NCBI GenBank assembly: GCA_903822825.1
Contig: CAIJQQ010000012.1
Location: 1-64,000, forward strand
Direction of reading: 5' to 3'
DNA length: 64,000 bases
From: an uncultured Burkholderiales bacterium
Lineage (GTDB): Bacteria; Pseudomonadota; Gammaproteobacteria; Burkholderiales; Burkholderiaceae_C
Made by a program: the position numbers and the translations under genes. The notes beneath the pieces were generated by a model. That model was given only the letters and a program-made list of their open reading frames with translations. It did no database searches and was not told the origin of the DNA. Positions 1-64,000 of this stretch are shown here, piece after piece. Positions within the stretch are counted from its first letter, which is position 1. Every line of letters starts with the position of its first letter.

Positions 1-176
1 GACAACTATTATGCACAAAATTTGTACATAGAAGATTTTTTGTTTTTTCCATGTTCTAAAATTATTAGCTAAAAAAATTTAATTCTCGATATTTTAATCA
101 ACAAATCAATTTGCTCAAAATTAAAAAACTAAAATAAACATTTTAGATTATTTTAAATTATTACCATTTTTAATTT
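1..176. other. AT-rich non-coding stretch
   Basis: By hand count only 31 of the first 180 bases are G or C (about 17 %), against roughly 60 % in the genes that follow. It holds long A and T runs and no open frame or clear hairpin terminator. It may be the edge of a region of foreign or H-NS-bound DNA lying to the left, or simply a spacer; the window does not show which. Confidence 0.7.
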
Positions 177-488
177 CTAGGATTTACGCCCAGGTTGCAA
201 ACGGGGCGCGTCCTCCACCACCTCGCGCACTTCCACATCGACGATGTCGTCCTGGCGTTGTGATTCGAAACCGGATGGACCAGCCGATCCAAAACCACGC
301 TGACCGCCGAAACGTGCGCCTTTGCGCAATTCGCTGAACTGCTGCCAGACCATCACCACCTGGGGCTTGCGGCCTGTCAACAACCAACGGAGCGTTGCAA
401 AGACGATGTAGCAAAGCAAACCAAAGAGCAAGGCCGCCAGGAAACCCAGTCCGAGCAGGCCCATGATGATGCGTGCAATCCAGTTCAT
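177..488 (-). CDS. small membrane protein of unknown function
   Basis: This 103-residue protein has one long hydrophobic segment or a tight hairpin at about residues 7-36, then a basic, Gly-rich soluble part and an acidic stretch (DDIVDVEVREVVED) before a basic end. I do not recognise a family. It is the last gene of the minus-strand operon, starting with ATG about 18 bases after the nagZ stop codon, so it is probably co-transcribed with nagZ and acpS. Its stop codon lies at the border of the very AT-rich edge of the window. The predicted topology is a short membrane anchor with a cytoplasmic tail. Function cannot be inferred beyond its position behind a cell-wall recycling enzyme. Confidence 0.65.
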   Translation of the reverse strand: MNWIARIIMGLLGLGFLAALLFGLLCYIVFATLRWLLTGRKPQVVMVWQQFSELRKGARFGGQRGFGSAGPSGFESQRQDDIVDVEVREVVEDAPRLQPGRKS

Positions 489-506
489 TCAGGTGTCCTG
501 TTCAGG

Positions 507-1592
507 TCAAGGCAGGCGGTCAAGCGCCTGCATGTAGTCGGCAGAGCGCACCAGCTCGCCCCAGGGGCGGGCGGGCGATCGGGGCAAGAGGTTCAATCGC
601 CGCTCCTCGCTGATGTCGCTGGGTGTCCAGTGGCCTTTGAGTTGGGCTTGGGCCAGCTGGTCGAGCACCTCGTCCAGCTCTGCGCCGTCGTTCACCGCTG
701 AGCGGTTGCACAGCAGCGCCAAGTCGCACCCGGCTTGCAGCGCAGTGATCACCGCTTCGGTGTAGCTGAGGGTGCGGCCGTCCATCTGGCGTGCGGCAGC
801 CATTGACAAATCGTCGGTGCAGACCACGCCCCGAAAGCCAAGCTGGTCACGCAAGATGTCTTGCAGCCAGCGCGGCGAAAAGCCTGCCGGACGGCTGTCG
901 ACCTTGCTGTAAATCACATGGGCGGGCATCACGGCCGTGAGCACGCTGCCCAGCCAGCGATAAGGCTGCGCGTCGTCGGCCAGGATGGTTTTCAGACCGC
1001 GTTTGTCCACCGGCAGCGCCACATGCGAGTCGGCCTTGACGGCACCGTGCCCGGGGAAATGTTTGCCGCAATTGCCCATGCCCGCTTGCAGCAGGCCTTG
1101 CATCAGGCTGCGGGCGAGCAAGCTCACCACACGCGGGTCGCGGGCAAAGGCGCGATCGCCAATGACGCCGCTCTCGCCGTGATCCAAATCGAGCACAGGG
1201 GTGAAGCTGAAATCGACGCCACAGGCGCGCAGCTCACTGGCCAACACAAAGCCTGCCGACGTGGCCGCTTCGCAGGCCTTGAGCACGCCCGAGCCGGGTT
1301 GCCCCTTGTCGTCTTGCGACCAAAGCTCGCCCAAAGCACGCATGGGGGGCAAATGGGTGAAGCCGTCGGTGCGAAAGCGCTGCACACGGCCGCCTTCGTG
1401 GTCCACCGCGATCAGCAGATCAGCACGGAGGCTTTTGATGTCGGCACACAGCGCGGTCAGCTGCGCACGGCTGTGCCAGTTGCGGCCAAACAAAATCATG
1501 CCCCCCACGAGCGGATGCGCCAGACGGCGGCGGTCCACGTCGGTCAATGTGGTGCCGGCAATGTCGATGATCAGGGGGGCGTGCTGTGTCAT
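507..1592 (-). CDS. nagZ: beta-N-acetylhexosaminidase NagZ
   Basis: NagZ is a cytoplasmic glycoside hydrolase family 3 enzyme that removes N-acetylglucosamine from GlcNAc-anhydroMurNAc muropeptides during peptidoglycan recycling. Over its 361 residues one sees VDHEGGRVQR near residue 63, the family motif KHFPGHG at 177-183 followed by Asp188 and His190 (the catalytic loop pair of NagZ), and the nucleophile region VCTDDLSM near 258-264. I chose the ATG before TQHAPL; the open frame extends 12 codons upstream only from a TTG. It follows acpS in the operon after a short gap. Length agrees with the family (about 330-360). Confidence 0.95.
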   Translation of the reverse strand: MTQHAPLIIDIAGTTLTDVDRRRLAHPLVGGMILFGRNWHSRAQLTALCADIKSLRADLLIAVDHEGGRVQRFRTDGFTHLPPMRALGELWSQDDKGQPGSGVLKACEAATSAGFVLASELRACGVDFSFTPVLDLDHGESGVIGDRAFARDPRVVSLLARSLMQGLLQAGMGNCGKHFPGHGAVKADSHVALPVDKRGLKTILADDAQPYRWLGSVLTAVMPAHVIYSKVDSRPAGFSPRWLQDILRDQLGFRGVVCTDDLSMAAARQMDGRTLSYTEAVITALQAGCDLALLCNRSAVNDGAELDEVLDQLAQAQLKGHWTPSDISEERRLNLLPRSPARPWGELVRSADYMQALDRLP

Positions 1593-1629
1593 GGGGAGTC
1601 CATTCAATGTGGTGCGCCAGCGCGGCAAA

Positions 1630-2037
1630 TCAAGGGTGCGGTGGGCCTTGGGTCTCCACCACGCAAAAACTGGCGGCGTATTCGGATTCGTCGGTCACGG
1701 TGATGTGAGCGCTGAGCTGCTTGGCTTCAAACCACTCTTTCAAAACACCGTGCAGCACAACGACCGGCTGACCGCTGGGCAGTTTGCCGATCTCGCACAA
1801 GCGCCAGGTCATGGGCATGCGCATGCCCAGGCCAATGGCTTTGCTGAAGGCTTCTTTGGCCGAAAAGCGGGTGGCCAAGTAGCGCACACCGCGCTCGGGC
1901 CAGCGGGCACTGCGGGCTTTCCAGGTGACCATTTCGGCATCAGACAGCACCTTGGCGGCAAAGCGCTCGCCGTGGCGATCCAAGCTGGCTTGGATGCGCC
2001 GGATGTCGCAAATGTCGGTGCCGATGCCGTAAATCAT
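1630..2037 (-). CDS. acpS: holo-[acyl-carrier-protein] synthase AcpS
   Basis: AcpS moves the 4'-phosphopantetheine group from coenzyme A to the conserved serine of acyl carrier protein, whose gene acpP lies about 10 kb away in this window. The 135-residue product shows the Mg2+-binding pattern: GTDICDI with Asp8 at the start and the [10 protein letters not shown] motif with Glu62. The chosen ATG overlaps the pdxJ stop codon (ATGA), which suggests translational coupling; the frame upstream of it begins only with TTG. Genes pdxJ-acpS adjacent to recO, era and rnc is a very common proteobacterial order. Confidence 0.95.
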
Positions 2038-2783
2038 TTTTTCAGGCAAGCGAGGTAGGCCTGCACCGTGGCGCTGTAGCCCATCTCCAGGGCATCGGCC
2101 ATGAAGGCGTGGCCGATCGAGACTTCTTGCAGGCCTTTGACGGCCGCCACAAAGGCGGGCAGGTTGTCGCGGTTGAGGTCATGCCCGGCGTTCACACCCA
2201 GGCCTGCCTGCAAAGCCGCCACGGCGGCATCGGCGTAGCGCTGCAACTGGTTGGCGTTGTCTGGCGTGCCCCAGCTGGCGGCGAAGGGCTCGGTGTAGAG
2301 CTCCACACGGTCGGCGCCCACGGCGCGGGCGGCGGCCATTTGTTCGGGGATGGGGTCCATGAACAGGCTCACGCGCACGCCCAGGGCTTTGCATTCGTCG
2401 ATCAGGGGTTTCAGGCGCTCGGCATCTTGCGGAAACGTCCAGCCATGGTCGCTGGTGAACTGGCCTTCGCTGTCGGGCACAAAGGTCACTTGGTGTGGGC
2501 GCACGGCGCGCACGTGGTCCATCAGGTTGTGAAAGGGGTTGCCTTCGATGTTGAACTCGCGCTCGGGCCAGGCTTGCATCAAGGCGGTGAGTTCGGGCAC
2601 GTCGCTTTCGCGGATGTGGCGCTCATCGGGCCGAGGGTGGATGGTGATGCCCTGCGCACCCGCTTGCAGGCATAGCTCGGCCGCGCGCGTGACGCTGGGG
2701 ATGCCCAGGTGGCGGGAGTTGCGCAGCAGCGCGACTTTGTTGACGTTGACCGACAGGGCAACGCGTTCAGAGGTGGTGGTCAT
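2034..2783 (-). CDS. pdxJ: pyridoxine 5'-phosphate synthase PdxJ
   Basis: PdxJ condenses 3-amino-2-oxopropyl phosphate with 1-deoxyxylulose 5-phosphate to give pyridoxine 5'-phosphate, the last step of DXP-dependent vitamin B6 synthesis. The 249-residue TIM-barrel protein starts with the typical [17 protein letters not shown] segment and has the phosphate/active-site motif HPRPDERHI at 49-57. The open frame runs much further upstream, but homology to the family begins just after the ATG that overlaps the recO stop codon (ATGA), so that start is used. Length is normal. Confidence 0.96.
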
Positions 2784-3529
2784 AGGGTTTGCAAGTCCAG
2801 CATCATTTGGCGGGTGCGCAAAGCACCCACGCCGCAATGGTAGTTGAGCATGAGGCGCAAAGGGCGTTGCAGTAGCACCAGCAGGTCGGAGCACTCGCGC
2901 AGCAAAGCAGCCAGCGGGTTGGTCGACGCCAAGGCCGTGTGCAGCGCTTGCCATTGCACGCCGCGAAAAGCGCTGCGGGTGTCGCCACTCACCCACTGCA
3001 AGCCCGCTTCAGGCACCAAGGCGTAATGCTCGGTGGGCAGCAGCGGTTTGAGGGTCAGGGTTTGCACATCGAGTGCGGGCAACAAACCCATGTCTTTGAG
3101 CAGCAGCAGCTCAAACCCTCGCAAAGCCCATTGCAAAGCGTCGGGGTCGCCGCTGGCCAGCAAGCGCACGACTGCGGCGTACACATCGAACAGCTCAGGG
3201 TGAGGGTCGTCACGGGCCGTCAGGCGCATCAGCAATTCATTGATGTAATAGCCGGACAACAAAGCCTCGCCCGTGGGCATGACGTGTCCGCCCACCCATT
3301 CGGCCGACTTGAGGGTGCGGATGTCGCCGTCTCCCCCGAAAGCCAGCGACAAAGGCTGCAAAGGCAAGAGCACCGGGCGAAAGCTGGACGTGGGCCGTTT
3401 GGCCCCTTTGGCCACCAAAGCCACACGCCCGTGGTGACAGGTGAAGACTTCGAGGATCAGGCTGGTTTCGCTCCAGTCGTAGCGGTGCAGCACATAGGCG
3501 GGTTCGTCCGCGATCCGCTGGGTGGCCAT
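2780..3529 (-). CDS. recO: DNA repair protein RecO
   Basis: RecO works with RecF and RecR to load RecA on single-stranded DNA coated with SSB during gap repair. The 249-residue sequence begins with the expected OB-fold segment ([15 protein letters not shown], then [13 protein letters not shown]) followed by an alpha-helical C-terminal domain. No zinc-type cysteine cluster is visible in the C-terminal part. It lies 12 bases after era and overlaps pdxJ by 4 bases, as in many Proteobacteria. The identification rests on the N-terminal motif, length and position. Confidence 0.95.
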
Positions 3530-3541
3530 GGACAGCGGCGC

Positions 3542-4603
3542 TTATTCGTAACCGAAGGAGCGCACACGCGCCTCGTCGTCGGCCCAGCCTGAGCGCACCT
3601 TGACCCACAACTCGATGAAGACCTTGGCGTCGAGCAGTTTTTCCAGCTCGACGCGGGTTTCGGTGCCAATGCGCTTGAGCTTTTCGCCCTTGTCGCCAAT
3701 GACCATGGCTTTGTGCCCATCGCGCTCGACCACGATGGTGGCGGCGATGCGCAGCATGCGCTTGGAGGTGCGACCGGCTTCTTCTTCGAACTTGTCGATC
3801 ACCACCGTGGAGGTGTAGGGCAACTCGTCACCCGTCAGGCGAAACAGTTTTTCGCGCACCATTTCGCTGGCGAGGAATTTTTCGCTGCGGTCGGTCAACT
3901 CGTCGTTGGTGTACCACCAGCCCTGCTCCGGCAGGTATTTCTCGCAAATGCCCAAAAGGCGTTCGATGTCTTTGGGCTGCTTGGCCGACATCGGCACGAA
4001 CTCGGCAAACGGGTGGCGCTCTTGCATGCCCTGCAACCAAGGGGCGATCTCAGCGCGGCGGTTGACCATGTCGAGTTTGTTGGCGATCAGCAGCACCGGA
4101 ATGCCGGGCTTGAGCAGCGACAGCACTTTGGCGTCGGCTTGGTTGAAGCTGCCCGCTTCAACCACAAACAACACCAGGTCCACATCACCGACAGCGCCGA
4201 CCACGGTCTTGTTGAGCGACTTGTTGAGCGCGGTGCCGTGGCGAGTCTGGAAGCCCGGGGTGTCCACAAACACGAACTGGGTCTGCTGGAGGTTGCGGAT
4301 GCCTGTGATGCGGTGGCGCGTGGTTTGCGCTTTGCGCGAGGTGATGCTGATCTTTTGCCCCACGAGCGCGTTGAGCAAGGTGGATTTGCCCACGTTGGGC
4401 TTGCCCACGATGGCCACCAGGCCGCAACGCTGGCCCTCTGCAGACACAGGCGCATCGGTGGGCAGACCTGCTGCTTGTGCTTCGGCCCCCGAACGTGGCT
4501 CGACGTTCACCCCGGGAATGTCGATGCTGCGGCGCGCCATCTTGGCGGACACGTCCACATGGGCGGGAATGTCAGCGTCGTCGGGTGTGGTTTTGGCGTT
4601 CAT
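3542..4603 (-). CDS. era: GTPase Era
   Basis: Era is an essential GTPase that binds the 3' end of 16S rRNA and helps mature the 30S subunit. The sequence has the G1 loop GKPNVGKS at 67-74, the switch region with [10 protein letters not shown]3 as DTPGF, G4 as NKLD, and a C-terminal KH domain ([17 protein letters not shown]). At 353 residues it is about 50 longer than most Era proteins because of an acidic, probably disordered N-terminal extension before the GTPase domain. The ATG overlaps the rnc stop codon (ATGA), so the extension appears to be genuine rather than a misplaced start. Confidence 0.97.
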
Positions 4604-5280
4604 GCGGTATTTTTGAGGATGTCGAGCAGGGCCTGGGCTGCGGCTTGTTCGGCAGCTCGGCGTGAGGGACCCAGCCCGCGTTGGGACTGGCGCAGTTGGG
4701 GCACTTCACAGGCCACTTCAAAGGTCTGGCGGTGGGCTGCACCGGAGGTTTCCACCACGGTGTATTGCGGCAGTGCCAGCTTGCGGCCTTGCAGCCACTC
4801 CTGGAGTTCGGTCTTGGGGTCTTTGGCGGCCGCCTGCATGGTGGGGTTGATGTCCACTTTCTGGAACAAGCGCTCCACCAGGGACTGAGCAGCGGCGTAG
4901 CCACCGTCCAGATAGACCGCACCGATCACGGCTTCGAGCGCATCGGCCAAGATGGACGGGCGCTTTTGTCCGCCCGAGCGCAGCTCGCCTTCGCCCAGAC
5001 GCAAGACAGCAGGCAAATCCATCTGCTGCGCCAGCTGGTGCAGCGTGTCTTGTTTGACGAGGTTGGCCCGCACACGCGAGAGATCGCCTTCGGGCAAGTC
5101 GCTCAGTTGGGTGTAGAGCATGTGCGCCACCGCCAGGTTGAGCACAGAGTCGCCCAAAAATTCGAGCCGCTCGTTGTGGTCGGCGCTGAAGCTGCGGTGC
5201 GTGACCGCTTGTTGCAGCAAGGGCCGCTGCTTGAAAGCGTAGCCCAGTCGGACTTGCAGTTCAGAAAGAAGGTCGCTCAC
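4600..5280 (-). CDS. rnc: ribonuclease III
   Basis: RNase III cleaves double-stranded RNA and processes the rRNA precursor. The signature ERLEFLGDS (about 37-45) carries the metal-binding acidic residues, a second acidic site lies in [16 protein letters not shown], and a double-stranded RNA-binding domain follows (LQEWLQGRK to the C-terminal [10 protein letters not shown]). I prefer the GTG start one base after the lepB stop codon, giving 226 residues, because the domain normally begins about ten residues before LGYAF; the frame reaches 12 codons further upstream from a TTG inside lepB. It overlaps era by 4 bases. Confidence 0.95.
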
Positions 5281-5281
5281 G

Positions 5282-6247
5282 TCAATCGAAAGCGCCGATG
5301 CGCTTGAGGTTGCCAAAGTTCATCCAGACGAAGAAAGCTCGGCCCACGATGTTGGCATCGGGCACAAAGCCCCAATAGCGCGAGTCGAGCGAGTTGTCGC
5401 GGTTGTCGCCCATCATGAAGTAGTGACCGGCAGGGACTTTGCAAACCACGCCTTCGACGCTGTAACGGCACTGGTCCCGGAACGGGAATTCGTCTGCACC
5501 CGGGATGAATGCAGGGCGCTCGCTGTCGATGATGAGCTGGTGTGTTTTGCCCGGCAAGTTCTCGCTCTGGTGCTTGAAGTAGCGCATCACCGAGTCGTCA
5601 AAGTAGTCCGGCAAGTTCTCGCTGGCCACAGCTTGGCCGTTGATCGTCAGCTTCTTGTTCAGGTAGGCCACTTCGTCCCCCGGAATGCCGACCACGCGCT
5701 TGATGTAGTCTTGGCTGGGGCGTGGTGGGAAGCGGAAAACCATCACGTCACCGCGCTGCACCGGGGTGCCTTCGGTGAGCTTGATGTTGGCCACGGGCAA
5801 GCGGATACCGTAATGGAATTTGTTGACCAGAATCAGGTCACCGATCTGCAAAGTCGGGATCATTGAGCCTGAGGGGATTTTGAATGGCTCGAACAGGAAT
5901 GAGCGCAAGACAAACACCACCACGATCACGGGAAAGAGCCCAGCAGTCCAGTCCAGCCACCAAGGCTGCATGAGCAGCTTGTCGCGGGCTTGGGTCGTGT
6001 CGGTGTCGATTTTCTCGATGCCCAAGCGCGTGAGTTCGCTGCGGCGCTGGGTCGCGGCTTCTTCCAGGCGAGCGGCCGCGGCTTCGCGTTGGGGTAAAAA
6101 ATAAAAGCGCTCGGCCAACCAGTAAATGCCGGTCACCACCGTGGCCAGCAACAAGAGCAACGCAAAATTGCCCTCGATGTAACCCAGATACCAGGACCCT
6201 GCATAGCCCACAAACGCAGCCAACACCAAAGACGTCAAAAATTGCAT
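5282..6247 (-). CDS. lepB: signal peptidase I
   Basis: LepB is the inner-membrane protease that removes signal peptides from exported proteins such as MucD encoded nearby. Two hydrophobic segments (about 5-23 and 27-45) are followed by a charged cytoplasmic helix, a third membrane segment near 103-117, and the catalytic region: Ser128 in PSGSM and Lys183 in the [11 protein letters not shown] box form the Ser-Lys dyad, with the C-terminal [14 protein letters not shown] motif. The 321-residue length fits the family. The ATG overlaps the lepA stop codon (ATGA); the lepA-lepB-rnc order is nearly universal in Proteobacteria. Confidence 0.97.
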
Positions 6248-8055
6248 CAATCTTCCACCTGCAAAATGGCGAGGAAAGCTTCTTGAGGCACCTCGACCGA
6301 ACCAATCTGTTTCATGCGCTTTTTACCCGCTTTTTGCTTTTCCAGCAGTTTGCGCTTGCGCGAAATATCGCCACCATAGCACTTGGCCAGCACGTTCTTG
6401 CGCAAAGCCTTGATGCTTTCACGGGCAATGATATTGGCACCAATGGCTGCCTGAATCGCCACATCGAACATCTGGCGGCTGATGATCTCGCGCATCTTGG
6501 CCACCACCGCACGGCCACGGTACTGGGACTGTGAGCGGTGCACGATGATGGACAGCGCATCGACCTTCTCGCCGTTGAGCAAAATATCGACCTTGACCAC
6601 GTCCGAAGCACGGAACTCTTTGAATTCATAGTCCATCGAGGCGTAACCCCGGCTGACCGATTTGAGCTTGTCAAAAAAGTCCAGCACGATCTCGCCCAGC
6701 GGCATCTCGTAGGTCAGCATGACCTGACGGCCGTGGTAGGCCATGTTCATCTGCACACCGCGTTTTTGGTTGGCCAGTGTCATGACCGGGCCCACATAGT
6801 CTTGCGGCATGTACAAATGCACTGTGACAATGGGCTCGCGGATTTCTTGCAGCTTGCCCTGATCAGGCATCTTGGAGGGGTTTTCCACCATGACAACTTC
6901 GCCACCTGGCTGGACCACTTGGTAGACCACGCTCGGCGCGGTGGTGATCAGGTCTTGGTCAAATTCGCGCTCCAGCCGCTCTTGCACGATTTCCATGTGC
7001 AACAAACCCAAAAAGCAGCAACGAAAGCCAAAACCCAGCGCTTGCGAGACTTCAGGTTCGTAATGCAAAGACGCATCGTTGAGCTTGAGCTTTTCCAGCG
7101 CATCGCGCAGGCCGTCGTATTGGTTGGCTTCGGTGGGGTACAAGCCGGCAAACACCTGGGGCTGGATTTCTTTGAAACCGGGCAGCGCTTGAGCGGCAGG
7201 CCCCAAATTGTTGGGCAGCTTCTTTTCCAGCGTCACGGTGTCGCCCACCTTGGCGGCTTGCAACTCCTTGATGCCCGCGATGATGTAACCCACCTCGCCC
7301 GCTCTGAGCATCTGGCGCGGTTCGTTGGCGGGGGTGAAAACACCCAGGCTGCCCGCTTCGTAGACGGCATGGCTGGCCATCATCTTGATGCGTTCGTTTT
7401 TGAGCAACTGGCCGTCAACCACGCGCACCAGCATGACCACGCCGACATAGCTGTCAAACCAACTGTCGATGATCATGGCGCGCAGGGGTGCGTCGGGGTT
7501 GCCTTTGGGCGGCGGAATGCGTGCGACCACGGCCTCGAGAATTTCATCAATGCCCATGCCGGTTTTGGCAGAACACGGGATCGCATCGGTGGCGTCAATG
7601 CCGATCACGTCTTCGACTTCGCTTCGGGCGTTGTCAGGATCGGCGTTGGGCAGATCCATCTTGTTGAGCACGGGCACCACTTCTACACCCAGGTCGAGTG
7701 CGGTATAGCAGTTGGCCACGGTTTGTGCTTCCACGCCCTGACTGGCGTCCACCACCAGCAAGGCGCCTTCGCAGGCCGACAGTGATCGCGACACTTCATA
7801 AGAGAAGTCCACATGGCCAGGTGTGTCGATCAGGTTGAGGTTGTAGACCTGCCCGTCTTTGGCTTTGTATTGCAGCGCAGCCGTTTGCGCTTTGATGGTG
7901 ATGCCGCGCTCTTTCTCGATGTCCATCGAGTCGAGCACTTGGGCTTCCATGTCACGGGCTTCAATTCCCCCACAGCGTTGAATCAAACGATCGGCCAGCG
8001 TGGATTTGCCGTGGTCAATGTGCGCAATGATCGAAAAATTTCTGATGTGATTCAT
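6247..8055 (-). CDS. lepA: elongation factor 4 (LepA)
   Basis: LepA is a translational GTPase related to EF-G that binds the ribosome and affects elongation and 30S biogenesis. At 602 residues it has the expected length. The P-loop AHIDHGKS is at 11-18, G2 RGITIK, G3 DTPGHVDF and G4 NKMD follow, and the C-terminal end has the LepA-specific domain ([23 protein letters not shown]). The ATG at the chosen start is preceded in frame only by a TTG. A strong intrinsic terminator hairpin lies about 45 bases upstream, so lepA probably has its own promoter or an attenuated leader. Confidence 0.98.
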
Positions 8056-8099
8056 CAAGGACGGTCTGCAAGTAGTTGAGGATCAACGATCCACACAAG

Positions 8100-8130
8100 A
8101 AAAAAGGGCGCGTCGAGTGGTGACGCGCCC
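8100..8130 (-). terminator. Rho-independent terminator upstream of lepA
   Basis: On the minus strand a perfect 9-base stem (GGGCGCGTC with GACGCGCCC) and a 7-base loop is followed directly by six T residues. No T-run follows on the plus strand, so it acts on minus-strand transcripts. It can end transcripts coming from mucD, or act as an attenuator for a lepA leader because the lepA start codon is only about 45 bases further on. Confidence 0.8.
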
Positions 8131-8554
8131 TGAACCAACAATCAATGGCAACTGCGATAGTTGGAACTTCATTGTAGGCAAATTGCCCCGTTCGCACAGC
8201 CCCGAAAACCGGCTTGGCAGGTCGTTGCGGTGATGCAACATCAATATTGTCCACAGCTTGTTCACAATTCAAGGGATATCTGATTGAACAACTTGTGGGC
8301 TACTTGTGGATCACGGGTGGACTGTTGTTGAACATCCCGCATCGTGAATCCAGACCTGCGCTTTATGCCATGAATGATGGTTCAAGACACCTGATTTTAA
8401 CGAAATTCGTCATGAACACTTCGAAAAGTAAGTAACCGCAGACTTCCGAGGTGCAGAAAAAAATGAATAAAAAAATTTCATCTGTTGCATCCATGCCCCT
8501 TCTGGCCACCAATGCCCCCGAATCGCTGGGGGGCTCTTGACAAGTCTGAACAGT
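8131..8554. other. intergenic region between mucD and lepA with DnaA-box-like sites
   Basis: No convincing gene is seen in this 424-base gap; a plus-strand frame of 73 codons starts with a rare codon and has no family likeness. Two near-consensus DnaA-box-like nonamers lie side by side, TTGTCCACA at 8247-8255 and TTGTTCACA at 8258-8266, with a third on the other strand (TGATCCACA) at 8305-8313. Whether DnaA binds here is not known. Confidence 0.4.
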
Positions 8555-10006
8555 TCATTTTGTCGGCTGGATCAGCACATATTGCGCTGTTGCCCCCCTG
8601 CGAATCAGCAGGCTCACCGGGCGTAATTTGTCCACCCGCGTCATGATGGACTCGAAATCTTTTGCCGACAGGACCTCTTGATTGGCAATGGCCAGGATCA
8701 CATCCCCCTCCCGCAAGCCCACTCGCGTGGCCGGTTCTGCCGCAGATTCGACCCGCACACCGCCACGAACGCGCAATTCCTTCTTCTGCGCATCGCTCAA
8801 ATCGACCACGGTCAGACCCAAATGCTCGCCGGTCGCCGGTGTGGCTTTTTTGTCTGTGCTGCGCTGGGCTATGGGTTTCTCAGCTTCAACTTCTGCCACT
8901 GTGATGTTCAACTCCTTGTTCGATCCTCTGCGAAACACAGTCAGGCCCACACGAGTGCCTGGCTTGGTGTTGCCCACCATGCGTTGCAAGTCGGCGGCTT
9001 TTTCAAGCACCTTGCCATCAAAACGCAAGATGATGTCGCCTGCCTCCAGGCCTGCTTTGTCAGCGGGTGAGCTTTCTTCGACGCCGCGCACCAGTACCCC
9101 TTGCGCTTTGCCCAAGCCCAGCGACTCGGCCACTTCTTTGGTGACCAGGTCGATTTGCACACCGATGCGGCCTCGGCTGACGCGCCCGCTGGTGCGCAAT
9201 TGGTCACTCACTCGAATGGCCTCATCCATGGGAATGGCGAAGGCAATGCCCATGTAACCCCCCGAGCGCGAATAAATCTGGCTGTTGATGCCGACCACTT
9301 CACCGCGCATGTTGATCAGCGGGCCGCCCGAATTGCCGGGGTTGATGGCCACATCGGTCTGAATGAACGGAAGATAGTCTCCCGTATCGCGTTGTTTGGC
9401 ACTCACGATGCCCGCAGTGACAGAGTTTTCCAGGCCAAAAGGCGAACCAATCGCCATGACCCATTCGCCAACCTTCAGTCGACCCACATCACCCACCTTC
9501 ACCGCGGGCAAGCCCGTGGCCGCGATCTTGACCACCGCCACATCGGTGCGCTTGTCTGCGCCAACGATCTTGGCCTTGAATTCACGTTTGTCGGTCAAAG
9601 TGACCAGCACTTCATCTGCGCCTTCCACAACGTGGGCATTGGTCATGATGAAGCCGTCTGAAGTCAACACAAAGCCCGACCCCTGTCCCTTGGGCTGAGA
9701 CTCTTCGGACTGAGGCCGGTTCTGACGAGGTGACTGGCGTGGCGCGTTAGGCATGGGCATGCCGAAAAAACGCTTGAACAACTCTTGCATCTCCTCGTCC
9801 GAGCCCTGTCCGGGCGCGGCTGCACGCACTTTCTCAGTGGTGCGGATGTTCACGACCGATGGGCCCACCTGCTCCACCAGTTCGGTGAAATCTGGCAGAC
9901 CTCGAACGGCTGCAGCTTGCGCTAGGGCGGGTGGCACCATCAGCGCACTGGTGGCCAAGCCCAGCATCAAGGCTGCAGTGATTTTTTGGGTTGTCTTTGA
10001 AAGCAC
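8555..10006 (-). CDS. mucD: periplasmic Do-like serine protease (MucD/DegP family)
   Basis: This trypsin-like protease and chaperone degrades misfolded proteins in the periplasm. The 483-residue precursor has a signal peptide (about 1-30, ending ALAQ), the catalytic triad His125 (TNAHVV), Asp155 (TDVAVVK) and Ser226 (GNSGGPL), and two PDZ domains (about 275-360 and 395-475). The start is GTG, supported by a near-perfect AAGGAGG five bases before it. In relatives mucD normally follows rpoE-rseA-rseB; here those genes are missing upstream and a short hypothetical gene and fabF come next. DegQ would be an equally valid family name. Confidence 0.95.
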   Translation of the reverse strand: MLSKTTQKITAALMLGLATSALMVPPALAQAAAVRGLPDFTELVEQVGPSVVNIRTTEKVRAAAPGQGSDEEMQELFKRFFGMPMPNAPRQSPRQNRPQSEESQPKGQGSGFVLTSDGFIMTNAHVVEGADEVLVTLTDKREFKAKIVGADKRTDVAVVKIAATGLPAVKVGDVGRLKVGEWVMAIGSPFGLENSVTAGIVSAKQRDTGDYLPFIQTDVAINPGNSGGPLINMRGEVVGINSQIYSRSGGYMGIAFAIPMDEAIRVSDQLRTSGRVSRGRIGVQIDLVTKEVAESLGLGKAQGVLVRGVEESSPADKAGLEAGDIILRFDGKVLEKAADLQRMVGNTKPGTRVGLTVFRRGSNKELNITVAEVEAEKPIAQRSTDKKATPATGEHLGLTVVDLSDAQKKELRVRGGVRVESAAEPATRVGLREGDVILAIANQEVLSAKDFESIMTRVDKLRPVSLLIRRGATAQYVLIQPTK

Positions 10007-10064
10007 TCAGTCCTCCTTGTTTTCCAACTTCCAACTTCAAGAAATAAAGGCGTTCCGCACAAGA

Positions 10065-10526
10065 TCATGTCATGCGCACCTCAGCCGCTGGGCGCGAATA
10101 TACCGCGCAACGAAAACCGTGCCAGCGTGAGGGCATGTCTGAACTGTGCAAGCAGGCGAATTGAAACAGCGATGGTTGGCGGGGGCGTCTTAAGGAACGC
10201 AGTGAGACCACCATGAAGGAGCCGCCATCGAGCGTCAACGCCAATTCAACCGGCCCACCATGACCCTCTTGAGTTTCGCAGTGCCAAGCTTCACCGTCCC
10301 AAGCCAGTTCGCCTTCTTGAAAGAATTCTCTCGGTGTCCACCGGGCAGCGCAAACCGATGCTGTCAACCAGCCCCCCAATGCCCAGGCACACTTGGATGC
10401 AGATGCGTCAGCCCAAACCAGCCAGACCGCCAAAGCACAAATGGTCAAAGCCGCCAGCGCAAAGGCCAGCGGTGGACCCCAAACAAAACGCCCCACCGGG
10501 AAAACCACAGGTGGGGCGTTGTGCAT
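10065..10526 (-). CDS. membrane protein of unknown function next to fabF
   Basis: The 153-residue product has two adjacent hydrophobic helices at about residues 16-35 and 43-60, followed by a soluble part that looks like a small beta-rich domain (PREFFQEGELAWDGEAWHCE). I recall similar short proteins beginning with an APPV-x-PVGR segment between fabF and rpoE in related genera, but function is unknown. It lies 24 bases behind fabF in the same direction. Codons 3-14 overlap a hairpin resembling an intrinsic terminator, so its expression may be low or limited by read-through from fabF. Confidence 0.65.
   Translation of the reverse strand: MHNAPPVVFPVGRFVWGPPLAFALAALTICALAVWLVWADASASKCAWALGGWLTASVCAARWTPREFFQEGELAWDGEAWHCETQEGHGGPVELALTLDGGSFMVVSLRSLRRPRQPSLFQFACLHSSDMPSRWHGFRCAVYSRPAAEVRMT
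10481..10520 (-). terminator. terminator-like hairpin after fabF
   Basis: On the minus strand an 11-base perfect stem (AACGCCCCACC with GGTGGGGCGTT) with a 12-base loop ends in TT-G-TTT. It lies about 30 bases past the fabF stop codon but inside the first codons of the next gene. The T-run is short and interrupted, so termination may be partial. Confidence 0.55.
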
Positions 10527-10550
10527 GGCGGGAACCTGACCTCGGGGTCG

Positions 10551-11795
10551 TCAGATGCGTTTGAACACCAGAGAGCCGTTGGTGCCGCCGAAACCGAAGT
10601 TATTTTTCAGAGCCACTTCGATTTTCATGTCGCGTGCCGTGTTGGCACAGTAGTCCAGATCGCACTCGGGGTCGGGATTGGCCAAATTGATGGTGGGCGG
10701 CACCTTTTGATGGTGCAACGCCAGCACAGTGAACACGCTCTCGATCCCGCCCGCCCCACCCAAGAGGTGTCCGGTCATGGACTTGGTGGAACTGACCACG
10801 GTCTTGTAGGCGTGGTCACCCAAAGCCGCTTTGATGGCATTGGTTTCATTGATGTCACCCAAGGGGGTCGATGTGCCGTGGGCGTTCAGATAATCGATCT
10901 GATCGGCATTGACACCCGCATTGCGCATGGCGTTGATCATGGCGCGACGTGGGCCGTCCATGCTGGGCGCGGTCATGTGACCGGCGTCAGCGCTCATGCC
11001 ATACCCACCCAATTCAGCGTAAATTTTGGCGCCACGGGCTTTGGCGTGTTCGTACTCTTCGAGCACCATCACGCCAGCGCCTTCACCCAGCACAAAACCG
11101 TCGCGGTCTTTGTCCCAAGGACGCGATGCAGCCGCAGGGTCGTCGTTGCGGGTCGACAAGGCGCGCATGGCGGCAAAACCACCCACACCCAGTGGTGACA
11201 CGCAAGCTTCCGAGCCCCCGGCGACCATCACATCCGCATCACCGTATTCGATCAAACGACCGGCTTCGCCAATGCTGTGCAAACCTGTGGTGCAGGCGGT
11301 CACAACGGCCAAATTAGGCCCTTTGAAACCACCACGCATAGACACATGCCCCGAGATCATGTTGATGATCGAGGCAGGCACAAAAAACGGAGAGATGCGA
11401 CGTGCACCGCGCGCCGTGTACTCGGTGTGCGTGTCTTCGATCAGCGGTAGGCCGCCAATGCCCGAACCAATCACCACACCCGTGCGGCAGGCCTCTTCTT
11501 CACTCAATGCTTCACCAGTGGGCAACCCAGCATCTTGGATGGCTTGGGCTGCGGCAGCGATGCCAAAGTGAATGAAGCGGTCCATTGTCCGCGCCTCTTT
11601 GGCGCTGATGTAGGACTCGAGATCAAAATTTTTGACTTCGCCCGCAAACCGGCAGGCGATGGCAGAAGCATCAAAACGTGTGATCGGGCCAATGCCGGAT
11701 TGACCGGCAATCAGGTTGGACCATGCATCCGACACCGTGTTGCCCACGGGGCTGATGCATCCCAAACCCGTGACAACAACGCGGCGCCGGGTCAT
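10551..11795 (-). CDS. fabF: beta-ketoacyl-ACP synthase II (FabF)
   Basis: FabF elongates acyl-ACP by condensation with malonyl-ACP in type II fatty acid synthesis. The thiolase-fold protein of 414 residues has the Cys-His-His triad: Cys168 in VTACTTG, a His in [11 protein letters not shown] and a His in [11 protein letters not shown]. Typical length is 410-415. It follows acpP after 6 bases and closes the fab operon. Confidence 0.98.
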
Positions 11796-11801
11796 CGTCG
11801 A

Positions 11802-12047
<246 letters not shown>

Positions 12048-12100
12048 CTAAGGGTTGTGAAAAATGGAGATTTTACCTGTACGGAAGGGGTTTCCGAAAA

Positions 12101-12844
12101 TCAGGCCATGAACATGCCACCATTGACATGCAATTCTTGCCCGGTGACATAGCCGGCATGCGTTCCGGCCAAATAGGCCACGGCATGCGCGATGTCATCG
12201 GGTTGGCCCAGATGGCCCAGAGGAATCTGGCCCAGCAAGGCTTTTTGTTGTTCTTCGGGCAAGCTGGCGGTCATGTCGGTTTCGATGAAACCAGGAGCCA
12301 CGCAGTTGACCGTGATGCCACGGCTGCCCAGTTCGCGGGCCAACGCACGGGTCATGCCCGCGACACCCGCCTTGGCAGCGGCGTAATTGGCTTGACCTGG
12401 GTTGCCGGAGGCACCCACCACGCTGGTGATGCTGATGATGCGGCCATAGCGCTGCTTCATCATGGGGCGCATCACGGCGCGGCTCATGCGAAACACCGCC
12501 TTGAGGTTGGTGTCGAGCACCGCGTCCCAATCGTCGTCCTTCATGCGCATGGCCAAAGTGTCGCGGGTGATGCCGGCATTGTTGACCAGCACTTGCAAGC
12601 CGCCGTGCTCTTTGACGATGGTGTCGATCAGCGCTGCGCCAGCGTCGGCGTCGTTCACGTTCAAGTTGGCGCCCCGACTGCCAGGGAAAGCCGACAAGGC
12701 ATGGCTGATCTTGGCCGCACCCTCATCGCTGGTGGCAGTGCCAATCACCACAAAGCCCTGTTGGGCCAGATGCAGAGCAATCGATGCACCGATGCCGCGC
12801 GAAGCGCCCGTGACCAGTGCAATTTGTTGTTGTGCTTCGCTCAT
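12101..12844 (-). CDS. fabG: 3-oxoacyl-ACP reductase FabG
   Basis: FabG reduces 3-oxoacyl-ACP with NADPH. The 247-residue short-chain dehydrogenase has the Rossmann nucleotide motif TGASRGIG (about 14-21), NNAG near residue 88, the catalytic Ser in SITSVVGASG and the YxxxK pair in YAAAKAG. The start ATG overlaps the fabD stop codon (ATGA). A gap of about 60 bases separates it from acpP. Confidence 0.98.
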   Translation of the reverse strand: MSEAQQQIALVTGASRGIGASIALHLAQQGFVVIGTATSDEGAAKISHALSAFPGSRGANLNVNDADAGAALIDTIVKEHGGLQVLVNNAGITRDTLAMRMKDDDWDAVLDTNLKAVFRMSRAVMRPMMKQRYGRIISITSVVGASGNPGQANYAAAKAGVAGMTRALARELGSRGITVNCVAPGFIETDMTASLPEEQQKALLGQIPLGHLGQPDDIAHAVAYLAGTHAGYVTGQELHVNGGMFMA

Positions 12845-13791
12845 GCCAGGATTCCTTTCACTTCAGACAAAGTAGTAGGGTCGTACAGCGCCACACCGTT
12901 CAATTCAGCGTCGATGCGCTTGGTCATGCCCGCCAGCACCTTGCCGGGGCCGCATTCGACCAGGGTACTCACGCCACGGGCCTTGATGGCCTGCACGCAC
13001 TCGACCCAGCGCACAGGTCCAAAGGCCTGGCGGTACAGCGCATCGCGGATGCGGTCGGCATCGGTTTCGATGGCCACATCGATGTTGTTGAGCACCGGAA
13101 TTTGCGGCGCACCCAAAATCAGCTCAGCGAGCTTTTCGCGCAGTTTTTCTGCGGCGGGCTTCATCAGGCTCGAGTGGAACGGCGCTGACACGGGCAAGAT
13201 CAGCGCGCGCTTGGCGCCCATGCCCTTGAGCACTTCGCAGGCTTTGTCCACGGCGGCTTTGCTGCCGGCAATCACGGTTTGCGCCGCGTCGTTGAAATTC
13301 GCTGCTTCCACCACTTCTGGGCTGCCTGCCGGGAAAGTGGCTTGTGCTTGTTGGCAACCGGCGATGACTTGGTTCGAGGCCAAACCCAAAATGGCGGCCA
13401 TGGCCCCGACGCCCACAGGCACCGCCTCTTGCATGGCTGCCGCGCGAAGGCGCACCAAGGGCGCGGCTTGCGCCAGTGTCAACACACCCGAAGCCACCAG
13501 GGCGCTGTACTCACCCAATGAATGTCCAGCCACCACCGATGGCTTGGCGCCGCCTTCGGCCAGCCAAGCGCGGTAAGCTGCCACGGCCGACACCAGCATC
13601 ACCGGTTGGGTGTTGGTGGTCATGGCCAGCGCTTCTTTGGGGCCACCGTGGATCAGCTGGGCCAAGTCTTCGCTCAAGGCGTCAGAGGCTTCTTGGAGGG
13701 TTTCGAGCACCACGGGGTGGTCACCCCAGGCGTCCAGCATGCCCACCGATTGGGAGCCTTGGCCGGGAAAAACAAAAGCAAATGAGGTCAT
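12841..13791 (-). CDS. fabD: malonyl-CoA:ACP transacylase FabD
   Basis: FabD transfers the malonyl group from CoA to ACP, supplying the extender unit for FabH and FabF. The 316-residue protein begins with FVFPGQGSQ, has the nucleophile motif GHSLGEYSAL (Ser near residue 93) and the later catalytic His in PVSAPFHSSLM. The ATG before TSFAF is used; two codons upstream there is only a TTG. It is coupled to fabG by a 4-base overlap and separated from fabH by about 80 bases. Confidence 0.97.
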   Translation of the reverse strand: MTSFAFVFPGQGSQSVGMLDAWGDHPVVLETLQEASDALSEDLAQLIHGGPKEALAMTTNTQPVMLVSAVAAYRAWLAEGGAKPSVVAGHSLGEYSALVASGVLTLAQAAPLVRLRAAAMQEAVPVGVGAMAAILGLASNQVIAGCQQAQATFPAGSPEVVEAANFNDAAQTVIAGSKAAVDKACEVLKGMGAKRALILPVSAPFHSSLMKPAAEKLREKLAELILGAPQIPVLNNIDVAIETDADRIRDALYRQAFGPVRWVECVQAIKARGVSTLVECGPGKVLAGMTKRIDAELNGVALYDPTTLSEVKGILA

Positions 13792-13870
13792 GTGCAAATG
13801 GGGTCTCTGGAAAGAATACGGGTGAGCGTGCTGCGCATCACTGACCCGAGCCTGTCAAATCAAAAGCGAA

Positions 13871-14848
13871 TCAATAACGCAAGAGCACCGAGCCCCAAGT
13901 GAAGCCACCACCCACGCCTTCGAGCATGAGGGTCTGGCCACGCTGTATGCGCCCGTCGCGCACGGCGGTGTCGAGTGCCAGCGGAATCGAGGCGGCAGAA
14001 GTGTTGCCGTGCTGATCCACCGTCACCACCACCTTGTCAGCGCTCATCTTGAGTTTCTTGGCCGTACTTTGCATGATGCGGATGTTGGCCTGATGCGGGA
14101 TCAACCAGTCGATGTCTGCATCACTCATATTGGCCTTGGCCAGGCTGGCGCGAGCGGTGTCTTCGAGCACACCGACGGCCAACTTGAAAACCGCTTGCCC
14201 ATCCATTTTGAGCACAGGGTCGCCCAAAATGCCGCCTCGGTTGACGTGCCCTGGCACACACAAAATGTCTTTGTATTTGCCGTCCGCATGCAAATCGGTG
14301 GCCAAAATACCGGGCTGTTCAGACGCTTCGAGCACGACAGCGCCAGCCCCGTCACCAAACAACACGCAGGTCGTGCGGTCTTTGAAATCAAGAATACGGC
14401 TGAAAATTTCTGCACCGATCACCAATGCGCGCTTGGCAGATCCCGACTGGATCATCGAGTCTGCGATCGTCAGCGCATAAATAAAACCGCTGCACACGGC
14501 CTGCACGTCAAACGCCGGACAGCCTGCGGTGCCCAAATTGTGTTGAACCATGGTCGCGACCGACGGAAACACCATGTCGGGGGTCGATGTGGCCACAATG
14601 ATCAGGTCAAGGTCGTCGGCAGAGATGCCAGCAGCGGTCAGCGCCTTGCGCGCGGCTTCGGTTGCCAGATCGCTGCTGCCTTGGGCATCAGACGCAAAAT
14701 GACGGGCACGGATACCCGTGCGTTCGACGATCCATTCGTCAGAAGTTTCAACGCCTTGCTGCGCCAGTTCGGCCGCCAGGTCGGCATTGGTCAGGCGATT
14801 TTCTGGCAAGTAACTGCCAGTGCCCAAAATTCGGGAGTAAATTCTCAT
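13871..14848 (-). CDS. fabH: beta-ketoacyl-ACP synthase III (FabH)
   Basis: FabH starts fatty acid synthesis by condensing acetyl-CoA (or another short acyl-CoA) with malonyl-ACP. The 325-residue sequence has the catalytic Cys119 in VQAVCSGF, His in IPHQANIRI and Asn in HGNTSAAS, plus the C-terminal GGGFTWGS motif. Its ATG overlaps the plsX stop codon (ATGA). Position between plsX and fabD is the usual one. Confidence 0.98.
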
Positions 14849-15906
14849 ACAGAGTTGACCTGTTCTGCCCGCTCGCCCAGCGAACCCCTCAACAAGGGGG
14901 CGGCATGCGCGATGCGTTCACGAACGCGGTCCAGCAATTGATTTCGGCTTGCATCATAAGCCCGGGCCAAGGCCGTCTCGAAAGCGATCTCGTCGGCCGA
15001 ACCGTGGCTCTTGAACACCAAGCCGCGCAAACCCAAAAGGGCTGCGCCGTTGTACCGACGGTGGTCTACCCGATTTTTAAATGCAGATAGCACCGGATAA
15101 GCGAAAAAAGCGGCTATTTTGGTGAAGATGCTTCGTGAAAATTCAGCTTTGAGGAACCCCACAACCATGCTGGCGAGGCCTTCGCTGGCTTTCAAAGCCA
15201 CGTTGCCAACAAACCCGTCACACACCACGATGTCGACTGTGCCTTTGAAGATGTCGTTGCCCTCCACGTTGCCGTGGAAGTTCAAATCGCCCGAACTGGC
15301 TGCAGATCGCAACAATTCCCCGGCTTTTTTGATGATTTCATTGCCCTTGATGGCTTCTTCGCCAATATTGAGCAAGCCCACCGATGGCTGATCCTTGTTT
15401 TGCAGGACCGACACCAAAGCAGAGCCCATGACTGCAAACTGCAACAAATGCTCTGGCGTGCAGTCCACATTGGCCCCCAAGTCGAGCATGGTGGTGCCCC
15501 CCCCCTTGAAGTTAGGCATCTGTCCTGCGATGGCCGGGCGATCTATGCCGTCCATGGTTTTGAGCACATAACGGGCAATGGCCATCAAAGCCCCCGTATT
15601 GCCCGCAGACACGGCTGCGCCAGCCTTGCCGTCGCGAACCAACTCGATGGCCACCCGCATGGACGAGTCTTTTTTCTTGCGCAGCGCCACGTCGAGCGGA
15701 TCATCCATCTCGACCACTTCAGAGGCCGCCACCACCTCGGCACGAGGGTCCGTAAAACCGGTCAATGCTTCAGAACGGCCGACCAACAATAGGCGCGCAT
15801 CGGGATGGGTGGACAAGAAACGACGGCAGGCCGCGAGTGTGACGCGAGGACCGTGGTCCCCGCCCATGCAATCGACAGCAACAGTGATCGGAGTGGGGGG
15901 GGTCAT
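14845..15906 (-). CDS. plsX: phosphate acyltransferase PlsX
   Basis: PlsX converts acyl-ACP to acyl-phosphate, the donor used by PlsY for glycerol-3-phosphate acylation, and so links fatty acid and phospholipid synthesis. The 353-residue protein opens with the family motif [11 protein letters not shown] near residues 8-18 and contains GALMAIARY and the later [11 protein letters not shown] segment. The open frame reaches nine codons further upstream, but the ATG before [11 protein letters not shown] fits family alignments. A hairpin lies between it and rpmF. Confidence 0.96.
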
Positions 15907-15950
15907 GGAATCCTTGGGCTTAAAACCGGACAAGACAAAACAAAAGCCAC

Positions 15951-15991
15951 AAATACAAAAGCCCGATGCTACTTAAAAAGTAGCGCCGGGC
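15951..15991 (-). terminator. intrinsic terminator or attenuator between rpmF and plsX
   Basis: On the minus strand two 14-base arms pair (GCCCG..GCTACTT with AAGTAGC..CGGGC) with one symmetric 2x2 internal mismatch and a 3-base loop, followed by TTTTGTATTT. It can lower plsX-fab expression relative to the ribosomal protein gene rpmF upstream. Confidence 0.6.
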
Positions 15992-16018
15992 CCGTGCAGG
16001 CTTGAGGGCTGGTGCCGA

Positions 16019-16201
16019 TCAGGCTTCGGATTTGTTTTTCAGCACTTGGCGGCCGCGGTAAAAACCGTTGGGGCTGATGTGGTGACGCAGGTGGGTTTCA
16101 CCGGTGGTGGGCTCCACTGCAATGCCCGGCACATTCAGGGCATTGTGCGAACGGTGCATACCGCGCTTGGAAGGCGATTTTTTGTTTTGTTGAACAGCCA
16201 T
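16019..16201 (-). CDS. rpmF: 50S ribosomal protein L32
   Basis: L32 is a small basic protein of the large ribosomal subunit. The 60 residues start with [15 protein letters not shown], typical of L32, and continue with the SHNAL and [11 protein letters not shown] segments. The zinc-binding cysteines found in some L32 forms are absent. It lies between the DUF177 gene and plsX, the standard order. Confidence 0.97.
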
Positions 16202-16352
16202 GGTGGCTCCTTGAAAGCGGTGACGCCGCGCTTTTTAGAAAAAGGGACGCAGCTTCTGATTGATGACAGGATCGCCAGGATAAAAGGCATCCACAAGCGA
16301 AGCCACAGATTATAGCCTAAGCCGAGGGCCAAGCACGCCCAAAGAGAGGCAT

Positions 16353-16898
16353 TCAGGAAGTGGGCGGCTTTTTGAGATTGGCCAAAGCCGCAAAAGGATT
16401 CGGCCGCTCTTGGGCAGCTTCCACAGCTGGGTCGCTGAACGACAAGGTCACTTCTTCTGGGCAGACCACGTGGCGCGGCACCAGCGGTAAAGCCATGAGC
16501 AGCTCGTCCTCAACCAAAGCCAAAGCATCAAAGTCGCGGCTGAGCACCAAAATATCCTCTTCGGCCTCATCGTCCAATGCAGCAGCGGTGGCTTCGTCGG
16601 AGACAAATCGGAAAGACCGCTCGGCGAACACCTCGCTCAGCACGGGTTTGAGGCATCGCTGGCACTGCATGGGCAGCCCCAGTTCAGCCTCCAGATCGAG
16701 CCAGGTTTCATCGCCAGCACCCGAAATCGGCTCCGTGCGGCCATGCAACCGCCAGCGAACAGGGCTGGACTCCAGACCCGCAAACTGTTCCTGACTCAAA
16801 CGAGACCAGTCGGCCAGCGGCGAAACACCGCTCAGCTCGCCTGAGCCCTGGGCAAAGGCTTTGATGTCCAGATGTGATGGCGTGAATTTTTTCTCCAT
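16353..16898 (-). CDS. DUF177 (YceD) family protein
   Basis: The 181-residue protein belongs to the YceD/DUF177 family, which sits upstream of rpmF in most bacteria; a role in 23S rRNA maturation or accumulation has been reported for plant and bacterial members. Visible marks are the CQRCLKP motif near residue 98 and the late HVVCPEE segment, separated by an acidic stretch. It is divergent from maf with 25 bases between the start codons. The gap to rpmF is about 150 bases and holds no gene. Confidence 0.9.
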   Translation of the reverse strand: MEKKFTPSHLDIKAFAQGSGELSGVSPLADWSRLSQEQFAGLESSPVRWRLHGRTEPISGAGDETWLDLEAELGLPMQCQRCLKPVLSEVFAERSFRFVSDEATAAALDDEAEEDILVLSRDFDALALVEDELLMALPLVPRHVVCPEEVTLSFSDPAVEAAQERPNPFAALANLKKPPTS

Positions 16899-16923
16899 CC
16901 AGCGAGTGTAAGAGAATCACCCC

Positions 16924-17529
16924 ATGACCGAGAACGCCTCCTCCCCTTTCCAACGCACCGTGGTGTTGGGCTCCACCTCCCGTTACAGGCGCGAGCTGCT
17001 GTCACGCCTGAATTTGCCTTTTGAAATGGCCGCCCCGGATGTGGATGAAAGCCCGCACGCAGGCGAATCCCCGCGGGATTTGGCGCTTCGCCTGGCGCTG
17101 GCCAAGGCCCATGCCGTGGCCCAGCGCTTTCCGCAAGCGGTGGTGATCGGCTCTGACCAGGTCGCCGACCTGGGGGGGCAGCCTTTGGGAAAACCGGGCG
17201 AGCACAGTCGCGCCGTGCAGCAGCTGCGCCAAATGCGCGGTCAAGTGGTGGTGTTCCAGACCGCTCTGGCCGTGGTCTGCTTGGCCACCGGCTTCGAACA
17301 GGTCGACATCGCGTCCGTCAAAGTGCTGTTTCGTGACCTGAGTGACAGCGAGATTGAAAACTACCTGCAAGCCGAAAAGCCGTATGACTGCGCTGGCAGC
17401 GCCAAAAGCGAGGGCCTGGGCATTGCTCTGCTCGAATCCATCGAGAACGATGACCCAACAGCCCTGGTGGGCTTGCCCCTGATCCGCACCGCCCGCATGC
17501 TGCGCGCTGCTGGAGTGAAACTGCTGTGA
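16924..17529 (+). CDS. maf: Maf family nucleotide pyrophosphatase
   Basis: Maf proteins hydrolyse non-canonical or modified nucleoside triphosphates. The 201 residues show VVLGSTSRYRRELL at the start, APDVDE, and the GSDQVA motif near residue 76 with the catalytic acidic residue. The sequence around the substrate pocket is nearer the YceF type (m7GTP pyrophosphatase) than the dTTP/UTP type, but this is inferred from general likeness only. It is divergent from the DUF177 gene, as yceF is next to yceD in E. coli. It overlaps the next gene by 4 bases. Confidence 0.93.
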   Translation: MTENASSPFQRTVVLGSTSRYRRELLSRLNLPFEMAAPDVDESPHAGESPRDLALRLALAKAHAVAQRFPQAVVIGSDQVADLGGQPLGKPGEHSRAVQQLRQMRGQVVVFQTALAVVCLATGFEQVDIASVKVLFRDLSDSEIENYLQAEKPYDCAGSAKSEGLGIALLESIENDDPTALVGLPLIRTARMLRAAGVKLL

Positions 17530-18317
17530 ACGCCCCTGCCCGCTCACCGCTTGGCCGCCTTTTTCTGGTGCCCACCCCATTGGACTTTGGCTGCGCCGAG
17601 CAAGCCCCGATTCAGGACACCCTGCCAGAGGCCACGCTGCGCTGCGCCAGTAGCCTGCAGAACTGGATCACCGAAAACGCCAAATCGACGCGCGCCTTTC
17701 TCAAACGTGTGGGCGAAGTCCATGCTTTGGGCACACCCATCCAAGCACAACTGATCACCGAGCTGCCCCGCGAGGTCCACAAAAAGGGGGACCACCATGT
17801 GTCCACAGCACAAGGCGGCTTTGATGCACGCCCCTTGCTGGCCGCAGCGCTGCAAGGACATGACATCGGGCTGGTGAGCGAAGCGGGCATGCCCACCGTG
17901 GCCGACCCGGGCAGCTCGGTGGTCCGCGCTGCACACGATTTGGGTGTGGAGGTCGTCCCTCTGGTCGGGCCCGTGTCACTGCTGCTGGCCTTGGCGGCCA
18001 GCGGCCTGAATGGGCAGAAATTTGCTTTTGTGGGCTACCTGCCCCAAGACGCTGCGGAACGCGCGGCGCGGCTCAAGCAACTGGAGGCTCTGGCGCAAAA
18101 AACCGGACAGACCCAGCTGTGGATTGAAACGCCTTACCGCAACGCCGCCATGCTCGGCGGCCTGCTGCAGGCCCTGCAGCCGGGCACTCGGCTGTCGGTG
18201 GCCAGCGGCCTGACCTTGCCCAGCGCCCGGGTGCAAAGCCACACGGTGGCCGCCTGGAAAAAAGGGGTCACCGGACCCAACGGGCAAACGCCAGCGGTGT
18301 ACGCCATCGGCCCCTGA
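17526..18317 (+). CDS. SAM-dependent methylase, RsmI-like (tetrapyrrole methylase fold)
   Basis: The 263-residue protein has the fold of the SAM-dependent tetrapyrrole methylase/RsmI family: a first strand (GRLFLVPTPLDF), the SEAGMPTVADPG motif near residue 118 and PLVGPVSLLLALAASG at about 140-155. RsmI 2'-O-methylates C1402 of 16S rRNA, but this protein lacks the classical GNLGD start of RsmI and carries an insertion, so it looks like the second RsmI-like paralogue of Burkholderiales; its substrate is unknown. The GTG start overlaps the maf stop codon (GTGA), implying coupling with maf. Confidence 0.85.
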   Translation: MNAPARSPLGRLFLVPTPLDFGCAEQAPIQDTLPEATLRCASSLQNWITENAKSTRAFLKRVGEVHALGTPIQAQLITELPREVHKKGDHHVSTAQGGFDARPLLAAALQGHDIGLVSEAGMPTVADPGSSVVRAAHDLGVEVVPLVGPVSLLLALAASGLNGQKFAFVGYLPQDAAERAARLKQLEALAQKTGQTQLWIETPYRNAAMLGGLLQALQPGTRLSVASGLTLPSARVQSHTVAAWKKGVTGPNGQTPAVYAIGP

Positions 18318-18327
18318 GGCCGAGACC

Positions 18328-19317
18328 TCAGCGCAGACCAGGCACGCGACGCATGGCCTGGACTGCGCCCTCACCCAGCGCCGCGCCAAAGCGCTTGGCC
18401 AAGCGCTCAGCCACGTTTTCGTGGCGGCTGTAGTCGATCACGTCTTCGGCCTTGAGCACATCACGGGCCACACTGTCCATGCTGCCCAAAGCGTCGGCCA
18501 GCCCCATGTCCACCGCCTGCTGGCCAGTCCAAAAGAGGCCAGAGAACATGTCCGGTGTTTCCTTCAGGCGATCGCCCCGGCCTTGCTTGACCACCGCAAT
18601 GAACTGCTGGTGGATCTGGTTGAGCATGGCCTGGGCGTGCTTGCGCTGCGCCTCGGTCTGCGGGCTGAACGGGTCCATGAACCCCTTGTTCTCGCCCGCA
18701 GTCATCAGTCGGCGCTCCACACCCAGTTTGTCCATCAGCCCCGTGAAACCGAAGCCATCCATCAACACGCCGATGCTGCCCACGATGCTGGCCTTGTCAA
18801 CATAGATTTTGTCCGCCGCAGCGGCAATGTAGTAAGCCGCGGAAGCACAAGATTCTTCCACCACCGCATAGACAGGCTTGTTGTGCAGTTTTTTCAAGCG
18901 GTGAATTTCATCGTTGATCATGCCCGCTTGCACAGGGCTGCCACCGGGCGAATTGATCAAAATCACCAGCCCTTGTGAACCCAAATCCTCCATGGCTGAG
19001 CGCATGGCGGCCATCACGTTTTCAGCACTGGCCTCGCCCTCTGAACCGATCTCGCCTTTGATCGTGACCATCGCGGTGTGCGGTTGGCTCGGATCGGTGC
19101 TGGGGGTGCTGCGACTGAAGAGCACACCGGCTGCCACCACAATGAAAACCAGCCACGCCAAGCGAAGACCGTTTTTCCACCGACGCGCCGCCTGCTGCTC
19201 GGTCAAATTGGCCAAAGCCAAGCGCTCCAGCGTCTGCCTCTCCCATTGGGGGTCGTGAGTGGCTGCTGGTGCTGTGGGTGCGGTCTGCTGGCCCTGCGGG
19301 GCCTGTGTGTCTTGCAT
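18328..19317 (-). CDS. sppA: S49 family signal peptide peptidase (SppA type)
   Basis: Members of this membrane-bound serine protease family degrade signal peptides left in the membrane. The 329-residue short form has a cytoplasmic N-terminus, one membrane segment at about 51-68 and a protease domain with Ser159 in SCASAAYY and Lys211 in AGENKGFMDPF as the Ser-Lys dyad. INSPGGSP (about 121-128) shapes the active site. The ATG two bases after the Rieske gene stop is used; a TTG lies two codons upstream. Confidence 0.93.
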   Translation of the reverse strand: MQDTQAPQGQQTAPTAPAATHDPQWERQTLERLALANLTEQQAARRWKNGLRLAWLVFIVVAAGVLFSRSTPSTDPSQPHTAMVTIKGEIGSEGEASAENVMAAMRSAMEDLGSQGLVILINSPGGSPVQAGMINDEIHRLKKLHNKPVYAVVEESCASAAYYIAAAADKIYVDKASIVGSIGVLMDGFGFTGLMDKLGVERRLMTAGENKGFMDPFSPQTEAQRKHAQAMLNQIHQQFIAVVKQGRGDRLKETPDMFSGLFWTGQQAVDMGLADALGSMDSVARDVLKAEDVIDYSRHENVAERLAKRFGAALGEGAVQAMRRVPGLR

Positions 19318-19319
19318 GC

Positions 19320-19685
19320 TCAAAATTCAACGGGTTTCAGGTTGTAGGCAGTATGCCAGTGCACCACTCCCCCTTGCTCAGTCAGGTCAATCTTGATCAA
19401 GCCGCCCCGGCAAGGGCCACCCGCACAAGCCCCGGTGTCTGGCCGGTGCGTGGCGCCGTGCGTGGCGCAAATGAGCCAGCGGCCCGTGGCATCAAAAAAA
19501 CGATCGGGCTGGAAATCCAATTCCATCGCCACATGGGTGCAACGGTTGATGTAAGCGTGCACCTGCCCCTCAAAACGGATGGCAAAAGCGCGGCAAGTCT
19601 GCCCAGCATAAACCACATCAAAAGGCACGGCAAGGCCTGAGTCGACCAAGTCAACCGCGTTGCACAAGGGGATCACGTCATCCAT
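19320..19685 (-). CDS. Rieske [2Fe-2S] domain protein
   Basis: This 121-residue stand-alone Rieske protein has both cluster-binding boxes: CTH (RCTHVAMELD, near 49-51) and CATHGATH (near 73-80), giving two Cys and two His ligands. Such small ferredoxin-like Rieske proteins transfer electrons, but the partner is not identifiable here. It lies between the Gph-type phosphatase and sppA in a run rluC-HAD-Rieske-sppA often seen in Burkholderiales, so it is probably part of that transcript. Confidence 0.93.
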   Translation of the reverse strand: MDDVIPLCNAVDLVDSGLAVPFDVVYAGQTCRAFAIRFEGQVHAYINRCTHVAMELDFQPDRFFDATGRWLICATHGATHRPDTGACAGGPCRGGLIKIDLTEQGGVVHWHTAYNLKPVEF

Positions 19686-19700
19686 GAGCTTGTCCTGACG

Positions 19701-20369
19701 TCAAGCGTTGGCCAGCAGCCAAGCATGCAAATCGGCCACGGAGTGCGCCACATGGCGGGGCTGCAAGGAATGAAATGCCTTCGGCTCATGGGCACCGTAA
19801 CTCACGCCCACACTGGCACAACCGGCATTCAAGGCCATTTGCAAGTCGTGTGTGGTGTCGCCAACCATCAAGGTGCGCTCGGGCGACACGCCAAACTCGC
19901 GCATCAACTCGTGCAGCATCAAAGGGCTGGGTTTGCCCGCCGTCTCGTCGGCCGTGCGTGAACCATCAAAGACATCGCGCAACGCCACCGTATGCAAGGC
20001 TTCATTGAGCCCGGCCCGGCTCTTGCCCGTGGCCACAGTGAGCCAGTGGTGCCGGGCTTTCAAGTCGCTCAGCAAGGGCAACACGCCATCGAACAGGCTG
20101 ATGTCATTGTGGTGCGCCAAGTAGTGGTGGCGGTAACGCTCGCCCAGCTGGGGGTATTTGTCCTTGGGCACATCAGGCGCGGCATGCGCCAGCGCAGGCA
20201 TCAAGGCCAAGCCGATCACATACGAAGCGGCCTCTCGTGTGGGCAAAGCGCCACCGACATCCACCACCGCGCGCTGGATGCAGCTCGTGATGAGGGCGGT
20301 CGAGTCGAACAAAGTGCCGTCCCAATCGAAAGCGATCAGGTCAAACTGGCGGGGTCGAAATTCAGTCAT
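19701..20369 (-). CDS. HAD-IA hydrolase, phosphoglycolate phosphatase-like
   Basis: The 222-residue enzyme shows the haloacid dehalogenase motifs: DWDGTLFDS with nucleophile Asp15 and Asp17, the Thr motif VATGKSRAGL, the Lys in AGKPSPLML and the acidic motif MVGDTTHDLQMA. A helical cap follows motif I, as in Gph/phosphoglycolate phosphatases; the true substrate could be another phosphate ester or pyrophosphate. The ATG before TEFRPRQ is chosen, overlapping the rluC end by 8 bases; the open frame upstream lacks any likeness to the family. Confidence 0.92.
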   Translation of the reverse strand: MTEFRPRQFDLIAFDWDGTLFDSTALITSCIQRAVVDVGGALPTREAASYVIGLALMPALAHAAPDVPKDKYPQLGERYRHHYLAHHNDISLFDGVLPLLSDLKARHHWLTVATGKSRAGLNEALHTVALRDVFDGSRTADETAGKPSPLMLHELMREFGVSPERTLMVGDTTHDLQMALNAGCASVGVSYGAHEPKAFHSLQPRHVAHSVADLHAWLLANA

Positions 20370-21342
20370 GGGGGCGAATCTGGTCAATGTGCTGTTGAAG
20401 TTCCGGCGGCAATTGGGCCAGCAGCGCCACGCGCTCGGCCGTGACCGGGTGGTTGAACTGTAAACGCCAGGCGTGCAAAAACATGCGCTTGTGACCCTGC
20501 TTTTGCAGTGCCTTGTTCCATTCAAAGTCGCCGTATTTGTCGTCGCCCGCGATCGGGTGGCCGTTGCTGGCCAAGTGCACACGTATCTGGTGGGTGCGTC
20601 CAGTTTTGATCGTGACTTCCAGCAATGTCACGCCCGGCAGGCGCTCGGCCACCTTGACCAGCGTGATGGAACGCATGCCGTCCGGGTCTTCGGGCGTGGT
20701 CACTTTCACGCGCCGCTCGCCGTCGGGCAAAAGGAACTTGTGCAAAGGCTGGTCAATGACCTTGAGCTTGTCAGGCCAGACACCCTGCACCAGCGCCAGG
20801 TAGGTCTTGCCTGTTTCGCGTTCGCGAAACTGGTCTTGCAGATGCTTGAGGGCGCTGCGTTTCTTAGCCACCAGCAAAATACCGCTGGTGTCACGATCGA
20901 GACGGTGCACCAACTCCAGCAGCTTGGCCTGGGGCCTGGCCTGGCGCAGTTGCTCGATGACCCCAAAACTGACACCCGAGCCGCCATGCACCGCCACCCC
21001 CGCGGGCTTGTCGATGGCCATCAGGCAGTCGTCTTCGTGTAAAACTGGGAACTCCCGCCCCGGCGCAGGCCGGTCAGCCTTTTCGGCGACTTTTTCCGAG
21101 ATCCGAACAGGCGGCAAACGCACCTCGTCGCCCGCCTCCACCCGCGTCTCGGCAGAAGCCCGACCTTTGTTGATGCGCACCTCGCCGCTGCGGATGATGC
21201 GGTAGACGTGGGTTTTGGGCACCCCTTTGAGGTGGCGCATGAGGAAGTTGTCCAACCGCTGCCCGGCCGAATCCTCGTCCACGACCAGCCATTTGACCGC
21301 CGGTGCCGAAACACCCGGCTTGGCCCCTATAATGTGATTCAC
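20362..21342 (-). CDS. rluC: 23S rRNA pseudouridine synthase RluC-type
   Basis: RluC makes pseudouridine at positions 955, 2504 and 2580 of 23S rRNA in E. coli. The 326-residue protein has an S4 RNA-binding domain (about 28-75: RLDNFLMRHL, then RINKGRA) and the catalytic motif HRLDRDTSG with Asp149. The gene is divergent from rne, exactly as in E. coli, which supports rluC over the related rluD. The family length (about 320) fits. Confidence 0.95.
   Translation of the reverse strand: MNHIIGAKPGVSAPAVKWLVVDEDSAGQRLDNFLMRHLKGVPKTHVYRIIRSGEVRINKGRASAETRVEAGDEVRLPPVRISEKVAEKADRPAPGREFPVLHEDDCLMAIDKPAGVAVHGGSGVSFGVIEQLRQARPQAKLLELVHRLDRDTSGILLVAKKRSALKHLQDQFRERETGKTYLALVQGVWPDKLKVIDQPLHKFLLPDGERRVKVTTPEDPDGMRSITLVKVAERLPGVTLLEVTIKTGRTHQIRVHLASNGHPIAGDDKYGDFEWNKALQKQGHKRMFLHAWRLQFNHPVTAERVALLAQLPPELQQHIDQIRPHD
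21328..21333 (+). promoter_or_regulatory. candidate -10 element for rne
   Basis: A perfect TATAAT lies about 600 bases before the rne start codon, inside the first codons of the divergent rluC. No good -35 hexamer is seen at the usual distance (TTGACC is 29 bases upstream, too far), so this is tentative. A start here would give rne a leader of about 595 bases. Confidence 0.4.
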
Positions 21343-21934
21343 TGGCTTTTGGCTGTAAGTGGTTGATTTGAATGGAAATGAATTCCTGAGGACAGGAGTT
21401 TAGTCCACCCACCACTGCAAGCTTCACCAGAAGGTCGATGCCACCCTCGGCACATTTTGCAGACTGAAGGCCCAGAGCCCGCAGTGGCAAAGCATCCCGG
21501 AGGTTGGGCCGACGCCCTGAAACACTGATACGGAATACCCAAGCTGGGCAGCTCATCCAAAGTGGAGGAGCTGCCCAGCGGATCAAAGCGAGATGGTTGT
21601 GTTGTTTGGAACCTTGCTGACCTGGCTGGAGTGGCTCATGAAGCCACAGGCCATCGTCACGCCCTGCGTTGCCGAACCTGTCCTGGGCACCGCAGAACGT
21701 CTGCGGCAGTGGACAGGCCTGAACACCCCCCTGACCTCGCCCCATCCACGCGCCCTGAACCCCACTCCAGAGCCTTTGCTCTGCTGAGCGGCGTTCGCCT
21801 CCGGCAATTCCCTTCGTTTCTCGGTGTCAGCTTTGGCAACGTGGACCCGTCAATGGGTCGCTTGTAAACCGTGCTGCGCGCACGCTGCATGAAGCAGCTT
21901 CGCTCAGCCGACACTGATAAAGAAGGAACGCATC
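21340..21934 (+). other. long rne 5' leader with strong hairpin
   Basis: This gap of nearly 600 bases between rluC and rne contains no convincing gene. Its clearest structure is a perfect 12-base stem (GCTGGGCAGCTC at 21543-21554 with GAGCTGCCCAGC at 21568-21579) around a 13-base loop. In E. coli the rne leader has hairpins through which RNase E limits its own mRNA; position and size suggest an equivalent element here, but likeness of sequence was not tested. AAGAAGGA lies just before the rne start. Confidence 0.5.
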
Positions 21935-24877
21935 ATGAAACGGATGCTGATCAACGCCACGCAAGCTGAAGAGCGGCGCCTGGCCATCGTCGATGGACAA
22001 AAACTCCTCGACTACGAAATCGAAATCGAAGGGCGCGAGCAGCGCAAGGGCAACATCTACAAGGCCATTGTGACCCGCGTCGAGCCCTCGCTCGAAGCCT
22101 GCTTCGTGGACTATGGCGAAGACCGCCACGGCTTTTTGCCTTTCAAAGAAATCTCGCGCCAGTACTTTGCTGAAGGTGTGTCCGTCAGCCAGGCCCGCAT
22201 CCAGGACGTGATCAAAGAAGGCCAATCCCTTTTGGTGCAGGTCGAAAAGGAAGAGCGCGGCAACAAGGGCGCAGCGCTCACCACATTCGTCAGCCTGGCT
22301 GGCCGCTACGTGGTGCTCATGCCCAACAACCCCCGGGGCGGTGGCGTCAGCCGCCGCATCGAGGGCGATGACCGCGCCGAACTCAAAGAGGCGATGGACC
22401 AACTGGAATACCCCAAGGGCATGTCCATCATCGCCCGCACTGCAGGCATCGGTCGCTCCGCACCCGAGCTGCAGTGGGACCTGAACTACCTGCTCAAACT
22501 CTGGACCGCCATTGACGGCGCCACCCAGGGCAAAGGCGCATTCCTGATCTATCAGGAATCCTCGCTCGTCATTCGCGCGATTCGTGACTACTTCAACAAC
22601 GACATCGGCGACATCCTGATCGACACCGACGACATCTACGACCAGGCTCAGCAGTTCATGAGCCACGTGATGCCTGAGTTCGCTCCGCGCGTGAAGCGCT
22701 ACCGCGACGACGCACCGCTGTTCAGCCGGTTCCAGATCGAGCACCAAATCGAGTCGGCCTATGCCCGCACAGTGCAGTTGCCTTCGGGCGGCGCCATCGT
22801 GATCGACCACACCGAAGCCTTGGTGTCGGTGGACGTGAACTCGGCCCGCGCCATCAAGGGCGGTGACATCGAAGAAACCGCCACCCGCACCAACCTGGAA
22901 GCCGCTGACGAAGTGGCCCGCCAGATGCGCCTGCGCGATCTGGGTGGCCTGATCGTGATCGACTTCATCGACATGGAAGAGTCGAAAAACCGCCGCGAAG
23001 TTGAAAACCGCCTGCGCGACGCGCTGCGCCAAGACCGCGCCCGCGTGCAGTTCGGCACCATCAGCAAGTTTGGCCTGATGGAAATGAGCCGCCAGCGCTT
23101 GAAGCCCGCCTTGTCAGAAGGTGCGTCCATCCCCTGCCCACGTTGCGGCGGCGCTGGCCACATCCGTGACACCGAAAGCTCGGCACTGCAAATTTTGCGC
23201 ATCATCCAGGAAGAGTCCATGAAGGACAACAGCGCCGCCGTGCACGCGCAAGTGCCCGTCGAAGTCGCGTCTTTCCTCCTCAACGAAAAGCGCTCAGAGA
23301 TCGCCAAGATCGAGTTACAGCAACGCATCAACGTGCTGCTGGTGCCCAACAAGTCGCTGGAAACCCCGCACTACAAACTCGAGCGCTTGAAGCACGACGA
23401 CCCGCGTCTGGACCGCATCGAAGCCAGTTACAAGATGGCCGAAGAGATCGAAGATCCGACCACGGTGACGCGCCGCTCACAAGAGCCCACCAACAAGCAA
23501 ACACCCGTGATCAAAGGGGTGCTGCCCGATGCACCCGCACCTGTGGCGCCACCCAAGCCAGAAGCTGTGCCCGTCGCAGCGAAGGCCAAGCCGGCAGCCG
23601 CCCCAGCGCCAGTCGCCAAGAGCGGCAGCTTCTTCGGTTGGCTCAAAAACCTGCTGGGCGGCAACAGCAAGACCAGCCCCGCTGCGCCTGAGAAAAAAGA
23701 AGAAAAGCGCGAAGGCCGCAATGGCCGCCGTGAAGGTGGTCGTGAAAGTGGCCGAGATGGCGCTCGTGAAGGGGGCCGTGACGGCCGCCGAGGCGGTCGC
23801 GGTGAACGCGCAGAACGCGCTGACCGTGGTGAGGGCGTTGAAGCCCGCAGCGGCCGCCGCCAAGGTAGCGAAGGCCGTGGCGACAGAGCCGAAGGCGAGC
23901 AACGCGCGCCACGCGGCGAGCGCGGCGGTCGCCGCCAAGAGCCACGTGGTGAAGCACGCGAAGGCCTTGGCAACGACGCGCCAGCAGACAACACCGAACG
24001 CAACGAACGTCCCGCGCGGGGCGAGCGCAGCGAAAGTGGTCGCCGCGAGCGCACCGATGCCAGCCGCGGCGAGCGTGGAGAAGGCGGTCGCCGCGAACGT
24101 GGCGAGCGTCGCCCGGAACGTGCACCCGCTGACGCCTCAAGCGCAGAAAATCAGGTGAACGTTGAAGGTCAAGAACCGGCAATGACCGACAACAACAATG
24201 CACCCGACAACAACGGCGAGCGCCGCGAGCGGCGTTCACGCGACCGCTATGGCCGCGACCGCCGCGAACGCGCAGGCGAGCCCCGCGACGAAGTGACGCA
24301 CACCGAAGGTAGCGCGGCGCAAGCCAGTTCGAATGAGCCAAGCACCGAAGCAGCAGACAACGACCGCCCACAACGCTCTTACTTTGAGCGCGCGGCCCAA
24401 GCGGCCTCAACTGACAACGCCTCTGCGGTCACGGCCGAAGTCTCTGCCGAAACCACGGCTGAACCTGCAGTTGCAGCACCGGCACTTTGGGCATCTGCTC
24501 CCGCAGCGCCAGTGCCAACACCTTTGGCTGCAGAGCCAGTGACAGCGCCAGCAGGAGTGGCATCTGCACCAGTTGCGGCCCCGGTTGCGGCACCCGCAGT
24601 GCCAACAGCCGCGACACCGGCTGCTGCATCAGGCATGCCCCGCGTGGGCGGGTTCGATCTGCCCATCGAGTCGCTGAACCAGATTGCCAGCAACTCCGGC
24701 TTGCAATGGATCAACTCTGACGCCAGCAAAATCGAGGCTGTGCAAGCGGCCATTGCGGCAGAGTCCAAGCCTGTGCATGTTCCCCGCGAGCGTCCACCCG
24801 CATTGGTCATCACCGAAGGCCCACTGGTTCTGGTGGAAACACGCAAAGACCTGAAAGACATGAACCTGCCTTTCTGA
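21935..24877 (+). CDS. rne: ribonuclease E
   Basis: RNase E is the main endonuclease for mRNA decay and for rRNA and tRNA processing, and the scaffold of the RNA degradosome. The 980-residue protein starts with [10 protein letters not shown], has an S1 domain (about 36-120), the DNase-I-like catalytic segment with [14 protein letters not shown] and LIVIDFIDM, and the zinc-link CPRC (Cys401, Cys404) that joins subunits. From about residue 525 the C-terminal half is low-complexity: an Ala/Pro linker, a Lys/Trp-containing amphipathic piece ([11 protein letters not shown]), long Arg/Gly/Glu-rich repeats (about 588-785) and an Ala/Pro-rich tail with a short conserved end. Divergent from rluC, as in E. 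coli. Confidence 0.97.
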
Positions 24878-24915
24878 GACAGGCCGTGCACCCGGCGCTG
24901 ACTTCGGTCAACGCC

Positions 24916-24952
24916 CATGAAAAAACCGGACCTTGCGTCCGGTTTTTTCATG
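24916..24952. terminator. bidirectional terminator between rne and hemY
   Basis: A perfect 16-base inverted repeat (arms at 24916-24931 and 24937-24952, core CCGGAC/GTCCGG) with a 5-base loop is flanked by A6 and T6. It reads as an intrinsic terminator on both strands and separates the convergent rne and hemY. Confidence 0.92.
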
Positions 24953-24968
24953 TCTGTCGACGCAGGAG

Positions 24969-26258
24969 TTACCGCGCTTGCGCGGCCTGCTTCCAAGCTT
25001 GCAGGGCGGCTGCAGCGTCTTGGCGCTGCTCGGCCAGTTCAGCCAAAGCACACCAGGCCTGGCGTTGCATGGACGGGTCTTGCAAGTTTTTGGCCGCTTG
25101 GGACAGCAAGGTTTGGGCCTTGCCCCACAACTGGTGGTGGTGGCACGCCATACCCGCCAGGAATTGCAAATGCGGCTCTGATGGCCGGGCTTGTTGAGCC
25201 GCCTCGATGCGGGCCAGCCAGGGACGGGCATCGGTTGAGAGCACATCGACCATGGTGACGTGAACACTGCGCACCAAGCGCTGCATGGCCACGGCATCCC
25301 AAGCGTTCTGAGCGGCTTTCATACTGTCCCACACGGGCAGCAGCCATTGACGCGCCTGCACAGCACTTCCGCGCAAATGCACCAGCCGCATGGCCGCTTC
25401 TGTGGCCACCTCGGGCATGGCGCGCTGCGCCAGCGGCAAGGACAGCCAGAGTTTCTCCATCGCTTTTTCGTCATGGGTGCGGACAATCAGTTCGAGCACC
25501 AAACCGCGCACCAGGCTGTGCGATGCCGTCGGGCTGAACGCGCGGTGCTTGGCGAGCAGCAAGGCAGTGTCGAGGGCTTGCTCAGGCTGACCTGCCAAGC
25601 GGGCGGCCTTCAATTGCAAGCGCATCGCCACCGTACGGCGACTCACTGAAGCCGGCAACTGGCGCAATTGGTCCAAACTGGCGTTGGCGTCGCGGTCGTC
25701 AATCAACCAGCGCGCTGCGCGCAAAGGAATACCTTCGAGCAATGTCTGGCGGTCAGCGACTGAGGCTTGCTCGACCTCCTTCAAAGCCTGGGCCAGGTGG
25801 ATCTCTCGCAACGCCTTGTCTTGCAGCGCATGGGCCGACTCAGCAGCCATCACATGGGCCAATGCGCGCAAGGACACCGAATGGGCCAACTTTTGGTCCG
25901 CGGCGCTCAAAGACGCTTCGCGATCCAAAACCGCCTCGGCCGACTTGCGTGCGCGCAAGAAGCGTCCGGCCATGAAGTAGCCCATGGCGTCGAGCAAAGC
26001 CGCATGCGCGGCACGCTCTTTTTGCTGCAAGCGCCAACGACGCGCCTCTCGTGGCAAAGACAGCAGCGCCGACAGCGCCCTCTGCGCCAGCAGCAGCACA
26101 AACATCAAGCCGCCCAAACACAGCAACACCAGATTGAGCGACACGTCCAATCGGTAGGGTGACAGGAACACAGCCACCGTGCCTTGGTTGTTGCCCGCCA
26201 GCCAAGCACCTGCCACCGCAAGCGCAAAGAGACCCATCAGCCAAAGTGCTGCACGCAT
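24969..26258 (-). CDS. hemY: HemY-like TPR membrane protein
   Basis: The proteobacterial HemY of the hemCDXY operon is an inner-membrane protein with TPR repeats thought to help the late haem pathway; it is not the protoporphyrinogen oxidase also called HemY. The 429 residues have two membrane segments (about 5-22 and 40-62) with the typical NNQGTVAVFLSPYRLDVSLN between them, then a helical TPR domain to the C-terminus. It follows hemX closely and ends at a strong terminator shared with rne. Confidence 0.92.
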   Translation of the reverse strand: MRAALWLMGLFALAVAGAWLAGNNQGTVAVFLSPYRLDVSLNLVLLCLGGLMFVLLLAQRALSALLSLPREARRWRLQQKERAAHAALLDAMGYFMAGRFLRARKSAEAVLDREASLSAADQKLAHSVSLRALAHVMAAESAHALQDKALREIHLAQALKEVEQASVADRQTLLEGIPLRAARWLIDDRDANASLDQLRQLPASVSRRTVAMRLQLKAARLAGQPEQALDTALLLAKHRAFSPTASHSLVRGLVLELIVRTHDEKAMEKLWLSLPLAQRAMPEVATEAAMRLVHLRGSAVQARQWLLPVWDSMKAAQNAWDAVAMQRLVRSVHVTMVDVLSTDARPWLARIEAAQQARPSEPHLQFLAGMACHHHQLWGKAQTLLSQAAKNLQDPSMQRQAWCALAELAEQRQDAAAALQAWKQAAQAR

Positions 26259-26263
26259 GGGGT

Positions 26264-27289
26264 TTACCTTCCTGCAGCCGCGGTGGCCAATGCTGCCAGC
26301 GAAGCGTCCAGCCGTGGCACTTCACCCGCTTTGGTCTGCTGCAGAGCCTGCTCCAGCAAGGCCAACATTTGCTGGGTCTTGCGCGACTGCGGGTCAGCGT
26401 AGCGGCGCACTGCGCCTGTCACATGGACCATGTCGCTGCGGGCCGCATCGTACTGACGCGCCAGCAGCCCCAGGCGGGCATTGAGCAGCTTGAGTTTGAT
26501 GTTTTCACGCACAAAGAAAATCTGCTCGGGCGACAACAGCATCGCCTCGGGCGCATCGATGCGACTGATGCGCACCAAGCCCATCAGCTGCTCGCCAATC
26601 TGCTTCAAGCCGGGAACCCACCAAGGGGGAGGCGCTGCGGCCTCAGAGCCTGCAATGCGCGGCGCAGTGGCCACCACAGGCGCCTGGTTGGCGAACACCA
26701 GACCATCGGCTAGGGCCACGCCTTCGTCCAAGCGAATCAGCAGGCCCGGCAAATCGAAGGCCTGCTGCGTGCGCAAGCGTTCCAGGTCTTTTTCGATGGC
26801 GCGTTGCACCGGGGCCAGCCTGGGCTGAGCCGCACGCTGCACGCGTTGCTGTGCGCTTTTGAGCGCCCCCAGCAGCGGCTCCAGGCTGCCCGTCAGCTGG
26901 GCTTGCTGCTGCGCCATGCGTAAAGCGGCCTCGATGTCCACCACCAGGGTTTCATCGCGTGAGCGGGACAGGCTCTGAATCAACTCTTCGAGTTGGCTTC
27001 GTTGCAGCGCCACCTCACCCAGGCGGCTTTCAACCAGGCCCAGACGGGCAGCGCTGTCTTTCACCGTGTCTTGTGCTTGCTTGGCCCAAGCCTTGGCTTC
27101 GAGAGACTGCTGACCGGCCTCAGCGCTTTGTTTGGCCAACTGCTCCTGAAGTCGGGACATTTTTTGCCAGACCTGCGCGGCCGCCAACAAAGCCAAAACG
27201 GAGACACCCAGAGCCACAAAGGTCATCCATCGGCCAGAAGACGACGCGGAGGCCTCAGAGGCCTTGGCAGGGTCGGATTGAAGGTTCAT
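26264..27289 (-). CDS. hemX: uroporphyrinogen-III C-methyltransferase-like protein HemX
   Basis: Despite the common name, operon-encoded HemX is a bitopic membrane protein without methylase motifs and of unclear role in haem synthesis. The 341-residue product has a short N-terminal tail, one membrane segment (about 20-40), a long coiled-coil-like region (about 42-110) and a helical periplasmic domain. The start is the ATG overlapping the hemD stop codon (ATGA); the open frame further upstream lies inside hemD and is not used. Confidence 0.9.
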   Translation of the reverse strand: MNLQSDPAKASEASASSSGRWMTFVALGVSVLALLAAAQVWQKMSRLQEQLAKQSAEAGQQSLEAKAWAKQAQDTVKDSAARLGLVESRLGEVALQRSQLEELIQSLSRSRDETLVVDIEAALRMAQQQAQLTGSLEPLLGALKSAQQRVQRAAQPRLAPVQRAIEKDLERLRTQQAFDLPGLLIRLDEGVALADGLVFANQAPVVATAPRIAGSEAAAPPPWWVPGLKQIGEQLMGLVRISRIDAPEAMLLSPEQIFFVRENIKLKLLNARLGLLARQYDAARSDMVHVTGAVRRYADPQSRKTQQMLALLEQALQQTKAGEVPRLDASLAALATAAAGR

Positions 27290-28092
27290 TCGATTGATTT
27301 TATAGACAGGGCCTGGGCAGACAGCGTGGCAGGCACCACAAGCACCCGCCCCCAGCCCCAATGCCGCAAGCGCTCGGCAATTCGGGGGTGGGTTGCCAGG
27401 GCGCAAGCCTGAGAAAAGTCGGCGCCAGGCAGGGCCTCGCGCAGGTGCATCGCAGCTTCAGAACTGCTGAACAACCAGCAGCAACACCCCACCAGCGATT
27501 GGCGGGCCAAATCCAGTTGCTTGGCGTCAAGCTTGGGCGCCAAACGGGCATAGGCCGTGCATTGCGCCACTTGCAGGCCTGCATCGGCCATTTGCAGGGC
27601 CAACCAGTCGCGTCCAGCCGTTTGGCCTTGGGCATCGGCGCCCCGCACAATCAGCGCGGAATGCGCCCGTCCATCCATTTGCCAGCGCTCGACATCGGCC
27701 AAAACCAGCGCCCAGAGGGCTTCGGAATCAAATTGGAGCGCATCGGCACCCGGACAGCGGATCAACGCCGCAGGCCAACCAGCTTCCAACAAAGCCGCCT
27801 CGGTGCCGGGGCCTGTGCCCCAGGCCTGAATTTCAGGAAGGCGCGTCGTCAAAGGTCGGGCCGCCATGAAAAACCGCACAGCATTGGCACTGACGAACAT
27901 CACTGCTGAGTGCCTGCTCAGCTGTTGCCAAGCCAAGGCAAGTTCCACCGGATCAGGCAGCGGCACGATGTCAATCAAGGGAAAGGCTTGCGCATCCAGA
28001 CCCTGCGTCTGCAAGGCCTGCGCCCACACTTGCGCTTCGCGCTCAGGGCGTGTAACGAGCACACGCGGTTGAGGGTTGGCAAAGGCGCTCAT
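27286..28092 (-). CDS. hemD: uroporphyrinogen-III synthase HemD
   Basis: HemD closes and inverts ring D of hydroxymethylbilane to make uroporphyrinogen III. The 268-residue protein shows the expected two-lobe pattern with few fixed residues: VLVTRPEREAQVWA at the start, FVSANAVRFF near residue 70 and the late FSSSEAAMHL segment. The ATG ten bases after the hemC stop codon is used, seven codons into the open frame. It sits between hemC and hemX, which makes the assignment secure despite low conservation of the family. Confidence 0.93.
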   Translation of the reverse strand: MSAFANPQPRVLVTRPEREAQVWAQALQTQGLDAQAFPLIDIVPLPDPVELALAWQQLSRHSAVMFVSANAVRFFMAARPLTTRLPEIQAWGTGPGTEAALLEAGWPAALIRCPGADALQFDSEALWALVLADVERWQMDGRAHSALIVRGADAQGQTAGRDWLALQMADAGLQVAQCTAYARLAPKLDAKQLDLARQSLVGCCCWLFSSSEAAMHLREALPGADFSQACALATHPRIAERLRHWGWGRVLVVPATLSAQALSIKSIE

Positions 28093-28102
28093 GCAGCGTG
28101 TT

Positions 28103-29092
28103 TCAAGTCGCACCGCCCTCGCGCAGGGCCTGCGCCACCCTCAGCCCCAAGCCCTCGGCCGAACCCAAGTCGAGCACAGACGTTTGCGCCCATGCTTGCA
28201 CCAATTCGGCCCTGCATTGCGGGTCACCCCAGGCAGCACGCAGCTTCAGCTCCCCGCTTTCCAGGACGGCATGTGCAGCAAGTGGCATGGAGCAACTGCC
28301 CCCCATGGCGCGGCTGACCGCACGCTCGGCGGCCACACGCAGCCAAGTGTTCATGTCGGCCAGCGGGGCCAGCAAGGACTTGAGGTCCTCGCGCCCAGCA
28401 CGGACCTCGATGCCCAGCGCGCCCTGGCCTGCAGCGGGCAACATTTGTTCGGTCTCAAAAATATGGCGAATTCGCGAAGACAGGCCCAAGCGCTTGAGGC
28501 CCGCTGCCGCCAGCACGATGCCCGCGTACAGGCCGTCGTCCAGCTTTCGCAGTCGGGTATCGAGGTTGCCGCGCAGTGGCTCGATCTTGAGGTCCGGGCG
28601 CAGAGCAAGCAACAAGACGGTGCGGCGCAGGCTCGATGTGCCCACCACGGCACCTGGGGGCAAATCTTCGAGTCGCGCGTATTGCGAGGACACCCAGGCG
28701 TCGCGCGGGTCTTCACGCTCCATCACGCAGGCCAGCTCAAAGCCTTCGGGCAAGTCCATCGGCACATCCTTGAGCGAATGCACGGCGATGTCAGCGCGGC
28801 CCTCCTCGAGTGCGACTTCCAGTTCCTTGACGAACAGGCCCTTGCCGCCCACCTTGGACAGGCTGCGGTCGAGGATTTGGTCGCCCTGGGTGGTCATGCC
28901 CAGCAGCGTGACCTGCGCACCCAAAGACTGCAACAAAGCCTTGACATGCTCGGCCTGCCACAGCGCCAAGCGGCTCTCACGGGTGGCGATGACAACGGAA
29001 GTGGCGGGGGATGCTGACAAAGTAAGGCTTTCAAATTGGCCTCCCAAACGTGAAAACCACTGGCCTTTGAGGGGGGTGTGTGATGCTAGCAT
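28103..29092 (-). CDS. hemC: hydroxymethylbilane synthase (porphobilinogen deaminase)
   Basis: HemC joins four porphobilinogen units into hydroxymethylbilane. The sequence has the [12 protein letters not shown] start, [23 protein letters not shown] and [10 protein letters not shown], whose Cys carries the dipyrromethane cofactor. The start is uncertain: the ATG used here gives 329 residues and lies only 6 bases from the divergent DUF1345 start; a TTG at 29020 would give about 305 residues, the usual family length, and would leave room for promoters. It leads the hemCDXY operon. Confidence 0.93.
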
Positions 29093-29098
29093 GAGGGC

Positions 29099-29770
29099 AT
29101 GAATCGCCCCCTGTTCACATTGCTCCGGCAGCTGCGCGCCCGCATTCGCCTGGTCAGCGCATCCACCTTTGGCATGGCCCTGCATCTTTCGCTGCCCAAT
29201 GACTGGCCGTCCTCGCCGACAACGCGCGTGCTGCTTTGCTGGAACGCCGCAGTCGCGCTGTACCTGCTGATGGCGCTGTGGGTCATGCGCCAATCCGATG
29301 TGGAGCACATGCGCCAACGGGCTTACCGCCAAGACGAAGGCCAAAAAACCATTTTGCTGCTGACCATTGGGGCGGTGCTGGCCAGCCTAGTGGCCATCGT
29401 GGCCGAGCTGTCCACCATCAAGTCGCTCAGCGGCAGCGACAAGTTGTTGCACATTGGCCTCACGGGCGCGACAGTGGCGAGTTCCTGGGTGTTCATGCAC
29501 CTGATGTTTGCCATGCACTACGCCCACGACTACTACCTGAGCGGGCGGCACGGGCGCGAACCCGGTCTGTCCTTCCCGCAGGAACCCATGCCGGACTACT
29601 GGGATTTTTTGTATTTTTCAGCGGTGATCGGCACCTCGGGCCAGACGGCCGATGTGTCTTTCACCTCCAAGGCCATGCGCCGAACGGGCTTGGTGCACTG
29701 CGTGCTGGCCTACTTCTACAACACCACGGTGCTGGCGCTGACCATCAACATTGCGGCCAGCCTGATGTGA
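29099..29770 (+). CDS. DUF1345 family membrane protein
   Basis: This 223-residue protein has about five hydrophobic helices and the conserved C-terminal block of the DUF1345 family: [20 protein letters not shown], then a stretch with [19 protein letters not shown]. Family members are inner-membrane proteins of unknown function; the YFxxxxGTxGQ segment weakly recalls a K+ channel pore, and I make no firm claim. It is divergent from hemC with very little space between the start codons and lies in front of argH. Confidence 0.88.
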
Positions 29771-29816
29771 ACCGGCGCGGGCAGCGGCGGCCCGCGCCCG
29801 ATAAAATCACCCACCT

Positions 29817-31265
29817 ATGACAAACCAACTCGACAAAAAATCCCAAGCCTGGTCCGCGCTTTTTTCTGAACCCATGAGCGAGTTGGTCAAGCGCTACACC
29901 GCCAGCGTGTTCTTTGACAAGCGCTTGTGGCAAGCAGACATCCAAGGCTCTCTGGCCCACGCCGACATGCTGGCCGCGCAAAACATCATCGGCGCCAGCG
30001 ACTTGGCAGACATCCAACGCGGCATGGCGCAAATCACCCAAGAGATCGAATCCGGCGCTTTTGAATGGAAGCTGGACCTGGAAGACGTGCACCTGAACAT
30101 CGAAGCGCGCCTGACCCAACTGGTGGGCGACGCGGGCAAACGCTTGCACACAGGCCGCAGCCGCAACGACCAAGTGGCCACCGACGTGCGCCTGTGGCTG
30201 CGCAGCGAAATGGACCTGATCATCGACCTGTTGGTCGACCTGCAAAAGTCCTTGGTTGACGTGGCCGAGCAAAACGTCGAAGTCATCATGCCCGGCTTCA
30301 CCCACCTGCAAGTGGCCCAGCCCGTGAGCTTTGCGCACCACCTGCTGGCTTATGTGGAAATGTTCAGTCGGGATGCCGAGCGCATGAGCGATGTGCGCCG
30401 CCGCACCAACCGCCTGCCGCTGGGCAGCGCCGCTTTGGCCGGTACCACCTACCCGCTGGACCGCGAACGCGTGGCCCGCACCTTGGGCATGGTCGATGAA
30501 CACGGCAACCCACAGGTCTGTCAAAACAGCCTGGACGGTGTGAGCGACCGCGACTTTGCGATTGAATTTACCGCTGCGGCCAGCCTGTGCATGGTGCACA
30601 TCAGCCGCTTCTCTGAAGAGTTGATCTTGTGGATGAGCCAGAACTTTGGCTTTGTGCGCATTGCCGACCGTTTCACAACGGGCAGTTCCATCATGCCGCA
30701 GAAGAAAAACCCCGACGTGCCCGAACTGGCACGCGGCAAAACCGGGCGCGTGGTCGGTCACCTGATGGGGCTGATCACCCTGATGAAGGGCCAGCCCCTG
30801 GCCTACAACAAGGACAACCAGGAAGACAAAGAGCCGCTTTTCGACACCGTGGACACGCTCAAAGACACCCTGCGCATCTTCAGCGAAATGGTCGGCGGCC
30901 AGGTCAACCCCGCCACTGGCCAGAAAGAAGGCGGCATCACCGTCAACGCCGCCGCCATGGAAGCGGCTGTGAAGAAGGGTTACGCCACCGCCACCGACTT
31001 GGCCGACTACCTGGTCAAGAAGGGCTTGCCCTTCCGCGATGCGCACGAGGTGGTGGCCCACGCCGTCAAGACCGCCCAAGGCCTGGGCGTAGACCTGTCG
31101 GAGCTGCCACTCGAAACCCTGCAAAAGTTCGACAGCCGCATCGAAGCTGAAGTGTTTGGGCCGCTCAGTTTGCAAGGGTCACTCAACGCCCGCAACACCT
31201 TGGGGGGCACTGCGCCAGCTCAAGTGAGGCTGCAGATCGCACGACACCGCGGCCGCTTGGTCTGA
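29817..31265 (+). CDS. argH: argininosuccinate lyase
   Basis: ArgH cleaves argininosuccinate to arginine and fumarate in the last step of arginine synthesis. The 482-residue fumarase-superfamily enzyme has [12 protein letters not shown] near residue 111, [11 protein letters not shown] near 160 and the signature [12 protein letters not shown] near 286. Its start lies about 46 bases after the DUF1345 gene. Other arginine genes in the window, argD and argF, are about 30 kb away. Confidence 0.98.
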
Positions 31266-31393
31266 ATTGAACAAACCTTGAGCTGCAAAGAGAACTCGCC
31301 AAACGCCATGGACGGATTGACCGTCACCAAGGAGCCAGGCAGGCCTGGATGATTCCCTTAGCATGGGCTCCACACCACACCTGAGGAGCAAAC

Positions 31394-31711
31394 ATGGCCG
31401 TATATGAATTGAGAACTTACAACGTGACGGTCGGCAAAATGGCCGAAGTCGTCTCGCTTTACAAAAACGAAGGCTGGCCAGCCCTCGCCAAACACCCGCA
31501 AAAGCTGGTGGGCTATTTCACAGGCGACATTGGTGCGCTGAACCAGCTGATCCACGTTTGGAAATTCGATGACGATGCGGACCGCCGGGCTTTTTGGGCG
31601 AGCGTGTTTTCAGATGCCGATTTCATGGCCTTTGCAGGCAAACTGCGGCCCCTGCTGCAATCGCAGGAAAACAAGTTGATGCTGTCTGCGCCATGGGGGC
31701 CAACGCCTTAA
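31394..31711 (+). CDS. NIPSNAP family protein
   Basis: The 105-residue product is a small alpha/beta ferredoxin-like (dimeric alpha-beta barrel) protein of the NIPSNAP family: it opens with YELRTYNVTVGKMAEV, continues with GYFTGDIGALNQLIHVWKF and ends with an LMLSAPW strand. The biochemical role of bacterial members is unknown. A good ribosome binding site (GAGGAG) precedes the ATG. It stands alone between argH and the YebC gene. Confidence 0.88.
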   Translation: MAVYELRTYNVTVGKMAEVVSLYKNEGWPALAKHPQKLVGYFTGDIGALNQLIHVWKFDDDADRRAFWASVFSDADFMAFAGKLRPLLQSQENKLMLSAPWGPTP

Positions 31712-31781
31712 ATGCCTCGATAATCAGAGGCTCTAGACACCCCATTTGCGCCTGGCTGCGCAAGCAACTGAAGGAACCATC

Positions 31782-32495
31782 ATGGGCGCGCAGTGGAAAG
31801 CAAAAGGCAAAGCACAGGCAGCAGATGCCAGAGGCAAACTCTTTGGTCGCTTGGCCAAGGACATCATGATTGCCGCCCGCAACGGCGCTGACCCTGCGGC
31901 CAACTCCCGTTTGCGTCTGGTGGTGGAGCAGGCCCGCAAGGTGTCCATGCCCAAAGAAACGCTGGAGCGCGCCATCAAAAAAGGCGCGGGCCTGCTGGGC
32001 GACACCGTGAGCTTTGAGCGCGTGATTTACGAAGGCTTTGCGCCACACCAAGTGGCCGTGATGATCGAGGTGCTGACCGACAACGTGAACCGCACAGCGT
32101 CTGAAATGCGGGTGCTGTTCCGCAAGGGCCAGCAGGGCTCATCGGGTTCGGTGTCTTGGGACTTTGACCATGTGGGCATGATCGAGGCAGAACCTGCGCA
32201 AGCCGGGGCAGACCCCGAATTGGCCGCCATCGAAGCGGGCGCGCAAGACTTTGAGCCTGCGGACGAAGACGGTGTGACGGTGTTCATCACCGAACCCACC
32301 GACCTGGACCTGGTCAGCCGCGCCCTGCCAGCGCATGGTTTTCATTTGGTGGCGGCCAAGCTGGGCTACAAGCCCAAAAACCCGATTGATCCAGCCAACC
32401 TGAGCGCCGAACAACTCGAAGAGGTCGAAGCCTTTTTGGGTGCCATCGACAACAACGACGACGTGCAAAACGTCTTTGTGGGACTTGCAGGCTAA
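31782..32495 (+). CDS. YebC/PmpR family transcription or translation regulator
   Basis: YebC proteins (TACO1 family) are described as DNA-binding regulators and, more recently, as factors that help ribosomes at difficult proline stretches. The 237-residue product begins with [18 protein letters not shown], has the family block [10 protein letters not shown] near residue 100 and the acidic C-terminal [20 protein letters not shown]. Many homologues begin AGHSKW; this one has GAQWK. The internal ATG with GGAAC upstream is used rather than the earlier rare-codon start. Confidence 0.93.
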
Positions 32496-32539
32496 AACCT
32501 GCGATCACACTGGCGCCCACCCGAGGCGCCAGACGGTTT

Positions 32540-33754
32540 TCAGTCGACCTTGGCGCCGCCCTTGAACCAGCGGCCCACCAGCTCACGCTCGGCGTCGGTG
32601 ATGCCCGTGGCGTTGTTCATGGGCATTTGGCGGCTCACCACCACTTGCTGGTAAATACCCTGCGCATGGGTTTGGATGCCCTCGGCGCTGTCCAGCCGAA
32701 CGTTCTTCATCTGTACCGCGGCGCCGTGGCATGAGTAGCACCGCTGCTCGATGACGGCCTTGACTTCGGCAAAGGCCACGGGGGCCTGCCCATTAGGCGC
32801 AGCGCTCGAAGGGGCCGCAGGCCTGAGAGCCACGATCACGCCCAAAATCAGCAAGCCTCCCACCACCGCAAAAGGCAAAGGGTTCTTGGCACGGCCCAAG
32901 TGGTAGCCATGGCGTTGTACAAAGAACTGGCGGATCAATGCGCCCGCAAACATCATCACGAACAGCAGCACCCAGCGTTGTTCGTGGGTGTACAAAAAGC
33001 TGTAATGGTTGGACAGCATCGCAAAGATCACAGGCAGCGTGAAATAGGTGTTGTGCACGCTGCGCTGCTTGCCGCGCTTGCCGTGGATGGCCAAGGCGTT
33101 GGCGTCATACGCTTGACCACTGGTCATGGCCGCCACAACTTTGCGCTGGCCAGGAATGATCCAGAAAAACACGTTGGCGCTCATGCTGGTGGCGATCATG
33201 GCCCCCACCAACAAAAAGGCCGCTCGTCCAGCAAACAACTGATTGGCCAACCACGATGCGAAGGCAATCACCAAGATCATCAAGCACGCGACGATCAACT
33301 CGCCGTTGTTGCGAAAACCAAACAGGCGGCAAATGGCGTCGTAAACAAACCAGAACGCCACCAAAAAACCCAATGCAGCGGCTCCAGCCACCACAGGGGT
33401 CCAGTCCATCAATGATTTGTCAATCAGGAAAGTTCCAGCATTCCAGAGGTAGAGCACGGTGAACAGCGCAAAGCCACTGAGCCAAGTGGAATAGCTTTCC
33501 CAATAAAACCAGTGCAGCTTGGTGTGGATGACTTTCGGGGCCACCATGTACTTTTGCGGGTTGTAAAAACCACCGCCATGCACTGCCCACATCGCACCAC
33601 CTACGCCCTTTTCGAGCAAGTCTGGAGAGTTGGGTTTTTGCAAGTTGTTATCGAGAAAGACAAAATAAAACGAGGAACCAATCCAGGCGATGGCGGTGAT
33701 GACGTGCACCCAGCGCAACAACAGATTGGCCCACTCCAACAGATACGTTTCCAT
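32540..33754 (-). CDS. puuD: urate hydroxylase PuuD with C-terminal cytochrome c domain
   Basis: PuuD is a membrane-bound urate hydroxylase that oxidises urate to 5-hydroxyisourate and passes electrons through its haem c. The 404-residue protein has an N-terminal WVHVITAIAWIGSSFYFVFLD segment, about eight hydrophobic helices, and a C-terminal cytochrome c domain with CYSCH near residues 345-349 and a later Met (SRQMPMNN) as likely axial ligand. The xdhC gene lies just upstream in the same direction, which fits purine breakdown. Confidence 0.93.
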   Translation of the reverse strand: METYLLEWANLLLRWVHVITAIAWIGSSFYFVFLDNNLQKPNSPDLLEKGVGGAMWAVHGGGFYNPQKYMVAPKVIHTKLHWFYWESYSTWLSGFALFTVLYLWNAGTFLIDKSLMDWTPVVAGAAALGFLVAFWFVYDAICRLFGFRNNGELIVACLMILVIAFASWLANQLFAGRAAFLLVGAMIATSMSANVFFWIIPGQRKVVAAMTSGQAYDANALAIHGKRGKQRSVHNTYFTLPVIFAMLSNHYSFLYTHEQRWVLLFVMMFAGALIRQFFVQRHGYHLGRAKNPLPFAVVGGLLILGVIVALRPAAPSSAAPNGQAPVAFAEVKAVIEQRCYSCHGAAVQMKNVRLDSAEGIQTHAQGIYQQVVVSRQMPMNNATGITDAERELVGRWFKGGAKVD

Positions 33755-33929
33755 GAAGGATCTCCAACCAGCTCACCACCGCGGACTCTGTGAGCGGTCA
33801 TTCGGTCGCGAACATGAAGCCTGTGGGTTTCTTGCGCCGCTGCGACCAGTGCACCGAAGTGTATACAGTTTTGAGCTCTGAATCCAGCTGCCCACCCGCA
33901 AAGGGATGGGGGAAACCAGAGCACTGGCT

Positions 33930-34727
33930 TCAGAGCTTTCGCAACAGTTGTGCCGCCACAGACACTGCAATGACCTCAGGCTCTTTGCCTTCAATGCCGC
34001 TGACGCCAATGGGGCATGTGATGCGCTTGATTTCTGCCTCAGCAAAACCCCGAGCTTCGAGCCGGTGCCTGAATGTGGCCCATTTGGTCTTGCTGCCAAT
34101 GAGCCCCACAAAGGGCAAGTCATCCCGCTCCCGCAGCCGCCTGAGGCAAGCGATCACCACATCGAGGTCTTCGGCATGGCTGAAGCTCATGATCAGAACG
34201 CGGCTGCCCGATGGCAGCTCGTTCACGGCCATGTGCACCGGGCTGGAGTGCTCGCACACCACCTGAGGCGGGACATCAGAAGGAAAAATCTCGTCTCGGC
34301 TATCGATCCATCGCACTGCAAATGGCAAAGGTGAGAGCACTGTCACCAGCGCTTTGCCAACATGCCCCCCGCCAAACAGTGCCAACGGGGCTCGCGAAGG
34401 CGCCAGTTGGGCTTGCAAGTCGCTCACATCGCGGGCGTCCTTGAGGCTGAAGTTCAGCTCCACAGAGCCGCCGCAGCACTGGCCCAGGCTGGGCCCCAGG
34501 ACATGCTGCAAGGACAGCACTTGCGTCTGATCCGCGAGCAGTTGGCGGGCGTGGGCAATGGCTTGGAATTCCAGATGCCCACCGCCGATGGTGCCGCATT
34601 CGCCTTCTTTGAACACCACCATGGAGGTGCCAGCACCCCGCGGGACCGAGCCACGTGTGGATTTCACCGTCACGCAAACAGCAGGGCCGAGCGCCAATCT
34701 TTGCAGGGCTTGTTCAATCCAATTCAC
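33930..34727 (-). CDS. xdhC: xanthine dehydrogenase accessory protein XdhC
   Basis: XdhC binds the molybdenum cofactor, assists its sulfuration and inserts it into xanthine dehydrogenase. The 265-residue product shows VKSTRGSVPRGAGTSM near the N-terminus, GGGHLEFQ, CCGGSVEL and the Rossmann-type ALFGGGHVGKAL followed by WIDSRDEIFP. The structural genes xdhA and xdhB are not in the window and would be expected just to the right or elsewhere; the next gene upstream is unrelated. It is followed by puuD after about 175 empty bases. Confidence 0.93.
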   Translation of the reverse strand: MNWIEQALQRLALGPAVCVTVKSTRGSVPRGAGTSMVVFKEGECGTIGGGHLEFQAIAHARQLLADQTQVLSLQHVLGPSLGQCCGGSVELNFSLKDARDVSDLQAQLAPSRAPLALFGGGHVGKALVTVLSPLPFAVRWIDSRDEIFPSDVPPQVVCEHSSPVHMAVNELPSGSRVLIMSFSHAEDLDVVIACLRRLRERDDLPFVGLIGSKTKWATFRHRLEARGFAEAEIKRITCPIGVSGIEGKEPEVIAVSVAAQLLRKL

Positions 34728-34819
34728 AGTGGGTGTCCAATTCTCTAAAAAAGCCCTAGACGGCTTGAGTGCAATGCCACAATGGCTCTATGAACAGAGT
34801 ATGCCAAGGAGTGAACAAG

Positions 34820-35368
34820 ATGAAGCCCCTCATTTGCAGCCGATGGAAAAGTCTGGACCGTCTGGCAAGCGCAAGCCTGTTGAGCATGTGCTCGCTGAGC
34901 CCGCTTTTTTTCGGCGGATGTGCCGCCCCCAACGGTGCGCAAACGCCCATCACCACGCCAGCCGCAAATTTGCCAACAACCGCGCCCCTGGACAAGTCAG
35001 CCGTGCTTGCTGCTCCTTCAGCCAGCACCTCGCTGGCACCCAGTGCCAAAGACTACCGAAAGGATGCTGCACACCATGTGTATGCCAGTCAAAGTGAGCG
35101 TGTTTTCAAAGGACGCATGCCCCCCATGCTGTATGCGGTAGGGGTACTGAATGTGGACATTGACCGACAAGGTCAGATCAAGGCCATCAAGTGGGCACGC
35201 GCCCCAACGCATGCCCCTGAAGTGGTGGCCGAGATCGAGCGCATGGTCCACGGCGCAGCCCCTTTTCCTGTGCCCGTGAAGTTGGGGCAAGTCACCTACA
35301 CCGATGTGTGGCTTTGGGACAAGAGCGGGCGTTTTCAGTTGGACACACTCACCGAGGGGCAGGACTGA
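34820..35368 (+). CDS. putative lipoprotein with TonB-C-like domain
   Basis: The 182-residue product has a basic N-terminus, a hydrophobic stretch and a lipobox-like LFFGGC near residue 32, suggesting lipid anchoring. A Thr/Pro/Ala/Ser-rich linker follows, then a compact domain (VGVLNVDIDRQGQIKAIKW and VAEIERMVHGAAPFPVP) whose pattern recalls the C-terminal domain of TonB or TolA. I chose the ATG preceded by AAGGAG at a good distance; earlier in-frame ATGs lack one. It converges on the channel gene with only 8 bases between the stop codons. Exact function unknown. Confidence 0.75.
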   Translation: MKPLICSRWKSLDRLASASLLSMCSLSPLFFGGCAAPNGAQTPITTPAANLPTTAPLDKSAVLAAPSASTSLAPSAKDYRKDAAHHVYASQSERVFKGRMPPMLYAVGVLNVDIDRQGQIKAIKWARAPTHAPEVVAEIERMVHGAAPFPVPVKLGQVTYTDVWLWDKSGRFQLDTLTEGQD

Positions 35369-35376
35369 GCGGGTGA

Positions 35377-37251
35377 TCACTCGGCCTTGGGAGCGGCTTT
35401 GGTTTTCGGGCTGCTTGTTTTTTTGGTGGCCGTTTTCTTGACCGCCTTTGGCTCTTTCACAGCCTCGGATTTCTGGGAAGTTGCACGCGTTTTGGCCACC
35501 ACGACGGTCTTGCCAGGTTTTGTGGTCTTCAAGGGCGCTGGCTTTTTCACCACCATGGCTTTTTGAACAGGCAACACCGCCTTCGCGGGAACTGACTTTC
35601 TCGCAGTTGATTTCACGCCTGCAGTTTGGATGTCGACGCTTGCACTCTGTATTTGCTTCCACAGGTGCATCTCCTCAGGACTCAAGCGCCTTTGCTGCGT
35701 GGCAACTTTCTCGAATCGACCCGCGTGAGTCATGATGCCCAATTGCCTTATCTGGGCAATCAGCACCTTGTAATGCTCCACGGCGTGTGCGGCATTTTCA
35801 GCGATTTTGTGCAAAGGCAAGACAGAGACATCCTCCTTGAGTTCACGCTCTTTGCGGGCTTTGACGATCAGTCGATCGACCTCTTCTTCACTCAAGTGCA
35901 AGCGCTTGGCTTCGCGCTTGATCTGATCGCGCTCATCCTCGTCCAACACGCCATCGGCCAGCATTTCGTACAACTCATTCTTGAGGGTTTCCCGCTCAAT
36001 TCGAAGCTGGTCACTGAAGGCCGAAGACAGCAAGGCCGCAGGGATGGCAAAGATACCGATCCCCAACAAGGCCAGGATGATCGTCATCAAACGACCCATC
36101 GGTGTGACCGGAGAAATATCGCCGTAGCCCACCGAAGCCAAGGTGATGACTGCCCAATAAATCGATTGAGGTATGTTTTCGAACTTGTCAGGCTGGGCTT
36201 CATGCTCAAACAAATAGCCTAGGCTGGCGGTCATGATCACCAGCAGCAGCATGACGAAGGCCGATGCAGCCAACACGGGCCACTCGCGGGCAATCACCCG
36301 GGTCAGTGTGGCGGTCGCACCGGTGTACCGGGTGAGCTTGAGCAATCGCAGCAAACGAAACACCCGCAGGAAACGCAGGTCAAACAAATGGTGCAGGAAG
36401 GCTTCCAAAAAGAACGGCAGCACGGCCAGCAAGTCAACAATGGCACTGGCGCTCTTGGCATGCCGAATGCGCCCCCAAACCGAATTGGCAAAGCCAGGGT
36501 TCTCCACACAGCAATACAAGCGCAGGCAATACTCCACAGTGAAAATGCCCACCGCCACAGCATCCAATATGATGAACTCCATGTTGAAGATGTAGTGCAA
36601 GCTCTGCACCGACTCCAGCACCACCGCAATGACAGACACGATCACCCACACCACGATGAAGGTGTCAAAAATGTGGTGCAGGGTGCCGCCAAATGCACTC
36701 GGATAGACCACCGCATGGACTCTCTGGCGGAAAGTGCGGCCCCGGTTGACCTCCACAAACTCATGCCAGGCAGGAATCAGGACACGGAACAATTTGAGGA
36801 TTCGCAGCAACCGCAAAAACCGCAAAACGCGCAAATCAACAGGCACAAATGCCTGCAAATAAAACGGCGCGACAGCCAGAAAGTCAATCAGGGCAAACGG
36901 GCTTTTGACATAGCTCCATCGCTTGTGACGGGCTTGTACGAATTCATGGTCTTCAGGCGCCAGATACAAGCGCACAAGGTATTCAACGGTAAAAATCGCC
37001 ACTGAAAAAACATCAAAGGCATGAAACCATGCCTTGTACGGATTGAATACAGCGGGTACTTGCTCCAGCATCAAGGCCATCAAATTGGCCACAATAAGCA
37101 AACCCACCCATTGGTCAATGGCCTTGTGGTAATTGCCTTGCAGGTGCGGGTCAAGTAACCAGCTGTACAGCCATTTGCGCATCGGCAAATCGGATGGGAT
37201 GTGAACCTTGGGTTCGCTCAGGCTGAAGTGGGGGTCGATGGATGGTTTCAT
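35377..37251 (-). CDS. predicted K+ channel with two voltage-sensor domains and one pore
   Basis: The 624-residue membrane protein repeats an S1-S4 voltage-sensor unit. Unit 1 (about 46-157) has FTVEYLVRLY in S2, ALIDFLAVAPF in S3 and an Arg/Lys ladder in S4 (139-157), but no pore follows. Unit 2 (about 194-308) repeats this with FTVEYCLRLY, AIVDLLAVLPF and LRFLRVFRLLRLLKL, and leads to S5 (324-347), a filter TLASVGYGD at 370-378 and S6 (386-410). The filter marks a K+ channel. The cytoplasmic tail has an acidic helical motif (427-462) and a Lys/Ala/Pro-rich histone-H1-like end (547-624). The ATG used is 11 bases after the stop of the upstream gene; a GTG lies three codons earlier. Confidence 0.85.
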   Translation of the reverse strand: MKPSIDPHFSLSEPKVHIPSDLPMRKWLYSWLLDPHLQGNYHKAIDQWVGLLIVANLMALMLEQVPAVFNPYKAWFHAFDVFSVAIFTVEYLVRLYLAPEDHEFVQARHKRWSYVKSPFALIDFLAVAPFYLQAFVPVDLRVLRFLRLLRILKLFRVLIPAWHEFVEVNRGRTFRQRVHAVVYPSAFGGTLHHIFDTFIVVWVIVSVIAVVLESVQSLHYIFNMEFIILDAVAVGIFTVEYCLRLYCCVENPGFANSVWGRIRHAKSASAIVDLLAVLPFFLEAFLHHLFDLRFLRVFRLLRLLKLTRYTGATATLTRVIAREWPVLAASAFVMLLLVIMTASLGYLFEHEAQPDKFENIPQSIYWAVITLASVGYGDISPVTPMGRLMTIILALLGIGIFAIPAALLSSAFSDQLRIERETLKNELYEMLADGVLDEDERDQIKREAKRLHLSEEEVDRLIVKARKERELKEDVSVLPLHKIAENAAHAVEHYKVLIAQIRQLGIMTHAGRFEKVATQQRRLSPEEMHLWKQIQSASVDIQTAGVKSTARKSVPAKAVLPVQKAMVVKKPAPLKTTKPGKTVVVAKTRATSQKSEAVKEPKAVKKTATKKTSSPKTKAAPKAE

Positions 37252-37262
37252 GCATCCCACTT

Positions 37263-37889
37263 TCAGAATTCAATTTCACCAACGCGAATTGGATCACCGC
37301 CCTTGTCGCAAAGCGTCAGGCGCAACTGGATCTTCTGGCTCAACATTTCGCCATCGCTCAGCAAGGAGGCCACCACGGGGACTGTCGATCCCGGCGGCGT
37401 GGGCGTGAGTTTTTCGAGCACAAAATTGCCCGCCACTGTGAGGTCGGTTTTGTCGCATTTGGGCACCAGCCGAACCTGCGCGCCTGAAAAAGGATTGATG
37501 TGTGAGGCCCAAGGCCCATTGGCCTGGGTCAAAGCCTTGAAGCAAGCCCCCCATCCGGGGCCTGTCGCGGCAGTGGCCGGCACTGGCACTGCATTGCCAA
37601 CGTCCTGGGCTGAAGAAGCCTCGGAAGCAGTGGCCACGGCAAGGGCCTGACTGGCACAAGGGGCAGGTTGAAAACCAGCTGTGAGTCTGTTCGCAGAAGC
37701 GTTGCCCAACCACTGTAACCAAGCTTCGCCAGAACGCTTGCTGGTTTCAATTTTCAAACCTTCTTGGTAAGACAAATAGCCCACCCAAGAGACAAACACA
37801 ATCACACCGAGCAGCATCACCCCAAAGAGTTGATCCATGACATTGGGCATACCGGAAGTGGGCTTCACTTCTGTATTTATATTTTTCAC
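37263..37889 (-). CDS. membrane-anchored protein of unknown function, operon partner of the channel
   Basis: The 208-residue product has one membrane segment at about residues 20-42 (LFGVMLLGVIVFVSWVGYL), a short helix, an Ala/Ser/Val/Pro-rich linker (about 78-112) and a small C-terminal domain with paired cysteines (CFKAL and PKCDK; later LTLCDKGG). By charge the large part should be periplasmic. No family was recognised. It ends 11 bases before the channel ATG in the same direction, so both are probably on one transcript and it may be an accessory subunit; that is inference from position only. The 180 bases upstream are AT-rich and hold no gene. Confidence 0.65.
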   Translation of the reverse strand: MKNINTEVKPTSGMPNVMDQLFGVMLLGVIVFVSWVGYLSYQEGLKIETSKRSGEAWLQWLGNASANRLTAGFQPAPCASQALAVATASEASSAQDVGNAVPVPATAATGPGWGACFKALTQANGPWASHINPFSGAQVRLVPKCDKTDLTVAGNFVLEKLTPTPPGSTVPVVASLLSDGEMLSQKIQLRLTLCDKGGDPIRVGEIEF

Positions 37890-38073
37890 GTTTTTTTTAA
37901 TTTTTCCAAAATAAGACCATCGCCGAATTTTAAAACCTTGTCAATTGTGTTAACCCATGGTGAGGCTGCGAACTGCACACCATCTTGAATACTCACTCCA
38001 GATAACTTAGTATGAATCGGCAGCTTGTCGCATTTCTTGAATACCTTGACCCATTTTTAAACCCTGAAGACAT

Positions 38074-38099
38074 AAAAAAACCCCGCTCAGCGGGGTTTT
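38074..38099. terminator. terminator of the hns-like gene
   Basis: CCCCG-CTCAG-CGGGG flanked by seven A residues and four T residues. It is strongest on the minus strand, where a T7 run follows, about 25 bases after the H-NS-like stop codon. Confidence 0.85.
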
Positions 38100-38122
38100 A
38101 ATTCTCAATCCAGTGAATCGAT

Positions 38123-38416
38123 TCAGCCAATCATGAACTGGCTGCGGTCCTTTCCATCGATCCATTTCGGGGCCTTACCGCGTCCAGTCCAGGTTTGACC
38201 TGTTGCAGCATCACGGTATTTCGGAGCCACCTTGCCGGTGGGCTTGCCTGCTTTGGCCCCACGTCCAGGGAAAACATCTTGCGCGGTCAGACCGAACTCG
38301 GCCACCAAGGCACGGGCTTTGGCCACGGCACCCGCAATTTCATTTTGGCGGGCCTGCTCAATGGCTTTTTCAAGGGCTACGCGCTGCTCTAACAATTCTT
38401 TGTACGACTGACTCAT
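38123..38416 (-). CDS. H-NS family nucleoid protein
   Basis: H-NS-type proteins bind AT-rich DNA, compact the chromosome and silence foreign genes. The 97-residue product has an N-terminal coiled-coil segment (about 1-45: YKELLEQRVALEKAIEQARQ), a Gly/Lys linker and the C-terminal DNA-binding motif TWTGRGKAPKW near residues 74-84, typical of the short Burkholderiales H-NS/BpH3-like proteins. The start codon has GGAG seven bases upstream, but this is inside a hairpin. Monocistronic, with its own terminator. AT-rich gaps flank it on both sides. Confidence 0.92.
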   Translation of the reverse strand: MSQSYKELLEQRVALEKAIEQARQNEIAGAVAKARALVAEFGLTAQDVFPGRGAKAGKPTGKVAPKYRDAATGQTWTGRGKAPKWIDGKDRSQFMIG

Positions 38417-38422
38417 TGATTA

Positions 38423-38447
38423 ACTCCATTAAAAAAAATAATGGAGT
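38423..38447 (-). promoter_or_regulatory. leader hairpin covering the hns-like ribosome binding site
   Basis: In the minus-strand mRNA, ACTCCATTA and TAATGGAGT form a 9-base stem around a loop of seven U. The 3' arm contains the GGAG that serves as Shine-Dalgarno for the ATG seven bases further on. This suggests that translation depends on opening the hairpin, by temperature, a protein or ribosomes. Confidence 0.6.
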
Positions 38448-38507
38448 GAATATACCATAAATCTGAATAACTGCGTTACCTGAATTCCATTATCCATATG
38501 AAGGCAG

Positions 38508-39818
38508 TCACCCTTCGCCCGTTATGGCCATTTCAATCGGACAAGCCCATACTTTGTCAATGCGCCGACCATCAAGGCGCACAATTTCAAAGCGCCAGCC
38601 TTCCAACTCAATCAATTCTCCAGTCTGGGGCAATTGACCCAATACAAAAAGGAGCAAACCCGCCAACGTGTTGTAGCGGCCGCGGTCTTCAGATGGCAGC
38701 TCTTTGATCTCCAGTCGGGCCTTGAGCTCATTGATCGGCATCAAGCCATCCAAAAGCCATGAGCCATCATCGCGCTGTGTGGCCCAAGCCTCGGTCTGGG
38801 TCTCGGGCTTGAGCTCTCCAGTGATGGCTTCCAGCAAATCCAAAGGCGTGAGCAAGCCTTGCACCTCGCCATACTCGTCAACGACAAACAGCATTCGGCT
38901 GGATTGGTCTCGCAAATGCTCCAGCAGCTCCATGCCGCTGAGCGTTTCAGGGACAAAGTGCGCTGGCTGCGCAAAGTGCTCTATGGGACGCGTCTCGGCA
39001 GGCGGCAGCGCCAGCAGCTGAGACACGCTGATGACCCCAAGCACATGCTCCAGGCCATCACGGCAAACGGGATACCAAGAATGGTGCCCTTGTTCACGCA
39101 TGGCATTGATCCGGGCCATGGCTTCGGGCCGCGCCAATGCAGCGTCGAGCCACTGGACATCGCCTCTGGGCGTCATCATCGACGTCAAGGGCCGATCGTC
39201 CAGATGAAACACGTTGCGCACCATCTGGTGCTCGTGCTCCTCAATCAGTCCGGCATGGACGCCTTCGGCCAAGCTGGCGGTGATTTCCTCTTCCGTCACT
39301 TCCTGGCTGCCCTTGCTGCTGATGCGCATGAGCTTGAGCACGCCTTGCGTCGTCAGAGCCAGCATTTTCACAAATGGCCCTGCCGCCCGAGCCAACCAAG
39401 CCATGGGACGGGAAACCCAAAGTGCCACGGGCTCCGGGTACAACTGACCAATGCGCTTGGGCACCAATTCGCCGAAGATGATGGTGGTGAAAGTGATCAG
39501 GGTGACCACGATGGCGGTGGCTGACAACGCTGCCGCCGCATCGCTCAGGCCCTGAGCGGTCAGATACTTTGCCAGACCGCCGCTGAAAGCGGCCTCTCCA
39601 ACGATCCCATTGAGCACGCCGATCGAGGTGATGCCCACTTGCACAGTGGACAAAAACTGGGTGGGGTGCTCCAAGAGCGTGATGGCCACTCGAGCGCCCT
39701 TGTCACCCGCTTCATCGAGCGCGGCCAAGCGTGCTTTTCGACTGGAGGCCAAGGCCATCTCGGACATGGCGAACAGGCCATTGAGCAAAATCAGAAAGGC
39801 TATCAGCAAGAAATCCAT
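38508..39818 (-). CDS. CNNM/CorC (hemolysin C) family transporter-associated protein
   Basis: The 436-residue protein has the DUF21/CNNM membrane domain at about 1-180 (LLIAFLILLNGLFAMSEMALASSR, then GITSIGVLNGIVGEAAFSGG), two CBS domains (about 200-330) and a C-terminal CorC/HlyC domain (about 345-430, DGSWLLDGLMPINELKARL). Relatives act in Mg2+/Co2+ export or homeostasis, and are often misnamed hemolysins. The open frame extends far upstream, but membrane-domain homology begins at the chosen ATG. It is divergent from the ApaH-like gene. Confidence 0.92.
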   Translation of the reverse strand: MDFLLIAFLILLNGLFAMSEMALASSRKARLAALDEAGDKGARVAITLLEHPTQFLSTVQVGITSIGVLNGIVGEAAFSGGLAKYLTAQGLSDAAAALSATAIVVTLITFTTIIFGELVPKRIGQLYPEPVALWVSRPMAWLARAAGPFVKMLALTTQGVLKLMRISSKGSQEVTEEEITASLAEGVHAGLIEEHEHQMVRNVFHLDDRPLTSMMTPRGDVQWLDAALARPEAMARINAMREQGHHSWYPVCRDGLEHVLGVISVSQLLALPPAETRPIEHFAQPAHFVPETLSGMELLEHLRDQSSRMLFVVDEYGEVQGLLTPLDLLEAITGELKPETQTEAWATQRDDGSWLLDGLMPINELKARLEIKELPSEDRGRYNTLAGLLLFVLGQLPQTGELIELEGWRFEIVRLDGRRIDKVWACPIEMAITGEG

Positions 39819-39918
39819 GACGCCATTGTGCCAAGGAAGTGCGAGAGCTTGCCTTGCACAACACCAGCGCACGGTGCACATGCCGTCAATTTGGGACAAT
39901 CCACGCAAAGGGGTGTTT

Positions 39919-40749
39919 ATGGCAGTGTATTTGTTGGGCGACATCCAAGGGTGCGGCGCAGCGCTGGAACGTTTGCTGCGCAAGGTCGATTTTTCACCAA
40001 GCCGGGATGAGTTGTTTGTGCTGGGTGACCTGGTCAACCGAGGCCCCGACTCCGCCGGGGTGCTGCGCCGATTGATGGCTTTGGGCCACTCGGCACGCTG
40101 CGTGCTGGGCAACCACGACTTGCATGCGCTGGCCGTGGCCACGGGTTCGCGCAAGAGCAGCCGCATGGACACCCTGCAAGACCTGCTGCAAGCCCCGGAC
40201 AGCGGCACCTTGCTCGATTGGCTGCGCCACCAGCGCATGGCCATTCAAGCCCACGGTGTTCTGATGGTGCACGCGGGTGTCCTGCCCAGTTGGTCAGCCG
40301 CGCAAACCTTGAGCTTGGCCGCCGAGGTGGAGGCGGCCTTGCAGGGCCAAGGCTGGCGGGGTTTTTTACAACAAATGTATGGCAACCAATCTGCTGCTTG
40401 GGATGACGGTTTGCTGGGCATGGATCGCCTCAGGGTCATCGTCAACGCGCTCACACGCCTGCGCTTTTGCACGCCCGAAGGGGTCATGGAATTCGACACC
40501 AAGGACGGCGCCTTGGCGGCGCCCACAGGCTGCATGCCCTGGTTTGACGTGCCAAACCGGCAAACGGCCAGCGCGGTGATCGCCTTTGGGCACTGGTCAA
40601 CCTTGGGCTGGCTGGGGCGCACCGACGTCTGGGCAATGGACTCCGGTTGCGTTTGGGGCGGTTGTCTCAGTGCGCTGTTGCTGGACCTGAAAACGCAGCA
40701 ACACCGCTTGATCCAGGTCGATTGCGAACCCGCGCAGACACCTGGATGA
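39919..40749 (+). CDS. apaH: symmetrical bis(5'-nucleosyl)-tetraphosphatase (ApaH)
   Basis: ApaH hydrolyses diadenosine tetraphosphate to two ADP and also removes Np4 caps from RNA. The 276-residue metallophosphatase has the metal-binding motifs GDIQGC (near 7-12), GDLVNRGPDS (near 36-45), GNHDLH (near 66-71) and MVHAG (near 120), and the later FGHWS. The ATG with GGGGTG upstream is used; the longer open frame overlaps the divergent gene. Length (about 275) and motif spacing match ApaH. Confidence 0.94.
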   Translation: MAVYLLGDIQGCGAALERLLRKVDFSPSRDELFVLGDLVNRGPDSAGVLRRLMALGHSARCVLGNHDLHALAVATGSRKSSRMDTLQDLLQAPDSGTLLDWLRHQRMAIQAHGVLMVHAGVLPSWSAAQTLSLAAEVEAALQGQGWRGFLQQMYGNQSAAWDDGLLGMDRLRVIVNALTRLRFCTPEGVMEFDTKDGALAAPTGCMPWFDVPNRQTASAVIAFGHWSTLGWLGRTDVWAMDSGCVWGGCLSALLLDLKTQQHRLIQVDCEPAQTPG

Positions 40750-40790
40750 CCCCCTGCACCACGCACCCCTTTCAAAGACAGGTATAAATC

Positions 40791-41534
40791 ATGGCTGTGT
40801 CCAAACCCTTGTCCTTTGACCCCCGCCAAGTTCCTGTATCCCGTGTGGACAGCCATCTGCCGCCCGTGCCCCACGCCAACTTGCAACCAGCCGCATTGCG
40901 CCAACGTTTTGCATTCCCTCCCGAATGGGCGCCAGAAATTGTCCGCGAACCGCGCTTTGGTGAGCGTGTGCCCGCACAAGCGGCCGTCTTGATTCCGATT
41001 GTGCTCAGAGATGCAGTAGACGGAGGCCCGACGATTTTGTTGACGCAGCGCAGCGCCCACCTGTCCACGCATTCGGGGCAAATTGCTTTTCCGGGCGGCA
41101 AAGTGGACGAGCAAGACCCGACTGTACAGGCTGCAGCCTTGCGTGAGGCGCATGAAGAAGTTGGCCTGATGCCACACCTTGTGCAAGTGCTGGGTGAGTT
41201 GCCTCAGTACGAGACAGGCAGCGCTTTTTTGGTGACGCCTGTGGTGGGCCTGGTGATGCCCAATTTTGAACTGACACCCAACCCCGGCGAAGTGGCCGAT
41301 GTGTTTGAAGTGCCATTGGCCTTTTTGATGAACCCAGCCCACCACCGTCGCCACACTGTGGACTGGCAAGGTGGGCAAAGGGAGTGGTTTTCGATGCCCT
41401 ACACCGAATACAAATCCGATGACCAAGGAAAAAGCGCGCCTGTCGAGCGCTACATTTGGGGGGCGACAGCAGGCATGTTGAGGAATTTCTACCGTTTCTT
41501 GCTGGCCGAAAACTCAGTCTTGGAGGTGCGATGA
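40791..41534 (+). CDS. NUDIX hydrolase, CoA pyrophosphatase (NudL) type
   Basis: The 247-residue enzyme carries the NUDIX box GGKVDEQD...LREAHEEVGL (about 100-124) preceded by LTQRSAHLSTHSGQIAFPGG, the block that marks the CoA diphosphatase (NudL/PCD1) group. The expected activity is splitting of coenzyme A or its esters into phosphopantetheine derivatives and 3',5'-ADP. An N-terminal extension of about 60 residues comes before the domain. Its stop codon overlaps the next start (ATGA), so the two are translationally coupled. Confidence 0.92.
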   Translation: MAVSKPLSFDPRQVPVSRVDSHLPPVPHANLQPAALRQRFAFPPEWAPEIVREPRFGERVPAQAAVLIPIVLRDAVDGGPTILLTQRSAHLSTHSGQIAFPGGKVDEQDPTVQAAALREAHEEVGLMPHLVQVLGELPQYETGSAFLVTPVVGLVMPNFELTPNPGEVADVFEVPLAFLMNPAHHRRHTVDWQGGQREWFSMPYTEYKSDDQGKSAPVERYIWGATAGMLRNFYRFLLAENSVLEVR

Positions 41535-42508
41535 GTTTTTTTGCAATTCTTTTAGCACTGGCACTGGAGCAAGCCCATCCCATGACGGCGCAAAGCCGTG
41601 TCTTCAAAACCGTGGCCAGTTGGGCTGAGTGGGTGGCACGCACCTTGGATGCGGGCCTGCGCCACCAAGCATGGGTGGCTTGGGGCATGACCGTGATTGC
41701 CCCTGCGGCGCTGGTGATGCTGGTGCAGTGGCTGCTTGTATTGAGCTTGGGTTGGCTTGCAGGCGTGGTTTGGAATGTGGCGCTTTTGTACGTCACACTG
41801 GGCTTTCGCCAATTCAGCCACCATTTCACTGCCATACGGGCTGCCCTTGAAGACGGCGAGGAAGCCACGGCCCGTGAATTGTTGGCCGCCTGGCAGCAGG
41901 TCAAGGTAGGCGATATTCCTCGCAGTGAAATCGTGCGCCACGCCATTGAGTACTCGGTGATCGCAGCGCACCGCCATGTGTTTGGGGTCTTCTTTTGGTA
42001 CGCAGTGTTGTCCATCATTGGCCTGGGTCCAGCAGGCGCAGTGGTTTACCGCATCACCGAATACGCTCGGGCCTGTTGGCATCGTCCACAGGCCGATGGC
42101 GCCCAGGTCAGCACTGCACTGAGCGAAGTCTCCCAACACGCCTGGCGTGCCATCGACTGGCTGCCTTCGCGCGCCACTGCTTTGGGCTTTGCCATCGTCG
42201 GCAGCTTTGAAGACGCCATGGACGGCTGGCGCAACCACGCCCAAAAATTTCCCGAAGACAACGACGGCGTGATCCTGGCCGCCACGGCCGGGGCCATCAA
42301 CATCCAGCTGGGTGGCGCCGCTCTGCGCAGCGCGCCTGCAGGCGACGGCGAAGAGGGGGACTTGAACGACGCCATGGGCAGTACCAGCACCCCCGGGCGC
42401 CCTGCCGAAGTGGCACACTTCGCGCAGGTGGTGGGCTTGGTTTGGCGCACCGTGGTGATGTGGCTGGTGCTGGTGGCTTTGCTCACCATGGCCAAACTGC
42501 TGGGTTAG
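41531..42508 (+). CDS. CobD/CbiB family membrane protein
   Basis: This 325-residue membrane protein resembles the CobD/CbiB family (adenosylcobinamide-phosphate synthases) in the segments GFRQFSHHFTAIRAALEDGE and HRHVFGVFFWYAVL with GPAGAVVYR. Four or five hydrophobic helices are seen. No other cobalamin genes are present nearby, and many Burkholderiales have this stand-alone form next to the NUDIX gene, so a role in B12 synthesis is not certain; AmpE-like regulatory membrane proteins are the other relatives. Coupled to the NUDIX gene by a 4-base overlap. Confidence 0.85.
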   Translation: MSFFAILLALALEQAHPMTAQSRVFKTVASWAEWVARTLDAGLRHQAWVAWGMTVIAPAALVMLVQWLLVLSLGWLAGVVWNVALLYVTLGFRQFSHHFTAIRAALEDGEEATARELLAAWQQVKVGDIPRSEIVRHAIEYSVIAAHRHVFGVFFWYAVLSIIGLGPAGAVVYRITEYARACWHRPQADGAQVSTALSEVSQHAWRAIDWLPSRATALGFAIVGSFEDAMDGWRNHAQKFPEDNDGVILAATAGAINIQLGGAALRSAPAGDGEEGDLNDAMGSTSTPGRPAEVAHFAQVVGLVWRTVVMWLVLVALLTMAKLLG

Positions 42509-42512
42509 AACC

Positions 42513-43481
42513 TCACCAGCGCTGCTGGCTCAATTCATCAAACAGTTGCGCGTAAATGCGGTGGCGGCGGGCACTGATGGTGCCCGTTGTCGTTTCTGAG
42601 CTCACCTGGGCCAGCACAGCACATCCTGGCTCGTGCAAATGCGTGCAGTTGTAAAACTTGCATTGCCCCAGGTACTGGCGCAAGTCAGGCATGCACTGGG
42701 CCAGACGTGTCGGCTCGATGTGGTTGAGACCAAACTCCTGGAAACCAGGCGAATCGATCAAGGCGGTGTGCTGCATGCCTTGGTCGAGCTCGGGCACCCA
42801 ATACCAACGCGTGTTGGTGGTGGTGTGCTTGCCCGAGTTGAGCGCTTGCGAAATTTCGCCAGTCTCCACTTGTGCCCCTGGCAACAAGCGGTTGATCAAG
42901 GTGCTTTTGCCACTGCCAGAGGGGCCCAGCACCAGGGTGGTGTGGCCTCGCAATTGGTCGCACAAGGCGTCCACACCATCGCTCTGGATCAGCGCAGAGC
43001 GCGGACTCAGGCTCAAGGGCAAGACCAGGTAACCCATGGTGCGGTAAGGGGCCAAACGCTCCCAGGCCTGCGCAAAAGGTGTGGCCAAGTCGCTCTTGTT
43101 GAGCGCGATGATAGGCTTGATTTTTTCAGCCTCCGCTGCCACCAAAGCGCGCGCGAGCTGGCTTTCCGAAAACTCGGGTTCTGCAGCGATCAGGATCAGC
43201 ACCCTGTCCAGATTGGCTGCAAAGGATTTGGTTCGGATTTCGTCTTGCCGGTAAAACAGGTTGCGGCGCTCTTGCAGACGCTCGATGCTGCCCTCGTCGC
43301 CAGTGGCTTGCCAAAGCACATGGTCACCCACCACAGCCTGGTTCTTTTTGCCTCTGGGGTGACAAATCAGCCGCTGCCCATCGGGCGTTTCCACCAGACT
43401 GTGCCGGCCATATGCTGCCACCACCAAGCCAGGCTTGAGGTCTACCGAAGGTGTCTCATCGCGGGCTTTGGGTTTGCTCAT
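42513..43481 (-). CDS. rsgA: ribosome small-subunit GTPase RsgA
   Basis: RsgA is a circularly permuted GTPase that checks the decoding centre late in 30S assembly. The 322-residue protein has an N-terminal OB fold, then G4 (LNKSD near 124) ahead of G1 (GPSGSGKSTLINRLL near 190) and G3 (DSPGF), and a C-terminal zinc motif CKFYNCTHLHEPGCAV. The ATG overlaps the stop codon of the upstream M48 peptidase gene (ATGA), a pairing common in Burkholderiales together with orn. Confidence 0.96.
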   Translation of the reverse strand: MSKPKARDETPSVDLKPGLVVAAYGRHSLVETPDGQRLICHPRGKKNQAVVGDHVLWQATGDEGSIERLQERRNLFYRQDEIRTKSFAANLDRVLILIAAEPEFSESQLARALVAAEAEKIKPIIALNKSDLATPFAQAWERLAPYRTMGYLVLPLSLSPRSALIQSDGVDALCDQLRGHTTLVLGPSGSGKSTLINRLLPGAQVETGEISQALNSGKHTTTNTRWYWVPELDQGMQHTALIDSPGFQEFGLNHIEPTRLAQCMPDLRQYLGQCKFYNCTHLHEPGCAVLAQVSSETTTGTISARRHRIYAQLFDELSQQRW

Positions 43482-44737
43482 GCCATTCGCATCCTTGCCA
43501 AGCGTTCGCTGGCTGGCGGATGAGAATAGTAAAACTTCACAAACAAGGGATCAGGGGTCAGTGTGGACGCATTGTCCTGGTACAGCTTAAGCAAGGCAGA
43601 GGCCAAATCATCTCCCGGTGTTTGTGCCATTGCATAGGCATCGGCTTCAAATTCCTGCTGGCGGGAACGCCACGAACTCAGTGGTGCCATGAAGAATGTG
43701 AACACTGGCACCACCAGCATGAACAGCACCAACGCCAACGCGTTGTTGCCGCCCACCATGCTCGGCGCAACGCCCAATCCCGTGAAAAACCAGACCTGCT
43801 GCACCAGCCAACCCAGCAGGGCCAGGCCCACCAGCGTGGTGGTGAAACTCACCGCCATCATCTTGAGGATGTGCCTGTGCTTGAAGTGCCCCAACTCATG
43901 GGCCAATACAGCCTCCATTTCAGAGGGGCTCAATTGCTTGAGCAAGGTGTCAAAAAAGACCACCCGCTTGCTGGCACCAAAGCCGGTGAAAAAAGCATTG
44001 GAGTGTGCCGACCGACGGCTGCCATCCATCACAAAAAAACCTTTGGCCTTGAAACCGGCCCGCTGCATCAAGGCCTGCACGCGGGCCTTGAGCGACTCGT
44101 CTTCGAGTGGGGTGAACTTGTTGAAGATCGGCATGATCACGTTGGGAGCGATCGCCATCAAAAAAAGCTGCCAGAACACCAAAGCACCCCAGGTCCAAAG
44201 CCACCAGAGGCTGCCGCCCGACTCCATCAGCCACAGCACCAGCCACAAAAGGGGCAATCCCAGCGCCGCGCCCAACACCAAGCCCTTGAGCAGGTCGCTG
44301 ATCCACAGTGCAGGTGTCATTTTGTTGAAGCCAAAACGCTGCTCCAGGCCAAAAGTCTGCACCAGTGAAAGGGGCAGACCGATGACGCCGCCAATCACCA
44401 TGAAAGCCACGATCAAAGCGACTTGCTGCGCCATGCCCGGCCCGATCAGACCCAGCAGCATTTGGTTGAGCGCATCGAGCCCGCCCAGCAAGGTCCAACC
44501 GACCAGAACCGCGCCGTCGAGCAAAATGTCGACCTGCGACAGCTTGGCTTTGGCCAAGGTGTAATCTGCCGCTTTTTGGTGGTCGACCAGGCCAATGGTC
44601 TGGGCGTGTGCGGCCGGGACCTCACTGCGGTGTGCCGCCACATGGCGCACTTGGCGGGCATTGAGCCACAGCTTGAGGGCCACATGGGCCACCAAAGCCA
44701 AGGCCAAAGTGAGGGTCAAATTCAAGGACGCGTTCAT
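43478..44737 (-). CDS. M48 family (Ste24-type) membrane metalloprotease
   Basis: The 419-residue protein has about six hydrophobic helices and the zinc motif HELGH at 280-284 with a third ligand in the EADAYA segment near 370. NAFFTGFG and the preceding [11 protein letters not shown] mark the CAAX prenyl protease 1/Ste24 group rather than HtpX. Bacteria lack prenylated a-factor, so the likely job is membrane protein quality control. It is divergent from orn and overlaps rsgA by 4 bases. Confidence 0.92.
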
Positions 44738-44802
44738 GGGGGCAAAGTGTAGGGCAGATTGAACACGCCAGCGCCACAGCGGTCATCGGCGACAATCTCC
44801 CC

Positions 44803-45381
44803 ATGTCTGAACCGAACGCCACCCCCTCCCCAGAATTGACAAAATCCGACCAGAACCTGGTCTGGATCGATTGCGAAATGACCGGCTTGGATCCTGAAAA
44901 AGAGCGGCTGCTCGAAATCGCCGTGATCGTCACAGGCCCAGACCTGAGCCCCCGCATCGAAGGCCCCGTCTTGGTGATCCACCAAAGCGACGAGCTGTTG
45001 GACAAAATGGACGCCTGGAACAAGGGCACCCACGGCAAAAGCGGCCTGATCGACAAAGTCAAGGCCTCCACAGTGAGTGAAGCGCAGGCAGAAGAGCAGA
45101 TCCTCAACTTCCTCAAAACCTACCTACCCAAAGCCAGTTCACCCCTGTGTGGCAATACCATCAGCCAGGATCGCCGCTTTCTGGTGAAGTTCATGCCCAA
45201 ACTCGAAGCGTATTTCCATTACCGCAACTTGGACGTCAGCACACTCAAGGAACTGTCACGCCGCTGGAAACCCGAGGTGTATGCGTCTTTCAAGAAGCAG
45301 CAAAAGCACACCGCGCTGGCCGATGTGCATGAATCCATCGACGAATTGGTGCATTACCGCGAGCATTTCATCAAGATGTGA
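44803..45381 (+). CDS. orn: oligoribonuclease
   Basis: Orn degrades RNA dinucleotides (including pGpG from cyclic-di-GMP) to mononucleotides. The 192-residue DEDDh exonuclease shows IDCEMTGLD near residues 23-31, [10 protein letters not shown] near 118-127 and the last motif [14 protein letters not shown] near 168. The gene is divergent from the Ste24-type protease. Length is normal (about 180-200). Confidence 0.97.
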
Positions 45382-45636
45382 ATGTTTTCAGGGAAAACCC
45401 TAGCGCTTCTTTTCTTTCCGTGCCATAATCGCACGCTGCGCTTCACACCCTGTGATGCGTTTCTCACATCTCCCTTCATGCCTTGACCCAACGATAGGGT
45501 CACTCACAGCGGCCAGGCTCCACGCCAAGCGCCACTCGCGAGCACCGTTTGATGGTTGATGTTTTTTCAACCTTGCGGTGCCAATGGCCAGAGCAAAAAA
45601 ATTGCTGCTGTTGTTCCGTGCGAGTTTTATACATAC

Positions 45637-47613
45637 ATGACTGACACTTTGATCACAGTGCAGGACGACTTGTCGCCTGCCGAAAACATTTCCACACCCG
45701 CTAATTTGGCACCCATGAACGAATTGACCACAGAAAGCGACGCCGCCATCGAGGCGTTTGCCGCTGAACACGTGGCGGCCCAAGAAGCGGTTGCCGATGT
45801 GCCCAACGGATTCGTAGAACTGGGTCTGGCACCCGAACTGGTGCAAGCCGTGGCCGACCTAGGCTACACCCAGCCCACAGCCGTGCAATTGCGTGCCATC
45901 CCTCTCGCATTGCCCACGGCTGGCGGCTCCAAAGACGGCAAGTCCAATGGCTACACCGACCTGATGGTCTCAAGCCAGACAGGCAGCGGTAAAACCGCCG
46001 CTTTCTTGCTGCCCGTGCTGCACACATTGATCCAGCAAATGGCGGAACAAGAAGCCGCTGAACGCGCTGAATTCGACCAAGCTTGTGCCGATGCAGTCGC
46101 CAAAGGCGAGCCCGCTCCCAAGCGCGCCAAGCGCAAGGACCCCACCAACCCACGCAACTTCAAGGCCCCCGCCCCCGGCGCCCTGATCGTGTGCCCCACG
46201 CGTGAATTGGCCCAACAGGTGGCGCAAGACGCCATTGAGTTGGTCAAGCACACACGCGGTTTGCGCGTGGCCAACGTGGTCGGCGGCATTCCTTACCAAT
46301 TGCAAATCGCCAAGCTGCAAAACGCCAACTTGGTTGTGGCCACACCTGGCCGTTTGCTCGACCTGCAACGCTCCATGCAAATCAAGCTGGACCAAGTGCA
46401 ATTTTTGGTGGTGGACGAAGCCGACCGGATGCTTGACTTGGGCTTCTCGGACGATTTGGCCGACATCAACGACATGACCAGCCAGCGTCGCCAGACCATG
46501 ATGTTCAGCGCCACCTTTGCGCCGCGCATTCAGCAACTGGCCATGCGCGTGATGCACGACGGCGGATCTTCGGTCCAGAAAATCCAGATCGACAATCCCC
46601 AAGAAAAGCACAACAACATCAAGCAAGTCTTGTTCTGGGCAGACAACGCCCAACACAAGCGCCAATTGCTCGACCATTGGTTGCGTGACACCACCATTGA
46701 CCAAGCGATCGTGTTCTCCAGCACCCAAATCGAGTGCGATGGTCTGGCTGCCGACCTGCAGCAAGAAGGTTTCTCGGCCGTGGCCCTTCATGGCGCTCTG
46801 AGCCAGGGCTTGCGCAACCGCCGCCTGATGGCACTGCGCAACGGTCAAGTCCAAATTCTGGTCGCCACCGATGTCGCCGCGCGCGGCATCGACGTGCCCA
46901 CCATCACCCACGTGTTCAACTTCGGTTTGCCAATGAAGGCCGAGGATTACACCCACCGCATTGGCCGCACAGGCCGTGCAGGGCGCGATGGCTTGGCTGT
47001 GACCTTTGCTGAGGTCCGTGACCGCCGAAAAATCGGTGACATCGAGTCCTACACACGCCAGCCCTTCAAGGCCGAAGTGATTCCGGGCATGGAGCCCAAG
47101 CAGCGCTTCGACGCTCCACGCAAACCCTTCGGCAAAGGCCCATCACGTGGTGGGTTCAGTGACCGCGGCGGTGACCGAGGTGGCTACGCTGACCGCAGTG
47201 GGTTCAACGACCGCGGTGGCTTTGGCGGCCGTGCCCGTCCGCAAGGCGAGCGTTTCGACAACCGGGGTCCTCGTGAAAATTCCCGTGAAGAGCAACCGCG
47301 CTTCGAGCAGCGCTTTGATCCTCGCAAGGACAGCGGTGTCCGCTTTGATGGCCGTCAGGAAACTCGCTTTGAACCCCAGCGCGCACCTCAGAGCGCGCCT
47401 TGGGAACGCAGTGAAAGTCGCGGTGCTCCACGCCAAGATGCCCGTGGTGGTGGCGAGCGTGACAGCCGCCATGCCCCGCGCGGCGTAGCAGGTGACAAGT
47501 TTGCACCCCGTGGCCCCAAGCAGTTTGGTGCCAACACCTTCAAGCCCCACACTGCTGCAGGCCCGGCCAAGCGCAGCACCGGAACCAAGGTGTTGAAAAT
47601 CACACGCGGCTGA
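45637..47613 (+). CDS. DEAD-box RNA helicase, RhlE-like
   Basis: The 658-residue protein has an acidic N-terminal extension, the Q motif (FVELGLAPELVQAVADLGYTQPTAVQ), Walker A SSQTGSGKTAAF, an insertion rich in Lys/Ala, PTRELAQQ, the DEAD box VVDEADRML, SAT as MFSATFAP, and HRIGRTGRAGRDG. The C-terminal 170 residues are Arg/Gly-rich (DRGGDRGG repeats) and should bind RNA. Such helicases unwind structured RNA in ribosome assembly or with RNase E. The ATG is used although the frame opens earlier; 255 gene-free bases upstream may form a leader. Confidence 0.93.
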   Translation: MTDTLITVQDDLSPAENISTPANLAPMNELTTESDAAIEAFAAEHVAAQEAVADVPNGFVELGLAPELVQAVADLGYTQPTAVQLRAIPLALPTAGGSKDGKSNGYTDLMVSSQTGSGKTAAFLLPVLHTLIQQMAEQEAAERAEFDQACADAVAKGEPAPKRAKRKDPTNPRNFKAPAPGALIVCPTRELAQQVAQDAIELVKHTRGLRVANVVGGIPYQLQIAKLQNANLVVATPGRLLDLQRSMQIKLDQVQFLVVDEADRMLDLGFSDDLADINDMTSQRRQTMMFSATFAPRIQQLAMRVMHDGGSSVQKIQIDNPQEKHNNIKQVLFWADNAQHKRQLLDHWLRDTTIDQAIVFSSTQIECDGLAADLQQEGFSAVALHGALSQGLRNRRLMALRNGQVQILVATDVAARGIDVPTITHVFNFGLPMKAEDYTHRIGRTGRAGRDGLAVTFAEVRDRRKIGDIESYTRQPFKAEVIPGMEPKQRFDAPRKPFGKGPSRGGFSDRGGDRGGYADRSGFNDRGGFGGRARPQGERFDNRGPRENSREEQPRFEQRFDPRKDSGVRFDGRQETRFEPQRAPQSAPWERSESRGAPRQDARGGGERDSRHAPRGVAGDKFAPRGPKQFGANTFKPHTAAGPAKRSTGTKVLKITRG

Positions 47614-47648
47614 CGCTCAAGCCTCTGCCTGACGGTTTGTCAGGCTCC

Positions 47649-47685
47649 AAACCGCTCACGGCAATTGCCCTGAGCGGTTTTTTTT
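47649..47685 (+). terminator. terminator of the helicase gene
   Basis: Ten-base stem AAACCGCTCA with TGAGCGGTTT and a 12-base loop, followed by five more T residues on the plus strand, about 35 bases after the helicase stop codon. Confidence 0.88.
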
Positions 47686-47744
47686 CGAGGGTACAGAGCG
47701 CCAATCCAAACATCAGGGCCTTACACGTAAGCGGGAGACGTTAA

Positions 47745-47777
47745 AAAACCGCCGGGGCTTGCGCCGCAGGCGGTTTT
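47745..47777 (-). terminator. terminator of the rpsP-rplS operon
   Basis: Stem AAAACCGCC with GGCGGTTTT and a 15-base loop, with extra A residues on the left giving a T6 run on the minus strand. It lies 18 bases after the rplS stop codon and faces the helicase terminator. Confidence 0.85.
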
Positions 47778-47794
47778 CTTGTTGCCAGTGAGGC

Positions 47795-48178
47795 TTATGC
47801 AGCAGTGGCTGCGACCACTTTGCGCTGCGGCAGCTTTTCCTTGATGCGCGCCGACTTGCCACTGCGCTCGCGCAGGTAATACAACTTGGCACGGCGAACG
47901 TCACCACGACGCTTGACTTCGATGCTGGCGATCAGGGGGCTGTAAGTCTGGAACGTACGCTCCACGCCTTCGCCATTGGAGATCTTGCGCACGGTGAAGC
48001 CGCTGTTGAGGCCACGGTTGCGCTTGGCAATCACCACACCTTCGTAAGCCTGAACACGCTTGCGGCTGCCTTCAACCACATTCACGCTCACGATCACGGT
48101 GTCGCCGGGGGCGAACTCAGGGATGATTTTGCCAAGGCGAGCAATTTCTTCTTGCTCAAGGGTCTGAATCAGGTTCAT
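47795..48178 (-). CDS. rplS: 50S ribosomal protein L19
   Basis: L19 sits at the interface between the 30S and 50S subunits. The 127-residue protein has the expected [20 protein letters not shown] segment and the [22 protein letters not shown] end, typical of bacterial L19. The ATG with GGAG six bases upstream is chosen over a start five codons earlier. It ends the operon rpsP-rimM-trmD-rplS; about 150 bases separate it from trmD. Confidence 0.97.
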
Positions 48179-48327
48179 TTGAAACTCCGACATTTCACTC
48201 GTTCATGCCTGCTGCACTAGGGGCGCTCCGGTCGTCATGGAATGCATGACAGCATCTGCAAAGAAAATCTGCAAGGTCCGGATCGCGGCAGGTAGAGGAC
48301 CGGAAAACATTGGATTATAGCTTTTTT

Positions 48328-49101
48328 TCAGCTTTCGGAGAGGCCTTTTTCAGGCAGCCGGCTCAAAAAGGCCTCATCTGACTGGCTCAACCCCCCTGCT
48401 GAGCGCGCCTGAACCAGCAACTCAGGACGATGCTTGGCGGTCAGCGCGAGGCTTTGCTCTCGGCGCCAGCGCTCGATCTTGGCGTGATGCCCAGACAACA
48501 AGGACTCTGGCACGGCTTGCCCCTGCCAGACCTCCGGGCGGGTGTAGTGCGGACTGTCCAGCAGGCCATCGAGCGCCGGGTTGAAGCTGTCAAACTGATG
48601 GCTGCCCTCGTCATTGAGCACACCGGGCTGCAAGCGCGCCACGGCATCGAGCAAGGCCATGGCGGCGATTTCACCGCCGGAGAGTACAAAGTCTCCCAGA
48701 CTGATCTGGGCCGCGACATGGGTGTCAATGAAACGCTGATCGATCCCTTCGTAGCGACCACACAGCAGCACGGCTCCCTGACTTTCGGACCAGCCTTGTA
48801 CGGCCGTATGGGTCAGTTGCTGTCCAATCGGAGAAAAAAGCACCAAGGGGGCACACAGCGCCTCTCCCCGATCTGCACGAATGGCCTGCAGGCACCTCTC
48901 GAGAGGTTCGGCCAGCATCACCATGCCGGGGCCGCCGCCGAATGGACGGTCATCGACTCTGCGGTAATTGCCCTCGGCGTACTCACGCGGGTTCCACAGG
49001 CGCACATCCACGATGCGGCTTTCATAGGCACGTCGGGTGATGCCGCTCGTCAGCAACGGCTCAAACAGCTCGGGGAAAAGCGTGATGATGTCAAAGCGCA
49101 T
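48328..49101 (-). CDS. trmD: tRNA (guanine-N1)-methyltransferase TrmD
   Basis: TrmD methylates G37 next to the anticodon, preventing frameshift errors. The 257-residue SPOUT-class enzyme starts with MRFDIITLFPELF, has DDRPFGGGPGMVM near 50, LLCGRYEGIDQRF near 112 and the knot motif DFVLSGGEIAAM near 136. It follows rimM after 26 bases. The gap between trmD and rplS contains a run of T but no gene. Confidence 0.98.
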   Translation of the reverse strand: MRFDIITLFPELFEPLLTSGITRRAYESRIVDVRLWNPREYAEGNYRRVDDRPFGGGPGMVMLAEPLERCLQAIRADRGEALCAPLVLFSPIGQQLTHTAVQGWSESQGAVLLCGRYEGIDQRFIDTHVAAQISLGDFVLSGGEIAAMALLDAVARLQPGVLNDEGSHQFDSFNPALDGLLDSPHYTRPEVWQGQAVPESLLSGHHAKIERWRREQSLALTAKHRPELLVQARSAGGLSQSDEAFLSRLPEKGLSES

Positions 49102-49127
49102 GGATGGCCCTCCACGGCCATGGACCG

Positions 49128-49742
49128 TCAGTAATCGGGCTGCCAGTCGACGGTGATGCGCTTGGCTGGCAAATCCACGCCGTCCACAAAAGCCGACACA
49201 AAGGGGATCATCCGCTCGACCGATTTACCGCCTTCGGACGCGGGCACAGATTCGAGCACCAGCACCGTCTGCGGCCCGGTCGACATCAGGTCGCGCACCT
49301 GGCCCAAGTCAACGCCTTCGCGGTTGATGACTTGCAAACCGATCAGGTCGACCCAGTAATACTCGCCATCTGCTGCAGTCGGAAAGCTCGAACGGGGAAC
49401 AAAAATGCGCGCACCGCGCAGAGCTTCAGCGGCATTTCGATCATCGATGTCGTGACCACTGGCCACGATCGCGCCGGAATGGTCCTTGGACTCCTTGATG
49501 CGCAGCATCACAGGTTCGGTCCAAGCCTGATCGGTTTTGGGTGCGGCAGCCTCGGCCACCCTGCTGGGTTTCATGGGCCGATCGGGCGGCAACAAAAACC
49601 AGCGCTTGGAAGAAAAAAGCGCCTCGGGCGAGGCGCTGTGGGGCAAGACTTTGAACCAGCCTTTGATGCCCCAGGCATCGGCAATCCGTCCAACTTCGAT
49701 GGCGTCGGCTGGCAAAGCAGCCGTTTCCAAAGCAGGACGCAT
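49128..49742 (-). CDS. rimM: ribosome maturation factor RimM
   Basis: RimM binds ribosomal protein S19 and helps mature the 30S head. The 204-residue product contains the VGRIADAWGIKGWFKV beta-barrel start and a C-terminal PRC-barrel domain (GEYYWVDLIGLQVINREG, ending ITVDWQPDY). I chose the ATG; a TTG five codons upstream, directly after the rpsP stop, is also possible. Loops in the N-terminal domain are longer than in E. coli RimM. Confidence 0.95.
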   Translation of the reverse strand: MRPALETAALPADAIEVGRIADAWGIKGWFKVLPHSASPEALFSSKRWFLLPPDRPMKPSRVAEAAAPKTDQAWTEPVMLRIKESKDHSGAIVASGHDIDDRNAAEALRGARIFVPRSSFPTAADGEYYWVDLIGLQVINREGVDLGQVRDLMSTGPQTVLVLESVPASEGGKSVERMIPFVSAFVDGVDLPAKRITVDWQPDY

Positions 49743-49757
49743 GGCCAAAATTGCCAA

Positions 49758-50009
49758 TCAGGCTGCGGCTTTACCAGCTTGACGGATCAGACGTTCCACA
49801 GTGGGAGAAGCCTGAGCGCCAACGCTCTTCCAGTGGGTCAAACGGTCTTGTGCAATGCGCAGACCTTCTTCGCCACCACGGGCTGTGGGGTTGTAAAAAC
49901 CGATGCGCTCCAGGAAGCGGCCATCACGGCGCACGCGCTTGTCGGCGACAACGATGTTGAAGAAAGGACGTGCTTTAGAGCCGCCGCGGTTCAGACGAAT
50001 AACAACCAT
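49758..50009 (-). CDS. rpsP: 30S ribosomal protein S16
   Basis: S16 is an assembly protein of the 30S body. The 83-residue sequence starts with [23 protein letters not shown] and continues with [14 protein letters not shown], the usual S16 signature. It heads the rpsP-rimM-trmD-rplS operon, the order seen in nearly all Proteobacteria. A TATAAT element lies about 115 bases upstream. Confidence 0.98.
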
Positions 50010-50124
50010 GATTTATCCTTGGGTGGTTGGGCCTCTCCGGAACAAATGCCGGGATGCCCGTTTTCTTTCAGCGTTTGAGACACGCAACTGGCCACCCGGC
50101 CAGTGACACACTGAAAAGCCCACC

Positions 50125-50130
50125 ATTATA
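50125..50130 (-). promoter_or_regulatory. candidate -10 element for the rpsP operon
   Basis: A perfect TATAAT on the minus strand, 115 bases before rpsP, in the gap between rpsP and the divergent acetyltransferase gene. The -35 position shows no good TTGACA match, so the assignment is tentative. Confidence 0.5.
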
Positions 50131-50145
50131 GCGGGAGCTGGAACC

Positions 50146-50667
50146 ATGAGTTTGATCCGTCCGAGCGAAGACAAAGATATCGTGGCCATCACCGCCATTT
50201 ACCGGCACCATGTGCTGACCGGCACAGGCACTTTTGAGATCGATCCGCCCAGCGAATTGGACATGGTTGGTCGGCGCAACGATGTGCTGGCCAAGGGCCT
50301 GCCCTACCTTGTTGCCGAAGTTAACCAGCAGGTGGTGGGGTTTGCCTACTGCAACTGGTTCAGGCCACGAGCCGCCTTCAGGTTCTCCGCCGAAGACTCC
50401 ATTTACATGTCCCCTGGCACCCATAGGCAAGGGCTCGGTCGAGCGTTGCTGACGGAATTGTGCGGGCAGGCCGAACGAGCAGGTATTCGAAAAATGATCG
50501 CGGTGATCGGCGACTCGGCCAATGCCGGCTCCATCGGCGTGCATCGAAGCATCGGGTTCACCCACACCGGGGTGGTGGCCGCCTGCGGCTGGAAATTTGA
50601 ACGCTGGCTCGACATGGTTTTCATGGAAAAGGTGCTTGGCGCAGGGGATACCCGTCCTCCGCAATAA
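50146..50667 (+). CDS. GNAT family N-acetyltransferase, phosphinothricin acetyltransferase-like
   Basis: The 173-residue enzyme has the layout of the Pat/Bar group: IRPSEDKDIVAITAIYRHHVLTG at the start, an acetyl-CoA-binding motif A (HRQGLGRALLTELC near 91-104), and IAVIGDSANAGSIGVHRSIGF near 117-137. Family members acetylate small amines such as methionine sulfone, sulfoximine or phosphinothricin; natural substrates are uncertain. Divergent from rpsP with 136 bases between starts; 8 bases before the next gene. Confidence 0.9.
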   Translation: MSLIRPSEDKDIVAITAIYRHHVLTGTGTFEIDPPSELDMVGRRNDVLAKGLPYLVAEVNQQVVGFAYCNWFRPRAAFRFSAEDSIYMSPGTHRQGLGRALLTELCGQAERAGIRKMIAVIGDSANAGSIGVHRSIGFTHTGVVAACGWKFERWLDMVFMEKVLGAGDTRPPQ

Positions 50668-50675
50668 TCAAGCCC

Positions 50676-51122
50676 ATGAAAAACAAAACTCTGGCGACTT
50701 GGCTGACCTTTTTTGGGGGTCCCTTGGGTCTTCATCGCTTTTATTTGAATGGCCTGGGCGACATGTTGGGCTGGTTGCTGCCCATCCCCACCGCCATGGG
50801 GCTTTACGGCATGGAGCGGGCCCAACAAATCGGCCTGGACGATCAAACAAGCTGGTGGCTGATTCCTTTGTTGGGCTTCAACATCGCCGCTTGCGGCCTC
50901 AATGCCATTGTTTTCGGACTCATGACCCCTGAAAAATGGAATGCACGGTACAACCCCAGTGCCGCACCGCAAGCGCCCGCAGGCCAAACCAACTGGCTCA
51001 CCATTGGAGGTGTTGTGGTGTCACTGTTGATTGGCACCACCGTGCTGATGTCCAGTTTGGCATTCAGTTTTCAGAGGTACTTTGAGTACCAGATCGAAGA
51101 AGCACAAAAAATCAGCCAATGA
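50676..51122 (+). CDS. TM2 domain membrane protein
   Basis: The 148-residue protein begins with a TM2 domain: two membrane segments with the mark FFGGPLGLHRFYLNG (about 12-26) before a second segment near 70-90. A third hydrophobic segment lies near 108-128, after a Pro/Ala-rich linker. TM2 proteins occur widely in bacteria and their role is unknown. It directly follows the acetyltransferase and probably shares its transcript. Confidence 0.85.
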   Translation: MKNKTLATWLTFFGGPLGLHRFYLNGLGDMLGWLLPIPTAMGLYGMERAQQIGLDDQTSWWLIPLLGFNIAACGLNAIVFGLMTPEKWNARYNPSAAPQAPAGQTNWLTIGGVVVSLLIGTTVLMSSLAFSFQRYFEYQIEEAQKISQ

Positions 51123-51165
51123 CGTTCCATGAACCCATGTGCAGTGCAGACTCGTAAAGAGAAGG

Positions 51166-51642
51166 TCAAGCAAGTGCCAGGGGTTGAACAGGCTGATTGG
51201 CCATTGAGGCCAATATTTCGGCAGAAACGCGTTCGGGAGCCAAGTCGGCCAAGGGATAAAGCACGAAGGCCCGCGCCCACATGCGGGGATGGGGGACCGT
51301 CAGCCGCGGGCTGTCAATGCACGACTCGCCATAGAGCAAGACGTCCAGATCGAGAGTGCGAGGGGCGTTCACATAAGGGCGCTCGCGCCCAGCCTCCAAC
51401 TCCAACTGCTGCAAGGCTTGCAAAAGGTGCGGGGCCGTCAAGCGGGTGGCCAGGCAAACCACCGCATTGATGAAGTCCGGCCCTGAGGCTTCATGAGGCG
51501 CAGTGCGGTAAAACCGCGAGCAACCGGTCAATTCAGTGTCAGGCAAACGCGCCACATCTTGGACTGCCGCCAGCACCGTTTCCAAGGCATCGCCCAAGTT
51601 GGCGCCCAGCGACACAAAGGCGGTAACGGGCTCGCGTGGCAT
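51166..51642 (-). CDS. folK: 6-hydroxymethyl-7,8-dihydropterin pyrophosphokinase FolK
   Basis: FolK transfers pyrophosphate from ATP to 6-hydroxymethyl-dihydropterin in folate synthesis. The 158-residue protein has FVSLGANLGD near the start, the loop with FYRTAP, FINAVV, and the signature RTLDLDVLLYG near 96-106 followed by PHPRMWARAFVLYPLADL. Its start lies 5 bases after the pcnB stop codon, the usual pcnB-folK pairing. Confidence 0.96.
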   Translation of the reverse strand: MPREPVTAFVSLGANLGDALETVLAAVQDVARLPDTELTGCSRFYRTAPHEASGPDFINAVVCLATRLTAPHLLQALQQLELEAGRERPYVNAPRTLDLDVLLYGESCIDSPRLTVPHPRMWARAFVLYPLADLAPERVSAEILASMANQPVQPLALA

Positions 51643-51647
51643 ATGGC

Positions 51648-53195
51648 TTATTCGGCAGCGCCTTCGTTGGCGTCACCTGCACCGGGCTTGCGGCGACGGC
51701 GGCGTCGTTTTTTGGGTGCGGCCGCATCGCCATCTGTTTCAGAAGCGCTGTCGATAGCACTCACAGGCACGGGCTGTGCTGCAAGTGGCTCGCTTGCAGC
51801 CGGCTTGGGGGCACGGCGAACGCGCGGCTTGACTTGCTGCTCCGCGCGCACTTGCTGCACGAGATCTTCGCGCGTGGCGTCGTCCGCCATGCTGAACTCT
51901 TGCCACCAGTCGGCCACTGCCAGGTCAATTTCCTGGACATCTGCACGCAAACGCAAGAAGTCAAAACCTGCACGAAAGCGGGGTTGCTCCACCATGCCAA
52001 ACGGCGTGCTGCCTACGCGTTTTTCAAAACGCGGCTGCATCATCCAGATTTCGCGCATATCGGCCGCCAGTTTGCCGCGACCCGACACATCGCCAATGCG
52101 GGCATCGAACACTTCGTCAATCGCGTTTTGCAGCGCCGGGAATGAATGCTCTTTGCGCGCCAGTCGCTGGGCCCAGCCATCTCGCACATCGGCCCAGAGC
52201 ACGCACGCGAGCAAAAAGCTGGGCGCGACAGGCTTGCCCTCACCGACACGGCGGTCGGTGTCGGCCAGTGCCGCTTGCACGAAACTGCTGCCAGCGCGCT
52301 CCACCACCACATCGAGCAAAGGGTAAATGCCTTGGGCCAGCCCCAGGTGTTGGAGCTGTGCAATCGATGCCAGCGCGTGGCCGGTTTGCAAAAGCTTGAG
52401 CATTTCATCAAACAAGCGGCTTTGCGGCACATCGGCCAACAGCGTTTTGGCTTGGACCAGTGGTTTGGCTGTTTTGGATTCCAGCTTGAAACCCAACTGG
52501 CTGAGCTTGGCCGCAAAACGCACTGCGCGGATGATGCGCACCGGGTCTTCGCGGTAGCGGGCGGCAGGGTCACCGATCATGCGCAGGGTGTGCTTTTTGG
52601 CGTCCTGAATACCGCCGTGGTAGTCCACCACGATCTGCGTTTGCGGGTCGTAGTACATTGCGTTGACGGTGAAGTCACGCCGCGTGGCATCTTCGTCCTG
52701 CGGCCCCCAGACGTTGTCGCGCAGCACACGGCCGCTCGAATCCACAGCGTGCTGCATGCCTTCGAGTTGGCGCTTGCTGGTGCGTTCATTGCCCTTGACC
52801 TGTTCGGCCGCGGCGTTGTCAAGGTGTGCTCGAAAGGTGGAGACTTCGATCACCTCGTGCTCACGACCACGGCCGTACACGACGTGGACGATGCGAAAGC
52901 GCCGCCCGATGATGAATGCCCTGCGAAACAAGCCCTTGACCTGTTCGGGTGTGGCGTCCGTAGCCACATCGAAGTCCTTGGGACGCAAGCCCAGCAAAAG
53001 GTCACGCACGGCACCACCAACGATGTAGGCCTCAAAGCCCGCTTGCTGGAGGGTGCGCACCACGTTGACCGCACGCTCATCCACCAGGTTCGGGTCGATG
53101 CCGTGCGCGCTGGCAGGCACTTCGGTGCGGCGACCGAAATCGGGCTTGCCGCTTGCCGGCTTGCCCAGCAGTTTGGTGATGAATTTTTTGATCAT
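51648..53195 (-). CDS. pcnB: poly(A) polymerase I (PcnB)
   Basis: PcnB adds 3' poly(A) tails that promote RNA decay. The 515-residue nucleotidyltransferase has YIVGGAVRDLLLG near 57-69, the catalytic DFDVATDATPEQV and RRFRIVHVVYG, then RRDFTVNAMYYD, which marks bacterial CCA/poly(A) polymerases. The PcnB type is supported by length, by a highly basic C-terminal end (KKRRRRRRKPG near 497-507) and by linkage to folK. The ATG overlaps the HAD gene stop codon (ATGA). Confidence 0.95.
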   Translation of the reverse strand: MIKKFITKLLGKPASGKPDFGRRTEVPASAHGIDPNLVDERAVNVVRTLQQAGFEAYIVGGAVRDLLLGLRPKDFDVATDATPEQVKGLFRRAFIIGRRFRIVHVVYGRGREHEVIEVSTFRAHLDNAAAEQVKGNERTSKRQLEGMQHAVDSSGRVLRDNVWGPQDEDATRRDFTVNAMYYDPQTQIVVDYHGGIQDAKKHTLRMIGDPAARYREDPVRIIRAVRFAAKLSQLGFKLESKTAKPLVQAKTLLADVPQSRLFDEMLKLLQTGHALASIAQLQHLGLAQGIYPLLDVVVERAGSSFVQAALADTDRRVGEGKPVAPSFLLACVLWADVRDGWAQRLARKEHSFPALQNAIDEVFDARIGDVSGRGKLAADMREIWMMQPRFEKRVGSTPFGMVEQPRFRAGFDFLRLRADVQEIDLAVADWWQEFSMADDATREDLVQQVRAEQQVKPRVRRAPKPAASEPLAAQPVPVSAIDSASETDGDAAAPKKRRRRRRKPGAGDANEGAAE

Positions 53196-53860
53196 TCTTG
53201 AAAGAGGTCCAGGATGCGCCAGCCACGTTCAGTGGCCAATTGTCGCAGTCGTTTGTCAGGGTTGGTGGCCACCGGATACTGGGCTTTTTCCAGCAGCGGC
53301 AGGTCGTTCATCGAGTCGGAGTAAAAGCTCATATGGACATCGGCCCAAGAAAGCCCCTTGGCTGCCAGCCAGTGCTCGACCCGGATGACTTTGCCCTCGC
53401 GAAAGGACGGTGTGCCTTTGATCTCACCTGTGATCCAGCCGCTGGCGTCACGTTCGAGCTCTACAGCAATCAGTTCGTTCACCCCAAAAGCCTGCGCAAT
53501 TGGGCGGGTCACAAACTCGTTGGTGGCCGTCACGATCATCACCGTGTCGCCCGCGTGTTGGTGTGATCGTACCAGTGCCAGCGCCTCGGGCGTGATGCGA
53601 GGACGGATCACTTCCTCCATGTATCGGGCATGGGCGTGCGCAGCCGCTGTGGCGCCACGCTCGCGCGCAGCACAAGTGGCAAAGCGCACATAGTCGTGGA
53701 TATCGAGCGTGCCCGCCTGGTAATGGGCATAAAACTCGTCGTTGCGCTGCCGAAAATTAGCCAAATCGTTCCAGCCCAGTTCGGTGGTGAACTCGCCCCA
53801 GGTGTGGTCCGAATCGATCGGCAGCAGGGTGTGGTCCAAGTCAAAAAGCGCAAGTTTCAT
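53192..53860 (-). CDS. HAD-IB phosphatase (SerB-like)
   Basis: The 222-residue HAD enzyme shows DLDHTLLPIDSD at residues 7-18 (nucleophile Asp7), motif II MIVTATNEFVTRP, and motif IV FYSDSMNDLPLLEKA near 180. The subfamily IB members act on phosphoserine or related small phosphoesters, but genes in this position (between hda and pcnB) are usually listed only as HAD-IB hydrolases. It overlaps both neighbours by 4 bases, so it is tightly coupled to hda and pcnB. Confidence 0.9.
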   Translation of the reverse strand: MKLALFDLDHTLLPIDSDHTWGEFTTELGWNDLANFRQRNDEFYAHYQAGTLDIHDYVRFATCAARERGATAAAHAHARYMEEVIRPRITPEALALVRSHQHAGDTVMIVTATNEFVTRPIAQAFGVNELIAVELERDASGWITGEIKGTPSFREGKVIRVEHWLAAKGLSWADVHMSFYSDSMNDLPLLEKAQYPVATNPDKRLRQLATERGWRILDLFQE

Positions 53861-54543
53861 TCGTTTTCCAGCATGGCACGCACCAAGGGAATGGTCAAAG
53901 CGCGCTGCGTCTGCAAGGCATAGTGGTCCAGGTGTTCGAGCAAGTGCATCAAACTGCCCAAATCGCGCGAAAAGCGGTTGAGCATGTAGGTCATAACCTC
54001 ATCACTCAGAAACAGGCCTCGGGCATCGGCCTCCTGGCGCAGCACAGCACGGCGCTCGGCCTCACCCAGCACCTGCAAGCCATAGACATGGCCCCAACCC
54101 AGGCGGGTGCGCAGATCGTCTCGCAACTTGAGGTCAGCAGGTGGCAAGGCGCCAGCCGCCAACACCCAGCGGGGCGCGCCCGTGACGGGTGTGAGCGCGT
54201 TCACAAACCAGTTGAAGGCCGAGTGCTGCTGCTCGGCGTTGTAAAGATGCACATCGTCCATCAGCACCGCCACCCACTCGTCCTGAAACTGCGGCGGATT
54301 CATGGTGTGCGCGTCCAGCCAACCCACAGCCTGACCTTGCTCGGCCAGTGCATGGTGCACTGCCTGCACAAGGTGGGTTTTGCCTGAACCGGCCTCGCCC
54401 CAAAGATAAGTGGGGACCGGTGCGCGGGTGTGCCCCGATGTCCATAACTTGAGGTGACTGATGGCAGCTTCGTTGGGGCCAGCAAAAAAACTGCCCAGCG
54501 AGGGCGCTGTCGCCAACCCGATGTCGAGTGCCAATTGCTTCAT
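53857..54543 (-). CDS. hda: DnaA regulatory inactivator Hda
   Basis: Hda binds the sliding clamp and makes DnaA hydrolyse its ATP after initiation of replication. The 228-residue AAA+ protein resembles DnaA domain III: a clamp-binding QLALDI near residues 3-8, the Walker A loop GEAGSGKT at 49-56 and a Walker B-like VAVLMDDVHLYNAEQQ near 90-105. The length and lack of a DNA-binding domain IV distinguish it from DnaA. The start overlaps the stop of the AI-2E family gene (ATGA). Confidence 0.95.
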   Translation of the reverse strand: MKQLALDIGLATAPSLGSFFAGPNEAAISHLKLWTSGHTRAPVPTYLWGEAGSGKTHLVQAVHHALAEQGQAVGWLDAHTMNPPQFQDEWVAVLMDDVHLYNAEQQHSAFNWFVNALTPVTGAPRWVLAAGALPPADLKLRDDLRTRLGWGHVYGLQVLGEAERRAVLRQEADARGLFLSDEVMTYMLNRFSRDLGSLMHLLEHLDHYALQTQRALTIPLVRAMLENE

Positions 54544-55640
54544 GGGCGTTGCGAGCCCTCGTCGTGCGCGCTGTACAACTGACTGAGTACATACTGCTCA
54601 CGCAAACGACGAAGGGCAACCAACAAGACCGCACTGGCGGGCAAGGCAATCAAAACCCCCACAAAACCCAGCAACTGGCCAAACGCCATCAAGGCCAGGA
54701 TGACCGCCAGCGGGTGCAGGCCAATGCGCTCGCCCACCAAGCGAGGAGTCAACACAAAGCTCTCCACCATCTGGCCAAGGCCATAAACCACCGCCACCAC
54801 CAACAGGGCGTGGCCCGGCGAAAATTGCAACAAACCGGCCAGCAAGGCCAGCACCAATCCCAGCCCATAACCAAGGTAAGGCACAAAAACCGCCAAGCCA
54901 GTGAACACGCCGATTGGGAAAGCCAAGTCAAGCCCAAACAAACTCAAGCCCACCGCATAAAACACAGCCAGCGCCAGCATCACCAGCAGCTGACCGCGCA
55001 AGTATTCGCCCAGTACGGTGTCGCAGTCGAGCATGAAACTGTCAAATCGGGTGCGCAACCTGGGTGGCACCAACTCGACGCAAGAGCGCACCATGCGCGT
55101 CCAGTCGTGCAGCATGAAAAAAAGTGCCACAGGCACGAGCACAGCGTAGCCCGCCAACGCCAGCGCCACGCTGCCGCCCAGTTTCAGGGAGGACAGCAAA
55201 GGCGCCATCCAGTCTTCTCGGTTGGCGGTGAGGTATTCCTTGAACTGGGCCTTGATTTGGCCCAGGTCCAGCGACACATCCACGCCCCATTGCGCCAGCC
55301 AAGGGCGCAGCGAGGCGTCAAACCGATCGAGCAGCAAGGGCAGTTGCTGCTTGATCAAGGGCCATTCGCGCCACACCACAGGCACCAACAACAAAAACAA
55401 ACCCACCAATGCCAGCAAAGCCAAAGTTTCTACGAGGACCACCGCCAAGGTACGGGGCAAGCGGCCTCGCCCCCAGCCCTCCAGGCGCAAAACCAAAGGA
55501 TGAAGCACATAGGCCAGCACCGCAGCAATTACAAATGGCGCCAGCACAGGCGCCAGCAACCAGAACACGGTCAGGCACAACAGCAATACCCCCAACCAAG
55601 AGGCCAGACGGTTCAGCAAAAGGGGCGTTGGAGCATTCAA
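54540..55640 (-). CDS. AI-2E family (PerM/YdiK-type) transporter
   Basis: This 366-residue integral membrane protein has about seven to eight hydrophobic helices and the family pattern: an N-terminal pair of helices, a long amphipathic cytoplasmic or periplasmic segment and the GVFTGLAVFVPYLGYGLGLVLA block near 250-270. Members export autoinducer-2 or act as Na+/H+ antiporters; the function cannot be fixed by sequence. I favour a TTG start with GAGG upstream, ten codons inside a longer TTG-initiated frame. Divergent from purM; leads the hda-pcnB-folK operon. Confidence 0.9.
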   Translation of the reverse strand: MNAPTPLLLNRLASWLGVLLLCLTVFWLLAPVLAPFVIAAVLAYVLHPLVLRLEGWGRGRLPRTLAVVLVETLALLALVGLFLLLVPVVWREWPLIKQQLPLLLDRFDASLRPWLAQWGVDVSLDLGQIKAQFKEYLTANREDWMAPLLSSLKLGGSVALALAGYAVLVPVALFFMLHDWTRMVRSCVELVPPRLRTRFDSFMLDCDTVLGEYLRGQLLVMLALAVFYAVGLSLFGLDLAFPIGVFTGLAVFVPYLGYGLGLVLALLAGLLQFSPGHALLVVAVVYGLGQMVESFVLTPRLVGERIGLHPLAVILALMAFGQLLGFVGVLIALPASAVLLVALRRLREQYVLSQLYSAHDEGSQRP

Positions 55641-55769
55641 ATCGGCCTCAAATCCTTGGGAAAGAAACAAAGGGCGAGGGGGAACCCTTAAAATTGACTC
55701 TGATTTTAGTCTGCCCGTCGTTTATTGGGCCCCTCTATTCCCTTGAAAGCCCAGTTTTGGGCCAGAACC

Positions 55770-56826
55770 ATGAGCCAAACTCCCCTTTCCTACAAAGACG
55801 CAGGCGTTGACATCGTTGCCGGCGACGCGCTGGTCGAGCGCATCAAACCCCTGGCCAAAAAAACCATGCGCGAAGGTGTGCTGGCCGGCATCGGCGGCTT
55901 TTGGTGCCCTGTTTGAAGTGCCCAAGCGCTACAAAGAACCAGTGCTGGTGAGTGGCACCGACGGCGTGGGCACCAAACTCAAGCTGGCGTTTGAATGGAA
56001 CATGCACGACACCGTGGGCATCGACCTGGTGGCCATGAGCGTGAATGATGTGTTGGTGCAGGGTGCCGAGCCCCTTTTCTTCCTCGACTACTTTGCGTGC
56101 GGCAAACTCGATGTGGACACGGCAGCGGCCGTGGTGGGCGGCATTGCCAAAGGTTGCGAGTTGTCGGGCTGCGCCCTGATTGGGGGCGAAACGGCAGAAA
56201 TGCCCGGCATGTACCCTGCGGGCGAATACGACCTGGCCGGTTTTGCGGTCGGTGCGGTCGAAAAATCCAAAATCCTCACCGGCCAAAACGTCAAGGCGGG
56301 CGATGTGGTGCTGGGCCTGGCGTCGAGCGGAGTGCATTCCAATGGCTTTTCTTTGGTCCGCAAATGCATCGAACGCGCTGGCGCCAATGCCCCCGAAACT
56401 TTGGACGGCAAACCCTTCAAGCAAGCCTTGATGGAGCCAACCCGACTGTACGTACTCAACGTGCTGACAGTTCTGGGCAAGCACCCCACGACAGCAGGGG
56501 CGTCTTCCGGTATCAAGGCACTGGCCCACATCACGGGGGGAGGCTTGCTTGAGAACATTCCCAGGGTTTTACCCGACGGGTTGTCCGCACACCTGAAAAA
56601 AGGCAGTTGGCCCCAAACAGAGTTGTTTGCTTGGCTGCAAAACACGGCCGGAATTGACGACACCGAGATGAACCGCACCTTCAACAATGGCATCGGCATG
56701 GTGGTGGTGGTGGACGCCACCGAGGCCGAAAGCTGTGCAGCCACACTGCGCGCATTGGGCGAGCAGGTCTACACGATCGGCACCATTGAGTCCCAAGGCG
56801 GTGGCGAACAAGTCGTCGTTGCCTGA
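55770..56826 (+). pseudogene. purM: phosphoribosylformylglycinamidine cyclo-ligase PurM, interrupted by a one-base frameshift
   Basis: PurM (AIR synthetase) closes the imidazole ring in purine synthesis. Starting at [16 protein letters not shown] the frame is right up to GVLAGIGGF; then TTTT at 55899-55902 shifts it and a stop follows within six codons. Removing one T restores [18 protein letters not shown] and an intact frame to the normal C-terminus, with [26 protein letters not shown] and [12 protein letters not shown]. The repaired length (about 351) is normal. All other parts look conserved, so this may be a sequencing error in a homopolymer, a fresh mutation, or a slippage site. It is divergent from the AI-2E family gene. 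Confidence 0.85.
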
Positions 56827-56830
56827 CTGC

Positions 56831-57694
56831 TCAATCGCTCTCCAGCGTCTTCATGCGCGCTCTCAGAACCCCGTGGTCAGGCGCCAGCGGCTCGGCCTCC
56901 AAATAGGCCTGCAGGTCAGACAAGGCCTGGCCCGCATGGCCCAGCTCTGCGTGCACCAAGCCACGGTCTCGGCGCTCACTGAGGACATCGGGTAGCAGGA
57001 TCACCAAGCGATCGAGCACCGCCAGCAGCCGAGGCCAGTCCTCCTGGGCCCGGTGAATTTCCTTGAGGTTGCGCAGCATCCGCGCCAGCACATCTCGGGG
57101 CGGGCATGTCTGTAAATACAAGCCCAGCGGCGTTTCGCCTTCGTCCAAGTCCGCCCCGGCCAAAAGATCAGCATCGTCCCGGAAAGGCGCCAGCATCTGC
57201 GCCAACTGCTCTACACCAAGGGACTCGCCTGAGACCGGGTCCATCACCACCAGTCCGCCTTCCAGCGCCACTTTGACCAAAAAGTGTCCAGGGAAAGAGA
57301 TGCCTTGGGCCCGCAAGCCCAAGCCCTGCGCCAACTCCAGCCAAACCACAGCCAATGACACCGGAATGCCCCTCCGTGTTCTGATCACCTCGTGCACGTG
57401 GCTGTTTTCTGGGGCGTAGTAATCGTTGGGATTCGGTGCAAAGCCCATGTTCCTGTAAAAAACCTGGTTCAGGGTGGCCAGTCGCGTCAAATCGTCAGCG
57501 CCCTTTGGCAATCGGGCTTTGACGCGATGAAGGATACGCGCCACGTCGTCCAGCACCTGCTGCACATCCAGATCAGGCTCTTCGTCATGGGCCAGCGTCG
57601 CAGCCGCCTCAAGCAAGGGGAAATGGGCATCACTTTGAACCAGGCTGGAATAGTACGCCAGCGGTGTCGGATCATGGTCAAACGGTAGATTCAT
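56831..57694 (-). CDS. SirB1-type transglutaminase-like/TPR protein
   Basis: The 287-residue protein belongs to the SirB1 family: a transglutaminase-like N-terminal domain (LNQVFYRNMGFAPNPNDYYAPENS and RRGIPVSLAVVWLELAQGLGL, then SFPGHFLVKV) followed by a TPR-like helical tail. The typical active-site Cys is not evident, so catalysis is doubtful. Function is unknown in bacteria. The internal ATG before NLPFDHD is used; homology begins there. It converges on purM with 4 bases between stop codons and lies 10 bases downstream of murJ. Confidence 0.88.
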   Translation of the reverse strand: MNLPFDHDPTPLAYYSSLVQSDAHFPLLEAAATLAHDEEPDLDVQQVLDDVARILHRVKARLPKGADDLTRLATLNQVFYRNMGFAPNPNDYYAPENSHVHEVIRTRRGIPVSLAVVWLELAQGLGLRAQGISFPGHFLVKVALEGGLVVMDPVSGESLGVEQLAQMLAPFRDDADLLAGADLDEGETPLGLYLQTCPPRDVLARMLRNLKEIHRAQEDWPRLLAVLDRLVILLPDVLSERRDRGLVHAELGHAGQALSDLQAYLEAEPLAPDHGVLRARMKTLESD

Positions 57695-57704
57695 GGTTGG
57701 CAAA

Positions 57705-59270
57705 TCAGCGTTTGAGGAAAGTCTTGAAGCGAAGCCCCATGGCCCACAAGCTGCCAAAATAAAGCGCAGCCGTCGCCGTGAGCACCATGGCCATCCAGCC
57801 GATGCGCTGCCACGCGTTTTGCCTCAGGGCCACCCAAGGCAGCGCGTGGGCGGCAAACCACAGCACCGCACTCACCAGCATGCTCGCCATCACGACTTTC
57901 AGCGCAAAGCGCCCCCAGCCGGGTTGGGGTCTGTAAGTGCCCCGGCGCAGCAAGCCCATCAGCAACCAAAGGGCATTGACCAAGGCACCCAATCCGATCG
58001 AAAGGGCAAGTCCTGCATGCGCAATCCAGGGGACAAACAAGAGGTTCAAGAGTTGCGTGATGAGCAAAACCACCACAGCAATCTTCACAGGCGTGCGGAT
58101 GTCTTGGCTGGCGTAGTAGCCCGGCGCCAGCACTTTGATGGCCACCAACCCCAACAAACCCACACCATAGCCGGTGAGTGACAACGTGGTCTGCTGAACG
58201 TCGCGCTCCGTGAACGCCCCATAGTGGTAGAGCACAGTCACCAAAGGCTCGGAAAACACCAACAAAGCGGCGGCGCAAGGCAGCGCCAAAAGCAACACCA
58301 GTCGCAAGCCCCAATCGAGCATCTGCGCATACCGGTTCATGTCGCCGCAAGCTTGGGCTGCCGCCAATTGAGGCATCAACACCGCGCCCAGCGCCACCCC
58401 CAGCATGGCCGTTGGGAATTCCATCAAGCGATCGGCATAACTGAGCCAACTCACGCTGCCCGCCACCAAGTGCGATGCAATTTGCGTATTGATCAGCAAA
58501 GAAATTTGCGCCACCCCCACACCCAGCAAAGCAGGCCCCATGAGCCGCAAAATGCGGCGCGTGGCGCCGTCGCGCCAAGCCGCACGCATGGCAACAGGCC
58601 CCAAACCCAACCTGGGCAGCAAGCCCAAGCGATAGAGAGCAGGAATTTGAACGGCCAATTGAAGCAATCCACCGAGCATGACCCCCGCAGGCAAAGCATA
58701 AATGGGCTCCACCCCACGACCTCGGAGCCATGGCGCCAGCGCCAAGGCCGCGGCGATGACGCTCACATTGAGCAATACGGGCGTGACAGCAGGCACAGCG
58801 AAGCGCTTCCAAGTGTTCAAAATGCCGGCCGATAAGGCCACCAATGACATGAAGGCGATGTACGGAAACATCCACCGCGTCATCTGGACCGCAGCGTCAA
58901 AACCCTTGCCCTCTTGCTGAAGGCCGCTGGCCAAAGCCCAGACCAGCCAAGGTGCAAGCAAAACACCCAGCACAGACACCACCAGCAGCACCCAAGCCAG
59001 GGCCGTGGCCACGTGGTCAATGGCTTGACGTGTGGCGTCGTCGCCCTGCTCTGCCCGGGTGGCCGCCAGCACAGGCACAAAGGCCTGACTGAACGCCCCT
59101 TCAGCAAACAAACGGCGAAACAAATTGGGAATGCGGAACGCCACATTAAAGGCGTCGGTCAACGCGCTCGCACCGAACATTGAAGCGATCAGGAGCTCCC
59201 GTGCCAGCCCCGTGACCCGCGAGGCCAGAGTGAAAACGGAAACGATGGAGGCGGATCGAAGAAGGCTCAC
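57705..59270 (-). CDS. murJ: lipid II flippase MurJ
   Basis: MurJ flips lipid II across the inner membrane for peptidoglycan synthesis. The 521-residue protein shows the MVF-type start SLLRSASIVSVFTLASRVTGLARE and FGASALTDAFNVAFRIPNLFRRLFAEGAFSQAF, with the Arg residues lining the central cavity, and about 14 hydrophobic segments. The start is GTG before SLLRS; the frame extends 45 codons further but without likeness to MurJ. It is divergent from rpsT, the usual neighbour. Confidence 0.96.
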   Translation of the reverse strand: MSLLRSASIVSVFTLASRVTGLARELLIASMFGASALTDAFNVAFRIPNLFRRLFAEGAFSQAFVPVLAATRAEQGDDATRQAIDHVATALAWVLLVVSVLGVLLAPWLVWALASGLQQEGKGFDAAVQMTRWMFPYIAFMSLVALSAGILNTWKRFAVPAVTPVLLNVSVIAAALALAPWLRGRGVEPIYALPAGVMLGGLLQLAVQIPALYRLGLLPRLGLGPVAMRAAWRDGATRRILRLMGPALLGVGVAQISLLINTQIASHLVAGSVSWLSYADRLMEFPTAMLGVALGAVLMPQLAAAQACGDMNRYAQMLDWGLRLVLLLALPCAAALLVFSEPLVTVLYHYGAFTERDVQQTTLSLTGYGVGLLGLVAIKVLAPGYYASQDIRTPVKIAVVVLLITQLLNLLFVPWIAHAGLALSIGLGALVNALWLLMGLLRRGTYRPQPGWGRFALKVVMASMLVSAVLWFAAHALPWVALRQNAWQRIGWMAMVLTATAALYFGSLWAMGLRFKTFLKR

Positions 59271-59363
59271 AGTGGGCAAGTGTAGCGATCTTGCCCTCGA
59301 AGCACGACTCTGATCGGACACAGCAAAAGCGCTCGCCCCGAGGCGGGGTATTGCCTCAGATTC

Positions 59364-59372
59364 TGCTAGAAT
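59364..59372 (+). promoter_or_regulatory. extended -10 promoter for rpsT
   Basis: TGC-TAGAAT, an extended -10 element (TGN plus one mismatch to TATAAT), lies 45 bases before the rpsT start codon. There is no clear -35 hexamer, which extended -10 promoters do not always need. Confidence 0.5.
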
Positions 59373-59416
59373 GTTCGGTTCGCTGACAACATCCTCAAAC
59401 CCCAAAGGAAATCACC

Positions 59417-59719
59417 ATGGCATCCGCCAAACCCAAGAAAAAGAACCCCCGTCTTGCTTCCGGCCGTAAACGCGTCCGCCAAGACATCAAGATCAACGCT
59501 GCCAATTCATCGCTGCGTTCGAAATACCGCACCGCTGTCAAGAACGTTGAAAAGGCTGTTCTGGCCGGCGACAAGACCAAGGCCACCGAACTGTTTGCCA
59601 AAATGCAAGGCGTTGTGGACACCATTGCCGACAAGGGCATTTTCCACAAGAACAAGGCCGCTCGCGACAAGAGCCGCCTGAGCGCCAAAGTCAAGACTTT
59701 GGCTCTGGCCGCAGCCTGA
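59417..59719 (+). CDS. rpsT: 30S ribosomal protein S20
   Basis: S20 is a basic helical protein of the 30S subunit. The 100 residues start with [19 protein letters not shown] and contain the S20 pattern [14 protein letters not shown] and [16 protein letters not shown]. An AAGGAAA precedes the ATG. It is transcribed alone, from an extended -10 promoter to a strong terminator, and is divergent from murJ. It is slightly longer than E. coli S20 (87). Confidence 0.97.
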
Positions 59720-59794
59720 TCCGCTTTTAAAGATCAACAGCCCGGCCGGGCTCCCCTGGCCGCCGTTTGAAACGGGTGCGCTGTCAGCGAAACC

Positions 59795-59817
59795 AAACCG
59801 CCTTCGGGCGGTTTTTT
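59795..59817 (+). terminator. terminator of rpsT
   Basis: AAACCGCC and GGCGGTTT around a TTCG tetraloop, followed by three more T residues on the plus strand. It ends exactly where the convergent DUF3579 gene stops and may serve both. Confidence 0.9.
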
Positions 59818-60119
59818 CATTTTTGGTCTTTTGGTGCGGAGACCTGCAGATTGTTGTCTTTAGCGAAATTCATCACAAAGTCCCAGGCCATGACATCGTG
59901 GTCACGCAATTCATGCTGAACCACCACGCACTTGTCACGGCCCATGGTGGTCGGAATGCACCAAGGGGAATAACTCAGGTGACTGCCGGGAATCGCGCCG
60001 CCCGGGCGAAATTGGCTCATGACACCCGCCAAACGCTCCGCCCAGTCGCTGGGGCGGAAGGTTCTGCCATCCTGGGTGACACCCAGGATGACGAATTCTT
60101 TGGCGGAGTTGGAGACCAT
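59817..60119 (-). CDS. DUF3579 family protein
   Basis: The 100-residue protein fits the DUF3579 family of Betaproteobacteria: EFVILGVTQDGRTFRPSDWAERL at the start, then LSYSPWCIPTTMGRDKCVVV and RDHDVMAWDFVMNFAKDNNL. Function is unknown. It is found beside argD-argF and rpsT in this class, as here, and is divergent from argD. Its two cysteines are spaced too far apart to suggest a metal site. Confidence 0.9.
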   Translation of the reverse strand: MVSNSAKEFVILGVTQDGRTFRPSDWAERLAGVMSQFRPGGAIPGSHLSYSPWCIPTTMGRDKCVVVQHELRDHDVMAWDFVMNFAKDNNLQVSAPKDQK

Positions 60120-60180
60120 CGGACAGAGGGGTTATGAGGGACGCCCCAGAGCTCGGGATCACCGCCCTGTGGTTTACCCG

Positions 60181-60200
60181 TGTATTGTATCTTATATAAG
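60181..60200. promoter_or_regulatory. AT-rich element between DUF3579 and argD
   Basis: The divergent 210-base gap has no gene. It contains a perfect 10-base palindrome CTTATATAAG (60191-60200) next to TACAAT on the minus strand (60184-60189). These may serve as -10 elements or an operator for one or both genes; no convincing -35 or ArgR box was identified. Confidence 0.35.
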
Positions 60201-60329
60201 ACCTGAAGCCACTCACCCAATGCCAGCGCGCTTGTCATGGCGCTGTCGAATGAGAAGCGCTTTCTGCCTCTAAAATCTCGTCTCAGCGGCCCCCATCGTT
60301 GGGCCGATTTTTATTTCTGGAGTTCACGC

Positions 60330-61532
60330 ATGACCGCTTTCATTGAAGCCGCCTCACCGCACACCATGAACACCTATGGCCGACTGCCTATTGCACTCAG
60401 CCATGGCCAGGGTTGCCGAGTCTGGGACGTCAATGGCAAAGAGTACCTCGACGCCCTTGCAGGCATCGCCGTGAACACGCTGGGGCACAACCACCCCGAG
60501 TTCGCCCCCGCGCTGCAAGACCAGATCGGCAAGATCATCCACACATGCAACTATTTCCATGTGCCCAACGCCGAAATACTCGCCGCCAAGTTGGTCGAGT
60601 TGTCGGGCATGACCAATGTGTTTTTCTGCAACTCAGGCTTGGAAGCCAACGAAGCGGCCATCAAATTGGCACGCAAGTTCGGCCACGACAAGGGCATCAC
60701 AAACCCCAAAATAGTCGTTTACGAAAAGGCCTTCCACGGCCGCAGCATCGCCACGCTCAGCGCCACGGCCAACGTGAAACTGCAGCAGGGCTTTGGCCCC
60801 ATGCTCGAAGGCTTTGTGCGCGTGCCGCTTAACGACATCGAGGCCCTGAAAAAAGCCGCCGTCAACGACCCCGATGTCGTGGCTGTGTTCTTTGAAACCA
60901 TCCAGGGCGAAGGCGGCATCAACCCGATGCGCGCCGACTACCTGCAAGGCGTGCGCGCCCTGTGCGACCAGCAGGACTGGCTCTTGATGATCGACGAAGT
61001 GCAGTGCGGCATTGGCCGCACCGGCAAATGGTTTGCCCACCAGTGGGCGGGCATCGTGCCAGACGTCATGCCCTTGGCCAAAGGACTGGGCTCGGGCGTG
61101 CCGATTGGCGCTGTGGTGGCTGGTCCCAAGGCCGCTAATATTTTCCAGCCCGGCAACCACGGCACCACCTTTGGCGGCAACCCGCTGGCCATGCGGGCGG
61201 GCGTGGAAACCATCCGCATCATGGAAAAAGACGACCTGTTGGGCAACGCAGCACGCTTGGGCGCTCACTTCCACGACAAACTGGTCGCCGCACTGAGCGG
61301 CCTTCAAGGCGTCAAGGAAATCCGTGGCCAAGGCCTGATGATCGGCATCGAATTCGATCGTCCTTGCGGCGTCCTGCTCAAACAAGCCGCCGACGCGGGT
61401 CTGATCATCAACGTGACCGCAGACACTGTGGTGCGCCTGTTACCGCCACTGATCATGACCACCGCAGAAGCAGACGAGGTGCTGGGCATCCTCTTGCCGC
61501 TGATCAAAGCGTTTTTGGCAGAACAAGCATGA
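60330..61532 (+). CDS. argD: acetylornithine aminotransferase ArgD
   Basis: ArgD transaminates N-acetylglutamate semialdehyde to N-acetylornithine and can act in lysine synthesis. The 400-residue class III PLP enzyme has DALAGIAVNTLGHNHPE, the NSGLEANEAAIKLARK block near 100-115, LMIDEVQCGIGRTGKWFAHQ and the PLP-binding Lys in MPLAKGLGSG. The ATG before TAFIEAA is used, preceded by GGAG; an earlier in-frame start lies in the intergenic region. Coupled to argF by a 4-base overlap. Confidence 0.96.
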   Translation: MTAFIEAASPHTMNTYGRLPIALSHGQGCRVWDVNGKEYLDALAGIAVNTLGHNHPEFAPALQDQIGKIIHTCNYFHVPNAEILAAKLVELSGMTNVFFCNSGLEANEAAIKLARKFGHDKGITNPKIVVYEKAFHGRSIATLSATANVKLQQGFGPMLEGFVRVPLNDIEALKKAAVNDPDVVAVFFETIQGEGGINPMRADYLQGVRALCDQQDWLLMIDEVQCGIGRTGKWFAHQWAGIVPDVMPLAKGLGSGVPIGAVVAGPKAANIFQPGNHGTTFGGNPLAMRAGVETIRIMEKDDLLGNAARLGAHFHDKLVAALSGLQGVKEIRGQGLMIGIEFDRPCGVLLKQAADAGLIINVTADTVVRLLPPLIMTTAEADEVLGILLPLIKAFLAEQA

Positions 61533-62467
61533 TCACGCAACAGCCCAACAACATCCGGCATTACCTGCAATTCACCGACCTCAGCGCCGATGAATACGCG
61601 CACCTGTTTGTGCGTGCCACCGACATCAAGCGCAAATTCAAGGCCTACGAAAAATACCACCCGCTGGCCGACCGCACGCTGGCCATGATTTTTGAAAAGG
61701 CCAGCACCCGCACGCGTGTGAGCTTTGAAGCGGGCATGTACCAGTTGGGCGGCTCGGTGGTGCACCTGACCACGGGTGACAGCCAGCTGGGCCGGTCCGA
61801 GCCGATCGAAGACAGCGCCCGCGTGATCAGCCGCATGACCGACCTCGTCATGATCCGCACCTATGGCCAAGACAAAATCGAGCGTTTTGCTTCGCATTCA
61901 CGCGTGCCCGTCATCAACGGCCTCACAAACGAATTCCACCCCTGCCAGATCCTGGCCGACATCTTCACCTACATCGAGCACCGGGGTGACATCAGAGGCA
62001 AGACAGTGGCTTGGGTAGGCGACGGCAACAACATGGCCAACACCTGGCTTCAAGCGGCCGAGTTGTTGGGCTTCAAAGTGCACCTGAGCACGCCCAGCGG
62101 CTACGAAGTGGACCAGGCCGTGGCCGGTTTGCGCAGTGCCGACAGCTACAAAATCTTCAAAGACCCCGAAGACGCTTGCCGGGGCGCCGACCTGGTGACC
62201 ACCGATGTGTGGACCAGCATGGGGTATGAGGCCGAAAACGAAGCGCGCAAGAAAGCCTTTGCTGACTGGTGCGTGGACGAAGCCATGATGCAGGCGGCCA
62301 AACCCGACGCCTTGTTCATGCACTGCCTGCCCGCCCACCGCGGCGAAGAAGTCAGCGCCGATGTCATCGACGGCCCGCAATCGGTCGTGTGGGACGAAGC
62401 CGAGAACCGCATGCATGTGCAAAAGGCACTCATGGAGTTTTTGCTCTTGGGCCGCGTCAACGCTTGA
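61529..62467 (+). CDS. argF: ornithine carbamoyltransferase
   Basis: ArgF makes citrulline from ornithine and carbamoyl phosphate. The 312-residue enzyme has the carbamoyl-phosphate motif KASTRTRVSFE near 52-62, HPCQILADIFTYIEH near 134, the DVWTSMG loop near 228 and HCLPAHRGEEV near 270. The ATG overlaps the argD stop codon (ATGA). Argininosuccinate lyase lies elsewhere in the window, so the arginine pathway is dispersed. Confidence 0.97.
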   Translation: MITQQPNNIRHYLQFTDLSADEYAHLFVRATDIKRKFKAYEKYHPLADRTLAMIFEKASTRTRVSFEAGMYQLGGSVVHLTTGDSQLGRSEPIEDSARVISRMTDLVMIRTYGQDKIERFASHSRVPVINGLTNEFHPCQILADIFTYIEHRGDIRGKTVAWVGDGNNMANTWLQAAELLGFKVHLSTPSGYEVDQAVAGLRSADSYKIFKDPEDACRGADLVTTDVWTSMGYEAENEARKKAFADWCVDEAMMQAAKPDALFMHCLPAHRGEEVSADVIDGPQSVVWDEAENRMHVQKALMEFLLLGRVNA

Positions 62468-62468
62468 C

Positions 62469-62777
62469 ATGTCCACCTGCACCTCCTGCGGCGCTTGCTG
62501 CGCCAGCTTTCGGGTGGATTTTTCTGTCTGCGAATACGAAGAAGGCGGCGGCGATGTGCCTGCCGGGCTGGCCTCGCCCATCACCGAGAGCACCTGCCGC
62601 ATGCGCGGCACCGACAACAGCCCGCCGCGCTGCGCAGCGCTGTATGGCCGCATTGGAGAGAAAGCCACTTGCGGCATTTACGAATGGCGTCCATCGCCTT
62701 GTCGTGAATTCGAGGAAGGCAGCGATGCCTGCCAGCGCGCACGCCAGCGGCATGGGCTGCCTGTACTGAAAAGCTGA
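62469..62777 (+). CDS. YkgJ family cysteine cluster protein
   Basis: The 102-residue protein is rich in cysteine: CTSCGACC near residues 4-11, CRMRG, CAALYGRIGEKATCGIYEWRPSPCREF. This is the UPF0153/YkgJ zinc or iron-chelating cluster family. The function is unknown. Its ATG lies one base after the argF stop codon, so it is probably on the same transcript as argD-argF. Confidence 0.92.
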   Translation: MSTCTSCGACCASFRVDFSVCEYEEGGGDVPAGLASPITESTCRMRGTDNSPPRCAALYGRIGEKATCGIYEWRPSPCREFEEGSDACQRARQRHGLPVLKS

Positions 62778-62846
62778 ATTCATTTTTTTACAATTGTTGG
62801 AAATAACCGACACCACGGTTTTTCGCAGGTGCTACCTTCGCACACC

Positions 62847-63488
62847 ATGAAAAAACTCTGGGACAAACTCTGGGACATTTCCCCGCCTGTTGACGCGCGC
62901 AGCCCCGTGTTTCCGGGCGACACCCCCTACACCCAGCAATGGGTCGCCAAGCTGACCGAGGATTGCCCCGTCAACGTCAGCGCCATCACCTTGTCGCCCC
63001 ATGTGGGCGCACACGCCGATGCCCCGTTGCATTACGACCCGCAAGGCGCGGCCGTGGGTGCTCTCGACTTGAAGCCGTTTCTCGGCCGCTGCCGTGTGGT
63101 ACACGCCATCGATGCAGGGCCACTGATCACCACCGCGCACCTGCAGCATGCGCTGCACGACCTGCCCGAGCGTGTGCTGGTGCGCACCTGCCGCCAGATG
63201 CCGCTGGACCGCTTTGACACCCAGCTCACCGCCTTTGACCCAGACACCGTGCAGCAACTGGCCGACCTGGGCGTGCTGTTGATCGGCACCGACAGCGCCA
63301 GCATCGACCCAGCAGACAGCAAGCAGCTGCCCAGCCACCAGGTGATCCGCCAACGCGGCTTGCGGGTGCTGGAGAACCTGCTGCTCGACGACGTGCCCGA
63401 GGGCGATTACGAGCTGATCGCCCTGCCCCTCAAACTCATGAGCGCCGATGCCAGCCCCGTGCGGGCCGTGCTGCGCCAACTGCCATAA
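62847..63488 (+). CDS. kynB: kynurenine formamidase KynB
   Basis: KynB hydrolyses N-formylkynurenine to kynurenine in tryptophan breakdown. The 213-residue cyclase-family metal enzyme has WDISPPVDARSPVFPGDTPY near the N-terminus and the metal motif SPHVGAHADAP near 52-62 (equivalent to HxGTHxDxP; here Ala replaces the usual Thr), with a later GTDSASIDPADS. The ATG before KKLWDKL is used; a GTG six codons upstream is possible. Kynureninase follows, so this is a kyn operon. Confidence 0.94.
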   Translation: MKKLWDKLWDISPPVDARSPVFPGDTPYTQQWVAKLTEDCPVNVSAITLSPHVGAHADAPLHYDPQGAAVGALDLKPFLGRCRVVHAIDAGPLITTAHLQHALHDLPERVLVRTCRQMPLDRFDTQLTAFDPDTVQQLADLGVLLIGTDSASIDPADSKQLPSHQVIRQRGLRVLENLLLDDVPEGDYELIALPLKLMSADASPVRAVLRQLP

Positions 63489-63508
63489 CGATTCAGGAAA
63501 CCGCCAAC

Positions 63509-64000
63509 ATGATGAACCTCACCCCCACACTGCAGGACTGCGAACTGCTGGACCAGCAAGACCCCTTGCGCAACTTGCGCGCGCAGTTCGATTTACCACC
63601 CGGCGTGATCTACCTCGATGGCAACTCCCTGGGCGTGCTGCCCAAAGCCACCCCCGCCCGCGTGGCCCTGGCTGTCACGCACGAGTGGGGCACCGACCTG
63701 ATCAAGAGCTGGAACAGCGCAGGCTGGTTCACCCTGCCCCAGCGTGTGGGCGACAAAATCGCCCGCGTCATCGGCGCGCAAGCCGGTGAAGTGGTGGCCG
63801 CCGACAGCACCTCGATCAACCTCTACAAAGTGCTCTCGGCAGCGCTGCACATCGCCGCAGCCGACCAGCCGCACAAGAGGACCATCGTCAGCGAGCGCAG
63901 CAACTTTCCGACGGACCTCTACATTGCCGAGGCGCTGTGCAAGGAGCGCGGCTTCACCCTGAAGTTGGTGGAGGCCGAGGACATCGCCACCGCCTTGCAA
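63509..64000 (+). CDS. kynU: kynureninase KynU (5' part, cut by window end)
   Basis: Kynureninase is a PLP enzyme that splits kynurenine into anthranilate and alanine. The visible 164 residues start with MMNLTPTLQDCELLDQQDPL and contain FDLPPGVIYLDGNSLGVLPKAT and KSWNSAGWFTLPQRVGDKIA, then GAQAGEVVAADSTSINLYKVL, all typical of KynU. Two ATG codons are in tandem; AGGAAA lies about ten bases upstream. The frame is open to the last base, so roughly 60 % of the gene, including the PLP-binding lysine, lies outside. Twenty bases follow kynB. Confidence 0.93.
   Translation, partial: MMNLTPTLQDCELLDQQDPLRNLRAQFDLPPGVIYLDGNSLGVLPKATPARVALAVTHEWGTDLIKSWNSAGWFTLPQRVGDKIARVIGAQAGEVVAADSTSINLYKVLSAALHIAAADQPHKRTIVSERSNFPTDLYIAEALCKERGFTLKLVEAEDIATALQ

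Follow-up and report, generated by a model that had tools for sequence, protein, structure and literature searches.

The tandem-sensor channel gene and its parts

The window, that is, the whole stretch of 64,000 nucleotides from an uncultured Burkholderiales bacterium analysed here (contig CAIJQQ010000012.1), carries on its reverse strand a gene for a Kv-type channel of 624 amino acids with tandem sensors (35377..37251), which was recognised from its open reading frame (ORF), Pfam matches and relatives. The gene starts with the ATG at 37251, the GTG at 37260 being a possible alternative start, and its stop codon occupies 35377-35379. Immediately upstream on the same strand lies a gene for a protein of 208 amino acids (37263..37889), the stop of which is 11 bases before the channel ATG; this partner gene (37263-37889) had been missed in the preliminary description of this DNA.

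Within 35377..37251 the reverse strand encodes, in this order, a first voltage-sensor domain (VSD1), a linker, a second voltage-sensor domain (VSD2), a pore, C-terminal helices and a lysine-rich tail. VSD1 (residues 42-162, 36766..37128 of the reverse strand, as are all the parts below) is defined by a block pLDDT of 85-95 and by conservation in 78 sequences, and its model helices are 42-63 (S1), 73-100 (S2), 118-135 (S3) and 140-168 (S4 and an extension), with E63, F87, E90, R94, D123 and D139 as key residues and R141, R144, R147, R150, K153 and R156 as the S4 ladder. A basic linker between the sensors (residues 163-189, 36685..36765) contains a short helix at 174-182 and is devoid of an S5-pore-S6 segment. 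VSD2 (residues 190-312, 36316..36684), delimited by Pfam, conservation and the model, has the key residues E213, F237, E240, R244, D273 and D291 and the S4 ladder R293, R296, R299, R302, K305 and R308. The pore domain, consisting of S5, pore helix, filter and S6 (residues 319-425, 35977..36297), is based on the Ion_trans_2 match and low-confidence model helices, and the selectivity filter SVGYGD (residues 373-378, 36118..36135) is read from the sequence. The C-terminal helical region (residues 426-544, 35620..35976) follows from the model and Pfam, and residues 431-474 in it have a weak, sub-cut-off resemblance to TerB in Pfam. A role in anti-phage defence was considered and set aside; the lone weak PADLOC match (PDC-S48, E 2.3e-4, residues 415-472) was read as this TerB-like segment.

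The Pfam family Ion_trans matches the channel in two stretches (E 2.4e-47), of which the best is 192-415, and the genome scan gave, in one open frame, an Ion_trans match on S1-S4 only (profile positions 2-111 of 241) and another on the full unit (1-236). The pore family Ion_trans_2 has a single match (334-412, E 2.6e-18).

The sensor-sensor-pore plan among relatives

Six short peptides of the window protein were compared with genome contigs, giving 208 related stretches, the best 80 of which were used. The record titles of these best 80 of 208 are mostly Comamonadaceae, Limnohabitans or Burkholderiales, many of them metagenome-assembled genomes (MAGs) with lake-like sample names, and a few are discordant (Alphaproteobacteria, Methylococcaceae). 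Since the best 80 are the closest relatives, conservation is gauged here inside one family.

In the fetched loci 215 ORFs matched a sensor or a pore, namely 88 sensor-sensor-pore, 120 sensor-pore and 5 sensor-only ORFs, and one gene (L023) split by a stop into a sensor-sensor part and a pore part. The 88 tandem ORFs include the window copy (L084) and two copies of a second tandem paralogue about 50% identical (hereafter T2, the tandem relatives of the window type, at least 63% identical, being T1); 86 of the 88 are distinct and 7 reach a contig end. From the start of one sensor to that of the next there are 148 residues in 78 ORFs and 149-151 in the other 10. A pore after the first sensor occurs in 0 of the 88 sensor-sensor-pore ORFs of the fetched loci, in agreement, together with the one Ion_trans_2 match, with the initial claim that only the second unit is followed by a pore. 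Furthermore, the order sensor-pore-sensor-pore occurs in 0 of the 215 ORFs examined, so that the pore in each repeat which marks two-pore and two-repeat channels is not present.

Both sensors have the S2/S3 charge-transfer residues and the S4 R/K ladder of Kv-type sensors, and the GYGD filter stands between S5 and S6 as in a Kv-type pore, in the form SVGYGD rather than TVGYGD; the six-transmembrane (6TM) rule of one sensor per pore is broken, there being two sensors per pore. The filter is SVGYGD in 87 of the 88 tandem ORFs and SIGYGD in one, and most Kv channels have Thr at the place of this Ser. A preference for K+ is assumed from GYGD. The filter of bacterial Nav channels is TLESW, and a Nav channel was ruled out by SVGYGD.

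Conservation of and selection on both sensors

The S1-S4 motifs which the preliminary description had quoted as repeated are present, and VSD1 and VSD2 of the window channel are identical at 46 of 119 aligned residues; across the 88 tandem ORFs the identity between the sensors is 36% on average (range 30-41%). The alignment score of the two is 195, and 300 letter shuffles gave a mean of 16, a standard deviation of 5.7 and a maximum of 38. Because letter shuffles lose the make-up of membrane helices, the positions kept in 78 sequences are the stronger evidence of homology. For these, 77 ORFs scoring more than 600 bits and covering residues 40-480 were aligned with the window protein, split, truncated and T2 copies being excluded. 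The S1 E, the S2 F/E/R, the S3 D and the S4 R/K positions are common to both sensors across the 78 sequences. In VSD1, E63, E90, R94, D123, D139, R147, R150, K153 and R156 are invariant (78/78), F87 is kept in 77, and R141 and R144 are kept in 73 each, the remaining five having H and K, respectively. In VSD2, E213, F237, E240, R244, D273, D291, R293, R296, R299, R302 and K305 are found in 78/78, and R308 in 76 (K in 2).

In the comparison with L004, the nearest relative, the omega values are 0.060 (VSD1), 0.021 (VSD2) and 0.006 (pore), and VSD1 and VSD2 are thus shown to be under purifying selection; for the other five relatives, several segments have reached or almost reached saturation at synonymous sites. 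In addition, dN is higher for VSD1 in five of the six relatives compared with the window (nearest relative, 0.088 versus 0.011). Such faster change would suit a VSD1 that is a structural domain, keeping the sensor fold to dock the partner or to aid assembly and immobile under voltage. However, between 73 and 78 of the 78 sequences retain the S4 charges of VSD1 and the matching countercharges, which would exceed the need of a scaffold, and the preservation of the charges argues for voltage sensing by VSD1, so a structural role is considered unlikely. It may also be asked whether VSD1 itself conducts protons or cations beside the central K+ pore, like Hv1 or as an omega pore, because a poreless sensor is the plan of Hv1-like domains. 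Hv1 is marked by an Asp in S1 and a motif in S4. Against a conducting VSD1, the charge-transfer residues of Kv-type sensors are complete in it and its R/K ladder is uninterrupted, and by eye its S4 does not look like the Hv1 motif; such conduction is regarded as very improbable.

The tandem plan might also be an artefact, in which two genes were fused by a frame error or a pore segment was lost, and broken copies do exist: L156 (1550-3380, from another genus) has a frame change in VSD2 and L023 (5863-7554) a stop between VSD2 and the pore, either of which may be due to sequencing error or decay. A frame error is excluded nevertheless, because 88 ORFs have the same plan with a spacing of 148-151 residues and VSD1 is under purifying selection (omega 0.060). 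The charges kept in 78 sequences likewise refute both a frame error and a lost pore, and carriers of the tandem gene include the single-contig genomes G006, G1086 and G1111, so that an artefact is hardly credible. Two S1-S4 sensors and one pore in a single chain are real.

Structure model

With 42 rows of aligned tandem proteins (alignment A1) as input, AlphaFold2 gave a channel model with a mean pLDDT of 72.8 and a pTM of 0.56, the block means being 85-95 for VSD1, 73-93 for VSD2 and 53-76 for the pore, and below 50 for the last 80 residues. Its helices are S1-S4, the linker helix 174-182, a second S1-S4, the S4-S5 helix 311-322, S5, the pore helix and S6. The model has ten membrane helices, as had been predicted (about ten), and it folds VSD1 as a confident four-helix bundle, which bears out the proposal that the first unit is a four-helix sensor. 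Because of the pTM of 0.56 and the poorly modelled pore, the placement of VSD1 relative to VSD2 is not readable from the model. Foldseek gave 329 matches in the PDB, the best 50 of which are titled Kv4, KCNQ, Kv1 and Kv2 channels; among the matches listed, the closest PDB entries are KCNQ4/5 and Kv2.1 by sequence and Kv4.2 and KCNQ1 by fold. Sequence matches in the PDB numbered 221, and in the best 60 of these 221 the top stretch lies inside residues 185-457, outside VSD1.

The upstream partner

The partner gene stands immediately upstream on the same strand in 74 of the 84 tandem ORFs with sufficient flank, whereas 10 are without a recognisable copy (two of these ten being T2), and the remaining 4 of the 88 are too close to a contig end; for T1 genes on genome contigs only, the corresponding numbers are 67, 8 and 4. 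When flanking ORFs were grouped more coarsely by BLAST, the most frequent neighbour was the partner, found at 52 of 80 loci, in every case upstream on the same strand and at a median distance of -3. Of the 23 genus genomes that have T1 complete or as a fragment, 22 contain it, the exception being G055, and so do 2 of the 37 others, namely G035, in which it runs to the contig end, and G057, in both of which no tandem gene was found. Furthermore, in G962, G1086 and G1111, which include two further families, it is placed upstream of the tandem channel, and the order sample of 300 genomes has it in two, G000 and G962, which are both tandem-positive. The close tracking of T1 by the partner, and its absence upstream of T2 in the two cases examined, would also suit a VSD1 kept for docking, the structural role mentioned above.

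Four cysteines are invariant in 38 rows of the partner alignment, and the partner model (pLDDT 89.8) has four strands and two short helices besides one long helix at the N-terminus. Neither the window protein nor its L155 counterpart has a Pfam match, the search for a PDB fold gave no convincing match (best E 0.23), and 38 partner members gave only weak and scattered matches in NCBIfam (best E 0.0029, one member). The long N-terminal helix is presumably a membrane helix and the cysteine-bearing domain would be on the periplasmic side. The partner is a candidate auxiliary subunit of the tandem channel, and this channel variant probably has its own helper subunit.

Distribution

A full-length T1 gene was found in 21 of 60 genus genomes and fragments in two more (G031 and G055), with the T1 alignments in G008, G015 and G042 crossing stop codons. 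The family sample gave the tandem gene in 4 of 200 genomes (G000, G139, G242 and the frame-broken G235), as judged from matches to E 1e-30 only, and in the class sample of 274 genomes only G000 spans both sensors at the E 1e-30 cut-off. For the order and phylum samples a profile of the sensor-sensor junction (alignment A4) was used, which is fully spanned in 4 of 399 order genomes (G000, G962, G1086 and G1111, from three families) and in 2 of 398 phylum genomes (G000 and G1086); the remaining listed matches are pieces only, as is expected of single-sensor channels. In these genus-to-phylum samples the tandem plan was seen only in three families of one order, and highly divergent versions could escape; judging from named relatives, the order should be Burkholderiales. 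The carriers include freshwater bacteria. Among them are the Limnohabitans records 2KL-17 (L006) and T6-20 (L013), neither of which is labelled as a MAG and which we take to be cultured strains, so that experiments in a host may be feasible.

Origin of the tandem sensors

In a tree of VSD2, pore and C-terminus, T1, T2 and a group of single-sensor sister channels are each supported groups, with support of 97/94 for T1 plus T2 and of 100/100 for T1 plus T2 plus the single-sensor sister. All VSD1s sampled from tandem proteins make up a single clade (100/100), and VSD2 is placed with the single-sensor sister (support of 100/97 to 100/99). In the larger tree the closest relative of this group of VSD2 and the sister is VSD1 (94/78), and in two smaller trees there is no resolution among the single-sensor channels. 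A constraint placing VSD1 and VSD2 together against the sister was not rejected (p-AU 0.119 and 0.208). The idea that a sensor domain was duplicated holds as far as the two sensors are related, but the trees settle neither its source nor its timing: they would fit VSD1 being either an internal copy of VSD2 or an import from a related channel, and its gain either before or after the split from the single-sensor sister. The linker motif N.GR.FRQK recurs at the N-terminus of the sister, and there is similarity just upstream of this motif in the sister which was not seen by eye in the N-termini of 20 other single-sensor channels. As a suggestion only, these two features would fit a loss of VSD1 in the sister.

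Comparison with known channels

The tandem channel resembles canonical Kv channels (Kv4, KCNQ, Kv1/2 and the bacterial single-sensor Ion_trans Kv channels) in the charge-transfer centre, the ladder R-R-R-R-K-R, the S4-S5 helix and GYGD, but these have one sensor per pore unit and the tandem channel has two. The single-sensor sister (391-417 amino acids; L088-L092, L164 and L165) is 48-49% identical over VSD2, pore and C-terminus in the genus and shares the linker motif, but is without VSD1. In the accessible text of PMC7576140, two-repeat channels of protists are described as eukaryotic 6TM-6TM proteins with a pore in each repeat; they are alike in having two sensors per chain and a low identity between repeats, whereas the first unit of the tandem channel is poreless. 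According to the same text TPC consists of two 6TM units in tandem, so it also has two sensors per chain, unlike the tandem channel, whose first unit is S1-S4 only, and in the fungal TOK a second pore module was added (PMC7576140), which is likewise a Kv-type unit with an extra module per chain, but the tandem channel gains a sensor, not a pore. A channel of the two-sensor, one-pore plan was not found in the open-access literature among the matches listed (subscription papers and preprints being outside this scope), and within that scope the plan is still undescribed in bacteria, as had been supposed. In the accessible part of a review on voltage sensors (PMC13095418), the terms 'tandem', 'two VSD' and 'duplicat' are absent.

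Proposed function

From the sequence features, the tandem channel is fairly probably a K+-selective Kv-type subunit in which VSD2 would gate the pore as usual, VSD1 would be a second, modulating sensor and the upstream protein an auxiliary subunit. Four tandem subunits would form one pore, and by analogy with ordinary Kv channels VSD2 would drive the gate through the S4-S5 helix. VSD1 would lie outside VSD2, move its own S4 charges and act on VSD2 via the helix of the linker between its S4 and the next S1; the sole covalent route from VSD1 to the pore is this linker helix and S1 of VSD2. The upstream protein would assist as an auxiliary subunit with its cysteine-bearing domain in the periplasm. 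The channel would then have eight sensors, which might make the voltage response steeper or two-step. A single sensor of well-studied Kv channels moves about three charges, so with eight coupled sensors the gating charge could be roughly doubled; a loose coupling of VSD1 would give a two-step response instead. The most likely role would be control of the membrane potential by K+ flux.

Somewhat more tentatively, and with the balance slightly against it, these proteins may constitute a distinct class of bacterial Kv channels, with eight working sensors around one pore, a dedicated auxiliary subunit with a single membrane helix, and an outer ring that sets a second threshold (two-step or band-limited) rather than only adding gating charge. 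It has long been asked how many sensors can control one pore, voltage-gated channels having a single sensor for each pore unit. The tandem channel, a natural subunit in which two conserved sensors are joined to one pore, makes this question testable, since either sensor can be removed or neutralised separately. Moreover, a prokaryotic Kv channel would have an auxiliary subunit in the co-inherited orphan membrane protein.

Other channel genes and neighbours at the loci

Downstream channel genes were classed by similarity, and 59 T1 loci on genome contigs have a downstream flank of 2,200 bases or more. In 22 of these 59 loci the tandem gene is followed by two single-sensor genes in the same orientation, and neither is present in 37; among 20 T1 loci with shorter downstream flanks, 5 have one or both. 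Over all loci, the filter of the first downstream type (33 ORFs) is TSGYGN in 27 and TAGYGN, TSGFGN and TSGWGN in 2 each, and that of the second type (28 ORFs) is SGWGN in 25, AGWGN in 2 and unclear in 1. By eye, these GYGN- and GWGN-type filters are one residue shorter than TTVGYGD and have Asn replacing Asp. The altered-filter pairs, often mutually overlapping (L096 3150-5032, L155 8826-10707, L179 4106-6030 and others), may be subunits of a heteromeric channel that differs in selectivity.

The same-strand pairs in 22 of 59 loci, as well as the single-sensor TTVGYGD ORF that overlaps the partner ORF in L176, could mean that the tandem subunit functions chiefly as part of a heteromer whose other subunits have a single sensor, the GYGN and GWGN types among them. 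This is judged improbable, because 37 of 59 loci have neither altered-filter gene, the sole other PF00520 match in the window genome (89% complete) is weak and reads as a pore-only channel, and the pair in L179 stands without an adjacent tandem gene; a pore made of four tandem subunits is preferred.

Several loci are rich in channel genes. The cluster L155 4177-12438 (about 8.3 kb) contains T1, T2, a GYGN/GWGN pair, a Nav-type channel (TLESW), another K+-type channel and a DUF4337 gene. In L176 2473-5506 (G962, another family) the single-sensor TTVGYGD ORF and the overlapping partner ORF are followed by the tandem channel, and L072 (1860-4983) and L073 (1875-4979) each have two Nav-type (TLESW) ORFs near the tandem gene on the opposite strand. 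In addition, T1 genes often adjoin genes of nitrogen catabolism (for example, window 32543-34727 and L011 7663-8499). As raw counts for the T1 flanks, urate oxidase was found at 13 and XdhC at 10 of 80 loci, the window being in both sets, and UreD at 23 of 80, downstream on the same strand at a median distance of 49 bases; 44 of 80 loci have at least one of six families, namely urate oxidase, XdhC, UreD, an ABC permease, an NMT1-like binding protein and an M20-type hydrolase.
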